NCBI GenBank assembly: GCA_017410325.1
Contig: JAFQRA010000039.1
Coordinates: 1-43,644 of the forward strand
Direction: 5' to 3'
Length of the DNA stretch: 43,644 nucleotides
Origin: Clostridia bacterium
GTDB taxonomy: Bacteria > Bacillota > Clostridia > Oscillospirales > Acutalibacteraceae
Shown: piece by piece, positions 1 to 43,644 of the stretch
Position numbering within the stretch: position 1 is the first letter of the stretch
How the letters are laid out: every line of letters starts with the position of its first letter
Notes under the pieces: model-generated
What the model saw: the letters and a program-made list of their open reading frames with translations, nothing else
Databases searched by the model: none
Told to the model about the DNA's origin: nothing
Position numbers and translations under genes: made by a program

Positions 1-2
1 AG

Positions 3-539
3 ATTACGCAGATGGAAGATGCCGCAACAATGGGCAGTAACCCGTTTATGATGGCAGGCAGAATGACGGATGCTCAGGCAAGCGCAATGGAAGCAGCAGC
101 CAACAATCCCAATGGAGCAATGATGGGCTTTATGGGAATGAATATGGCAATGGGTGCAAACGGCGGCTTCAATGCAGCTCAGATGTATCAGGCAGGCGTT
201 GCACAGCAACAGCAGGCACAACAGCAGACAGCTCCTGCTACACCCGCACAGGCAGCTCCCGCACCTGCACAGGGCGGTTGGAAATGTGTCTGCGGAGCAA
301 CGGTAAGCGGCAAATTCTGCACGGAATGCGGAGCAAAGAAGCCCGAGGCTGATGGCTGGACCTGCTCGTGCGGAGCAGTAAACAAGGGTAAATTCTGCCC
401 CAACTGCGGCGGCAAAAAGCCTGAAGGCGCACCGCTTTATCAGTGCGATAAGTGCGGCTGGAAGCCCGAAGACCCCAAGAATCCCCCGAAATTCTGCCCC
501 GAATGCGGCGACAGATTTGACGAAAATGATGCAAAATAA
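3..539 (+). CDS. SPFH/YdjI-like protein, C-terminal part with zinc ribbons (5' truncated by window)
   Basis: The reading frame is open from base 3, so the true start lies outside the window and only the C-terminal part is visible. It has a Met/Ala/Asn-rich stretch, then a Gln/Pro/Ala-rich linker, then three Cys-pair motifs of the form CxCG...CxxCG or CxxCG...CPxCG near the end, which are zinc ribbons. In B. subtilis YdjI-type proteins an N-terminal SPFH (band 7) domain is followed by such ribbons. The next two genes match the partners of that group (a zinc-ribbon membrane protein and a TPM protein), which supports the call. The SPFH domain itself is not in view, so the assignment rests on the tail and the neighbours. 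A membrane stress or membrane microdomain role is inference. Confidence 0.7.
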   Translation: MTQMEDAATMGSNPFMMAGRMTDAQASAMEAAANNPNGAMMGFMGMNMAMGANGGFNAAQMYQAGVAQQQQAQQQTAPATPAQAAPAPAQGGWKCVCGATVSGKFCTECGAKKPEADGWTCSCGAVNKGKFCPNCGGKKPEGAPLYQCDKCGWKPEDPKNPPKFCPECGDRFDENDAK

Positions 540-575
540 TTCTTCCGCCTATAAAATCTGAAAGGAGGAATTTTT

Positions 576-1652
576 GTGGAATTAATGACCTATAAGTGCC
601 CCAACTGCGGCGGCGCAATAGTTTTTGAAAGCGAAGGCCAGCAATTCAAATGCGAAAGCTGTGACAGCGTTTTCACAAAAGAGCAGTTGAGCGATTACGA
701 TGAAATACTGCGCAACAGCGGTCAGCCCGAAAACACGGATACCGTTGAAGCGCACGAATGGCGTGAAGAAGATAATTCGCAGACACTCGATAACGTTAAC
801 ACATACGTTTGTAAATACTGCGGTGCGGAAATCGTTACGGACGAAACAACAGCGGCTTCGGAATGCCCGTACTGCAACAACCCCATTATAATTGCGCCCC
901 AGCTTTCCGGCGGCTACAGACCCGACGTTATTATTCCGTTCAGAATTCAGAAGGAGCAGGCAATTGAGGCATTGAAGGCCTTTTACAAGGGCAAGCCCTT
1001 CCTGCCCAAGGAATTCAAGGACGAAAACAAGATAAAGGAAATAAAGGGCGTTTATATCCCCTTCTGGCTGTTTGACTGCAATGTCGGTGCAAACATAAGC
1101 TACAACGCTACGAAGGTGCGTGTATGGCGCGATTCAAACTACGAATACACAAAGACCGACCGCTACAGAATACTTCGCAAAGGCTCAATGGCCTTTGACA
1201 AAATACCTGCGGACGGCTCCTCCAAAATGGACGACGCTTATATGGATGCGATTGAGCCCTTTGATTACAGCGGACTCGTTGATTTTGATGCCGCCTATCT
1301 TTCGGGTTATCTTGCCGACAAATATGACGTTGATATTGCGCAGAACACACCGAGAGTAAACGCAAGAATTGAAAACAGCACGGTTGATGCCTTTCGCAAA
1401 ACGGTAAGCGGCTACAATTCCGTCAGCGTTGCCGACAAGCACATAGGAATTTACAACGGCAAGGCGAAATACGCACTGCTGCCCGTATGGATACTCAACA
1501 CGAAATACAACAACGAGATGTACACCTTTGCAATGAACGGTCAGACGGGAAAGCTTGTCGGCAAGCTCCCCACGGACAAGAAAAAGTTCTGGGGCTGTCT
1601 TGCAGGCATAGCCGCGGCGATTATTGCAATCGGTCAGTTCATCGTGCTGTGA
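576..1652 (+). CDS. Zinc-ribbon membrane protein, YdjG-like
   Basis: A 358-residue protein starting at GTG, chosen because AAAGGAGG at 561-568 is seven bases upstream. Residues 8-29 form a first zinc ribbon (CPNC...CESC). A second ribbon lies near residues 68-90 (CKYC...CPYC). The middle is an uncharacterised soluble domain rich in Tyr and Asp. One hydrophobic segment at the extreme C-terminus (about 338-358) would anchor it in the membrane. It is followed by the TPM gene with a 13-base gap, and the start of that gene's Shine-Dalgarno overlaps this stop codon, so the two are probably one operon. The molecular function of this family is unknown to me. It may work with the SPFH protein at the membrane. 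Confidence 0.7.
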   Translation: MELMTYKCPNCGGAIVFESEGQQFKCESCDSVFTKEQLSDYDEILRNSGQPENTDTVEAHEWREEDNSQTLDNVNTYVCKYCGAEIVTDETTAASECPYCNNPIIIAPQLSGGYRPDVIIPFRIQKEQAIEALKAFYKGKPFLPKEFKDENKIKEIKGVYIPFWLFDCNVGANISYNATKVRVWRDSNYEYTKTDRYRILRKGSMAFDKIPADGSSKMDDAYMDAIEPFDYSGLVDFDAAYLSGYLADKYDVDIAQNTPRVNARIENSTVDAFRKTVSGYNSVSVADKHIGIYNGKAKYALLPVWILNTKYNNEMYTFAMNGQTGKLVGKLPTDKKKFWGCLAGIAAAIIAIGQFIVL

Positions 1653-1665
1653 GGAGGGTGAAAAT

Positions 1666-2532
1666 ATGAAAAGAATTTTTGCTCTTTTAACAGGCTTTGT
1701 GCTGATGCTTTCACTCGCCCTTAATGTGTTTGCCTTCAGCGGTAAATTTCTGATTGACGATGCCGATTTGCTGACAGATTACGAGGAAGAACAGCTTGAA
1801 GATTTAATACTCGAACTAAACGACCTGCACGGCATAGATATCGTTATTCACACAACGCCCGATACCGACGGCAAGTACGTTGAAGACTACGCCGACGATT
1901 ATTACGAAAACGGCGGCTACAGCGAAGACGGTCTGATTTTCGTTATCAGCATGGCTGAGCGTGATTATTACACGAGCACCTGCGGATATCTTGTTGACAG
2001 CCTGCCGTGGTACGATATCGATAGCATCTGCGAGCCCGTAGTTCCCTATCTCTCAAACGGACAATACTTTGATGCGTTTGAAGTATACCTGAAAGAGCTT
2101 GACAGCTACCTGAACGGAGACCTGAACTATGACTACGGCGAAGGCGTATTTGCAGGCGATTATTACACGGACGACGAATATTATTACGATGATTATGACG
2201 GCGACTATATTTACACAAGCGGCTCAAGCTCAATAACGGACAGTGTTTTTGCAAGAGAAATTATACTGATTATTGTTGCGGTTATTATTGCGGTCGTTAT
2301 AACTATGTTCCTTAAGAGCAAGATGAACACGGCAGTCAAGAAGCACGATGCCGACGACTACGTGGTTAACGGCAGCTTCAACCTCGAAGTCAGCCGTGAT
2401 GCCTTTGTGGGAAGCCACACAACAAGAAGAGCCATTCCGAAAAACAACAATAACACCCGCTCCGGCGGCGGAGGAGGTGTCAGAGTTTCTTCGGGCGGTG
2501 TAAGGCACGGCGGCTCCGGCGGTAAATTCTGA
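1666..2532 (+). CDS. TPM-domain (YgcG/YdjH-like) membrane protein
   Basis: A 288-residue protein. ATG 1666 is preferred because GAGGAGGG at 1651-1658 precedes it. An N-terminal signal segment (about 1-23) leads to a TPM domain (about 28-150) with the typical opening 'FLIDDADLLTDYEEEQLE'. A very acidic Tyr/Asp-rich linker follows, then one membrane helix around residues 202-222, then a basic tail ending in Gly-rich repeats (GGGGG, GGSGGKF). This layout is standard for TPM proteins, which were linked to photosystem II repair in plants and are of unclear function in Firmicutes. The TPM domain would sit outside the cell. It is the last gene of the SPFH/zinc-ribbon/TPM group and is closed by a strong terminator. 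Confidence 0.8.
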   Translation: MKRIFALLTGFVLMLSLALNVFAFSGKFLIDDADLLTDYEEEQLEDLILELNDLHGIDIVIHTTPDTDGKYVEDYADDYYENGGYSEDGLIFVISMAERDYYTSTCGYLVDSLPWYDIDSICEPVVPYLSNGQYFDAFEVYLKELDSYLNGDLNYDYGEGVFAGDYYTDDEYYYDDYDGDYIYTSGSSSITDSVFAREIILIIVAVIIAVVITMFLKSKMNTAVKKHDADDYVVNGSFNLEVSRDAFVGSHTTRRAIPKNNNNTRSGGGGGVRVSSGGVRHGGSGGKF

Positions 2533-2545
2533 TTTTTAAAATTTT

Positions 2546-2576
2546 GAGAAGGTGTGTTTTGCACCTTCTCTTTTTT
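2546..2576 (+). terminator. Rho-independent terminator after TPM gene
   Basis: A perfect 9-bp stem (GAGAAGGTG/CACCTTCTC) with a 7-base loop is followed by six T residues. It ends the SPFH/zinc-ribbon/TPM transcript. Confidence 0.92.
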
Positions 2577-2587
2577 ACATTTAAATA

Positions 2588-2616
2588 TTGATTTATTAAA
2601 ATGCGTGTGCTATATT
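2588..2616 (+). promoter_or_regulatory. SigA-type promoter for LysR gene
   Basis: TTGATT (2588-2593), a 17-base spacer, then TATATT (2611-2616). It lies just after the upstream terminator and about 45 bases before the LysR start. Confidence 0.6.
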
Positions 2617-2660
2617 ATTTTACAATAATAAAGTATCTTATGTAATTCGGGGTGGAAAAA

Positions 2661-3581
2661 ATGAATTTGCTTCACTTGAAATACGCCGTTGAAATTGCAG
2701 AAACCTCATCAATGACCAAGGCTGCGGAAAACCTTTACACCTCCCAGCCTAACCTCAGCCGTGCCATAAGAGAGCTTGAAGGCACGCTCGGCATTACCAT
2801 ATTCAACCGTACGCCCAAGGGCATTTACCCCACACCTGAGGGCGATGAATTCTTAGGCTACGCCCGCAAAATTCTTTCGCAGGTTGATGCCGTAGAGGAA
2901 ATGTACAGAGGCGAAAAGAAAAAGGTGCAGAGCTTTTCAATTTCCGTACCCCGTGCAAGCTACATTGCCTGCGCTTTTACGGAATTCACCAAACAGCTTG
3001 ACACGCAGATGCCTGCCGAGATTTTCTACAAAGAAACCAACTCAATGAGAGCCATAACCAATATTCTGAACAACGACTACAAGCTCGGCATTTTGAGATA
3101 CCAGTCCGCTTACGAAAACAATTTCCGCACAATGCTTGAGGAAAAGGGCTTAAGCGGAGAGACAATAGCAGAATTCAGCTATGAGATTATGATGTCAAAA
3201 GAGCATCCGCTTGCCGACAGGGAAATTGCGCTTGACGACCTTAACAGCTACACGGAAATTGCTCACGCAGACCCGTTTGTGCCCTCAATGCCGCACAGCA
3301 CGGTTAAGAAAAACGAGATTTCCGACAAGGTTGACAAGCATATCTTCGTTTTTGAAAGAGCCAGCCAGATGGACATTCTTTCGGAAATGACGAGCTCGTT
3401 TATGTGGGTTTCTCCCGTGCCGCAGCCGCTTCTTGACCGCTACGGGCTGATTACAAAGCACTGCAAGGAAAACACCAAAACCTACAAGGATGTTCTCATT
3501 TACAAAAAGGACTACAAATTCAGTCCGCTTGACGATATGTTTATAAACGAGCTGTTAAAGGTTAAAAACCAATTCAAATAA
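2661..3581 (+). CDS. LysR-family transcriptional regulator
   Basis: A 306-residue protein. ATG 2661 fits the Shine-Dalgarno GGGGTGG (2649-2655) better than the in-frame GTG at 2652. The N-terminal winged helix-turn-helix is clear (about 1-60), with the family pattern SMTKAAENLYTSQPNLSRAI and then RELEGTLGITIFNR. Residues from about 90 to the end form the periplasmic-binding-like effector domain, whose ligand cannot be read from sequence. It has its own promoter and is followed by a terminator, so it is monocistronic. LysR proteins often control a neighbour. TspO downstream is in the same direction but separated by a terminator, so the target is uncertain. Confidence 0.9.
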   Translation: MNLLHLKYAVEIAETSSMTKAAENLYTSQPNLSRAIRELEGTLGITIFNRTPKGIYPTPEGDEFLGYARKILSQVDAVEEMYRGEKKKVQSFSISVPRASYIACAFTEFTKQLDTQMPAEIFYKETNSMRAITNILNNDYKLGILRYQSAYENNFRTMLEEKGLSGETIAEFSYEIMMSKEHPLADREIALDDLNSYTEIAHADPFVPSMPHSTVKKNEISDKVDKHIFVFERASQMDILSEMTSSFMWVSPVPQPLLDRYGLITKHCKENTKTYKDVLIYKKDYKFSPLDDMFINELLKVKNQFK

Positions 3582-3585
3582 AATC

Positions 3586-3629
3586 AGCAGATATGTACCG
3601 ATAATTGGTGCATATCTGCTTTTATTTTT
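3586..3629 (+). terminator. Rho-independent terminator after LysR gene
   Basis: AGCAGATATG (3586-3595) pairs with CATATCTGCT (3611-3620), extended inward by ACC/GGT after one T·G wobble, and is followed by TTTATTTTT. Confidence 0.85.
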
Positions 3630-3670
3630 GAATAGATTTGAGTATATTATCATTTTCCGAGGGTGGTTTT

Positions 3671-4138
3671 ATGCTCAAAAAAGTCATAACCTATGCGGTG
3701 AGCATAGCGGTAGCAGTAGGTGTGGGTTCACTTTCCGCATTGCTTACAAGCGGCAGTATGGATATTTATTCAACTCTCAAAACTCCGCCGCTTTCACCGC
3801 CGTCTGTAGTTTTTCCCATTGTGTGGACAATACTTTTCACGCTTATGGGAATAAGCGCGGCACGGGTATTCATCGCAAACGAGTACAAGTGGAATAATAC
3901 ACTCACGGTATATGCTGTACAGCTTGCAGTAAATTTTTTGTGGAGCATTATTTTCTTCAACATAAGAGCGTTATTAATCGCATTCCTCTGGCTGATACTG
4001 CTGTGGGTGCTGATAATAATTATGATTAAAGGCTTTTACAAATACGATAAGCCTGCCGCATATTTACAGATACCGTACCTGCTGTGGGTAACGTTTGCAG
4101 GGTATCTGAATATCGGTATATATTGGCTGAACAGATAG
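3671..4138 (+). CDS. tspO: TspO/MBR family membrane protein
   Basis: A 155-residue protein from ATG 3671, preceded by GAGGGTGG. It has five membrane segments, the usual TspO count. Family marks are visible: 'LKTPPLSPPSVVFPIVWTILF' in the first third, with the conserved Pro-Pro and Trp, 'NFLWSIIFF' in the middle and the 'YLLWVTFAGYLNIGIYWLN' end. TspO proteins bind porphyrins and related ligands and are linked to tetrapyrrole and stress responses. The physiological role in anaerobic Firmicutes is not settled. The gene ends 10 bases from the stop of the convergent zinc-ribbon gene. I see no clear terminator between them. Confidence 0.92.
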   Translation: MLKKVITYAVSIAVAVGVGSLSALLTSGSMDIYSTLKTPPLSPPSVVFPIVWTILFTLMGISAARVFIANEYKWNNTLTVYAVQLAVNFLWSIIFFNIRALLIAFLWLILLWVLIIIMIKGFYKYDKPAAYLQIPYLLWVTFAGYLNIGIYWLNR

Positions 4139-4148
4139 GAACCAATTA

Positions 4149-4829
4149 TCAACCAATTATATCTTTTAGATTATCTGAACTTATCTCAAAGAGATAGTTC
4201 GTAATAGAATTATCAGCTTCGCATATATAGAACTTTATTTTACCGCCATTTTTAAGTAACTCTTTAAGAGTCTCCACACTTGATCCAGTTACTAAAATCC
4301 TGTCACCATCGCTATGCATAGAACTGGTAAATTCACTGGTACTTCCGTTCTCCAAACGAACAGAGATTTCATATTTTTGTGAAAATGAATACGGATTCTT
4401 TACTTGGTTTTTATAATATTTAAATAAGAAAATGCTGATTTTTTCAGAATCAATAACAAGCTGTCCGCTAAGAGGAGAATTAGTTGCAGCACTATTAGAG
4501 AAGGTTCCTGTAAATTCTCTTGAAACAAACCACTCGTCTGTAAGCTCGTCAAATTCATCCACATAAAAACTCTTTTTCCAAGTTTCAGTATTAACCTGTT
4601 CCGATGTAGCGTTACCATCCGCCGCAACAGTTTTACTTCCGTCAACTGTTGTATCATTATCGTCCGTTGATGAACCTAAAATTCCACCAATAAACAAAAC
4701 GATAATAAGCCAAAACCACCATTTTTTGAAAATAGGCTTACTGTTCTTTGCTCCGCAACCGGGGCAAGTTTTAGCATTTGAAGCAATTTCGTTACCACAT
4801 GACTTACAATTAATCATTTTTGCACTCAT
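4149..4829 (-). CDS. Zinc-ribbon single-pass membrane protein, unknown function
   Basis: A 226-residue protein starting at ATG 4829, with GGAGG eight bases upstream. Residues 8-25 form a double-Cys zinc ribbon (CKSCG...CPGCG). A single membrane helix at about 36-53 (WWFWLIIVLFIGGI) follows, then a polar linker, then an extracellular domain of about 140 residues with predicted beta structure. This is the common 'zinc ribbon plus TM plus exported domain' architecture of Firmicutes, for which no biochemical role is known. It has a perfect consensus promoter and lies divergently from a small XRE repressor, which suggests it is a repressed, inducible gene. Confidence 0.7.
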   Translation of the reverse strand: MSAKMINCKSCGNEIASNAKTCPGCGAKNSKPIFKKWWFWLIIVLFIGGILGSSTDDNDTTVDGSKTVAADGNATSEQVNTETWKKSFYVDEFDELTDEWFVSREFTGTFSNSAATNSPLSGQLVIDSEKISIFLFKYYKNQVKNPYSFSQKYEISVRLENGSTSEFTSSMHSDGDRILVTGSSVETLKELLKNGGKIKFYICEADNSITNYLFEISSDNLKDIIG

Positions 4830-4890
4830 TTTACAGCCTCCATCATAAAATTGTGAATAAATCTGCTTTCAATGCAGATATTCATTTTAT

Positions 4891-4923
4891 GAATATTATA
4901 TTCACATAAAATATAATTGTCAA
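4891..4923 (-). promoter_or_regulatory. Perfect consensus SigA promoter overlapped by a palindromic operator
   Basis: On the minus strand TTGACA (4918-4923), a 17-base spacer and TATAAT (4895-4900) match the consensus exactly. The -10 is covered by the palindrome GAATAT-T-ATATTC (4891-4903), and a second small palindrome TTCAT-TTT-ATGAA (4881-4893) abuts it. It drives the zinc-ribbon gene. The XRE protein encoded divergently is the likely binder, which is inference. Confidence 0.8.
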
Positions 4924-4964
4924 GCATATTTTATGATTTAATTGAATATGTGAGGTGGTGCAAA

Positions 4965-5186
4965 ATGAAGAATATCAAGCTTATACGAGTTATAAATGAT
5001 TATACTCAGATTAAAGTACAAATGGAAACCGGTATTCCTCAAAGCATCATTTCAAAATATGAAACAGGTGAGCTTTTACCAACCACAGAAAATTTAATAA
5101 TTCTTGCAAATTTCTATAATACAAGTATAGATTATCTTTTAGATTTAACTGATGAAAAGTCCCCCTATCCCCTGAAAAAGAAATAA
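4965..5186 (+). CDS. Small XRE/Cro-C1 family repressor
   Basis: A 73-residue protein. ATG 4965 is preceded by GAGGTGG (4952-4958). The whole protein is one helix-turn-helix domain: 'YTQIKVQMETGIPQSIISKYETGELLPTTENLIILANFYNTSIDYLLDLTDE' is the standard Cro/C1 pattern, including the 'SKYETG..LPT' recognition part and the 'YLL.LTD' end. It has a short Lys-rich tail and no ligand domain. It faces the zinc-ribbon membrane gene across a 135-base regulatory region with palindromes, so it likely represses that gene and perhaps itself. It is followed by a strong terminator. Confidence 0.85.
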   Translation: MKNIKLIRVINDYTQIKVQMETGIPQSIISKYETGELLPTTENLIILANFYNTSIDYLLDLTDEKSPYPLKKK

Positions 5187-5190
5187 TATA

Positions 5191-5238
5191 AAAGGCGAAT
5201 TGTACTAATGATCTCAGTACAATTCGCCTTTATTTTTT
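5191..5238. terminator. Strong bidirectional-type terminator
   Basis: A perfect 16-bp stem (5191-5206 with 5216-5231), a nine-base loop, then a T-rich run on the plus strand. It ends the XRE transcript. The A residues just before the stem allow it to work for the convergent transposase as well, but more weakly. Confidence 0.9.
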
Positions 5239-5241
5239 TAG

Positions 5242-5724
5242 CTATCCAACATAAAAGCAGTCAACGTTCCACTTTGTTGCGTTGTATTCGATATATTCAT
5301 ATATCTTTTCGTAATCGTGTTTGTTCCTGATAATATGGTCGTGAAATGAACGTTGCCAAAGCCTGCCGCCATAAGCGTGCGTTGAATAGGACTTCAGCCT
5401 GCCTATTATATTATGTAGGGGAGGGCTTCCACGCCCTCCCGTTGCCTCATTATCTATTGCAACCAACAAATGAATGTGATTGGGCATTATTACATAATTA
5501 TCAACTGTTATGCCAGCGAGATTATTTTGGATATATTTTATATAATTATCTACTATCAAGCCGACTTCTGTCAATTTAACAGACGGGAGGGCACAGAGGC
5601 CCTCCCCTACAATTTCACTCAACAGTTTCTGCTTTTTATAGGTACATACAGTAACAAAATACACACCGGTTTGGCTGTAGTCATAATCCTTTAATCTTGT
5701 AGGTTTACGCTTCGGATATTCCAT
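5242..5724 (-). CDS. REP-associated tyrosine transposase (RAYT-like, Y1_Tnp/IS200 family)
   Basis: A 160-residue HUH-type single-strand nuclease. The opening 'YSQTGVYFVTVCTYKKQKLL' and the HUH motif 'MPNHIHLL' (H83, H85) are diagnostic. 'LWQRSFHDHIIRN' and 'YIEYNATKW' near the end match the RAYT C-terminus, and Tyr 138-147 contains the candidate catalytic tyrosine. Length is normal for the family. Residues about 39-50 (GEGLCALP) and 96-104 (GRGSPPLH) are encoded by two GC-rich palindromes that read through in frame. No Shine-Dalgarno precedes ATG 5724, and the gene lies 12 bases after the SIS gene in the same direction, so it may depend on that transcript. RAYTs are domesticated nucleases thought to act on REP palindromes. 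Confidence 0.85.
   Translation of the reverse strand: MEYPKRKPTRLKDYDYSQTGVYFVTVCTYKKQKLLSEIVGEGLCALPSVKLTEVGLIVDNYIKYIQNNLAGITVDNYVIMPNHIHLLVAIDNEATGGRGSPPLHNIIGRLKSYSTHAYGGRLWQRSFHDHIIRNKHDYEKIYEYIEYNATKWNVDCFYVG
5415..5441 (+). repeat. REP-like palindrome inside transposase gene (copy 1)
   Basis: GGGAGGGC (5419-5426), a six-base loop, then GCCCTCCC (5433-5440), with the flank GTAG on the left. The loop differs from copy 2 but the stem is identical. It is in frame with the transposase. Confidence 0.85.
5584..5610 (-). repeat. REP-like palindrome inside transposase gene (copy 2, inverted)
   Basis: GGGAGGGC (5585-5592), loop, GCCCTCCC (5599-5606), then CTAC. The flank is the reverse complement of the copy 1 flank, so the two copies are in inverted orientation with stems about 160 bases apart. 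Confidence 0.85.
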
Positions 5725-5736
5725 AATAAAAATAAA

Positions 5737-6477
5737 TTACAGATATTCAATTTCACCGAGATATTTCTTAATATAGCGGTTGTCCTCAGGCTCTTCGGTT
5801 TCATAGACGGAGTTACCCGTGAATACTTCGGGCGTGATACCCTTACGCACAAGAATTTCAGCCGTACGGGAGACAACGGCGTTTACTATCATTGAGCCGA
5901 CAACCGTTGACGTGGGGCCGACACGGCGGTCAAAGCCCTCAATTTCAATGCTCGCGTCCGTTACGCTGCCTATATTTTCGATTGTGATATCGGCAAATTC
6001 ATAAAGGCTTCTGCCGCTCGGATGAGGCGAGCGCACGTAGTTTGAACGGTATGTATTTGTAAGCGCAATTACCGTAAGGCCGTGCTCGTTTGCAAGCTGT
6101 GCCATATCAACGGTAATACTGCGGTGTCCCGAATAGGAAAAAACGAAAAGCACGTCTCCCCTTCTGAGCTGATGGTGGTCAAAAATAACCTTTGCATAGC
6201 CGTCCAGCCGTTCAAGGCCGCTGCTCTTTGAAGCGGAGGTATGAAGCATCAGACCCTCTTCAAAAATAGGCCGTAAATTAACAAGACCGCCTGCACGGAA
6301 GAACATTTCCTGTGCAAGAATATTTGAGTGACCCGTACCGAAAAGGAAGATTTTCCTTCCGTCTGCAAGTGCGCGAGCCATTTCCTGCGAAGCTGCTTCA
6401 ATAGCCGGAATCTGTGATTCCAGCACCCTTCCGATAAGTCGCTGTACATTTTCGATGTATTCGGCGGCTTTATTCAT
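5737..6477 (-). CDS. SIS-domain sugar isomerase-like protein (UPF0309 type)
   Basis: A 246-residue SIS (sugar isomerase) domain protein. The phosphosugar loop 'IFLFGTGHSNILAQEMFFRAGG' lies at about 43-64 and the second SIS strand 'DVLFVFSYSGH' at about 107-118. 'ALTNTYRSNY' and 'GSMIVNAVVSRTAEIL' complete the fold. SIS proteins isomerise or sense phosphosugars, and relatives such as MurQ and AgaS work on amino sugars. Its ATG overlaps the stop of the upstream kinase gene in an ATGA arrangement, so the two are translationally coupled and probably act in sequence: kinase first, then this phosphosugar enzyme. The substrate is inferred to be a phosphorylated amino sugar or similar. Confidence 0.75.
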   Translation of the reverse strand: MNKAAEYIENVQRLIGRVLESQIPAIEAASQEMARALADGRKIFLFGTGHSNILAQEMFFRAGGLVNLRPIFEEGLMLHTSASKSSGLERLDGYAKVIFDHHQLRRGDVLFVFSYSGHRSITVDMAQLANEHGLTVIALTNTYRSNYVRSPHPSGRSLYEFADITIENIGSVTDASIEIEGFDRRVGPTSTVVGSMIVNAVVSRTAEILVRKGITPEVFTGNSVYETEEPEDNRYIKKYLGEIEYL

Positions 6478-7439
6478 ACCCTGACACCCCTGTAGATATC
6501 AATATTTTTCATAAGCTCATCTGTTAGCGGAATATTATCCATTTTATATGCGGCAAAAAGCGAGCCGCACTCGGCCGGATAGTTGAGCACCTCAACTCGG
6601 TATTCCGTGCTCTGCTCAAACATAGCCTTGGAAAACTCGTTTCTGAAGCGGCGGTTATTGACAAAGACACCGCCCCAAAGACCTATAACGGCATTATCGG
6701 GATAGCCCTTGATAAGGTTTTTGGTCGTACCTGCAAGAAGCTTTGCCTGCTTTGCAATGATTTCCTTTGCCGCTTCGTCACCTGCGCTTGCGCAGGAGAA
6801 AACACGGCTTGCAAAAGAGGAAATCTTGTTTCTCTGTGCGCCGTAGGGGTCATCCAGCTTTGCGGCAAGCTCAACGGGCGAATAAACATCGAAAAATTCG
6901 AGCATATCGGGCAAAAGGTCGGTCTTTGCCTCACTGCCCTCGAAGGAACGTATAGCGTAACGGATAGCCTCCATTGCGATTACAAAGCCGCTTCCTTCGC
7001 CGCCGAAGAAGGGACCCCAGCCGCCTGCACGGGAGAGCTTGTTTTTCTCATTCCGTGCGGCAACCATTGAATCCACGCCGCTTATGACGAGTGCGCAGGG
7101 ACCCGTGCCTGTCATACACTCCATTGCCATAACGATACTGCTGTCCATAACGATTTTTTCGGCGTCAATTATTCCGCCGACGAGAGCCTGAGTTTCGGCC
7201 GCAGTTGCCCTTGAGGAGAGTGCAGAAGAGCCGATACAGGCACATTTAAAAGAGGTTTCCTTGGTTTTTGCGCAAACCTCGGACATAATGTATTTGAGAT
7301 TTTTGGCAGCTGTCGCCATTCCGACGGCGTTATAGTCAATCGTACCGCCGAGAACTTTAATAAGTATCTTTCCCTTTTCGTTTGCGGCTACAGCAGTTGT
7401 ACGTACTCCGCCGCTGTCGATACCAAGATAAAGAGCCAT
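6474..7439 (-). CDS. BadF/BadG/BcrA-type ATPase, N-acetylglucosamine-kinase-like
   Basis: A 321-residue member of the ASKHA kinase fold. The N-terminal phosphate loop 'YLGIDSGGVRTTAVAANEKG' is typical of the GlcNAc kinase branch, and 'GPCALVISGVDSMVAA' with 'GWGPFFGGEGSGFVIAMEAI' forms the second half of the nucleotide site. In NAGK-like proteins the usual phosphate-2 motif is G-T-G-S. Here it reads G-V-D-S, which is a visible deviation. It is coupled to the SIS gene by a 4-base overlap and sits in a sugar operon. Phosphorylation of an amino sugar or of a product of the upstream dehydrogenases is the likely role. Confidence 0.75.
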   Translation of the reverse strand: MALYLGIDSGGVRTTAVAANEKGKILIKVLGGTIDYNAVGMATAAKNLKYIMSEVCAKTKETSFKCACIGSSALSSRATAAETQALVGGIIDAEKIVMDSSIVMAMECMTGTGPCALVISGVDSMVAARNEKNKLSRAGGWGPFFGGEGSGFVIAMEAIRYAIRSFEGSEAKTDLLPDMLEFFDVYSPVELAAKLDDPYGAQRNKISSFASRVFSCASAGDEAAKEIIAKQAKLLAGTTKNLIKGYPDNAVIGLWGGVFVNNRRFRNEFSKAMFEQSTEYRVEVLNYPAECGSLFAAYKMDNIPLTDELMKNIDIYRGVRV

Positions 7440-7451
7440 ATTTATACTCCT

Positions 7452-8408
7452 TTATTCTACGTTAAAATCCGTAAGGTGCTTTGAGAAAAACTCAACCATT
7501 TTTTCTTCGTATTCCTGCTTTGCATCATAATAGCAATATGCGTGAATAAGACCCTCTTTGAAAAGCTTTTCCTTGGGCACGGTACAGGCTTCATAAAGGC
7601 GTTCACCCATTTCAAAGGGAACGGTCGGGTCAGCGGTACCGTGAACAAACATAATCGGATTCTTCATATCCTTCATTTTGCCCAGGCAGTCTGCCTCGTT
7701 CATATCAAAGCCAAGGAAAATACGGCAGGCAAAAATAAGACCCTTTGCTATGTGGGGCATATCGATACCCGTCATCTTCTTCATATTGAAGGCAATAATT
7801 TCGTACGCGCTTGTGAAACCGCAGTCCTCAATAATACATTTAACCTGGTCGGGCGGATTGCTTGCGTTTGCAAGCATTACCGTTGCCGCACCCATTGAAA
7901 TGCCGTGAAGCACGATTTCAATATCCTCACCGAAGCGGTCTATAAGATAATCCACCCACAAAAGCAGATTTTCCGATTCCGTTGCGCCGAAGCTTATATA
8001 TTTGCCTTCGCTTCTGCCGTGAGAAACGTGGTCAGGCAAAAGGTAATTGAAGCCAAGCGTTTCGTTATAGAACGGGAAAAGGTGGCTGCATTCATCGGGG
8101 CCGTTGCACTTATATCCGTGAACAGCAATTACAAAGCGCTTACTGCCCTCCGCAGGAACAAACCACGCCTTGAGCTCATTGCCCTGCTTATCGGTAAGTG
8201 ACAAATCCTCAGGATTTTTATCGTAAAGGTACTGATTGTTGCGCTGTCTGAGCTTGTAGCGGATTTTATGTTTTTCGCTTAAGGAATCGTAATCAACCGT
8301 AGTGTCCTTGGGACGGACAACACATTCCTTCATTGCTACGGCAACAATCGTACAGAAGCCTATGGCAAGTATAACGGCAACGGCTATAATTGCCTTTATA
8401 ATCCACAT
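7452..8408 (-). CDS. Membrane-anchored alpha/beta hydrolase
   Basis: A 318-residue protein. ATG 8408 is chosen because a GGGGAGG Shine-Dalgarno sits just upstream. A longer frame to 8456 would overlap the previous gene and has no such signal. Residues 1-26 form one membrane segment (IIKAIIAVAVILAIGFCTIVAVAM). The hydrolase fold follows: the 'VIAVHGYKCNG' oxyanion strand, the nucleophile elbow GISMG (Ser), 'VHGTADPTVPFEMG' with the acid Asp, and the final His in 'EGLIHAYCY'. It resembles the YqkD-like group of exported or membrane esterases. The substrate is unknown. Deacylation of a glycoside in the same pathway would fit the operon, which is inference. Confidence 0.85.
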   Translation of the reverse strand: MWIIKAIIAVAVILAIGFCTIVAVAMKECVVRPKDTTVDYDSLSEKHKIRYKLRQRNNQYLYDKNPEDLSLTDKQGNELKAWFVPAEGSKRFVIAVHGYKCNGPDECSHLFPFYNETLGFNYLLPDHVSHGRSEGKYISFGATESENLLLWVDYLIDRFGEDIEIVLHGISMGAATVMLANASNPPDQVKCIIEDCGFTSAYEIIAFNMKKMTGIDMPHIAKGLIFACRIFLGFDMNEADCLGKMKDMKNPIMFVHGTADPTVPFEMGERLYEACTVPKEKLFKEGLIHAYCYYDAKQEYEEKMVEFFSKHLTDFNVE

Positions 8409-8428
8409 TTCTTTCAGCCTCCCCGGGT

Positions 8429-8770
8429 TTAAAAGTTGGAGCCGTTCCAACCCCAATGGTCAATTTCTTCATATTTTACGTAAATTCGTGAAGCGGAAAC
8501 TCCCAGCTCCGACGAAACGATTTCGGTAAGCTTTGCGGTAAGTGCATCATAAGCACTGTCCGAAGCGGAGCCGAAAAGCTTTACGCTTATATATGCGAGC
8601 GGAGCATCGTCGCCGACAAACCACATACGCTCATTGTCTGAAAAGCCGAGCATAAGCCAACGCTCGCTCTTGCCGGGAATAAGCTCAATCGCTTTGCCGA
8701 AGGCAGTCTTAAGGCTCATCTCCTGCTCTTTTGAAATACTGACGTTGGTTTTCGTCTGAATAAAAGGCAT
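8429..8770 (-). CDS. MIF/tautomerase-superfamily protein
   Basis: A 113-residue protein whose length and end match the macrophage migration inhibitory factor family: Pro follows the initiator Met (the catalytic base once Met is removed), 'FGSASDSAYDALTAKLTEIVSSELGV' in the second half, and 'RIYVKYEEIDHWGWNGSNF' at the C-terminus, which parallels the end of MIF. Bacterial members are phenylpyruvate or keto-enol tautomerases. GGGGAGG precedes the ATG. Its place between the alpha-glucosidase and the hydrolase genes suggests that it may act on an enol intermediate of the oxo-sugar chemistry, but this is a guess. Confidence 0.85.
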   Translation of the reverse strand: MPFIQTKTNVSISKEQEMSLKTAFGKAIELIPGKSERWLMLGFSDNERMWFVGDDAPLAYISVKLFGSASDSAYDALTAKLTEIVSSELGVSASRIYVKYEEIDHWGWNGSNF

Positions 8771-8790
8771 AAGTTATCCTCCCCTGTCAA

Positions 8791-10473
8791 TCAATCAAAA
8801 AGGAACACCTTTGTTTCGTAAGGCCTGAGATTAAAGGAATCGAAGCCCGAATTAAGCTCATCATAATTGCCGAGAACAACCTTGCCCTTTGCAAGGTCGA
8901 AGCCCTTGGGTGCTGTAAAGCGCTCAATGGTATCGCTGAATGAGCAGACAACAAGCATTCTTTTGCCCTCGTAATTACGCTCGTAAACGTAGAGCTTGTC
9001 GCTGTCGTGGAAATGCTCCTTGAAATCGCCGTAAATTACGATTTCGTTTTCCTTACGGAACTTGAGAAGCTTGCGGTAATAGTTGAGGATTGAGTTCGGA
9101 TCGTTTTCCGCCTGTTCAACGTTAACCTCGGTATAATTCGGGTTGATATAGAACCACGGCTCATCTGCGGTGGTGAAGCCTGCGTTCTTCTTATCCGACC
9201 ACTGCACGGGTGTTCTGCCGTTATCACGGGAGGCATACATGGCACGCTTCATAATATTCTCGTGCGGGAAGCCGAACTTTTTGAAAATATCATAGGTGTT
9301 GTGTGTTGCAACGTCCTTATACATTGAAAGGTTGGGCAGACGGATGCTCGTCATACCGATTTCCTGACCCTGGTAGATAAAGGGTGTACCGCTCTGACAG
9401 ATGTACATGGTTGCAAGCATTTTGCCCGATTCCACACGGAACTTTTCGCTGCCGAAGCGGCTGATGATACGAGGCTGGTCGTGATTTTCCAGGTAAAGTG
9501 CATTCCAGCCCTTGCCGTAAAGCTTGGTCTGCCACGTAGTCATAACCTTCTTGAGCTTTTTAAGGTTGAACTTTGTGACTATAAAGTTTGTAATCATACA
9601 GTCAGCTTCCATATGCTGGAAGTTGAACATCATATTAAGAACAGGCTTTTTGCCCTCGCTCTCATCAATGAATTTAAGAGCCGTGTCGGGAGTCATCATC
9701 GGTGCTTCGCCGACAGTCATACAGTCGTACTGGCTGAGCACTTCATCGTTGAATTCTGAAAGATATTCGTGAAGATGAGGTCCGCAGGTAAAGTGCTCCA
9801 TACCGCAGGCAACGGGAAGCGGGAAGCCGTTGGGCAGACCCTCACGCTTTGAAATATAAGTGATAACGTCCTCGCGGAAGCCGTCAACACCCATATCGAG
9901 CCAGAAGCGCATAATATCCTTTACTTCGTTTCTGACAGCGGGGTTATCCATATTGAGGTCCGGCTGCTCAACAGCAAAAAGATGAAGATAGTATTCGTCA
10001 AGCTCCTCGTTATACTCCCATGCAGGGCCCGGAAAGGTGGATTTCCAGTTATTGGGAGGATTCTTGCCCTTGCCCTTACGCCAGATATAGTAATCGTGGT
10101 AAGGGTTATCGGCACCCTTAAGGCTCTCTTTAAACCACTTGTGCTGGTCGGAAGTGTGGTTTATGACAAGGTCCATAATAACCTTGAGGCCTCTTTCGTG
10201 TGCACCGTCAAGAACGGCCTTGAAGTCTTCCAGTGTGCCGTATTCGGGCGCAATATCCCTGTAATCGGAAATATCGTAGCCGTAGTCCTTCTGCGGCGAA
10301 GCGTAAATCGGTGAAAACCATATAGCATCAACGCCGAGGCTCTTAATATAGTCAAGCTTTGAAAGAACACCCTTAAGGTCGCCTATACCGTCGCCGTTGC
10401 CGTCGCAGAAGCTGCGTGTCCATATCTGGTAAACGGACATTTCCTTATACCAGGCTTTTTTGATTTCTGACAT
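8791..10473 (-). CDS. GH13 alpha-glucosidase (oligo-1,6-glucosidase type, GH13_31-like)
   Basis: A 560-residue enzyme. The ATG at 10473 is eight bases after GGAGG, whereas the in-frame ATG at 10479 is too close. It has the full (beta/alpha)8 barrel of GH13: 'DLVINHTSDQHKWF' (region I), 'GVDGFREDVI' (nucleophile D202), 'TVGEAP' (acid/base E256) and 'ENHDQPR' (D332). Val follows the nucleophile, which in this subfamily goes with preference for alpha-1,6 links. It also has a C-terminal beta domain. There is no signal peptide, so it acts in the cytoplasm on imported oligosaccharides or glucosides. It lies in the middle of the sugar operon and gives the best hint that the substrate of the cluster is an alpha-glucoside. 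Confidence 0.9.
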   Translation of the reverse strand: MSEIKKAWYKEMSVYQIWTRSFCDGNGDGIGDLKGVLSKLDYIKSLGVDAIWFSPIYASPQKDYGYDISDYRDIAPEYGTLEDFKAVLDGAHERGLKVIMDLVINHTSDQHKWFKESLKGADNPYHDYYIWRKGKGKNPPNNWKSTFPGPAWEYNEELDEYYLHLFAVEQPDLNMDNPAVRNEVKDIMRFWLDMGVDGFREDVITYISKREGLPNGFPLPVACGMEHFTCGPHLHEYLSEFNDEVLSQYDCMTVGEAPMMTPDTALKFIDESEGKKPVLNMMFNFQHMEADCMITNFIVTKFNLKKLKKVMTTWQTKLYGKGWNALYLENHDQPRIISRFGSEKFRVESGKMLATMYICQSGTPFIYQGQEIGMTSIRLPNLSMYKDVATHNTYDIFKKFGFPHENIMKRAMYASRDNGRTPVQWSDKKNAGFTTADEPWFYINPNYTEVNVEQAENDPNSILNYYRKLLKFRKENEIVIYGDFKEHFHDSDKLYVYERNYEGKRMLVVCSFSDTIERFTAPKGFDLAKGKVVLGNYDELNSGFDSFNLRPYETKVFLFD

Positions 10474-10505
10474 CAACATATCCTCCGTGAAATTATTTTT
10501 GGTAA

Positions 10506-11585
10506 TTATTCTTTGTTAAATAAGCCTTTGAAATCGAGGGTTGAAGCATCTTCAAGCGGAAGCTTAACCGCTGATTTTTCAAAGGATGATTTGTATATTG
10601 CAAGCACGAGCTCAAGTGCTTTTTTGCCCGAACACATATCGCACAAAGGCTTACGGTTATTCTCTATCGCATCAACCATATCGGCGTAAAGCGCCGTATG
10701 ACCCTTGCCGTAGATATGGTCAACGGGCACGGAAAACTCACGCTTGACTTCTTCCTCATCGTCCTTTTCGTCGGCGAAGCGCCAGTTTTCGATAATGTTG
10801 TTTATAGTGCCGTCTGCCTTGACCGTACCGTTTTCGCCGAAGAGACAAAGCGCCTCCTCCATATCGCCGCCATAGACGTTAACCGTGCCTTCAACAACGC
10901 CGTAAGCACCGTTTTTGTAGCGGACAATGGCAAGGCCTATATCCTCACCCTCAATATAACCGTGGTTGAGATTGTCGGTCATAGCTATAACCTCGGCGGG
11001 TTCTTCGCCGAGCATCCAGTTGAGCAAGTCGATATTGTGTATGCACTGATTCATCAGCGCACCGCCATCCATTTCCCACGTGCCTCGCCAGGGTGCCTGC
11101 TTATAATAGCTTTCTCCCCTGCTCCAGCGAATCTGCGTTGTGCCGTGAAAAATTTTTCCGAAACGGCCTTGTGCAACTGCCTCGTGAATTTTCTGAATTG
11201 AGGCGTTGAAACGGTTCTGGTGGTTGGCCGCAACCTTGACACCCATTCTTTCCGCCGCTTCAATTATACGGTCGGCATCTTTTATGCTGAGCGCAATAGG
11301 CTTTTCAATAATCACGTTGCAGCCTGCGTTTATGCAGTCCACCGCAATATCGGCGTGTTTGCCGCTTTCGGTAGCTATTGCAACAAGCTCCGGCCTTTGC
11401 TCCTCAAGCATTTTTTTATAGTCCTTGTAAAACTTAACGTTTTTGATTAGCGGATATTTCTCTTTCAGCTCATATACGGCATTCTTGGACACGTCGCAAA
11501 GACCGACTAGTTCAAGATCGTTTTTCGTTGCCGCAACAATATGGTTGGGAGAAACTCGGCCGCAGCCTATCAGTGCATATTTCAT
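10506..11585 (-). CDS. Gfo/Idh/MocA family oxidoreductase (first of two)
   Basis: A 359-residue NAD(P)-dependent sugar dehydrogenase. The N-terminal Rossmann motif 'YALIGCGRVSPNHIVAA' and the 'EKPIALSIKDADRII' signature with its conserved Lys (EKP) are clear. 'GALMNQCIHNIDLLNWMLG' carries the conserved catalytic-site His and Asp. These enzymes oxidise sugar hydroxyls, often at C3. It has an AGGAGG site before ATG 11585. Together with the second copy (12544-13698) and the two TIM-barrel isomerases it forms two dehydrogenase/isomerase pairs, a pattern seen in 3-oxo-glycoside and inositol-type pathways. The substrate is not readable from sequence. Confidence 0.88.
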   Translation of the reverse strand: MKYALIGCGRVSPNHIVAATKNDLELVGLCDVSKNAVYELKEKYPLIKNVKFYKDYKKMLEEQRPELVAIATESGKHADIAVDCINAGCNVIIEKPIALSIKDADRIIEAAERMGVKVAANHQNRFNASIQKIHEAVAQGRFGKIFHGTTQIRWSRGESYYKQAPWRGTWEMDGGALMNQCIHNIDLLNWMLGEEPAEVIAMTDNLNHGYIEGEDIGLAIVRYKNGAYGVVEGTVNVYGGDMEEALCLFGENGTVKADGTINNIIENWRFADEKDDEEEVKREFSVPVDHIYGKGHTALYADMVDAIENNRKPLCDMCSGKKALELVLAIYKSSFEKSAVKLPLEDASTLDFKGLFNKE

Positions 11586-11639
11586 AATTCATGCCTCCTT
11601 ACCCGAAGTCATATACAAGCAGTTGATTGATTGATTTAT

Positions 11640-12428
11640 TTATTTGTTTCTTTCGTGAATAGCCACAAGGTTTTTATAGCTCACGGCAGTCGATTCGTAG
11701 GGACAGTCTCTGAAATTGATATCCTGCTCGTAGACGATATAGGGAATACCGATTTCCTTGCAGGAGCGGTAGCAGGCATCAAGGTCGATATTGCCGCAGC
11801 CAAGCTCTGTAATTGAGCCTGAATTGTCGCCGGTTTTAACCATCCAGTCCTTAAAATGGCAGACCTTTACCCTGCCCTTAAGCTTTTTGAGGAATTCCGC
11901 TTCGTTGACACCGCCCATATGAATCCAATAGGTATCGGGGATAAAGAAGAAAACCTCAGGGTCGGATTCCTCGATAAGCACATCCATAATCGTTCTGCCG
12001 TCGGGCAGCTTTGCAAACTCAAAGGCGTGGTTATGGTAGGCAAAGGTGATACCCCTTTCTTTCATTTTTCTGCCTATTTCGTTTGCCTTGGCGATAAACT
12101 CACGCACAGCCTCAACGCTTTCACGGTATTCGTCGGGCATACCGCCAAGACCTATCTGGTCACAGCCCAGGGCAATATGCTCATCAATAAGCGCATCAAG
12201 GTCGTTGAGCATTCTGTCCCACGGCTTATGCGTTACGCAAACGTCAAAGCCGTATTTTTTTACAAGCTCTGCGTGCTGCTCGGCAGGAAAATTGCCTATA
12301 GCGGAAATCTGCACAACCTCTACGCCAAGCTCGTTTTTCAGATAAGCAAAGGTCTTGTCTGTATCCTCGTAATTTTTAATATGGTCTCTGAGTGTGTAAA
12401 GCTGAACGCCCACTTTAATATCGCTCAT
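11640..12428 (-). CDS. Sugar phosphate isomerase/epimerase family TIM-barrel protein (first of two)
   Basis: A 262-residue AP-endonuclease-2/xylose-isomerase-like barrel. The start 'VGVQLYTLRDHIKN' is typical. Metal-ligand stretches are present: 'FAYHNHAFEF', 'IPDTYWIHMGG', 'VCHFKDW' and the final Glu of 'IVYEQD'. Members are isomerases, epimerases, dehydratases or, in C-glycoside cleavage, the lyase partner of a Gfo/Idh enzyme. AAGGAG precedes the ATG. It shares its layout with the second copy at 13770-14591 but the two have clearly diverged, so they probably do different steps. Confidence 0.87.
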   Translation of the reverse strand: MSDIKVGVQLYTLRDHIKNYEDTDKTFAYLKNELGVEVVQISAIGNFPAEQHAELVKKYGFDVCVTHKPWDRMLNDLDALIDEHIALGCDQIGLGGMPDEYRESVEAVREFIAKANEIGRKMKERGITFAYHNHAFEFAKLPDGRTIMDVLIEESDPEVFFFIPDTYWIHMGGVNEAEFLKKLKGRVKVCHFKDWMVKTGDNSGSITELGCGNIDLDACYRSCKEIGIPYIVYEQDINFRDCPYESTAVSYKNLVAIHERNK

Positions 12429-12459
12429 AAGTATATCTCCTTCAAAACAAAATCTATCC

Positions 12460-12528
12460 CTTTAATGCAAAAGCGTTCACCTTTGCACTAAAGGCATAGT
12501 CTTGATGCACCCGTAAAGGCGCACCAAG
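12460..12528 (-). other. Two intercistronic stem-loops
   Basis: Between the second dehydrogenase and the first isomerase the mRNA can form two hairpins: 12460-12471 with 12482-12493 (12 bp, one G·U), and 12501-12511 with 12518-12528 (11 bp, two G·U). Neither has a T run, so they look like RNA processing or stability elements rather than terminators. Confidence 0.55.
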
Positions 12529-12543
12529 ACAAATTAAAGCCTT

Positions 12544-13698
12544 TTAGATTTCGGGGATTTCGATTTCAACCTCTCTGCCAAGCTCGGAGGAACGTGCAAT
12601 ACCGTCGATAATAGCCTGGTTGTATATAATCTGGCTGGACGGTACGGGAGGCTCGCCGCCGTTCATGGAAGCATCGAGGAAGGAACGGATTTTAAGGTAG
12701 AAGTTATCGTACGGATTGTCAAGCTCGGGGATGATTGTTTCAACCTGCTTGCCTGCAACGTCGTGATAAATGGTCATCGGGCCGCCGATAGAGCCGTTCC
12801 AGCACTCTGTTGAAGGAATACGAAGACCGCCGTTCTTACCCATAATGATTGTATCGCCCGAGGTATCAAGGTGCATAGCCCAGGCAATTCTGAAGTCGAG
12901 AATAATACCGCCTTCAAGACGGACAAAAGCAGCTGCAAAGTCGTCAACACCGAAGATATCGGCATATTCGGGCTTGTTGGAATACTTTGTGCTCTTGCCG
13001 AAGAAGTCGGACTTGTAGCCGGAAACGGTAAGGGGCTTGGGATAGCCGATAGCGTTGAGAACCATATCAAGTGAGTAGCAGCCGATATCACCGAGAGCAC
13101 CGAGACCTGCGGTTTCCTTCTCGATAAAGGATGTACCGAATGGAGTCGGAATACCTCTGCGGCGGCCGCCGCCTGTCTGGATGTAGTAAATTTCGCCAAG
13201 CTCGCCGGATTCGACGATCTTCTTGATCATCTGCATATTGGGGTCAAAACGGGGCTGGAAGCCGATGGAAAGAATCTTGCCGCTTTCCTTTTCAGCCTTG
13301 CAGATAGCAACAGCCTCTTCAAGAGTAACGCACATGGGCTTCTCAAGAAGAACGTTTACGCCGTGCTCAAGAGCATAGATTGTACACTCAGCGTGAGTTG
13401 CGTTGTATGTACAAACGCTTACACAGTCAAGAGGCTCGTTGTCGATAAGCTCCTTGTGGCTGGGGTAGAAGTTGATGCCGGCCTTGTCAACGCCGAACTG
13501 GTCGCAGAAGGCCTCTGCCTTACCGGGAACAAGGTCTGCCATACCGACGATTTCAACATCGGGGCACTGCTGATAAGCCTTGAGGTGAGCCTCAGCAATC
13601 CAGCCTGTACCGATAATACCTACACGGATTTTCTTTGCGGAGTCATAATTCTTTTCTTCTGCGATTTCTTCCTTGAATTTATCAAGAATACTTGCCAT
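12544..13698 (-). CDS. Gfo/Idh/MocA family oxidoreductase (second of two)
   Basis: A 384-residue sugar dehydrogenase. A short Lys/Glu-rich N-terminal extension (1-22) precedes the Rossmann motif 'VGIIGTGWIAEAHLKAY'. The signature 'LLEKPMCVTLEEAVAI' gives the catalytic Lys. 'GALGDIGCYSLDMVLNAIGYPKP' is the usual substrate-domain stretch. An AAAGGA site lies upstream of ATG 13698. It follows the second isomerase gene by 71 bases and is likely co-transcribed. It is only distantly similar to the first dehydrogenase, so a different position or sugar is oxidised, or it reverses the oxidation after cleavage. Confidence 0.88.
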   Translation of the reverse strand: MASILDKFKEEIAEEKNYDSAKKIRVGIIGTGWIAEAHLKAYQQCPDVEIVGMADLVPGKAEAFCDQFGVDKAGINFYPSHKELIDNEPLDCVSVCTYNATHAECTIYALEHGVNVLLEKPMCVTLEEAVAICKAEKESGKILSIGFQPRFDPNMQMIKKIVESGELGEIYYIQTGGGRRRGIPTPFGTSFIEKETAGLGALGDIGCYSLDMVLNAIGYPKPLTVSGYKSDFFGKSTKYSNKPEYADIFGVDDFAAAFVRLEGGIILDFRIAWAMHLDTSGDTIIMGKNGGLRIPSTECWNGSIGGPMTIYHDVAGKQVETIIPELDNPYDNFYLKIRSFLDASMNGGEPPVPSSQIIYNQAIIDGIARSSELGREVEIEIPEI

Positions 13699-13769
13699 TG
13701 GATATCAATCCTTTCAGTTAATATTTTTTAATTTATTGTATCGGCATACCGCCGACGGTTAACCGTAAA

Positions 13770-14591
13770 TTACCAGCCGAGCTTCTTAAGATTCTCTCTG
13801 CCGATTTCGGCCGACTGAAGCGGAGTGTGCCCCTTGGCAGGTCTGTCCTGCTCAACAACAACCCACTGTGCACCTGCTTTAACGCTTGCATCAAGGATTG
13901 CGGGTAAATCCTGACAGCCGCTGCCGACAGGCATAAAGCTGAACGCATCTTCTTCGGCTGTTTCGTCCTCATCGTCAATGCCGATAAGCTCGTAAAGCTT
14001 GCCGCCCTTGCCCTTCATAATGAAATCCTTGAGATGAACAACGGGTGCACGGCCGGAATATTTGAGAACATAGGGTGCAGGCTCTTCACCGCCTACATTG
14101 ACCCAGCAGGTATCAAGCTCGGTCTGAAGAAGGTCTGAGGGAATTGCCTCGTAAAGAATATCGAGAGCGTATTTGCCGTCAATTTTTGCAAACTCAAAAT
14201 CGTGGTTGTGATAGAGCATTGTCATGCCGAGTTCCTTTGCTTTTTCGCAACAGACGCGGATATCGGCAATTGTTTTTTCCCAGCCGTCGGTACCGGGACG
14301 GCGCTCCTCGGTAAGATAAGGTACGACAACGTATTTACAGCCGATTTCGGCGTAAACGCTCAGCACGCCTTCGGGGTCAGCCACCATATCGTCAAGCGGA
14401 ACGTGAGCAGAAATAGGAACAAGGCCGTTTTCCTCACACAGAGCTTTGGCTTGGGCCGCAGTCTTATCAAAAAGGCCTGCAAACTCAACGCCGTCGTAGC
14501 CGAGAGCCTTGACCTTTTTGAGAGTGCCCTCAAAATCGGCCGCCATTTCGTCACGAACGGTGTAAAGCTGCAATGCAACGGGTAAAGTCAT
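13770..14591 (-). CDS. Sugar phosphate isomerase/epimerase family TIM-barrel protein (second of two)
   Basis: A 273-residue barrel protein starting 'PVALQLYTVRDEMAADFEGTL', the standard opening of the family. Metal-binding stretches are visible at 'MLYHNHDFEF', 'TELDTCWVNVGG', 'VVHLKDF' and 'VVVEQD'. It has an acidic loop (IDDEDETAEEDAF) near residue 210 that the other copy lacks. It is the first gene of the minus-strand sugar operon and has the best Shine-Dalgarno of the group (AGGAGG, spacing 9). It probably acts with the dehydrogenase just downstream. Confidence 0.87.
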   Translation of the reverse strand: MTLPVALQLYTVRDEMAADFEGTLKKVKALGYDGVEFAGLFDKTAAQAKALCEENGLVPISAHVPLDDMVADPEGVLSVYAEIGCKYVVVPYLTEERRPGTDGWEKTIADIRVCCEKAKELGMTMLYHNHDFEFAKIDGKYALDILYEAIPSDLLQTELDTCWVNVGGEEPAPYVLKYSGRAPVVHLKDFIMKGKGGKLYELIGIDDEDETAEEDAFSFMPVGSGCQDLPAILDASVKAGAQWVVVEQDRPAKGHTPLQSAEIGRENLKKLGW

Positions 14592-14624
14592 ATTATAATA
14601 CCTCCTAATTATATCTTTTGTATA

Positions 14625-14654
14625 ATATTAACATAAAATATATATGGAATTCAA
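14625..14654 (-). promoter_or_regulatory. Candidate promoter of the sugar operon
   Basis: On the minus strand TTGAAT (14649-14654), an 18-base spacer and TAATAT (14625-14630), in a very AT-rich stretch 34-63 bases before the operon's first ATG. The match is moderate. Confidence 0.4.
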
Positions 14655-14712
14655 CAAGAAACTGACGAAAGTATCAACAAAAATAGTGCTTGATTTTTAT
14701 GCATTATTCACT

Positions 14713-14746
14713 TAAAACAAAAAATCCGCCCTTATTCAGGCGGATT
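14713..14746 (-). terminator. Terminator of the peptide/exporter operon
   Basis: AATCCGCC (14723-14730) pairs with GGCGGATT (14739-14746). On the minus strand the stem is followed by TTTTTTGTTTT. It lies eight bases after the stop of the Thr-rich protein gene. Confidence 0.88.
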
Positions 14747-14754
14747 ATTGAATA

Positions 14755-15732
14755 TCATTTTTTGCTGCCGTTTTTGTCGTTGAGCATATTTATTATCACG
14801 CACAGGCCGAAAATCAGAATCAGCAGTCCTGCGGCCGCGGCATATTTGAGCTCCTTATAGGTTTTCTCCTGCTGAATCTGTTCGCTTGCCGCCTCGGAAA
14901 CGGTTGCTTCCTTTACGGTTGTTTCAAGCTCTTGCGGTACAGTAACGTAAACCGTCACTACCTTGGCGGTAGTTTTTGGCTTTGTTGTTTTTAGTTTGGT
15001 TGTCTTTTCTTTGGTTGTTTTAACAGCGGTTGTTTTCTCAACGGTTGTCTTCGCGGGCTTGGTTGTTCTTTCGGTTGTTGTGCGCCTCGTGGTAGTTATA
15101 CGGGTTGTATTATTCTTGGAAGTGGTTTCTTTTTCCGTTTCATCAAAAGCGGGCTGAAACAAAGACGTCGTTGTCTCCTCGCTCGGCAACGCCGGCAAAT
15201 CAACCTCATATATGTTTGAGGGTACTCCGTTTCCGTCAACGAACTGAACATAAATGCTCTTAAGCGTATCAAGGCCCAATTTGACACCAAGGCATATTTC
15301 AGCGCTGAAAGCAGACCGGTCAAGCTGTGAAACAGCCGCTTCAATATAATACAAGTTATCGTCATAAGGCTCAACGCTGTTATGATAAGCCCCAACAAAG
15401 CCCGAATTATCAACGTTTATACGCACACCGTACAGATATTGAACGGGTTGAGCCGTTGACTGCTCGGGCGGCAAAACAGTACCGTTGACATTTACCTTGA
15501 AGGACAGATAAACCCTGTTGTCGCCCTCGTCGCAGAGCACGCTTGCAATTGCAAAATCGACATCGTTATTAGACTCGTCCCTGTTTGAAACAAGCACCTG
15601 AGTACGGCAGTCAAGCCACACCTTTTCGGTTGCGGCGCCGTCAATTCTGATATTCAGCCCGTTTACGGGCACAACAAGAAAAGCGGCAAGCAGCAGTATT
15701 ACATTCAGTATAATTACTATTCTATTCAGCAC
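14755..15732 (-). CDS. Thr-rich, membrane-anchored surface protein of unknown function
   Basis: About 325 residues. The start is uncertain: GTG 15732 is nine bases after AAGGG, while an in-frame TTG at 15738 is too near. A hydrophobic N-terminus (NRIVIILNVILLLAAFLVVPV) acts as signal or anchor. It leads to a domain of about 150 residues with predicted beta strands. Next comes a long Thr/Lys stalk (about 190-265, many TTK, TTE and TTR units), then a C-terminal membrane helix (AAAAGLLILIFGLCVIINML) with a Lys-rich tail. The stalk resembles cell-wall-spanning linkers that place a domain outside the wall. It is the last gene of the peptide, kinase, exporter, PqqD and peptidase operon, so it may be a receptor, immunity or display partner. 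No family was recognised. Confidence 0.7.
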   Translation of the reverse strand: MLNRIVIILNVILLLAAFLVVPVNGLNIRIDGAATEKVWLDCRTQVLVSNRDESNNDVDFAIASVLCDEGDNRVYLSFKVNVNGTVLPPEQSTAQPVQYLYGVRINVDNSGFVGAYHNSVEPYDDNLYYIEAAVSQLDRSAFSAEICLGVKLGLDTLKSIYVQFVDGNGVPSNIYEVDLPALPSEETTTSLFQPAFDETEKETTSKNNTTRITTTRRTTTERTTKPAKTTVEKTTAVKTTKEKTTKLKTTKPKTTAKVVTVYVTVPQELETTVKEATVSEAASEQIQQEKTYKELKYAAAAGLLILIFGLCVIINMLNDKNGSKK

Positions 15733-15759
15733 ACCCAAACGCCCTTAAAAGTAAGATGT

Positions 15760-16215
15760 TTATTTATTTTTCAAAGCCGCCAGTCTGTCGGCAAGCTTCC
15801 AGAAAAGCTGCCACAAGCGCAGCAAAGGCTTTCTGAAACGGCAATAAAACCTGTAAGAAAACGAGTTAACATCAATGAGCCTGCCTCTGCGGATAAAAGC
15901 ACCGGCAACGCCGATAACATCGCCGTCACCCTTGCAGAACTCGGTGCTCGTACAGTTATCGCCCTTGAGAATATATCCTGAGTCTTTAATTTGTATAACC
16001 CTGTGGAGAACATATTTTCCTGTATCTGTAACGCAAAACGCAACATCGCCTACAGCAAGCCGTCCCTCGGGCTTGACAAGGCGCACTTTGTCGCCGCCGT
16101 CATGCAGAAGCGGAATCATACTGAAGCCGTGTGTTTCAAACTCAGCAACCTTGCCCGAGTTTATTGCGGCCCTTAATTCAGGCTCAAGCTCTCTGAGGCT
16201 TTTTTTATCATTCAA
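15760..16215 (-). CDS. S26-type (SipW-like) signal peptidase, likely leader peptidase
   Basis: The frame extends upstream to 16278, but an AAAGGAG site nine bases before TTG 16215 marks a likelier start, which overlaps the PqqD stop by eight bases. The protein is then 151 residues. The catalytic Ser lies in 'ETHGFSMIPLLHDG' and the second catalytic block is 'GDVAFCVTDTGKYVLHRVIQI'. The general base is His rather than Lys, as in the SipW/archaeal S26 type. 'GYILKGDNCT' is the conserved box after it. A hydrophobic, basic stretch near the end may bind the membrane. It has no N-terminal transmembrane helix. The context (peptide, PqqD and ABC genes) suggests that it cuts the small peptide or another exported partner. 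Confidence 0.78.
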   Translation of the reverse strand: MNDKKSLRELEPELRAAINSGKVAEFETHGFSMIPLLHDGGDKVRLVKPEGRLAVGDVAFCVTDTGKYVLHRVIQIKDSGYILKGDNCTSTEFCKGDGDVIGVAGAFIRRGRLIDVNSFSYRFYCRFRKPLLRLWQLFWKLADRLAALKNK

Positions 16216-16468
16216 GGAAACCTGCTCCTTTAATCTTTTCGACAAACTCTTCGGCATCTGCCTTGGCTGTTGATTCATCTATACCGTATTCGGCAACAAG
16301 AAGTGCTGTAAGCTCTTCAATTTCTGCTCCTTCGCTCAGCTTCGACCAGAGCAATTCGCCGCTGTCGTTAAGGGTAATCATACCGTTGAACTCATCACCC
16401 GTGCCGACTGCAACAACAATACTGCTGCCGCACATTTTTCTCACTTTGTAACCGGCCTTAATCTTCAT
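16208..16468 (-). CDS. PqqD-like protein (RiPP recognition element)
   Basis: An 86-residue protein with the PqqD winged-helix pattern: strands 'VRKMCGSSIVVAVG' and 'GMITLNDSGELLWSKLSEGAEIEELTALLVAEYGIDESTAKADAEEFVEKIKGAGFLE'. The 'LN.SG..LW..L..G' and 'EYG.D...A..D...F...L...G.L' motifs are diagnostic. PqqD proteins bind leader peptides and present them to modifying enzymes. Here it sits directly downstream of the exporter gene and overlaps the peptidase gene. No radical SAM enzyme, cyclase or cyclodehydratase is present in the window, so its partner is one of the neighbours or lies elsewhere. AAGGTGAG precedes ATG 16468. Confidence 0.85.
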   Translation of the reverse strand: MKIKAGYKVRKMCGSSIVVAVGTGDEFNGMITLNDSGELLWSKLSEGAEIEELTALLVAEYGIDESTAKADAEEFVEKIKGAGFLE

Positions 16469-16483
16469 AAACTCACCTTTTTG

Positions 16484-18184
16484 TCAAATTAAATCTATAA
16501 CGTTGAATTTCTTGTTCTCTATGCGGATTTCCTTATCGCAAACGGCAAGCGCCGCCTTTTTGTGCGAAACGATAACGCAGGTAATTCCCTCAATACTGCG
16601 GATGTTGTTGAGCACCTTTTCTTCGGTTGCTTCATCCAGAGCCGAGGTGGCCTCGTCAAGCAGAATAATCGGTGCACCGTGCAGGATTGCCCTTGCGATT
16701 GCAAGGCGCTGTACCTGGCCTTCGGACAAGCCGCGTCCGCGCTCACCTATTACGGTGTCAAGTCCGTCGGGCAGTTCGTTTATAAACTCCTCAGAACAGC
16801 TCAGGCGGATTGCGTTACGGATTTCCTCATCTGTTTTATCGGGGCTCATAAAAGTTATATTTTCATATATAGTACCCGAAAGAAGCATATTTCCCTGCGG
16901 TACGTACGAAAACAGGCTGCGGTATTTTTTACCCGGCATAAAGGCACCGTTTTCCGTATTAAAAACCACCGTGCCCTCGCTCGGGTGAAGAACACCGAGC
17001 ATCATTTTCATCATTGTGCTCTTGCCGATACCGGAAATACCCGTAATCGCGGCAAATTCGCCTTTTTTAAGCGAAAGAGATGTGTTTTCAAGAACATCAT
17101 CGTTGCCGTAGCTGAAGCTGATGCCGTTAAAATCAACCGTTTTAAGCGAAGAATAAAAGCTTTTCACATCGCATTTTTCGGTGACCTCTTCCTCACCCTC
17201 AATTGATATAATCTGAAGAATTCTTTCGCTTGAAGCCAACATCTGATAATACGCAGGCATAACGCCCGAAAGGCTACGGAACGGGGTCTGGAGCTGATTG
17301 ACAAGCTGAAGAATAGCGGTAATCGTACCGTAGGTTATTGAGCTTGAAAGCAGCTTGAAGGCACAGAAAATACAAACGAGCATATATGCGCCCCTCATAC
17401 CCAGAGAAAGAACAGCACCTGCACCCGAATAAATCTTCGTCCTGTGCCAACGTATATCGGCACTGTCCCGAAGCAGCTCATCCTCTTTTTTCACAACATC
17501 CTCTGCCGCATCAAAAACGCTGACAACAAGGAGGTTTGATATTATTTCCTGAGAGAAAGAGCGCACGGCACTTTCCGCTGTTTGAGCTTTATGGTACATA
17601 TCCTTGAAAAACTTGCGGAAAAGACGTGTACCGAAGAAAATTGCAAGGCCTATACCCGAAAAAACAAAGGCAAGGCGTTCATCAAGAAAGCAAAGCGAAA
17701 CAAAGGCAACAACTATCCTGAGGGCAAAGCCGACAGTGTTCGGAATAATTGAAACCAGGCCGTTGATAACACCGTTTGTGTCGTTTGTAAGGCGTGTCAT
17801 AAGGTCGCCGCTGTGATACGAGGAAATTTTTAAATAATCCTTATCAAAAAGATTGCGGACAAAATAACTGCGAAAATCGGTTTCCATATCAAGGCGCAGA
17901 CGTGTATCGGTAAGGTTGTGTGCAAGACGCAGAAAAAGCTGAAAAACAAGCACGGCAATTACGGCAATGCTGATTTTTACAAGCTTCTGCTTATCCCCTG
18001 CCACAGCCGTGTCCATAAGTGCTTTTGAAACGTAAGCATTAACGGCAACAAGAAGAGAAGAAATAATATTAAATACAACAAGAACGCCAATTTTAAATCG
18101 GTACGGCCTTACTCGTTCGAGCAGCCACGGAAACACACGGCTGTCTTCGGACTTTAATTTATTGAGAATTTTCGTTGTTACCAC
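16484..18184 (-). CDS. ABC transporter, fused permease and ATPase (exporter type)
   Basis: A 566-residue exporter half-transporter. Residues about 30-310 form the six-helix type-1 exporter membrane domain. The ATPase follows with Walker A 'GISGIGKST' (about 388-396), signature 'LSEGQ' (the usual third-position Gly is Glu), Walker B 'IILLDEATSALD' and the H-loop His in 'VIVSHKK'. There is no N-terminal C39 peptidase domain, so a separate protease must process the cargo, which matches the S26 gene. The GTG start overlaps the HPr-kinase-like gene by 26 bases without a good Shine-Dalgarno of its own, pointing to translational coupling. It probably exports the 53-residue peptide as a homodimer. 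Confidence 0.9.
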   Translation of the reverse strand: MVTTKILNKLKSEDSRVFPWLLERVRPYRFKIGVLVVFNIISSLLVAVNAYVSKALMDTAVAGDKQKLVKISIAVIAVLVFQLFLRLAHNLTDTRLRLDMETDFRSYFVRNLFDKDYLKISSYHSGDLMTRLTNDTNGVINGLVSIIPNTVGFALRIVVAFVSLCFLDERLAFVFSGIGLAIFFGTRLFRKFFKDMYHKAQTAESAVRSFSQEIISNLLVVSVFDAAEDVVKKEDELLRDSADIRWHRTKIYSGAGAVLSLGMRGAYMLVCIFCAFKLLSSSITYGTITAILQLVNQLQTPFRSLSGVMPAYYQMLASSERILQIISIEGEEEVTEKCDVKSFYSSLKTVDFNGISFSYGNDDVLENTSLSLKKGEFAAITGISGIGKSTMMKMMLGVLHPSEGTVVFNTENGAFMPGKKYRSLFSYVPQGNMLLSGTIYENITFMSPDKTDEEIRNAIRLSCSEEFINELPDGLDTVIGERGRGLSEGQVQRLAIARAILHGAPIILLDEATSALDEATEEKVLNNIRSIEGITCVIVSHKKAALAVCDKEIRIENKKFNVIDLI

Positions 18185-18881
18185 TCATTTCGTCATAAGC
18201 TAACTGTGCAGCCTCGTGGCTGATATTACAGCGGAGAAGATAAACAGGCACCTGCGTGAGAAGCTTGTCAATAAGCTCACAAAGCTTGTCAAGCTTGGCT
18301 TCGTCTTTCGGCCTTACCGTCTGGTTAAGCAGGAGAGAAAAGACCTCACGGGGTTCAAGGCGGCGGATTGAATTTGTGTTGCTACGTTCAATAAAAGCAA
18401 TACCCTTGAGCGGAACGGCAGTATTCACGCTGATATCGTGCTTGCCGCTGAATGGTGTGCCGTAAACCTTGAAGCCATCCTCCTCAAGCTTGATTGCGGG
18501 CTTATCATCGTTGATAATAAAGGGATTTCTGTCTTTGAAATGCTCCAGCCACTGCGCTGTGTGGGTTGATTTACCCGTACCGCTGTGAGCTGAGAAGCAG
18601 TAAGCATTACCGTCCAGAACAACGGCGGAAGCGTGAAGCATCAAACCGCCGAAATCGAGCAAGGCAGAATAAAAACAGCTGCCGATGCGCATATACTCGA
18701 GCAACTCGTGATTCATCAGCGGCATTTCCTGCAAAGCCTCGTCAAAATCATCATAATTTATTTTTATTATGAAATCAGCATAGCCCGATTCCGTGCAAAG
18801 ATAGGGTCGGCTTCTTTTTTCGGTTTCGGGGTATTTACAGCCGTAGCCGACAGTGACGCCGGCAATGTTATAGAATTTCAT
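18159..18881 (-). CDS. HPr-kinase/PEPCK-like P-loop protein
   Basis: A 240-residue protein. ATG 18881 follows GGGAG and is preferred to an in-frame start at 18893. The C-terminal half is the HprK-like kinase fold: 'LMLHASAVVLDGNAYCFSAHSGTGKSTHTAQWL' contains the P-loop SGTGKST, and 'PFIINDDKPAI' supplies the Asp pair that binds metal. 'VYGTPFSGKHD' is the third typical loop. Such proteins occur in some lasso peptide clusters, where they phosphorylate a C-terminal Ser of the peptide. Here the peptide gene lies just upstream but no lasso cyclase is present. A Ser/Thr kinase acting on the peptide, or a chaperone for it, is the leading idea and is inference. Confidence 0.8.
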   Translation of the reverse strand: MKFYNIAGVTVGYGCKYPETEKRSRPYLCTESGYADFIIKINYDDFDEALQEMPLMNHELLEYMRIGSCFYSALLDFGGLMLHASAVVLDGNAYCFSAHSGTGKSTHTAQWLEHFKDRNPFIINDDKPAIKLEEDGFKVYGTPFSGKHDISVNTAVPLKGIAFIERSNTNSIRRLEPREVFSLLLNQTVRPKDEAKLDKLCELIDKLLTQVPVYLLRCNISHEAAQLAYDEMSGNNENSQ

Positions 18882-18920
18882 TGTTACTCCCAAAAAGAAA
18901 ATATTTTTACATTCAGGGCA

Positions 18921-18974
18921 TAAGCGAAAAATCTTAATTTTCGCTTTAAGATTCTTCGCTTACGCTCAGAATGA
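18921..18974 (-). repeat. Interspersed hairpin repeat (TCATTCTGAGCG... type)
   Basis: On the minus strand it reads TGTCATTCTGAGCGTAAGCG and then AAGAATCTTAAAGCG. This resembles a palindromic repeat common in many bacterial genomes (from memory). It folds through 18921-18927 with 18956-18962, and 18930-18937 with 18946-18953. It lies between the peptide terminator and the kinase gene. Confidence 0.65.
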
Positions 18975-19016
18975 CAGGCAGAAATATTGCAAGGTGTAAC
19001 ACAGACACGTTTTTTA

Positions 19017-19050
19017 AAGGAAAACGGGCAGGCAGTATAACTGCCTGCCC
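19017..19050 (-). terminator. Attenuator-like terminator after the small peptide gene
   Basis: GGGCAGGCAGT (19026-19036) and ACTGCCTGCCC (19040-19050) form an 11-bp stem with a three-base loop. The minus-strand tail is only GTTTTCC, so read-through is likely. This would give much peptide mRNA and less for the kinase, exporter and later genes, as in many RiPP operons. Confidence 0.75.
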
Positions 19051-19076
19051 TGAAAAGAACTTATGCGGAAATCAAA

Positions 19077-19238
19077 TTAGAACTCGTTGCCTTCTGCTGT
19101 GATGTCGAATTCCATACCTGCGGTCTGATTTGTAGGGAAATCAAATTCACCCTGATCTGCATCTGCAACAGAACCTGTAATAACATCCTCAACATCAAAC
19201 TTTTCAACATTGAGTTCGGGCTTATTGTAAAGTTTCAT
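19077..19238 (-). CDS. 53-residue leader-type peptide, putative exported/RiPP-like precursor
   Basis: A small gene with AAAGGAGG about 10 bases before ATG 19238. The N-terminus MKLYNKPELNVEKFDVEDVI resembles, from memory, a leader pattern frequent in short Clostridia peptides (MKxYxKPEhxVxxFxxEDVIT). A TGS site at 21-23 may be the end of the leader. The remaining 30 residues are acidic with repeats of the form E-F-D (GEFDFPTNQTAG, MEFDITAEGNEF), have no Cys or Lys, and carry three Thr. It begins 33 bases after the 1007-residue secreted protein gene and precedes an attenuator hairpin. The genes after the hairpin code for HprK-like, ABC, PqqD and S26 proteins. A modified and exported product is inferred; no known class fits. 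Confidence 0.72.
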   Translation of the reverse strand: MKLYNKPELNVEKFDVEDVITGSVADADQGEFDFPTNQTAGMEFDITAEGNEF

Positions 19239-19270
19239 TGGTAAATAACCTCCTTTTCAAAAAGCTAAAA

Positions 19271-22200
19271 TCACTTGATTATATCAAGGGAAACGATGTC
19301 TGTGTATTCAGCAGTACCGTTTTCATATACAACGTAACCACGTGCATAAACAGTACCGGAAGCGTTAACACCTGCTGTATACTGAACGTTCTGGTTTACA
19401 TAGCCGTCTGTAACCTTGGATGTACGGGCGAAGATAACACCGGGAGTACCGGAAAGATTAATCTTCATAGCACCTTCTGTTGCGTAGCTCTCTGTCATTG
19501 TAAGGATGATACCGGCTTCAATTGCCTTTGCACCCTTGAGCTGAATGTTAACCTCAAAGTAACCCTTACCGTCGATAACCTCATAGTTAGTCATCTCGAT
19601 AACTTCTTTCTGAGGATCAACTTCAACCTGCTCCTTGTAAGTATAAGCAGCATAGACAATTACGAAATCGGAATTTTCAGCAGCAACATCATCAGCAAGG
19701 TTAGTGATATCTGTATCAGCAGCTGAACCATCCTTCTTTACAGTCCAACCGTTGAATGTAAGGCCTTCGAACTTGGGTGCACGAATATCCTCATCATTTG
19801 CATAATCAGACCACTCATCTGCAATACTGTCGGAATTGAGCGAAATCATATCAATATACTTGTAGTTGAGAGCCTTGTCTGTCATAAAGACAACTTCTGT
19901 CTTAGCTGTTTCCTGAACAGTAGACTCAAACACAAGAACGATTTCAAGGTTTGTAGCAGCCTTAGCTGTGAATACGCCGCCGTCAACAACAGTCTGGTTG
20001 CCGTTTGACTTAACAACCATATACTTGAATGCAGCACCTTCGTAAGTTTCTACAGGTGCAACTGTAATATCCTTACCGTATGCAAACCACTCGTTGTAGC
20101 TGCTAGCAGCATCAAGATTGTTAAGCTGTGCAGATCCCATACCGGATACTGTAACCTTAACGTTAACGGGCTTAACAGCTGTGGAAGCTGTGAATGTCTT
20201 GTTGAGGTCTTTGTCAAGAAGGTCGATTGCGACATAGTTCTCGTCTTCGCCTGTAAACTGAACATCAAAGTATACTTCGGGATTGTTTGCAATCTTCCAA
20301 ACCTTTTCAGTGTAAGTCTTGCAGTACTTAGCAGCTGTTTCGGGCTTTTCGATAAAGGTCTTAAAGAAGGTTGTAGCCTTAACTTCGTCAACCCTGCCCA
20401 TAATGATGTTAGCATACTTGTAAACCTTATTGAATGCGTTTACAATGGACTGAACACTGCCAACATTACCCATATTTACAGCGCCGAGAAGCTCGCCCAG
20501 CTCGTCGCCGTTAACGATAGCGTGAGCCTTGTTGAGAACAACTACTGCGTTTTCAACGAGTTCAAGGATATCTTGCCAGTTTTTGCCAACATAGTAAGCT
20601 GCTGCGCCGAGGTCGTTAAACTCTGTTGTGCTGCCGCCGTAAACAAGTTCCATAATCTTGTTATAGTACTTGTTGAATTCATCAAGAAGACCAACACCTG
20701 AGCCGTAGCCGGGCTGACCCTTAGCAAAACCGCTCTCGTTGAAAGAAGCTGCCTTCTCGAATGTTTCGTTGTTGAAGTATGCGAAAACGGAATCAGCAAC
20801 ACCGTCATCGTTGGTGTCAAAGATTGCGCCGTAGTTCTTAACCATTGAAGCCTTTGCGCTGTCAACAAAAGACTTTGCAGCTGCTTCAACAACACTGTAA
20901 TCATACTTGAGATAAGAACCGGACATTGAAGCGTAGGTTGCTACAAGACCGTTGTTAAGAATTTCTTCCTTACCGTCAACTGTTGCAGAACCGTTGAACT
21001 CCTGGCCTTCAAGAGCGTAAATAAGACCCATAACGTCTTTCATTACTTTAATATTGGAAATCTGATCCTGAACAACTTCTTCAGTGCTGAAGTATGCGTT
21101 GTAAAGCATAGCTACAAGGCTTTCAGCCTTTTCGTAAAGGTTATCAAAATCTTCAACGAAGCGGTAGAGAAGTTCGGGAGCCTTGTCAATGTAGTGAGCA
21201 AGGGTTTTGAATGCATCTTCTACGATTTCCTTCTGCTTCTTGCCAAGCTTGATGGAAAGGTCGTAGTTAACGGTTACATCGTACTCAGCATCGGCATCAA
21301 GGCCTTCGAATGTTGCATAGTATGATGAACCGTAGCCGGGATTTGCAAATACCTGCTTGTCATCGCCGATTACTGCGTAGTCGGGTGTGTAAGCATAGGA
21401 GTATCTGTTGGAAACGCCTGACTCGGTGTAATACTCTGTGTAAGCCTCAACATTGAGGTTGCCGTTAACAAATTCTGTTTTGGGTTCGGAAAGGCCTGCA
21501 AAAGCGGGCTTTGCAACGTTAACAATAACGCTGAGTGCGGAGAAATCGCCCTGGCTGTTAGTAGCGGAAGCGATGTACTTCTTCTCGTTAGCGGAAAGTG
21601 TTACACCGTCATTAAGGAAGCCTTCGAGGAGCTCTACTGTCTCGTACTGCTCGTAGTTAGCACCGAAGTCAACAGCCTTGTAGATGTTGACAGCCTTATA
21701 GATACCTGCAAGGATAGCATCCTTAACAGTAACGTCAGCCTTGGTGTTGTCGAGAGCCTTCATACCGATAGCGATAACGTTGTCGAGAGTTACGTCACCG
21801 CCGTTAGCGTTGATACCGTTACCGATCGGAACTTCGATTGTACTGCTGTTGGGGATACGAAGGAGAGAACCGACTGCTGTAATGCAGTTGAGTTCAACAT
21901 CACCGTCGTTGATAGAGATAGCGGGCTTGTAGCTCATAAGAGCCTTGACAAAAGCCATTTCGCCGCTGTAGCTACCCTGGTCGGCGAGAACTACGCCGTC
22001 GTAAAGAGTAACGTTACCGCCGTCAACACGGATTGCGACTTTGCCGGCAGGGCCTGTGATTACAGCGCCGTTAAAGTCAACGTCGACATCACCGTTGATA
22101 ACGAGTGTGTCTGCGAGTGTTACGTTGCCGCCCTCCCAGTCAACATCAATGCCGGCTTTGATAGCTGCATTGATTTCTTCCTGGAGGTCTGCACCGCTTG

Positions 22201-22294
22201 CCTGTGCTGTGAAACCGACTGTGAGGCAGCCGAGAATCATAACCACAGAGAGAATTGCTGAGAGAATTCTTTTGGTGGACTTCACTGTTTTCAT
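19271..22294 (-). CDS. Large secreted protein, N-terminal beta-helix-like, unknown function
   Basis: A 1007-residue protein with a Sec signal peptide (basic start, then ILSAILSVVMILGCLTVGFTAQASG, cleavage near residue 33). Residues about 40-190 contain short repeating strands of the 'NVTLADTLVINGDVDVDFNGAVI' kind, like a small right-handed beta-helix. The long middle part is helical with many Tyr and Asn. The end has several Ig-like or InlB-type beta domains, including 'FNGWTVKKDGSAADTDI'. There is no LPxTG, dockerin or obvious enzyme motif, so the protein may be released or held by binding. It has a good promoter and is the first gene of the peptide operon, which ties its function to the peptide and exporter. 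Its name and activity are unknown. Confidence 0.75.
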   Translation of the reverse strand: MKTVKSTKRILSAILSVVMILGCLTVGFTAQASGADLQEEINAAIKAGIDVDWEGGNVTLADTLVINGDVDVDFNGAVITGPAGKVAIRVDGGNVTLYDGVVLADQGSYSGEMAFVKALMSYKPAISINDGDVELNCITAVGSLLRIPNSSTIEVPIGNGINANGGDVTLDNVIAIGMKALDNTKADVTVKDAILAGIYKAVNIYKAVDFGANYEQYETVELLEGFLNDGVTLSANEKKYIASATNSQGDFSALSVIVNVAKPAFAGLSEPKTEFVNGNLNVEAYTEYYTESGVSNRYSYAYTPDYAVIGDDKQVFANPGYGSSYYATFEGLDADAEYDVTVNYDLSIKLGKKQKEIVEDAFKTLAHYIDKAPELLYRFVEDFDNLYEKAESLVAMLYNAYFSTEEVVQDQISNIKVMKDVMGLIYALEGQEFNGSATVDGKEEILNNGLVATYASMSGSYLKYDYSVVEAAAKSFVDSAKASMVKNYGAIFDTNDDGVADSVFAYFNNETFEKAASFNESGFAKGQPGYGSGVGLLDEFNKYYNKIMELVYGGSTTEFNDLGAAAYYVGKNWQDILELVENAVVVLNKAHAIVNGDELGELLGAVNMGNVGSVQSIVNAFNKVYKYANIIMGRVDEVKATTFFKTFIEKPETAAKYCKTYTEKVWKIANNPEVYFDVQFTGEDENYVAIDLLDKDLNKTFTASTAVKPVNVKVTVSGMGSAQLNNLDAASSYNEWFAYGKDITVAPVETYEGAAFKYMVVKSNGNQTVVDGGVFTAKAATNLEIVLVFESTVQETAKTEVVFMTDKALNYKYIDMISLNSDSIADEWSDYANDEDIRAPKFEGLTFNGWTVKKDGSAADTDITNLADDVAAENSDFVIVYAAYTYKEQVEVDPQKEVIEMTNYEVIDGKGYFEVNIQLKGAKAIEAGIILTMTESYATEGAMKINLSGTPGVIFARTSKVTDGYVNQNVQYTAGVNASGTVYARGYVVYENGTAEYTDIVSLDIIK

Positions 22295-22352
22295 CTCCTT
22301 ATAAATTCAATACGCGCCAACAGATGCTATTAACGCATACTATTCATCCGTT

Positions 22353-22381
22353 AGTTTACTATAAATAATATAGGAAGTCAA
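22353..22381 (-). promoter_or_regulatory. SigA-type promoter of the secreted protein/peptide operon
   Basis: On the minus strand TTGACT (22376-22381), a 17-base spacer and TAAACT (22353-22358), about 60-85 bases before ATG 22294. Confidence 0.7.
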
Positions 22382-22492
22382 GCACAATTTAAGAAATATT
22401 TTACAAATCGGGCAAAATTACCGCATATTTACACCAACAAAAGGACAAGCGCAAGCATATTGTTCCAAAAGTGAAATTTAATGCTGATTACG

Positions 22493-22550
22493 GTTTGTCG
22501 AACTAATGCGTAATTTGTTACGCATTCCGCATTGTTTGTCCTCGACAAAC
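22493..22550. repeat. Nested stem-loop in intergenic region
   Basis: GTTTGTCGA (22493-22501) pairs with TCGACAAAC (22542-22550). Inside, AATGCGTAA (22505-22513) pairs with TTACGCATT (22518-22526). There is no T run and no gene, so it is an interspersed repeat or a small structured RNA. The rest of 22295-22612 holds only the promoter and the rpoD terminator. Confidence 0.5.
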
Positions 22551-22563
22551 TCTAATTTATCAA

Positions 22564-22592
22564 ACAAAAAGCAGGAGACCGAAGTCTCCTGC
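22564..22592 (-). terminator. Terminator after rpoD
   Basis: A perfect 9-bp stem (22571-22579 with 22584-22592) with a UUCG tetraloop on the minus strand, followed by TTTTTGTTTG. Confidence 0.93.
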
Positions 22593-22612
22593 AAAGTGTA
22601 TGGTATAAAAAC

Positions 22613-23710
22613 TTATGAATCGAGGAAATCGCGGAGCTTTTTGCTTCTGCTGGGATGGCGGAGCTTGCGCAGAGCCTTTGCCTCAATCTGGCGGATACGC
22701 TCACGGGTAACGTTGAATTCCTTACCGACCTCTTCAAGTGTTCTCGGGTGGCCGTCCGCCAGGCCGAAACGAAGCATAATGACCTTTTCTTCTCTGGGCG
22801 TGAGAGTTTTGAGAACATCGTCAAGAGATTCCTTGAGAAGGATATTGGAAGCGGCATCGGCAGGCGCAAGAGCATCGTCATCGGGGATAAAATCGCCAAG
22901 GTGGCTGTCTTCCTCTTCACCGATGGGTGTTTCAAGGGAAACGGGTTCCTGGGCAACACGGAGAATTTCGCGGACCTTATCAACAGGCATATCGAGTTCC
23001 TGTGCAATTTCCTCTGCAGACGGGTCTCTGCCTATCTTATGGAGAAGCTGGCTGTTGGTCTTTTTGACTTTGTTGATGGTTTCAACCATATGAACGGGAA
23101 TACGGATAGTTCTTGCCTGGTCGGCAATAGCTCTTGTGATAGCCTGTCTTATCCACCACGTTGCATAGGTGGAGAACTTGAAGCCCTTTGTATAATCGAA
23201 CTTGTCAACAGCCTTGATAAGGCCGAGGTTACCCTCCTGAATAAGGTCAAGGAACTGCATGCCTCTGCCGACGTAGCGCTTTGCAATACTTACAACAAGG
23301 CGCAGGTTAGCCTCGGCAAGTCTGCTCTTGGCGGCTTCATCATCGTTGGTTATACGGATTGCAAGGTCGATTTCCTCCTCGGGAGTGAGAAGCGGAACGT
23401 GACCGATTTCTTTGAGATAAACCTTAACCGGGTCGTCCATTGCGGCGCTCTTGAGCTCCTGTGAAGCCGCGTCGGAACCGCCCTTGGTAATTTCCGTTTC
23501 AAAGGAAAGGCTGTCAAGCGCAATATCGCCCAGGTCGTCGATGATTTTGATATTCTGACCCTCTATGCTCTCATAGAGCTCATCAAGCTCATCAATATCG
23601 AGGTCCATCTCCTCTATTGCGGTGTCAATTTCCTGTGTTGTGAGTTTGCCTGTCTGCTTGCCTTTTTCGACGAGCATTCTCAACGCATTCTTTTTTTCTG
23701 CTACTTCCAT
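22613..23710 (-). CDS. rpoD: RNA polymerase primary sigma factor RpoD/SigA
   Basis: A 365-residue protein. ATG 23710 follows AAGGAG. An in-frame ATG at 23734 would overlap the dnaG end and lacks such a site. Region 1.1 is short. The 1.2 motif '[25 protein letters not shown]' is present. Regions 2.1-2.4 are textbook ('[38 protein letters not shown]' and '[20 protein letters not shown]'). Region 3 and region 4 follow ('[50 protein letters not shown]'). It sits just after dnaG, as in most Firmicutes. It is the main promoter-recognition factor and fits the TTGACA/TATAAT promoters seen in the window. Confidence 0.97.
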
Positions 23711-23726
23711 CGTCTTTCTCCTTCCA

Positions 23727-25475
23727 TCATTCAAACAGTTTTCTGAATTCTTCGTCGCTCATTGCTCCGGGGTCTGCCACATCCGTTTTAGCTTTTTCCT
23801 CAAGCAGGAGCTTTATGCAATCGCCGCATACGGCGGCGCTGTTGCCTGTAACAATATTTGTTGCGCTTATTCTCGACAGCTCGCTTAACTGCTGCTCGTC
23901 CAGGCTTTGGGAAAGCAGAGTAAAATCTGCCTGCTCTCCCCTTTCGAGCAACGGTTTCATAGCCGCAAAAACCGCTTTGCCGAAATCTGTCGGGAATATG
24001 TCCTCGCAAAGCTTGTCCGCAAAACGCCTGTACATTTCGGGACTTCGCAAAAGGTGGGCAAGCAGTGTTTCCTGCGCCCTTACCGCACCGAGATTTTTAA
24101 CGGGAACCGCCGAACTCTGCTGACCGAAAGAATTGGTCTGGATTTTGCGGAATTCGTCACGCTGTTTGTTTCGGTTGCGGCTTCGCCTTGCGGCATTTAC
24201 CTGTGCGGAAACGGCTTCCTTTGAAATATCCATTTCATTTGAAAGCCTGCTGATATACACGTCCCGTTCAATTTCCGAGGAAATATCGGCAAGGACGTTG
24301 ACGGCTTCGCGCATAAAGCCTATCTTTCCGTCATCGGAAAGCGTGTTGTAGTTTGCCTTGATACCGTTCAGGCGGTATTCAACATCGCTTTCTGCCGCCT
24401 CAACTATCATTCTGAAACGCTCGGGACCGAATTTTTTAATTATCTCATCGGGGTCTTTGCCGCCCCTTAGCTGAAGGACGCGCACCTTGACACCCGTTTT
24501 TTCAAACGCCGCAATTGCACGGCGCACAGCCTTCTGCCCCGCTTCGTCCGAATCGTAGGACAAAAGCACTTCATCCGCATAACGGCTTATCAGGTTTACC
24601 TGCTCATCGGGCAAAGCCGTACCGAGGCAGGCTATCGTGTTCTTAAAACCCGCCTGATGCAGAGCTATTGTGTCCATATAGCCTTCGGTTATTATCAGCT
24701 TTCGCGAGCCCGAATCCTTGGCAAGGTTAAGCGCAAAAACACCAGCACCTTTTTTGTAAACAAGCGTATCCGAGGTATTGATGTATTTGGGCTTGGAGTC
24801 GTCAAGCACTCGGCCGCCGAAGGCAACAACATTGCCGCGCACATCAATAATCGGCACCATTGCACGGTTGCGGAAATTGTCGTAATAATTGACCTTTCCG
24901 TCCTTTTCGCTTTTACGCACGAGATTGGCATCAACCAATTCACCCGAGGTGAAGCCCTTTGCCCTTAAATAGTCGTAAAGCCCTCGCCATTCATCGGGCG
25001 CATAGCCCATACCGAAGCGGCGTATGGTGGCAGGCTGATAGCCCCTGCCGAGAAAATAATCAAAACAAGCCTTTCCTTTTTCGCTCATAAGCACGGAATG
25101 AAAAAAGCGTGCCGCCTCACGGTTGGCTTCAAGTATTCTGCGGCGGCGCTTGCTCAGGGTATCGTCAAAGCCATCCTCGGGCAAAGCCATACCCGCACGC
25201 TGTGCCAGCGCTTTTACGGCATCAATATAGCCCAGATTATCCATTCTGCGGACAAAGGTAATTACGTCGCCCCCTGCACCGCAGCCGAAGCAATAATACG
25301 ACTGGGTTTCAAGATAGACGGTAAACGACGGAGTTTTTTCGTTATGGAACGGACAAAGACCGTTCATTGTGGAGCCCCTGCGGCGCAGATTGACATAAGC
25401 GGAGATAACCTCGGAAATTTCATTCTTTTCCCGAAGCTCACGAAGGAAATCTTCACTTAATCTGTTTCCTGCCAT
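23727..25475 (-). CDS. dnaG: DNA primase DnaG
   Basis: A 582-residue protein. The N-terminal zinc domain has C41, H44, C62 and C65 ([11 protein letters not shown]...[11 protein letters not shown]). The RNA-polymerase and Toprim part shows '[21 protein letters not shown]', '[14 protein letters not shown]' with the catalytic Glu, and '[14 protein letters not shown]'. The C-terminal helicase-binding region is about 150 residues and is the least conserved. It makes RNA primers at the replication fork and works with the DnaB/DnaC-type helicase. It is followed by rpoD (stop and rpoD start region nearly contiguous) and preceded by dgt, which suggests one growth-linked operon. Confidence 0.97.
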
Positions 25476-25526
25476 TGAGTTAACTCCAATATATAATGTA
25501 TATTAAAAAGCATTAATCGACTATAT

Positions 25527-26531
25527 TTAGTAAGCAAGCCACGAGCCCGGAACGAACAGGCGGTTGAAGGTGCTCACGGCAAACCTGTCCGTCATACCTG
25601 CAATATAGTCGCAGGCAGCTCTGTCCGCACCCTCACGGAAGCATATTTCTTCATAGGCATTGGGCAGCGCTTCCGGGTTTTCCGCAAAGTAGTGATAAAG
25701 CTGCTTAATCATGGTATCTGCCTTGCTTTCCTCACTCTTGCAGTAAGGATTTGTGTACACCCTGTCAAACATAAAGGTGCGAAGCTCTTTTACCGCTTCG
25801 GCTATTTCCGAGGAAAGCGAAATCGTTTCGCCGCTGTTTTCGATAGCGGAGCAGATGACCGTTGTTATGCGCTGTGATTTATTTTCGCCGAGGGTTTTGC
25901 GTACCTCAAGCGGAATATCCGTTTCGCACATTACGCCTGCACGCACCGAATCGTCAATATCGTGGTTTATATATGCCGTCTTATCGGCAAGCCTTACTAT
26001 TCTGCCCTCTAAAGTCAGAGCCTCCGTACCGCTTGTGTGGCACTTTATTCCGTCTATAACCTCGGCGGTGAGATTAAGGCCCTTGCCGCCTTTTTCAAGG
26101 TATTCACACACGCGGACACTCTGCTCATAGTGGCGGTAACCGCCAGGGTGAACATCGTTGAGTGCACGCTCGCCCGCATGGCCAAAGGGTGTGTGCCCCA
26201 AATCGTGGCCGAGTGAAATTGCCTCGGTAAGGCTTTCGTTAAGGCGCAAGCCCACGGCAATTGTACGCGCAATCTGCGAAACCTCAAGAGTATGCGTAAG
26301 ACGGGTACGGTAATGGTCTCCCTCGGGAGAGAGAAAGACCTGCGTTTTGTGCTTTAAGCGGCGGAAGGAATTACAGTGAATAATCCTGTCTCTGTCACGC
26401 TGATAGCAGGTGCGTATCGGGCAGGGCTCTTCGGAAAATTTTCTGCCGATTGAAGAATCGGAAAAAGCGGCAAGTGAAGATAAAACCAGATGCTCGTTCT
26501 TTTCCGTAAGCTCTCTGACACAAATATCCAC
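25527..26531 (-). CDS. dgt: Deoxyguanosinetriphosphate triphosphohydrolase-like protein
   Basis: A 334-residue HD-domain protein. The GTG start at 26531 is supported by GGGAGG upstream. Motifs: 'FRRLKHKTQVFLSPEGDHYRTRLTHTLEVSQIARTIA' (first His), 'EAISLGHDLGHTPFGHAGERAL' (the HD pair) and 'RIVRLADKTAYINHDIDD' (last Asp). It hydrolyses dNTPs, chiefly dGTP, to nucleoside and triphosphate. It is near the usual length for the short Firmicutes type. It lies directly upstream of dnaG, so a role in dNTP balance at replication or repair is natural. Confidence 0.93.
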   Translation of the reverse strand: MDICVRELTEKNEHLVLSSLAAFSDSSIGRKFSEEPCPIRTCYQRDRDRIIHCNSFRRLKHKTQVFLSPEGDHYRTRLTHTLEVSQIARTIAVGLRLNESLTEAISLGHDLGHTPFGHAGERALNDVHPGGYRHYEQSVRVCEYLEKGGKGLNLTAEVIDGIKCHTSGTEALTLEGRIVRLADKTAYINHDIDDSVRAGVMCETDIPLEVRKTLGENKSQRITTVICSAIENSGETISLSSEIAEAVKELRTFMFDRVYTNPYCKSEESKADTMIKQLYHYFAENPEALPNAYEEICFREGADRAACDYIAGMTDRFAVSTFNRLFVPGSWLAY

Positions 26532-26616
26532 CTTATTCCGCCTCCCGTAAAATTCATTTATATCTACTTATACAACAAAAAGAGCAAAAACCCTTTATTT
26601 TTTTCAAAAAATTTTT

Positions 26617-27237
26617 TCAGACTTGCGCAAAGAGAGTTTCAAGCTCGGTTGCGTTATATTTACCCAGGCTTGAATCGACAAGCTTTGCGCAGAAGGAGCC
26701 GTAGAGATTTTGCGGCATTGTAAAAGTAACCTTTACGCTTTCCGTGAAATCGCTGTTCTCGATTGTACCGCCGCATTCGGGAATAAGCGAAGCAAGCCTC
26801 CCGTAATAGCCGTAATCGCACTCACATTCGGCACGCACGCACATAGACATTTTTATTACGCCCGAAGCATCAACAGCGAGCTTTGCCGCGTGAGAGTAGG
26901 CACGCACGAGACCGCCTCCGCCAAGAAGAATGCCGCCGAAATAGCGCGTTACAACTACAACGCAGTCGGTAAGACCTTCCTTTTGTAAAACGTCAAGCAC
27001 CGGTATGCCTGCCGTACCCTGAGGCTCACCGTCATCGGAATAGCGGCGTATCTGCCCGTCACGCAGAATGTATGCGTAAACGTTATGGGTTGCATCCCAA
27101 TGCTTTGATTTTTTTGAATTTATGAATTCAACCGCTTCTTCCTGCGTTGTAACGGGCTTTATGTAACCGATAAAACGGGAATGCTTGACGGTAAACTCAT
27201 CTTCGGTTTCTTTTGCAACGGTAAGATATTCCTGCAT
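26617..27237 (-). CDS. yigZ: YigZ/IMPACT family protein
   Basis: A 206-residue protein with the UPF0029 N-terminal domain: 'DEFTVKHSRFIGYIKPVTTQEEAVEFINSKKSKHWDATHNVYAYIL', followed by 'RYSDDGEPQGTAGIPVLDVLQ' and 'VVVVTRYFGGILLGGGGLVRAYSHAAKLAV', which are nearly invariant in the family. The C-terminal domain (about 130-206) is the DUF1949 ferredoxin-like part. Related to eukaryotic IMPACT. The bacterial role is poorly defined, possibly nucleotide binding or translation control. GGGGGAG lies just before ATG 27237. It stands between rpmE and dgt in the same direction. Confidence 0.93.
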   Translation of the reverse strand: MQEYLTVAKETEDEFTVKHSRFIGYIKPVTTQEEAVEFINSKKSKHWDATHNVYAYILRDGQIRRYSDDGEPQGTAGIPVLDVLQKEGLTDCVVVVTRYFGGILLGGGGLVRAYSHAAKLAVDASGVIKMSMCVRAECECDYGYYGRLASLIPECGGTIENSDFTESVKVTFTMPQNLYGSFCAKLVDSSLGKYNATELETLFAQV

Positions 27238-27255
27238 AATTCTCCCCCACTGACC

Positions 27256-27293
27256 AAAAAAGAAAAATTAAGGCGGTGCCAATGCACCGCCTT
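27256..27293 (-). terminator. Terminator after rpmE
   Basis: A perfect 10-bp stem (27270-27279 with 27284-27293) with a four-base loop. On the minus strand it is followed by AATTTTTCTTTTTT. Confidence 0.92.
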
Positions 27294-27304
27294 GTATCCG
27301 GCAA

Positions 27305-27511
27305 TTATTTGCTTTCGAGATTAAAGCGCTTCTTAAATCTGTCAACACGTCCGCCTGTATCGACGAGCTTCTGCTTGCCTGTGAAGAACGGATGGCACTT
27401 GGAGCAAATATCTACGCGCATATTGGGCTTTGTTGAGGAAGTCTCAAAAACAGCACCGCAAGCGCAACGGATTTCGGTCTTCTCGTACTTGGGATGTACA
27501 CCCTGTTTCAT
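27305..27511 (-). CDS. rpmE: 50S ribosomal protein L31 (zinc form)
   Basis: A 68-residue protein, '[19 protein letters not shown]' at the start and '[31 protein letters not shown]' at the end. C16 and C18 with C37 and C40 form the zinc site, so this is the C+ type. It has its own promoter, a GAGAGGTG site and a strong terminator, so it is likely a single-gene transcript. Confidence 0.97.
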
Positions 27512-27558
27512 TTCTTTTCACCTCTCTCGGCTTTTGTGGGAATTACATTAACGTATGG

Positions 27559-27587
27559 ATTTTATCACAATGTTTTTAAAAATGCAA
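27559..27587 (-). promoter_or_regulatory. Promoter of rpmE
   Basis: On the minus strand TTGCAT (27582-27587), a 17-base spacer and TAAAAT (27559-27564), about 50 bases before ATG 27511. The rest of the gap to addA is A/T runs with no clear terminator. Confidence 0.65.
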
Positions 27588-27630
27588 GCAATTTTTTAAT
27601 TTTTTTAAAAATTTTTTCAGAGGTGCCGAA

Positions 27631-30600
27631 TCAGCATACTTTTATCTCTTTTTTCAGGGGTAAAGAGTAAATATATGCCGCTTTTACTTTATAGTCCGTA
27701 CAGCGCTCCATAGCGGTTTTATAGACACAAAGCTGTTCTCTGTGGCGCTCTGCCAGCTCCTGCTCGTTTACTCCCCTGTCGGTCTTGTAGTCAACGATTA
27801 CGATTTCGCCGTCCTCGACAAAGGCAAGGTCAAGCATACCCTGAACGACTATTGTTTCCTCGGCAAAGCTTTCGGGCAAATCGGGATAAGCTTCGGTAAC
27901 AGGCATAAGCATTGCGAATTTCTTTTCGCGCATAACGTTTTGGGCAGATTTTATGCGGCGGCAAAGCTCAGAGTCAAAGAAAGCTTCAAGCTCATCCGTT
28001 TTCATTTCTTTAATTTCAGTTTCGCTGAATATGCCCTCAGCCGCCATACGGTCAAGCTGTGACTTTACATCGGGGTTACCAACGTCGCAAAGCTGCATAA
28101 ACCTGTGGGTTAAAGTGCCCTTCTGTGCGGCGGTGAGTCCGCCCGAATTCATAAAAGCGGGTCTTGAGCAAGCAAAGAAGCTGTCGTCAAAGGCCTCCTG
28201 ATTAAATACGGAAGCCAGCTTCTTTGACGATGCACCGCTCAAAGCCGCATAAGGGTACACGTAATCCATTCTTTCTTTTATCTGCAATGCAAGCGGCATA
28301 TCCGGTGGTGAGCTTATTTTTTCTTCGTTATTCTCGGTTGGCTGAATTCTTACGGATTCATCGGTGCAGTACCGTGCCTTCAGGCTGAAATCGGGCGAAA
28401 GCAAAAGCCTGTCACGGTCGATATCGGCAAGTGTGTAAAGCTCAGCCGCATCGGAATGGCGGCAGAAAACGGGCAGCAGCCAATCAAGAGCACAGTTCGC
28501 CGAAACGGAATAGCCGTAATCGAGAGCCTTGGTGCCGTTGCAGAAGGCCAGCTTCGTATTTGCCGCCTTATCGGCAGGATTTGATTGACTGCCGACGAAA
28601 ACGAGGAGCTCTTTTGCTCTGGTCAAGGCAACGTAGAGTATTCTGACTTCTTCGGAAAGGTCGCGCAGCATTGACTCGTGGTTGCAGGCAACAAAAGGCA
28701 GAGTTTTCACGGTTTTACCGCTCAAGCCGTCCTTCACAACCAGACCTGCACCGAAGCTGCGGCTCAGCGACATTGCAGAGCGTTCGCCGTGAACAAGATT
28801 TGAAGAAAGGTCTGCAAGAATACACACGGGGAATTCAAGGCCCTTGCTTTTATGTGTATTCATAACCTTGACGGCGTGAGAATTTTCGGCAACGCTGTAC
28901 TCCGTACCGACTCCCTTGCTCTTTTCGATATAACGCAGAAATGCGGAAATTCCGCAGCCGCCGGAGGAATCGAAGCCAGAAGCACAGTCGAGCAGAGAGT
29001 GGAGATTTGCCACACGCTGTTCGGGTGAGGAAAGAGCCTTTGCGATTGAGAAAATACCTGTTTCGTCAAAAATTCTGCGCAGCAGCTCTGCGGCTCCCAT
29101 ACCGATACCCACGCGCCTGATTATATCTATTTTACCCAGGAAGCTTCGGCATTTAGCGTCTCCGTTATCGGCGGCGGCAACAACGCTTCGGTAAAGCGGA
29201 ACTCTTCCGCCCGTACCCATACGGATATTTGCAAGCTGTGTTGAATCAAAGCCGAAAACGGGCGACATCATAACAGCCGCAAGAGGAATATCCTGCAGCG
29301 GATTATCAAGTATTTTCAGCAGGGATATTATCATCTTAACCTCTGCCGCACAGTTGATTTCACCTTCAACAAAGCTGACGGCGGGTATACCCCTCTCTTC
29401 AAGCGCCGCAGCGTAAAGCATCATAGGCTTTTTGACTCGGGTGAGAATACATATATCACCCGGTGTAACGGGTCTGTGAGCATCGCCGTCTTTTATCAGC
29501 CTGCCCGAAGCCAGGAGTTTTTCAACATATTCCGCAACAAATTCAGGCTCGCTGATTTGGTCGGAAGCGTCTCGCAGCCAGAATTCGACATCGGCTTCCG
29601 AGTGCTCCGCAAAGCCCGACGCCATAGCATTGAGCTGTTCGTTTTCGTTGTAGTCAATCTCGCCGAGCTCGGGTGACATAAGCTGAGAAAAAAGGAAGTT
29701 TATCGCTTTTGTAACGTTGCTCTTACTGCGGAAGTTTGCACCGAGGGTTACTCTTGCCGGGTAATTCTCCCCGTCAAAAGCGGGCACGCTGTCACGGCGG
29801 TTAAGGAAGATTTCGGGCATAGCCTGACGGAAGCGGTATATGCTCTGCTTGACATCGCCTACAAAAAACATATTGCTTTCGTTTTTTGAAATTGCGGAAA
29901 ATATCATATCCTGAAGCTCGTTGGTATCCTGATATTCGTCCACCATAATTTCGACAAACTGTTCGGAAAGCGCAAGCGCAAGAGGCGTTTTCTGCGGTAC
30001 GCCGTTTTCATCTTTTTTGACCAACAGCTCAAGAGCGATATGCTCAACATCGTTGAAGTCGAATTTTTCCGCCTGTCTTTTTATCTTAAGCAGCTCATCG
30101 GTATATTTTGAAACGCACTCCTTAAGTGCCTTTGCGCAAGGACGAAGCAAGGACATATCATCCGCAAATTCTTCGGCGGTACAGCAGAATTTTTCCGCAG
30201 CGGAGTCTGCCGTTTTTTTTGCTTTATCGCGGCGGATTTTGACATCTGCTTTAAGCGCGGCATCAAGATTGCGCTTTGCCGAAAACCTGCAGTAGCTTCT
30301 GGAATTAACGGCAAAAACAAGCTCGTCCCACTGCTTTGCCTTTGCAAGACGGGTAAGTTTTTCATACATCTGCTTTTCGTCAAGCACCATTTCGCTGAGA
30401 GCATCAACCGTTGCCCTGTCGGCGTTTATATCGCTAAGCAGGGCTTCTGCGCTTTGCATAAGACTGCGGCAGTAATCAAAGCGCACAGCCGCATCCTCAA
30501 GCAGAAAGCTGCCCCAGCAGCTCTGCTCAACGGGTAATTCATCAAAATAAGGCTCAAACAGCTTATCAAGTGCATCCTGCGGAAAGGGATAAGAAGAAAC

Positions 30601-31137
30601 AATCGTGTGAATACGCTTTACCGCTTCTTCGAGTCCCTTGTCGCTCGCACCCGAAGAGAGTATATCGGTAAGCAGGATGAAGCCGTCTCCTCCCGTTGAA
30701 TACATTTCATCCAGCACGGTTTTAAGAGCTTTTTCGCAGTAGCCTTCCTGCTCGCCGCTGTCCGCAACGGCAAAGTTGGCACTGATGCCCGTTTCCTGAA
30801 AATTCTCGCGAACGATATCCGCACAGAAGCTGTCAACCGTACAGATTTTTGCCGACTGCAAAAGAAGCTGCTGCTGCATAAGCCACGCATCGGCAGTCAC
30901 GGCAATTTTCGCTTCAAGCGCCGCTTCTATGCGCTCCTTCATCTGGGCAGCGGCTGCCCTTGTAAAGGTTACTATAACTAATTTATCGGCAGGACAGCGG
31001 TTTTCTGTATCGGTAAGGCGGCGTATGACGCGCTCAACGAGCACGGCCGTTTTACCCGAGCCTGCGGCGGCGCTTACAACAAGCGAGCCTCCCCTGCCCT
31101 CAATGGCTTTCAACTGGTCGTCAGTCCATTTAGGCAT
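27631..31137 (-). CDS. addA: ATP-dependent helicase/nuclease subunit A (AddA)
   Basis: A 1168-residue UvrD-type helicase with a C-terminal nuclease. Walker A is 'VVSAAAGSGKTAVLVERV' near residue 20. 'IMVDEYQDTNELQ' is motif II and 'LYVALTRAKELLVFVG' is motif VI. The end carries the RecB-type nuclease: 'GMLDLAFVEDGEIVIVDYKTDRG' with the catalytic Asp-Tyr-Lys. The length is typical. AddAB processes double-strand breaks for RecA loading and stops at Chi-like sites. Its ATG overlaps the addB stop by eight bases, so the subunits are coupled. Confidence 0.96.
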   Translation of the reverse strand: MPKWTDDQLKAIEGRGGSLVVSAAAGSGKTAVLVERVIRRLTDTENRCPADKLVIVTFTRAAAAQMKERIEAALEAKIAVTADAWLMQQQLLLQSAKICTVDSFCADIVRENFQETGISANFAVADSGEQEGYCEKALKTVLDEMYSTGGDGFILLTDILSSGASDKGLEEAVKRIHTIVSSYPFPQDALDKLFEPYFDELPVEQSCWGSFLLEDAAVRFDYCRSLMQSAEALLSDINADRATVDALSEMVLDEKQMYEKLTRLAKAKQWDELVFAVNSRSYCRFSAKRNLDAALKADVKIRRDKAKKTADSAAEKFCCTAEEFADDMSLLRPCAKALKECVSKYTDELLKIKRQAEKFDFNDVEHIALELLVKKDENGVPQKTPLALALSEQFVEIMVDEYQDTNELQDMIFSAISKNESNMFFVGDVKQSIYRFRQAMPEIFLNRRDSVPAFDGENYPARVTLGANFRSKSNVTKAINFLFSQLMSPELGEIDYNENEQLNAMASGFAEHSEADVEFWLRDASDQISEPEFVAEYVEKLLASGRLIKDGDAHRPVTPGDICILTRVKKPMMLYAAALEERGIPAVSFVEGEINCAAEVKMIISLLKILDNPLQDIPLAAVMMSPVFGFDSTQLANIRMGTGGRVPLYRSVVAAADNGDAKCRSFLGKIDIIRRVGIGMGAAELLRRIFDETGIFSIAKALSSPEQRVANLHSLLDCASGFDSSGGCGISAFLRYIEKSKGVGTEYSVAENSHAVKVMNTHKSKGLEFPVCILADLSSNLVHGERSAMSLSRSFGAGLVVKDGLSGKTVKTLPFVACNHESMLRDLSEEVRILYVALTRAKELLVFVGSQSNPADKAANTKLAFCNGTKALDYGYSVSANCALDWLLPVFCRHSDAAELYTLADIDRDRLLLSPDFSLKARYCTDESVRIQPTENNEEKISSPPDMPLALQIKERMDYVYPYAALSGASSKKLASVFNQEAFDDSFFACSRPAFMNSGGLTAAQKGTLTHRFMQLCDVGNPDVKSQLDRMAAEGIFSETEIKEMKTDELEAFFDSELCRRIKSAQNVMREKKFAMLMPVTEAYPDLPESFAEETIVVQGMLDLAFVEDGEIVIVDYKTDRGVNEQELAERHREQLCVYKTAMERCTDYKVKAAYIYSLPLKKEIKVC

Positions 31138-34100
31138 CCTCCGTCCCCTCCTTCATAAGCAATTCAAGACAATCCTTGTGTTTCATTGACGGATACTCGT
31201 TTACGGGTCCGCCCTCTTCACGAAGGCAGATATCGGAATAAGCGCAGTAATCACACGGCAGGGAATACGTACCGCCACTGACAGGCTTCGGTTCAACGAA
31301 GCCCTTATGAAGCTTCGTGCCCATTTCACGCACGGTATCAAGCACCGTATCTTCGAGCTTTCCGAGTGCCTCAAGGCTGATAAGGCTTTCCGCCATATCG
31401 CTTCTGCCTGCAATTACGGTACCCGTGCACTCTCGGTCGGTTGAATGAATAACCCTGTCATCATCAAGAACAAGGCCTGTCATTCTGCCCTCTTTGACAA
31501 CGGCACTTAATATTTCTTCTTTGGAGTCGGAATGGTTTATTCTTCCTCCCTTTCCCTTTGCGGGCACATAAAGCACACCCGCAGGCACAACGTTGCCGTA
31601 ACGCTCCTTGCCGTTTGCTTTTATGGCAAAAAGGTAGAGAAGCATCTGCATATTCAGCCCGTTAAGGACATCGACCAGTTTAAAGCTCTTTGAGCCGGTC
31701 TTATAGTCCATTACACGCACAAAGGTCTGCTCCTCGGTTTTAAGCACGTCCACACGGTCAACCTTGCCGTTGAGCACCACCTTGCCCCCATCGGGCAGAT
31801 TTATTTCAAGTGCGGGCACCTGCGGCGTATCACTGCCTATCTGCAGTTCAAAATCCGCAGGCTCAAAGTCACTCAGCTTCATTTCGTTTACAAGCCTTGC
31901 CGCAACAACGCAAAGCGAGCTGACAAGCCTTGAATAAAGATAAACAAAGCGCGCATCCTTTTCTTCCGTGCCGCCCATATTCTCTTCAAGGAAGATATTG
32001 AGCAGGGCTTCAATTTCGTTCTTAACGCTTTCTTCATCAAGGTCAACAAGACCCTTACCGAATTTTGCAACAAGGTTTTCAAGCACGAAGTGGACAACGG
32101 TACCGCTTAGCATACTGTCCATTTCGGCTCGCTTGATTTCGCTCAGCCTGAGGCCGTGACGGCAGAAAAACATAAAGGGACACTTGCTGAAATCCTCAAT
32201 TCTCGTAGCGGAAGCGTGGATATCGTTACCGAAGAATTCCTTTGCAACGCCGGCATCTCCGATTCTGAAATTTCCGGATTTTCCAAGCCTGTTGAGTGCT
32301 TGAGTTTTATCGGCATATTCGTCCCTGCCCTCAAAGCAGTATTCAAGCGTACTGCGCAGAGAACCGTTTTCGCTTCTGCTGAGCGCCATAAGCTCGAAGG
32401 CAGATGCTTCGCTTTCAATAAGCTCAAGCGGTGTATATGCCTTAATGTCGGTTTGCTTACATTCGGGCAGGCAGGCTTTGATTTTGGCAACCAGCTCGGA
32501 CGGTGCACATTCGTTTCCGCCGAAATCGGTTGAGCAATACGAAACATAAAGCCTTTCATCGGCACAGCAAAGCGCATTATAGGCTATGTGCCGCTCTTCA
32601 AGGAAGGCATATTCGAATGGCTCAACAATGTTGAGACCTATATCCGTCAGAGTGCGTCTGTCCGCATCGTTGAGCACCTTACCCGACGAAGGCTTTTTCG
32701 GAAATATGCCTTCATTCACGCCGACTGCAAACACCGCACGGGGACGGTTGACCCTTATTCTGTCGGCAGAGCCGATTATTATTTCGTCAATACCCGAAGG
32801 AATTACGCCCATATCCTGTACGCCGAGCACAAGAGAAAACAGCTCGTAAAACCTTGAAGCGTTGATTCTCAAATCGCCGAGGGCACCTGCAAGCTGGTCA
32901 AGCATATTCATAAGAGAATCCCATATTCTGCCAAGCTCAACCGCTTCGGCCGTTTCGCCGCCTAAATCAAGCTTGCGTGCAAGCGTTTTAAGGTTGTCCT
33001 GTGCGCCGTATTCGGTAAGGCAGTTATAAAGAGCCGATGCCATATCGCGGGCGGTTTCCGCTTTTTTTGCCGCCTTGATATATTTAGCAAGAGGTGCCAT
33101 GCACCTTTCTCTGTAGGCATTCAGCTTTTCGAGCATCTGTACGTCCTTTGCGGTAACACCGGAGCCCAGACCGGACGGATTTGCAACCCATTCCTTAAGC
33201 CAGCCTGAGCCGTCTATGCGCCACAAATAGACATAGTTTTCAAGCTCGCCTGTCTGCTGAGTGTCAAGACCTGCAAGCTGTGTTTTGAGCAGACGGAAAA
33301 CGGCATCGCTCGATATTCCCCGTGCCGCAATTTCCGCCAAGGCTCTTGCGGCAACGACAGGCGGACATACGGCCATGGGTCTGCGCTTATCCTCAAACAC
33401 GGGTACGCCGTGCTTTTTGAGTGCGGAGCGTAAAACCTTGGAATAGTTGCCCTCGCTTCTTGAAATAACAGCAATATCACGGCAGCGGTAATTTTCTTCA
33501 CGCAGTAACTTTTTAATTGTCAGCGCAACGAAATCGCACTCCTCATAGGCTGTCTTTGCGCTGAAGATGCAAACCTCGTCAGCCTTTCCGCCATAAACAG
33601 CAGGCTTTGAAGCATAAAGCGATTTTTCCAACGCTTCAATTGCTTCGGATTTGTATCTGCCCTCAAATTCGGGCGGAGTCACCTGACACACGGCAACGTT
33701 TCTTTTCTTTGCTGTATCCATTAGCTTTCTTGCCGTTGCACGCACGCAGGCAAAGGGAGAAATATCGTACTCCTCACCGTAAATCTTATCGGTGCAAAGG
33801 GAAATATACGTATCATCGCTCTGTGCGATTATATGGGACAGCACCTCAAGCTCCTGGGCGGTAAAGCCCTTGAAGCCGTCCGCAAAAACCGTGGTGTTTT
33901 TAAAGCAGGGCTCTTCTTCGAGCTTGCGGGCAAGAACCGTCAGCAAATCCCTGTCATCGGAAAAGCTCTGTGAAACAAGCGCATCAAAAGCCGAGGTAAT
34001 AACGGCAAGGTCGCTGAGCTTACTCCTGAGCATACCTTCGGGAAGCCTTCGAGCAGATTCTTCAAGCATTTCGGGCGTAACGGCACCCTGCTTGAGCTCG

Positions 34101-34468
34101 GTAGAAACGGTGAGCATTTCGGAGATGACCGCCGTACTTTTTGCATATCTGCCGTAAACGCTCAATTTATCCGCAGTCTGTTCAAGTGCAGTGCTCATAA
34201 GCGCAATTCTGCCGGCATCGTCAAGCCTGCGAAGCGGCTGGTTTTCGCCGATAATATTCTGCGCAAGGCGTGAAAAGCCGCAGACCTCCACATCAAGCGC
34301 CGCCTTTTCGCCGAGAAGCTGAATTATGCGCTTTTCGCTTTCAAACGAAAACTGCTCGGGCACAAGCAGAATAACTCTGCTCTTCCCTTTTGCCGCACAA
34401 TCCCTGATGAGAGTCTGCATATATGTTGTTTTGCCGCTGTTGATTCTTCCGAGAACTAGTCTGAGCAT
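31130..34468 (-). CDS. addB: ATP-dependent helicase/nuclease subunit B (AddB)
   Basis: A 1112-residue protein. ATG 34468 follows GGAG, and the frame runs on upstream to 34525 without a Shine-Dalgarno. The N-terminus has the P-loop 'LGRINSGKTTYMQ' and 'VILLVPEQFSFESEK'. The C-terminal nuclease has 'VRVMDYKTGSKSFKL'. The Cys of 'FSKCPFMFFCRHGL' and those of 'LPCDYCAYSDICLREEGG' supply the iron-sulfur cluster that pins the nuclease domain. The middle is an inactivated helicase, as in all AddB. It is the first gene of the addBA operon and has a promoter at 34497-34525. Confidence 0.95.
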   Translation of the reverse strand: MLRLVLGRINSGKTTYMQTLIRDCAAKGKSRVILLVPEQFSFESEKRIIQLLGEKAALDVEVCGFSRLAQNIIGENQPLRRLDDAGRIALMSTALEQTADKLSVYGRYAKSTAVISEMLTVSTELKQGAVTPEMLEESARRLPEGMLRSKLSDLAVITSAFDALVSQSFSDDRDLLTVLARKLEEEPCFKNTTVFADGFKGFTAQELEVLSHIIAQSDDTYISLCTDKIYGEEYDISPFACVRATARKLMDTAKKRNVAVCQVTPPEFEGRYKSEAIEALEKSLYASKPAVYGGKADEVCIFSAKTAYEECDFVALTIKKLLREENYRCRDIAVISRSEGNYSKVLRSALKKHGVPVFEDKRRPMAVCPPVVAARALAEIAARGISSDAVFRLLKTQLAGLDTQQTGELENYVYLWRIDGSGWLKEWVANPSGLGSGVTAKDVQMLEKLNAYRERCMAPLAKYIKAAKKAETARDMASALYNCLTEYGAQDNLKTLARKLDLGGETAEAVELGRIWDSLMNMLDQLAGALGDLRINASRFYELFSLVLGVQDMGVIPSGIDEIIIGSADRIRVNRPRAVFAVGVNEGIFPKKPSSGKVLNDADRRTLTDIGLNIVEPFEYAFLEERHIAYNALCCADERLYVSYCSTDFGGNECAPSELVAKIKACLPECKQTDIKAYTPLELIESEASAFELMALSRSENGSLRSTLEYCFEGRDEYADKTQALNRLGKSGNFRIGDAGVAKEFFGNDIHASATRIEDFSKCPFMFFCRHGLRLSEIKRAEMDSMLSGTVVHFVLENLVAKFGKGLVDLDEESVKNEIEALLNIFLEENMGGTEEKDARFVYLYSRLVSSLCVVAARLVNEMKLSDFEPADFELQIGSDTPQVPALEINLPDGGKVVLNGKVDRVDVLKTEEQTFVRVMDYKTGSKSFKLVDVLNGLNMQMLLYLFAIKANGKERYGNVVPAGVLYVPAKGKGGRINHSDSKEEILSAVVKEGRMTGLVLDDDRVIHSTDRECTGTVIAGRSDMAESLISLEALGKLEDTVLDTVREMGTKLHKGFVEPKPVSGGTYSLPCDYCAYSDICLREEGGPVNEYPSMKHKDCLELLMKEGTEDA

Positions 34469-34496
34469 CTTTGTTTCTCCTGAGTTTGATAGATTA

Positions 34497-34525
34497 ATAA
34501 TATCACAATAAAAGCTTATAATCAA
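34497..34525 (-). promoter_or_regulatory. Promoter of addBA
   Basis: On the minus strand TTGATT (34520-34525), a 17-base spacer and TATTAT (34497-34502), about 30-55 bases before the addB ATG. Confidence 0.65.
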
Positions 34526-34625
34526 TTCCCGATTCAGGTTTTACCATATTTTGAGGGATGATTTCGGGACTTCACCTGTGTTAAAATGGCAGAGAACTGT
34601 TTTTTCGACGAGAAAGGAAGGTAAT

Positions 34626-35582
34626 ATGCGACGAAGTATATGCGCCGTACTGTGTGCGGCGGTAATTTTAAGCTTTTGTACAATATTTGCTTCTGCAAAC
34701 GAAAGCTATCCGATGGCAGGCAGGGTTGCAACGGCCTCGGGAAACCTGAACGTGAGAAGCAAGGCAGGCGGAAGCATTGTTTCAAGCCTGCAGAAGGACA
34801 GCTACGTCAACCTGATTTCGCTTGACGGCGGATGGTACAAGGTTGAATATGCCGACGGAAAATACGGGTATTCTTCAGCCGACTTCATAAAGGCACTTCT
34901 CAGCAGCTACTCTGCAACCGTCAAAACGACCTCGGGCAGGCTGAACGTGAGAAGCAGTGCAGGCGGAACGGTAATCAATTCGCTTGCAAGCGGCACGAAG
35001 GTAACGGTTATTTCCACCTCCGGCGACTGGAGCAGAATTATATACCACGGTATACGCACGGGCTGGGTGAGCAGTAAATATCTCGTAAAGGGTACGCAAA
35101 GCAGCTACAAGGCAGTTTCGCTCACCGTACCCGATTACAAGCAGACCGACTCACGCTGGGCAAGCAAAAAAATCGGTTCAACCAAATACACCATCGGTCA
35201 GATAGGCTGTACCACAACGGCACTTGCAATGACCGAAAGCTACCGCACGGGCAAAACCGTTTACCCCGACACTATGGAAAGCCGGCTGAGCTATTCTTCA
35301 AGCGGCTCACTCTACTGGCCGGGAAACTATTCCGCAACAACCGATTTTTCAAATTATATGCAGACTATCTACAACCTGCTTGCGCAGGGCAAGCCCGTAA
35401 TCATCGGCGCAAAGAAGGCAAACGGCAGCCAGCACTGGGTAGTTGTTACGGGCTACACGGGTTCAAGCACACTTAAGCCCACGGCATTTAAAATCAACGA
35501 CCCGGGTACGTCATTACGCACAAACCTCGGACATTTCTTTACGGAATATCCGTATTTACACAAAATTGTTTGGTACAACTAA
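34626..35582 (+). CDS. Secreted SH3-domain C39-like peptidase
   Basis: A 318-residue protein from ATG 34626, which follows AAAGGAAGG. A signal peptide is present (about 1-24, ending near ASA). Two bacterial SH3 domains follow (about 30-90 and 97-160), each with the 'LNVRSxAGG' and 'WYKVEYADGKYGYSSADF' or 'WSRIIYHGIRTGWVSSKYL' pattern. The C-terminal domain is C39-like papain fold: the Cys in 'GQIGCTTTALAM', the His in 'QHWVVVTGY' and the Asn/Asp of 'INDPG'. It probably binds the cell wall through its SH3 domains and acts on peptides or wall cross-links. It lies divergent to addB and is a single gene. Confidence 0.88.
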   Translation: MRRSICAVLCAAVILSFCTIFASANESYPMAGRVATASGNLNVRSKAGGSIVSSLQKDSYVNLISLDGGWYKVEYADGKYGYSSADFIKALLSSYSATVKTTSGRLNVRSSAGGTVINSLASGTKVTVISTSGDWSRIIYHGIRTGWVSSKYLVKGTQSSYKAVSLTVPDYKQTDSRWASKKIGSTKYTIGQIGCTTTALAMTESYRTGKTVYPDTMESRLSYSSSGSLYWPGNYSATTDFSNYMQTIYNLLAQGKPVIIGAKKANGSQHWVVVTGYTGSSTLKPTAFKINDPGTSLRTNLGHFFTEYPYLHKIVWYN

Positions 35583-35607
35583 GAACTAAGTTTGCCCTTG
35601 CAGGCAA

Positions 35608-35717
35608 GTGAAGTTATCTTCGATAGTGAAGTTGTACTACTTACAGTGAAGTTTCGCCCACGGCGAAATAAGCAAACTTAACTTCACTACGCAATAACTT
35701 CACTGCAAAGCAAATTC
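35608..35717. repeat. Cluster of GTGAAGTT/AACTTCAC repeat units
   Basis: GTGAAGTT occurs at 35608, 35626 and 35646. The inverse AACTTCAC is at 35680 and 35696, and a degenerate AATTCAC follows near 35713. TTTCGCC...GGCGAAA lies in the middle, giving a folded palindromic block. The unit spacing varies (18-20 bases), so it is not a CRISPR array. Confidence 0.75.
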
Positions 35718-35730
35718 ACTTTAAATCTCA

Positions 35731-35770
35731 CAAAACAGCCACCCGGAAGCATAGCGCTTCAAGGTGGCTG
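35731..35770 (-). terminator. Terminator of the ClC gene
   Basis: CAGCCACC (35736-35743) pairs with GGTGGCTG (35763-35770), with an inner GAAGC/GCTTC stem. On the minus strand TTTTGTG follows. Confidence 0.8.
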
Positions 35771-35779
35771 TAAGTATTT

Positions 35780-36988
35780 TCACACTATCTGCTTATGATA
35801 AAGGCTGATTTTGCCCGAAACCGCTTTGGCAACGAGTGCGGCGGCAAAGAAAAAAACGAAGCCCTTTTCGCCGAAAAGCTCAACGCTCATAACTGCCGCT
35901 GCCAGCTTACAGTTTGTAACGCCGCTGAAAAATGCCGTCATACCCAGAGCGGCGCCAAAGCCGACCGGAAGTCCGATTATCGGCGACAAAACCGCACCGA
36001 GTGATGCGCCGATAAAAAATGACGGAACGATTTCGCCGCCTTTGTATCCTGCCGCAACCGTAATTACGGTAAAAAGCATTTTGAGCACAAACGCCTCGGG
36101 TCTTATATAGTATTCGTCAAAAATCCGCTCGATTACGGTCATACCGCCGCCGTTGTAATCGGTGCCGAAAACAAGAGTCAGCGCAACGAGTGCACAGCCG
36201 CCTACGGCGATTCTGACAAACGGGTTGGGGAACATCCTCTTAAAAAAATGCTCGCTGCCGTGAAGAAGGTTGCAAAAAACGAAGCTCGCAACACCGACCG
36301 CAGCCGCAATTACAAGCACACAGAACAAAACGCCCGCATCAAAATCGGGCACAAGCCCCATAACAAACCGCTCGGGCGCAACGCCAAGCGCAACGGAAAC
36401 AATGTGTGCAACGATACTTGAAGTAAAAGCCGGCAGAATTGAGCGAACGCTGAGGCGTCCGACAATTGCTACCTCTGTAGCAAATACACACGCACCCACG
36501 GGAGTACCGAAGACCGCGGAAAAAAGCCCTGCCATACCGCAGGCAGTCAGCACGCAACCGTCCACCCCTGAAAAACGCGAAACAATGCGTGCAATTGCGG
36601 CACCGAGCTGCAGTGCCGCGCCCTCTTTGCCTGCTGAGCCGCCGAAAAGATGAGTTATGCACGAGGCGGCAAAAATCACGGGCAGAAGCACGAGGGGAAC
36701 GCTTGCCTCTCCCCTTTCGCTTTCTAGCACTCTGTCCGTACCTATGCCCTCGGTTTTTGTTAATTTATAAATTCCTGCCGAAACAATACCGCCCAACGGC
36801 AGAAACCATATAAGAAAGCTATTGCTTTCCCTAAGGGTGGTGACAAAGCCTACGCTTTTGGCAAACGCCACACCTATAACGCCGCAAAGCAGACCGATCA
36901 TAACAGCAGATACAGCCCAAACCAGGGCAACCGACACCCGTTTGAGCAACGTATCAATTATCTTTTTGTTAAAGAAAGCAGTTTTCAT
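35780..36988 (-). CDS. ClC family chloride channel/antiporter
   Basis: A 402-residue membrane protein. ATG 36988 follows GGGGGAG. ATG 37009 has no such site. About ten to eleven hydrophobic segments are seen. The family loop 'LFGGSAGKEGAALQLGAAIA' corresponds to the GKEGP motif, with Ala in place of Pro. 'CGMAGLFSAVFGTPVGACVFATEVA' and 'GYKGGEIVPSFFIGASLGAV' correspond to the second and third ion-binding loops. It lacks the CBS domains of longer forms. It exchanges or conducts chloride or another small anion (possibly fluoride); selectivity is not clear from sequence. Confidence 0.92.
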   Translation of the reverse strand: MKTAFFNKKIIDTLLKRVSVALVWAVSAVMIGLLCGVIGVAFAKSVGFVTTLRESNSFLIWFLPLGGIVSAGIYKLTKTEGIGTDRVLESERGEASVPLVLLPVIFAASCITHLFGGSAGKEGAALQLGAAIARIVSRFSGVDGCVLTACGMAGLFSAVFGTPVGACVFATEVAIVGRLSVRSILPAFTSSIVAHIVSVALGVAPERFVMGLVPDFDAGVLFCVLVIAAAVGVASFVFCNLLHGSEHFFKRMFPNPFVRIAVGGCALVALTLVFGTDYNGGGMTVIERIFDEYYIRPEAFVLKMLFTVITVAAGYKGGEIVPSFFIGASLGAVLSPIIGLPVGFGAALGMTAFFSGVTNCKLAAAVMSVELFGEKGFVFFFAAALVAKAVSGKISLYHKQIV

Positions 36989-37026
36989 TTTCTCCCCCGA
37001 CTGCAACATAAATCCAAACGACCGTT

Positions 37027-37055
37027 ATTTTATATCAAACCGCAGTTCAAGTCAA
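37027..37055 (-). promoter_or_regulatory. Promoter of the ClC gene
   Basis: On the minus strand TTGACT (37050-37055), a 17-base spacer and TAAAAT (37027-37032). The -35 is six bases from the 24-bp repeat. Confidence 0.65.
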
Positions 37056-37060
37056 TAGCC

Positions 37061-37084
37061 ATATCGTTCATTCTCAATTGACAC
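37061..37084 (+). repeat. 24-bp inverted repeat, left copy
   Basis: A perfect reverse-complement match to 40268-40291. It begins ATATCGTTCATTC and ends TTGACAC, so it carries a -35-like TTGACA (37078-37083). It lies between the divergent promoters of the ClC gene and the YeiH-family pseudogene. Confidence 0.9.
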
Positions 37085-37091
37085 TGTAGGT

Positions 37092-37120
37092 TTGACTTTA
37101 TTGTATTTCGGGTGTATAAT
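37092..37120 (+). promoter_or_regulatory. Promoter of the YeiH-family pseudogene
   Basis: TTGACT (37092-37097), a 17-base spacer and TATAAT (37115-37120). A second set, TTGACA (37078-37083) with TTGTAT (37101-37106), starts inside the 24-bp repeat. Confidence 0.7.
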
Positions 37121-37157
37121 TATCAGAGAATTTTTAGTTAACGGGGTTTAATGATTT

Positions 37158-38181
37158 ATGAGAATTCTCAAGGCTATTCCGGGCATAGCTTTGTCGGTCG
37201 GTGTGGCACCGATTGCCTGCTGGCTTGAAAGTCTTTTTCCTGTTCATCTGATAGGCTCTGCGATTATCGTAATGTTTATCGGGATGATAATAAACCATTT
37301 CCTCAAGGGCACCGAGTTTTTTGGGGTCTTAAATTTACGTCAAAGAAGATACTCAAATTTGCCATTATACTTCTCGGTTTGTCGCTGGATATCATGACAA
37401 TTCTCTTCGTCGGCAGAATGTCACTGACGGTTATGTTATTCACCCTGCTCACTTACTTTGGCGGCGGTTATTTTATCGGCAGGGCATTGAGTCTTAACCG
37501 GAAGCTCTCCAACCTCATTTCGGCAGGTACGGGTATCTGCGGTGGCTCTGCAATTGCTGCAATCGCCCCGACTATTGATGCTGTCGATAACGATGTTGCC
37601 TACGCAATGTCAGCAACCTTCCTGTTCGATATGGCTATGATTGTGCTCTTCCCGATTATGGGCAGGTCGCTTGGTATGAGTGACGAGTCTTTCGGAGTCT
37701 GGGAGGTACTGCGGTAAACGATACATCTTCCGTCGTTGCCACGGGCTATGCGTTTTCCGAGGGTGCAGGTGATTTTGCTACAATGGTAAAGTTGACAAGA
37801 ACGCTCGCAATTATCCCAACGGTAATAACCTTTGCGTTTGTTCAACTCAACCTCAAGTGCAAGGAGGTGCTTGCCAACAATGCCGACTCAGGCAACCTAA
37901 AGGCACATTTCAGCATCGCAAAAATATTCCCGTGGTTTATCCTTGGCTTTCTTGCAATGTCCGTTGTCGCAATCCTTTTCCCGATTTCTGCGAAAATCGT
38001 TTCGAGTACGAAATCCGTAAGCAAATTCCTTATGGTCTGCGCTCTGTCTGCAATCGGACTGAAAACATCCTTCTCGGGTTTGAAAAAATCGGGTGCATGA
38101 CCGATGATACACGGCTTTATCATTTCTGCACTTGTCGTTATAGTTGCCCTCGCTGTCGAGTGCGCAATGGGTAATGTGTAA
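37158..38181 (+). pseudogene. Decayed YeiH/UPF0324-family transporter gene
   Basis: Three reading-frame pieces together give a full-length YeiH-family (putative sulfate exporter) protein of about 340 residues. Piece one (from 37158) has 'IPGIALSVGVAPIACWLES'. A missing base near 37320-37326 (TTTTTTGGGG) shifts the frame, and piece two continues as 'GLKFTSKKILKFAIILLGLS' and 'ISAGTGICGGSAIAAIAPTI'. A second missing base near 37703 leads to 'GTAVNDTSSVVATGYAFSEG' and 'AGDFATMVKLTRTLAIIP'. An in-frame TGA at 38098 interrupts 'LKKSGA' from 'PMIHGFIISALVV', and the normal stop is 38179. Two frameshifts plus a stop indicate real decay rather than one sequencing error. Its promoter is still good. 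Confidence 0.88.
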
Positions 38182-38196
38182 TAAATGGTGATAATA

Positions 38197-39378
38197 ATGA
38201 ACGGTACACTTTTTTATATAATAGTTGCTCTGCTGACGGTGTTCAGAACGCTGTTCGGCTTTGATACAAATATTGCTTACGATAAGCTGCCGATTGATTT
38301 TACGGTGGAAAGCGTCAGCGACGTTTACGTGCCGAGTGATGAAAACGCAAATGTCAGCGAGTACCCGACAATTATAAAGCTTTGCCACCAGGAGAACGAG
38401 GCAGACAACGGCAAGCTGTTTGTTGCCTTTGAAAAATGGGGCGATACCTATCCCGTATTTGAAAGCACGGATGACGGCGCAAGCTGGCATTATGTTACTA
38501 CCGTAAAAGACAACCTCAACGAGGGCTACTGGAACGAGTGGATGCCCTTCCTCTACGAACTGCCTGCGGATATGGGCGAGTTTGAAAAGGGCACGATTAT
38601 CCTTGCCGCAACCTCAATTTACGGCGAGGGTGTTACCGACAGCACGATTACGCTCTATTCAAGCACGGACCTTTGCAGGTCGTTCAACGCCTTCTGCAAC
38701 GTTGATAAGGCAGGGGGCACGGATTGGGGCGTGTGGGAGCCGTATTTCATCTATGAGGAGGAAACGGGCAGGCTTTTCTGCTTCTATTCCGATGATTCAG
38801 ACCCGGAGCATTCTCAGAAGCTTGTGTATAAATACACAACCGACCTTGTAAACTGGAGCGAAAAGAAAGAGTGCGTTGCCTGCGACGACGCGAATCTGCG
38901 CCCCGGTATGGTAACCGTTACAAAAATGGGTAACGGCGAATACTTTATGGCGTATGAGATGTTCAATCTGCCGGGTGTCACCGTCTATTACAAAACGAGC
39001 ACCTCGCTTGACGATTGGGGCGATGTTTCCGATTACGGCAAGCCGATTTCCGCCACGGGTAAACGTTTGGGTTCATCACCCTATGTTGCGTGGACTCCCG
39101 CAGGCGGTGAGTGCGGCACGCTTGTTGTTGTCGGCCACCACATGGCCAAGGGTAAAAGCCCTACGGGTACGGATATGTTTTTAAGCTTCGATTACGGCAA
39201 AACCTTCGTCCCTGTCGATAACCCGTTGCCGTATACGCACGACCCTTATGAGCGCTGCGGCTACAGCCCTGCACTCTTCTTCTCCGAGGACGGCACAACA
39301 CTTTATTACGCCAACAATCCGCCGTGCTATGCTTCAACCTATAAGATATCTGTGGCAAAAATAAAAATAGGTGAATAA
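38197..39378 (+). CDS. Sialidase-fold (BNR-type) glycoside hydrolase-like protein
   Basis: About 393 residues. ATG 38197 has a weak GGTG site, and an in-frame ATG at 38185 is possible. A short hydrophobic N-terminus (LFYIIVALLTVFRTLFG) acts as signal or anchor. The rest is a six-bladed propeller with BNR-like 'STDDGASWHYV' and 'SFDYGKTFVPV' repeats. 'WGVWEPYFIYEEETGRLFCFYSDD', 'NLRPGMVTVTKMGNGEYFMAYEM' and 'GSSPYVAWTP' are like GH93/exo-sialidase-type proteins, but I do not see a clear set of the sialidase Arg triad. It probably acts outside the membrane on glycans. It lies directly after the YeiH pseudogene and inside the pair of 24-bp repeats. Confidence 0.65.
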   Translation: MNGTLFYIIVALLTVFRTLFGFDTNIAYDKLPIDFTVESVSDVYVPSDENANVSEYPTIIKLCHQENEADNGKLFVAFEKWGDTYPVFESTDDGASWHYVTTVKDNLNEGYWNEWMPFLYELPADMGEFEKGTIILAATSIYGEGVTDSTITLYSSTDLCRSFNAFCNVDKAGGTDWGVWEPYFIYEEETGRLFCFYSDDSDPEHSQKLVYKYTTDLVNWSEKKECVACDDANLRPGMVTVTKMGNGEYFMAYEMFNLPGVTVYYKTSTSLDDWGDVSDYGKPISATGKRLGSSPYVAWTPAGGECGTLVVVGHHMAKGKSPTGTDMFLSFDYGKTFVPVDNPLPYTHDPYERCGYSPALFFSEDGTTLYYANNPPCYASTYKISVAKIKIGE

Positions 39379-39384
39379 AAGCAA

Positions 39385-39420
39385 AAAAGACAAGGTTCTC
39401 CCTGAAGCTTGTCTTTTATT
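39385..39420. terminator. Bidirectional terminator between sialidase-like gene and SDR
   Basis: AAAAGACAAG (39385-39394) pairs with CTTGTCTTTT (39408-39417), with A-rich and T-rich flanks on both sides. It serves the two convergent genes. Confidence 0.85.
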
Positions 39421-39429
39421 GTTATTATA

Positions 39430-40224
39430 TTATCTTGCGTAAAGCATACCTATAATTCTGTTTCGTATTCCGCAGGGGAAACCCTTGCAAAGCGTGCTTA
39501 AAAACTTGTAGCTTGCGCCGATTGCGTATATCGGCTTGACTTTGTTTTTTAGGGCGATTTTTGCTATGTATGCGCCTGCGGCTTCGGGCTTCATTCCCTT
39601 TTGCTCGTCCTTTTCCATACCCGAAACGCTTCTTGCAATTCTGCCGCCGTATACGTCGTCGCCGAGCATCGTTTTCTTGCGTGCCTGCGTGAATTGGGTG
39701 CAGATATCGCCGGGCTGAACAGCGGCTACGGTAATTCCGAAGGGTCTCACCTCGTTATCGAGTGCGCAGGTGTAGCTTTCGGTTGCCGCCTTTGTTGCGG
39801 AGTAAAACGTCTGGAAAGGAATGTGGGCAACCGCCGCTACGGAGCTTGTGTTGACTATTCTGCCGCCGCCGTTTTTTCGCATTACGGGTATCACCGCACG
39901 GTTTACGTTAACCGTACCGAAAAAGTTTACGTCAAACTGTGCCTTTGCATCCTCAAGGCTTGTGAATTCAACTGCACCCGAAATGCCGAAGCCTGCGCAG
40001 TTTACGGCAATATCTATCCTGCCTTGCTCGTTGATTATTCTTTCAACGGCCGCGTTTACCTCGTCTTCTTTCGTAACGTCTGCCGTGATGTGTGTCACAC
40101 CCTCAAGCGGAATGTCCCTGCGGCTTATTTCGTAAACGGTACAGCCCGCATCACGAAGGCTCTGCGCCGTGCAACGCCCTATGCCCGAGCTTCCGCCCGT
40201 GACTAAAGCAACCTTGTTTTTCAT
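39430..40224 (-). CDS. Short-chain dehydrogenase/reductase
   Basis: A 264-residue classical SDR from ATG 40224, or three codons longer from GTG 40233. 'VALVTGGSSGIGRCTAQSL' is the TGxxxGxG cofactor motif, 'NCAGFG' the NNAG-type motif, and 'NTSSVAAVAHIPFQTFYSATKAATESY' holds the catalytic Ser, Tyr and Lys (YSATK). 'VAAVQPGDICTQF' follows. Arg-Arg after the second strand (ISRRD) favours NADP. The C-terminal part is long and basic. The substrate is unknown; members of this kind reduce ketones, steroids or lipids. It has a good promoter starting in the second 24-bp repeat. Confidence 0.9.
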   Translation of the reverse strand: MKNKVALVTGGSSGIGRCTAQSLRDAGCTVYEISRRDIPLEGVTHITADVTKEDEVNAAVERIINEQGRIDIAVNCAGFGISGAVEFTSLEDAKAQFDVNFFGTVNVNRAVIPVMRKNGGGRIVNTSSVAAVAHIPFQTFYSATKAATESYTCALDNEVRPFGITVAAVQPGDICTQFTQARKKTMLGDDVYGGRIARSVSGMEKDEQKGMKPEAAGAYIAKIALKNKVKPIYAIGASYKFLSTLCKGFPCGIRNRIIGMLYAR

Positions 40225-40245
40225 TTCAATCACCGTCCGGGTTCT

Positions 40246-40274
40246 ATTGTACAGAAAAATAATCTTTGTGTCAA
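40246..40274 (-). promoter_or_regulatory. Promoter of the SDR gene
   Basis: On the minus strand TTGACA (40269-40274), a 17-base spacer and TACAAT (40246-40251). The -35 box is the end of the 24-bp repeat. Confidence 0.75.
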
Positions 40275-40291
40275 TTGAGAATGAACGATAT
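40268..40291 (-). repeat. 24-bp inverted repeat, right copy
   Basis: A perfect reverse complement of 37061-37084, 3.2 kb away. It lies between the SDR promoter and the TIR-island promoter. Matching stops at both edges. Confidence 0.9.
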
Positions 40292-40305
40292 ACAATAGGT
40301 GTTCT

Positions 40306-40354
40306 TTCAATATTTATAATATTGAAATTGCTTGGCGTTTTATGGTATTATAAT
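40306..40354 (+). promoter_or_regulatory. Promoter and palindromic operator of the TIR operon
   Basis: TTGAAA (40322-40327) with an 18-base spacer to TATTAT (40346-40351), overlapped by TATAAT (40349-40354). A perfect 9-bp palindrome TTCAATATT-TAT-AATATTGAA (40306-40326) overlaps the -35, so it is a candidate operator. Confidence 0.55.
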
Positions 40355-40400
40355 AAAAATAATAAATGCGTTTTAAGTTAACGAGGAAGGATAATGTATT

Positions 40401-41015
40401 TTGGAAAAGATTTTTCTTATATCACAAAGTGAAGTTCAAAAAGGCCATATTGAACAAGCATTAAACCTTGATAGAATTTCTTATGATGATACTTATCACT
40501 TGAGTTTAAATACTTGCCTTTCTTATTTTGATAAAAACAATCAAATTTATATAATGGCTTTGGATGAAACAAAAACTACTGTTTTAGGATATATAAACTT
40601 TAGCCCTATAACGGAAGAAATGTACCAAAAGATTAAAAGCGGTCAAACAATTGATACTGTAATAGAGTCATCAGATATAGTTAGATATGTTGATGATGTT
40701 GATTGCTGGGGGTATATGTCTTCCATTGTCGTGCACCCTGACCACCGAAATCGGGGAATTGCAAAACAAATGTTGATGCTATTACAAAAGCAAATCTGTG
40801 AACTTGCTATGTACCATAATATATTTTTTAACTCTATTGTTGCCGATGCGGTCAGTGATTTGGGTGAGTATATATTAACCGAAATAGGATATGAGAAGAT
40901 AAAAACGTCGAATCACGATACAAAGATAATGGAACTGAATCTGTTTAATGAAAATACAGTGGAAACAGAATACAACAAAGAAATGATTGCTATATATAAA
41001 AGGAGAGGAAAGTAA
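40401..41015 (+). CDS. GNAT family N-acetyltransferase
   Basis: A 204-residue protein that starts at TTG 40401, with GAGGAAGG (40383-40390) upstream. A nearby ATG at 40394 is out of frame and gives only 12 codons. The GNAT core is intact: 'VLGYINFSPIT', 'GYMSSIVVHPDHRNRGIAKQMLMLL' with the acetyl-CoA loop R-N-R-G-I-A (116-121), and 'YILTEIGYEKIK'. AT content is far above that of the chromosome genes before it. It is directly joined to the TIR gene (stop and next start adjacent), so the two are co-translated. A partner enzyme or antidote-like modifier of the TIR protein is possible. The GNAT part is clearly similar to the C-terminal half of the TIR protein. Confidence 0.85.
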   Translation: MEKIFLISQSEVQKGHIEQALNLDRISYDDTYHLSLNTCLSYFDKNNQIYIMALDETKTTVLGYINFSPITEEMYQKIKSGQTIDTVIESSDIVRYVDDVDCWGYMSSIVVHPDHRNRGIAKQMLMLLQKQICELAMYHNIFFNSIVADAVSDLGEYILTEIGYEKIKTSNHDTKIMELNLFNENTVETEYNKEMIAIYKRRGK

Positions 41016-42086
41016 ATGCTTTTTAAATATGATTTATTTATTTCGTATGCTACCGAAAATAAAAATATTGCGGATTACATTGTAGAAAAAATAGAGAAAA
41101 GAGGCTACAAATGTTTTATTGCCCCCAGAGATATCAGGACAGGTTCTGAATATGCAACTGAAATCATTTCAGGAATAAGCAATTCGACAGCTGTACTTCT
41201 TGTTTTTTCAAGTAAATCAGACAAATCTCATTATGTATTAAGAGAGATTAATTCTGCGGTTTCCAGAAATAAACCTATTATTCCTTTAAGAATAGAAGAC
41301 TTCTTACCTTCGGAGGCTATGGAATTCTATTTAGGACCAACACATTGGTTAGATGCTTTTCCTGAAGTGTTAGATGTACATTTGGATAAAGTAGTTAATA
41401 TTTTTTCGGGAATGCACAGTACTGTTCAAGAGGTAAAAGAAGATGTAATTAGAGTTGTTGGACCGGAATTAATGAGCATTTCTGAAATCAGTAAAATTGG
41501 CTTAAGTGATACCGATTTAACAATGAAAGAAATAGAGATAGATTATTTATGTATTCCTTCAGACAGATATGAAATGAATGATGAAATTGAAGGTACTTTT
41601 GATGATTGGAAAAATTCTGTGCAAGAGTATGAAGTAGATACTTCTGTTGTTTTAGTTAAAAACGATGATGTTATCGGTTATTGTGATATGTATCCTGTAA
41701 CAACTGAAGCATATGAAGAACTTGTATCCGGGAAAGTGATTATTAGAGATTCAATGATAGGATTATTTTGCTTGGGTGGAACATTTGATGTGTATATTTC
41801 TATGATAGGGATTATCCCTCAGGAAGCTACTCAAAGTAATTATCTGAAAATTTTTGATTGGGTATTCAAACACTTGCAAGAATGGAAACAATCGGATATA
41901 AGTGTAAACAGAATAGGAATTTCCGTGTATTCTGATATATTGGAAAAATTTGTAAAGATGTTTGGGTTTGAATATAAATGTCTCAATCCTGCAAAAGGCA
42001 AGGTTTATGAAACATCTATAGAAAAATTAAAACTCAATACACAGATTCAAAAGCGATATCCTATGTTTGTAAATGAAGGTGAGTAA
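41016..42086 (+). CDS. TIR-domain protein with degenerate C-terminal GNAT domain
   Basis: A 356-residue protein starting right after the GNAT stop, with AGGAGAGG upstream. Residues 1-about 130 are a TIR domain: 'YDLFISYATENKNIADYIVEKIEKRGYKCFIAPRDIRTG', then 'AVLLVFSSKSDKSHYVLREINSAV' with candidate catalytic E77, and 'KPIIPLRIEDF'. Residues about 170-340 match the preceding GNAT ('DDVIGYCDMYPVTTEAYEELVSG' against 'TTVLGYINFSPITEEMYQKIKSG'), but the acetyl-CoA loop has become 'IPQEATQSNYLKIF', so this copy is likely a non-catalytic sensor. TIR enzymes of bacteria cut NAD+ or make cyclic ADP-ribose signals, often for anti-phage defence. I infer the same here. Confidence 0.85.
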   Translation: MLFKYDLFISYATENKNIADYIVEKIEKRGYKCFIAPRDIRTGSEYATEIISGISNSTAVLLVFSSKSDKSHYVLREINSAVSRNKPIIPLRIEDFLPSEAMEFYLGPTHWLDAFPEVLDVHLDKVVNIFSGMHSTVQEVKEDVIRVVGPELMSISEISKIGLSDTDLTMKEIEIDYLCIPSDRYEMNDEIEGTFDDWKNSVQEYEVDTSVVLVKNDDVIGYCDMYPVTTEAYEELVSGKVIIRDSMIGLFCLGGTFDVYISMIGIIPQEATQSNYLKIFDWVFKHLQEWKQSDISVNRIGISVYSDILEKFVKMFGFEYKCLNPAKGKVYETSIEKLKLNTQIQKRYPMFVNEGE

Positions 42087-42087
42087 C

Positions 42088-42462
42088 ATGTCGAGAAAAA
42101 CTATTTTCTTATCTCATTCAAGCAAGGATATTGACAAAGTAAGAAAGATAAGAGACATCTTGGAATATGAACCTCTTTTATTTCATATGAAGTGTTTAGA
42201 TGATGATAACGAAACTCTTGAAGATTTTATAAAAAGGGAAATAGACGCCCGTAATATATTTGTGTACTACAAAAGCAAAAATTCAGAGTCTTCAATTTGG
42301 GTGCAAAAAGAGTTGGCCTATATAAAAGAGTCCTCAAATAAACGCTTGTATGAAATTGACATTGAAAAACCTTTAAGTGAAACATTGGTCGATTTCTTGC
42401 ACACATTAGCAAACATAATAAAAAAAGAACAAAATATTTATCTCGTGTTTTCATGCAGATAG
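42088..42462 (+). CDS. TIR-domain protein, N-terminal part of a probable tandem-TIR gene
   Basis: A 125-residue ORF from ATG 42088, one base after the TIR-GNAT stop, with AGGTGAG in front. It is a TIR domain: 'IFLSHSSKDIDKVRKIRDIL', a loop with Asp/Glu, and 'NIFVYYKSKNSESSIWVQKELAYI' with candidate catalytic E75. After the domain the frame continues with 'IYLVFSC', the first strand of a second TIR domain, and stops four residues later at 42460. The next ORF, in frame +1, carries on with the rest of that domain. A frameshift near 42457-42461 therefore splits one gene of about 260 residues. See the next entry. Confidence 0.72.
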   Translation: MSRKTIFLSHSSKDIDKVRKIRDILEYEPLLFHMKCLDDDNETLEDFIKREIDARNIFVYYKSKNSESSIWVQKELAYIKESSNKRLYEIDIEKPLSETLVDFLHTLANIIKKEQNIYLVFSCR

Positions 42463-42463
42463 A

Positions 42464-42868
42464 ATGCTTAGCGATATTATAACATCATTACTTGAAAAAA
42501 GTGGATATGACATTATTCGATACAATCCTTATAAACAAGAAGAATGTGAACAGCATGAATATGATATTATATCGATATCAAAGAATGGAATTTTTTTGCC
42601 AATTATCACAAAGAACTTTTTAAAAAGTGTATACTGTATGAGTGAGATAGAAAAAGTCTTGTATGATGATTGCGAACACAATGTCATATTTAAACCTATT
42701 TGTGTAAATATATTACAATCCTTAGTAGAGGTAAATCTACCTGCTTGTGCAAAAAAATACAAGATGTATGGCTTAAATGATATTTCAATAATGGATAGAA
42801 ACGATATAAATGGATTGTTATCATTTATAGAAAAGGACAACCGGTTATATCAGCAAACAAAAATATAA
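42464..42868 (+). CDS. TIR-like ORF, second half of the probable tandem-TIR gene (frameshifted)
   Basis: A 134-residue ORF that begins at ATG 42464, one base after the previous stop. No Shine-Dalgarno precedes it. 'MLSDIITSLLEKSGYDIIRYNP' is the first helix and second strand of a TIR domain whose first strand lies in the previous ORF. 'GIFLPIITKNFLKSVYCMSEIEKVLYDDC' holds the WCxxE-like motif as Y-C-M-S-E with candidate E61. The end (SIMDRNDINGLLSFIE) is a short helix. Either it is the decayed 3' end of a tandem-TIR gene, or both halves are made by frameshifting or by coupled re-initiation. Both TIR domains keep their Glu, so decay would be recent. Confidence 0.68.
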   Translation: MLSDIITSLLEKSGYDIIRYNPYKQEECEQHEYDIISISKNGIFLPIITKNFLKSVYCMSEIEKVLYDDCEHNVIFKPICVNILQSLVEVNLPACAKKYKMYGLNDISIMDRNDINGLLSFIEKDNRLYQQTKI

Positions 42869-42897
42869 TTAAAAAATCAATAACTTAACAAGTTAAA

Positions 42898-42932
42898 AGC
42901 ACTTGATACTTTAAAGGTATCCGGTGTTTTTT
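42898..42932 (+). terminator. Terminator of the TIR operon
   Basis: 42898-42909 pairs with 42917-42928 (12 positions, two wobbles and one mismatch) around a seven-base loop, then TTTTTT. Confidence 0.7.
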
Positions 42933-43030
42933 GTTACAAAATTTTTAAGAAAAGGAAGTGAAAAAATGCTTTAGCAAACTAACCGAAAAAAAACAGTAAA
43001 AAAGCGTGGGATAAGTCTTAGCAAGCATTG

Positions 43031-43129
43031 AATTTGTGCATACAAATTCCACTTGTTAGGGACGTCTCGCCTGCCAGCTCGGTCGGTGCTTTTGAATGCA
43101 AAATGCATTCAAAGGTCTCCACCGAGACC
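43031..43129 (+). other. oriT-like cluster of hairpins before the MobC-like gene
   Basis: The 300 bases between 42869 and 43168 contain no gene. Hairpins are AATTTGT-GCAT-ACAAATT (43031-43048), a 12-bp stem 43089-43100 with 43104-43115 around AAA, and GGTCTC-CACC-GAGACC (43114-43129). GTCTCG at 43064 can also pair with CGAGAC at 43123. Stacked inverted repeats directly upstream of a MobC-like gene are typical of transfer origins. No nick site was confirmed. Confidence 0.45.
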
Positions 43130-43168
43130 CGTACCTCTAAAACCCGAAAGACGAGGAGGTGAAAAAAA

Positions 43169-43450
43169 TTGAAGCTGACCAAAACCATATTTTTGTATCT
43201 GAATGAGAAAGAATTTTCAACGCTCACAAAGGATGCCGAAAGAGCGAATATGTGCAGGTCAGAGTATATCAGGCAACAGATTTATAATGCAAAAATAAAG
43301 CCCACATTGGATATGTACTATGATAAACAGATTACAATCTCTTCTTTTAAAAATAAGCAAGAAATCCGAACCCTTTTCCTATTGGGAAAATCTGGTTCGG
43401 ATTTTTCTGGTTTGGTACGAGTGTTCATAAGGGATTTACTCAAAATATAA
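43169..43450 (+). CDS. MobC/ribbon-helix-helix-like mobilisation protein
   Basis: A 93-residue protein from TTG 43169, with GAGGAGGTG (43153-43161) seven bases upstream. Residues 1-about 40 look like the ribbon-helix-helix start of relaxosome accessory proteins: 'KTIFLYLNEKEFSTLTKDAERANMCRSEYIRQQI'. The C-terminus is 'SGLVRVFIRDLLKI'-like and matches no family I recognise. MobC proteins bind oriT and help relaxases, and they are usually about 110-130 residues, so this is short. Its position just after the hairpin cluster supports the call. No relaxase gene is in view; it would be downstream of the window end. Confidence 0.65.
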   Translation: MKLTKTIFLYLNEKEFSTLTKDAERANMCRSEYIRQQIYNAKIKPTLDMYYDKQITISSFKNKQEIRTLFLLGKSGSDFSGLVRVFIRDLLKI

Positions 43451-43524
43451 GCAAAACCGGCTTCAAACATAGTATTCTGCACTCCTGCTGTTGCTTAATA
43501 GAGAAACATATGGAGGAATACATA

Positions 43525-43644
43525 ATGTCAAATATCATTGAAGATTTTTATTACGGCAACATTGAGCCGCAAGATGTCAATTCAGAATTAACACCCAAGC
43601 TCAAGAAGAAATTGAGCAATCTTGCCGAGAAAGAAGAACAACTC
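43525..43644 (+). CDS. Start of an integrative-element protein (DUF6809-like), truncated by window end
   Basis: ATG 43525 with GGAGGA about eight bases upstream. 40 codons are visible: 'MSNIIEDFYYGNIEPQDVNSE' and then Lys/Glu-rich helix. From memory this opening is like a short coiled protein often carried by Clostridia conjugative elements. Function is unknown. Confidence 0.6.
   Translation, partial: MSNIIEDFYYGNIEPQDVNSELTPKLKKKLSNLAEKEEQL

Follow-up and report, generated by a model that had tools for sequence, protein, structure and literature searches.

Two adjoining genes, one for a stand-alone GNAT acetyltransferase and one for a TIR domain fused to a GNAT-like domain that looks like a pseudo-GNAT, recur together in some gut bacteria of the Clostridia and appear to form a bacterial switch, for immunity or growth arrest, of an undescribed kind. 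The pair lies in an AT-rich island of the window, by which we mean the whole stretch of DNA analysed (an entire contig of 43,644 bases, so that what follows the island on its 3' side is out of view). To the reading that it forms a sporadic two-gene TIR switch, in which NAD+ cleavage by the fusion protein is under GNAT-linked control, we give about an even chance. The features of the island and its neighbours are:

40401..41015, + strand: stand-alone GNAT acetyltransferase, the partner gene (ORF of 204 aa, TTG start; Pfam Acetyltransf_1, E 1.4e-7)
41016..42086, + strand: TIR domain fused to a GNAT-like domain, directly after the GNAT stop (ORF of 356 aa; TIR_2 75.7 bits, 5.5e-21)
41016..41408, + strand: TIR domain of the fusion, with putative catalytic glutamate E77 at 41244-41246
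41457..42077, + strand: GNAT-like domain of the fusion, without the acetyl-CoA loop (degenerate loop at 41817-41846)
42088..42462, + strand: first TIR half of a predicted interrupted tandem-TIR gene, accessory (TIR_2 34.4 bits)
42464..42868, + strand: second TIR half of the same predicted gene (TIR_2 16.3 bits, under the 28-bit cut-off)
42895..42931, + strand: terminator-like hairpin followed by a T run (-14.8 kcal/mol, z -4.2, 0 of 200 shuffles as stable)
43169..43450, + strand: NikA-like mobilisation gene, neighbour (PF21983 31.4 bits, cut-off 27)
43525..43644, + strand: DUF6809 ORF, partial at the contig end, neighbour (PF20648 33.2 bits, cut-off 27)

The product of the first gene has both a Pfam GNAT match and an intact acetyl-CoA loop (R-N-R-G-I-A, encoded at 40746-40763), in agreement with the acetyltransferase proposed in the preliminary description. 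The acetyl-CoA loop of GNATs has the form Q/R/K-x-x-G-x-G/A, and presence or absence was scored with this motif at the aligned place; the loop is intact in 14 of the 15 partner GNATs, the window's included, and the partner in locus L047 is the one GNAT without it. No PADLOC model matched the window GNAT.

The second gene product was modelled with AlphaFold2 at a mean pLDDT of 82.4. A Pfam scan matched TIR_2 and no GNAT family, but comparing profiles with those of the partner GNATs confirmed a GNAT-like domain at the C-terminus, as did the predicted fold, so the TIR-GNAT fusion described previously stands. Both the TIR fold and the TIR_2 profile of TIR NADases are present. The column of E77 holds a glutamate in all 19 proteins compared and is aligned with a glutamate of 7uxr, RUN1 and RPV1; we take the residue in this column to be the catalytic one of TIR NADases. 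By structural search the TIR model resembles the TIR domains of SARM1, SPARTA and AbTir, which are NAD-cleavers.

The acetyl-CoA loop is missing at the aligned place from every one of the 19 fused domains, in which the GNAT fold is present, and on this single motif the domain looks like a pseudo-GNAT. Because TIR domains filled the structural search made with the whole protein, the fused domain was predicted alone; its best structural matches (2ree, 2ref and 7uci) include GNAT-like domains other than plain acetyltransferases, so it may carry out other chemistry. A search of solved structures with the fused-domain profile gave no credible match, and profile comparison showed the domain to be homologous to the clade-1 partner GNAT. 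NCBIfam scores for the TIR-GNAT and the GNAT were far under the cut-offs, with no named model covering the protein, and the PADLOC matches of the TIR-GNAT were partial and confined to the TIR part.

Recurrence was assessed across 18 distinct loci in Clostridia (the window, L022, L023, L025, L044-L054 and L057-L059; L055 and L056 were excluded as copies of L023 and L022, respectively), one locus scan being a non-exhaustive one that relied on two peptide patterns. The stand-alone GNAT adjoins the TIR-GNAT gene on the same strand in 15 of the 18 loci, in support of the combination proposed in the preliminary description, and every one of these pairs has a gap between -29 and +2 bases (some starts chosen by eye). 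Searching 50 other TIR loci with the same GNAT profiles gave a match in the flank of two, a control that under-detects GNATs because the test partners themselves supplied its profiles and 35 of its loci had flanks of at most 1.5 kb; one of the two matches (L074) is a GNAT adjoining a TIR-methyltransferase gene. The partner is missing from three of the ten clade-1 loci (L044, L046 and L052), and the partner profile found no partner elsewhere in those three genomes, so it is not strictly needed. The clade-2 partner belongs to a different GNAT lineage and lies on the opposite side of the TIR-GNAT gene, so that an active-looking GNAT neighbour is present despite differences in both lineage and position; it is weakly comparable to its own fused domain (probability 45), and hetero-pairing of like domains is therefore not general.

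The fused-domain profile matched three of 394 genomes of the order, in five places, each either a TIR fusion or the partner GNAT of the window. Class-wide it also matched, in G432, a solo GNAT-like gene and, in G538, a GNAT-membrane protein, with weak matches in G576, G665 and G664, and the partner-GNAT family search returned a strong solo relative in G151, amid housekeeping-looking genes (by eye), and weak matches in twelve further genomes. Singleton homologues in unrelated settings, which had been named as evidence against the system, thus mostly did not turn up in the 394 genomes of the order; the exceptions are G151 and, at the level of the class, G432 and G538. Among same-genus relatives one of ten genomes has the system (G776, the genome of L044). 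For seven of these genomes absence is soft, as only two of the seven reach 90% completeness with contamination no higher than 5%. The longer TIR-spacer-GNAT-like protein of L088, a third such fusion, lacks the loop and has no adjoining GNAT, both judged by eye.

The preliminary description had treated all four ORFs as one operon and one system. Their spacing of 0, 1 and 1 base holds when ATG 42088 is taken as the third start (an alternative start at 42073, which makes the ORFs overlap, is listed as well), and these gaps, the common terminator, a related tandem-TIR gene after the TIR-GNAT gene in L044 and other TIR genes following in L022 and L025 would all suit a single functional four-gene system. 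We nevertheless reject the four-gene unit and consider it extremely improbable: when both TIR pieces were used as TBLASTN queries, L044 alone among the other 17 loci had a counterpart (L047 is uninformative, its contig stopping 0.2 kb past the TIR-GNAT gene), and the reading frame is broken in both tandem-TIR copies, though not at the same position. The first TIR strand is missing from the ORF at 42464-42868 as read in its own frame, and inspection of the three frames placed a stretch fitting that strand where the preceding ORF ends, in a different frame. As judged from the reading frames, the two ORFs are one interrupted tandem-TIR gene outside the conserved pair. Of the two TIR ORFs previously proposed, the first stands on its TIR_2 match, the second, below the cut-off, was not confirmed as an independent gene, and the conserved unit is GNAT plus TIR-GNAT.

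Under our preferred reading, the two-gene switch, gene 1 would supply an intact-looking acetyltransferase and gene 2 a TIR effector cleaving NAD+, in which the C-terminal pseudo-GNAT would act as sensor or regulator. At rest the TIR domain would be restrained by the pseudo-GNAT together with the partner GNAT, or because the partner acetylates the TIR protein or a shared target. Phage or another stress would interfere with the partner or its substrate, or with the binding of acetyl-CoA, and so bring about TIR assembly, and the assembled TIR domains would cleave NAD+ and stop growth. The sequences themselves show the gene pair, how tightly it is coupled, the missing loop of the fused domain and the conserved TIR glutamate, and knowledge of the TIR family suggests the cleavage and growth arrest; we infer that the pseudo-GNAT senses, that the partner regulates, that phage is the trigger and which way control runs. 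A broader version, which we think unlikely to be right, is that bacteria have integrated decoys, in which a TIR executioner would carry, as a fused domain, a dead copy of an ordinary enzyme and be kept beside a working enzyme of that kind, so that a disturbance of the enzyme, read by the decoy, leads to NAD+ loss, as in plant immune receptors. The layout of TIR-X next to X was seen in two separate lineages with GNAT as X, and with CutA1 a single time, in L044, where a TIR-LRR-CutA1 gene is followed by a stand-alone CutA1.

A toxin-antitoxin module, in which the TIR-pseudo-GNAT would be the toxin and the GNAT an enzymatic antitoxin silencing it by acetylation, would fit two coupled genes of this size, their sporadic distribution and the adjoining mobilisation gene. 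The three partnerless clade-1 TIR-GNAT genes are awkward for an essential antitoxin, and the loss of the acetyl-CoA loop from one partner also argues against it; we judge this explanation improbable. GNAT-RHH toxin-antitoxin modules (TacAT and KacAT; PMC9431474 and PMC5449658) likewise consist of two coupled genes including a GNAT, but here the partner is a TIR protein and the GNAT is not the predicted toxin. No RHH antitoxin adjoins the GNAT, its flanks being the TIR gene and a dehydrogenase gene with the NikA-like gene 2.2 kb downstream, and identity with these modules was rejected. Non-immune regulation, in which the pair would tune NAD+ or acetylation metabolism, would suit the housekeeping-looking neighbours in L048, L050 and L051 (by eye; no obvious defence islands) and the lack of any member in viral contigs (searched with the TIR-GNAT), plasmids (GNAT and TIR-GNAT of both clades) and phages (GNAT only). 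It is distinctly unlikely, as the pair is rare and sporadic even inside the genus, further TIR genes stand beside the TIR-GNAT gene in L022, L025 and L044, and a mobilisation gene lies beside the window pair.

Thoeris couples a TIR protein, ThsB, with the effector ThsA, and the pair resembles it in having a TIR with a conserved glutamate, few genes and a sporadic distribution. In a Thoeris-like arrangement the TIR would make a signal of the cyclic ADP-ribose type, received by the GNAT or pseudo-GNAT, a reading helped by the binding of the ADP part of CoA by GNAT folds, by matches to ThsB models (TIR-GNAT, ThsB_TIR 25.2 bits against 21.2 and PADLOC models 20-22 bits; ORF 42088-42462, up to 34.9 bits) and by an ADP-ribosylglycohydrolase downstream in L058. 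The TIR-GNAT matches are low and cover the TIR part only, however, the glycohydrolase occurs in that one locus, and Pfam scans of the pair show no ThsA-like SIR2/SLOG effector and no macro receiver domain, so this reading seems very unlikely. By eye, no ThsA-like effector was seen among the ORFs of the window or its relatives, the window contig ending 0.7 kb past the terminator. SPARTA, a short prokaryotic Argonaute system of TIR-APAZ with pAgo, has APAZ and Argonaute where the present pair has a GNAT-like domain and a GNAT partner. Unlike in tandem-GNAT proteins such as 3tt2 and 5kf1, the two copies here are on separate proteins, the degenerate one bearing the TIR.

A literature search (mostly titles and starts of abstracts, without bioRxiv and with few subscription papers) found no TIR-GNAT system, and within it the association of a TIR and a GNAT-like domain with a stand-alone GNAT is undescribed, as had been suspected. 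Immunity in bacteria, plants and animals alike depends centrally on TIR proteins, and a main open question is what restrains and triggers them; a recurrent pair with a disabled GNAT copy as regulatory domain beside an active-looking GNAT offers a compact, testable control model. If true, it would to our knowledge be the first link of protein acetylation machinery with TIR NAD+ cleavage.

The GC content of the island is 0.28-0.36 per kb and that of the remaining contig mostly 0.42-0.52, which bears out the AT-rich composition noted earlier, though a second dip (0.34-0.39) exists at 3.5-6 kb. The terminator reported at the island end has the folding energy of the hairpin and the T run in its favour, but a simple terminator pattern scan found none (0), this hairpin included. 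The mobilisation gene proposed beside the island proved NikA-like (it also matches RHH_1 weakly, at 12.3 bits, under the cut-off) and, on sequence similarity, supports a mobile setting; inverted repeats, which may be the oriT-like hairpins of the preliminary description, lie at 43030-43049 and 43078-43126. A promoter scan of the region gave 15 sites against a chance mean of 18.0, hence no excess. The opposite-strand neighbour of the GNAT gene is a short-chain dehydrogenase (by eye) with a close relative in two of the three same-genus genomes queried (G775 and G381); when the G775 and G381 flanks were compared with the window, DNA similarity was found in G775 alone and over the dehydrogenase gene only, with the island DNA absent there. 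In a TBLASTN search of plasmids with the L088 TIR-GNAT, 113 records matched, with coverage of the query below 80% in all of them; among the 20 listed, the matches are to the TIR part except for one to the GNAT part, the latter a separate hypothetical protein as annotated in Bdellovibrio. An intact-looking pair is present in L045 from Lachnoclostridium sp. An131, whose record is not labelled as a metagenome assembly and which is presumably a cultured isolate.

At the 3' end of the 43,644-base contig, the TIR/GNAT island comprises the following features (ORFs from the ORF list):

40401-41015, forward strand: GNAT ORF
41016-42086, forward strand: TIR-GNAT fusion ORF
42088-42462, forward strand: first TIR piece
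42464-42868, forward strand: second TIR piece, below the Pfam cut-off
42895-42931, forward strand: hairpin with T run ending the island (z -4.2)

The preliminary description placed ORFs each starting at most 1 base after the previous one in AT-rich DNA unlike the chromosome, beside a mobilisation-type gene, and this was borne out: the four ORFs are spaced by 0, 1 and 1 base, island GC is 0.28-0.36 vs 0.42-0.52 across most of the contig, and a NikA-like mobilisation gene followed by a partial DUF6809 ORF lies downstream of the hairpin. The contig has a second AT-rich dip at 3501-6000 (GC 0.34-0.39). The proposed terminator has the hairpin and T run in its favour, but was absent from the output of the terminator pattern scanner.

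The four tightly spaced ORFs stand as described, but the last two are read as a single interrupted accessory gene. In ORF 42464-42868 the first strand of the TIR fold is missing (16.3 bits vs a Pfam cut-off of 28), and by inspection a stretch at the end of ORF 42088-42462 could supply it in another frame. Immediately 3' of the TIR-GNAT gene in L044, a locus from the window's genus (genome G776), lies a related tandem-TIR gene, likewise out of frame with the break at a different position. Because a YeiH-family gene of the window (37158-38100; PF03601 on 2 of 3 pieces) is also split across frames, gene decay and assembly error (indels) are both possible; tandem-TIR frames were taken as assembled, with no pieces joined or repaired. 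L022 and L025 also have additional TIR genes 3' of the pair, the one in L022 being a second TIR-GNAT.

Relatives were collected by a pattern-based scan of a genome collection (84,980 species per the tool description) with a three-sequence alignment as query, which gave 31 loci, 16 with full-length or near full-length TIR-GNAT (including L055 and L056, copies of L023 and L022, respectively). Counting the window, L022, L023 and L025, the distinct loci numbered 18, with 10 in clade 1 (the window and L044-L052; 50-74% identity to the window) and 8 in clade 2 (L022, L023, L025, L053, L054 and L057-L059, with near-copies L053 and L054 counted separately; 23-29% identity). Tree support for clade 2 was 100/98, and the clade 1 fork was left open at 80/63. 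A related GNAT lies upstream of TIR-GNAT in 7/10 clade 1 loci and a different GNAT downstream in 8/8 clade 2 loci, at intergenic distances of -29 to +2 bases in 15/15 pairs (some starts picked by eye). The same GNAT profiles matched in the flanks of 2 of 50 other TIR loci, a control that under-detects GNATs because the profiles were built from the test partners and 35/50 flanks were ≤1.5 kb. Of the island's genes, GNAT and TIR-GNAT stayed together in 15/18 loci; for the tandem TIR only the L044 relative was noted. One control match was L074, where a GNAT ORF (1216-1944) stops 3 bases ahead of a TIR-methyltransferase fusion gene (1948-3231), a further TIR-enzyme fusion with a neighbouring GNAT.

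A glutamate occupies the column of E77, the putative catalytic residue, in 19/19 proteins, and the acetyl-CoA loop is lost in every fused GNAT copy vs 1/15 partners. Structures matched by the TIR-GNAT model (pLDDT 82.4, pTM 0.64) include the TIRs of SARM1, SPARTA and AbTir, families from which we infer that TIR-GNAT may cleave NAD+. Sequence comparison establishes the pair, its tight coupling, the loop loss and the glutamate conservation; as mechanism we favour a TIR switch: the pseudo-GNAT domain would regulate the attached TIR, and the active-looking GNAT would act as the working partner of this domain. Phage or GNAT activity may be sensed, with NAD+ cleavage and then growth arrest as the putative outcome; the GNAT might either restrain or trigger the TIR. 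An essential antitoxin role for the partner is argued against by its absence from 3/10 clade 1 loci. These three loci require three changes on the tree, consistent with repeated partner loss in clade 1, and the partner profile found no partner GNAT elsewhere in their genomes.

SPARTA exemplifies an established type of TIR effector, one that carries a fused regulatory domain and has a partner protein encoded apart from it; the proposed switch resembles it in these features. The TIR and GNAT combination, which the preliminary description did not recognise, had no matching system in PADLOC or NCBIfam, and no TIR-GNAT system was found in the literature searched, which covered only a minority of subscription papers. 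In L044, a TIR-LRR-CutA1 fusion (3731-5329) and a stand-alone CutA1 downstream (5641-5955; one small ORF between) lie directly 5' of the TIR-GNAT gene, paralleling TIR-GNAT beside GNAT; the two CutA1 copies are 29% identical (E 2e-13, single comparison). A broader plan of TIR-X beside X, with GNAT and CutA1 as instances, is a possible but less likely reading of these few cases.

The fused-domain profile matched 3/394 genomes of the order, at five places: each was a TIR fusion except the paired GNAT of the window, so that homologues of the fused domain standing singly in unrelated settings did not appear at this level. It matched 8/391 genomes of the class (three weakly): matches in the window's genome, G504 and G482 were TIR fusions, but the exceptions were a stand-alone gene in G432 and, in G538, a GNAT with a C-terminal part of membrane-bound appearance. 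The partner profile matched 16/394 genomes of the order, twelve weakly; its strong places were all TIR-linked except a stand-alone gene in G151. Among ten relatives of the same genus, TIR-GNAT occurred in G776, with none in G209, a TIR match only in G381, and none in seven further genomes, several incomplete. Searches of plasmids and viral contigs found no member of the pair, nor did a phage search, for which the GNAT alone was the query. A gene on the minus strand of L089 (5965-7665) begins with a GNAT-like domain (Acetyltransf_1 19.7 bits, slightly below cut-off; loop intact by eye), followed by a long remainder with two apparent membrane helices at its end; the domain is a distant relative of the fused domain in another candidate effector protein.

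Six TIR genes lie in a row on one strand of L044 (3731-13052): LRR-CutA1, GNAT-like, the interrupted tandem TIR and three more, of which the final one is cut by the locus end. After the pair in L058 come, at 7727-9323, an apparent phosphatase (by eye) and an ADP-ribosylglycohydrolase (PF03747, 240.8 bits), which at this single locus may possibly undo ADP-ribose products. A possible defence island surrounds the longer TIR-spacer-GNAT-like gene of L088 (3897-12942), whose neighbours include apparent recombinases, an apparent GHKL-type ATPase (PF13589) and an apparent cytosine DNA methyltransferase (PF00145).
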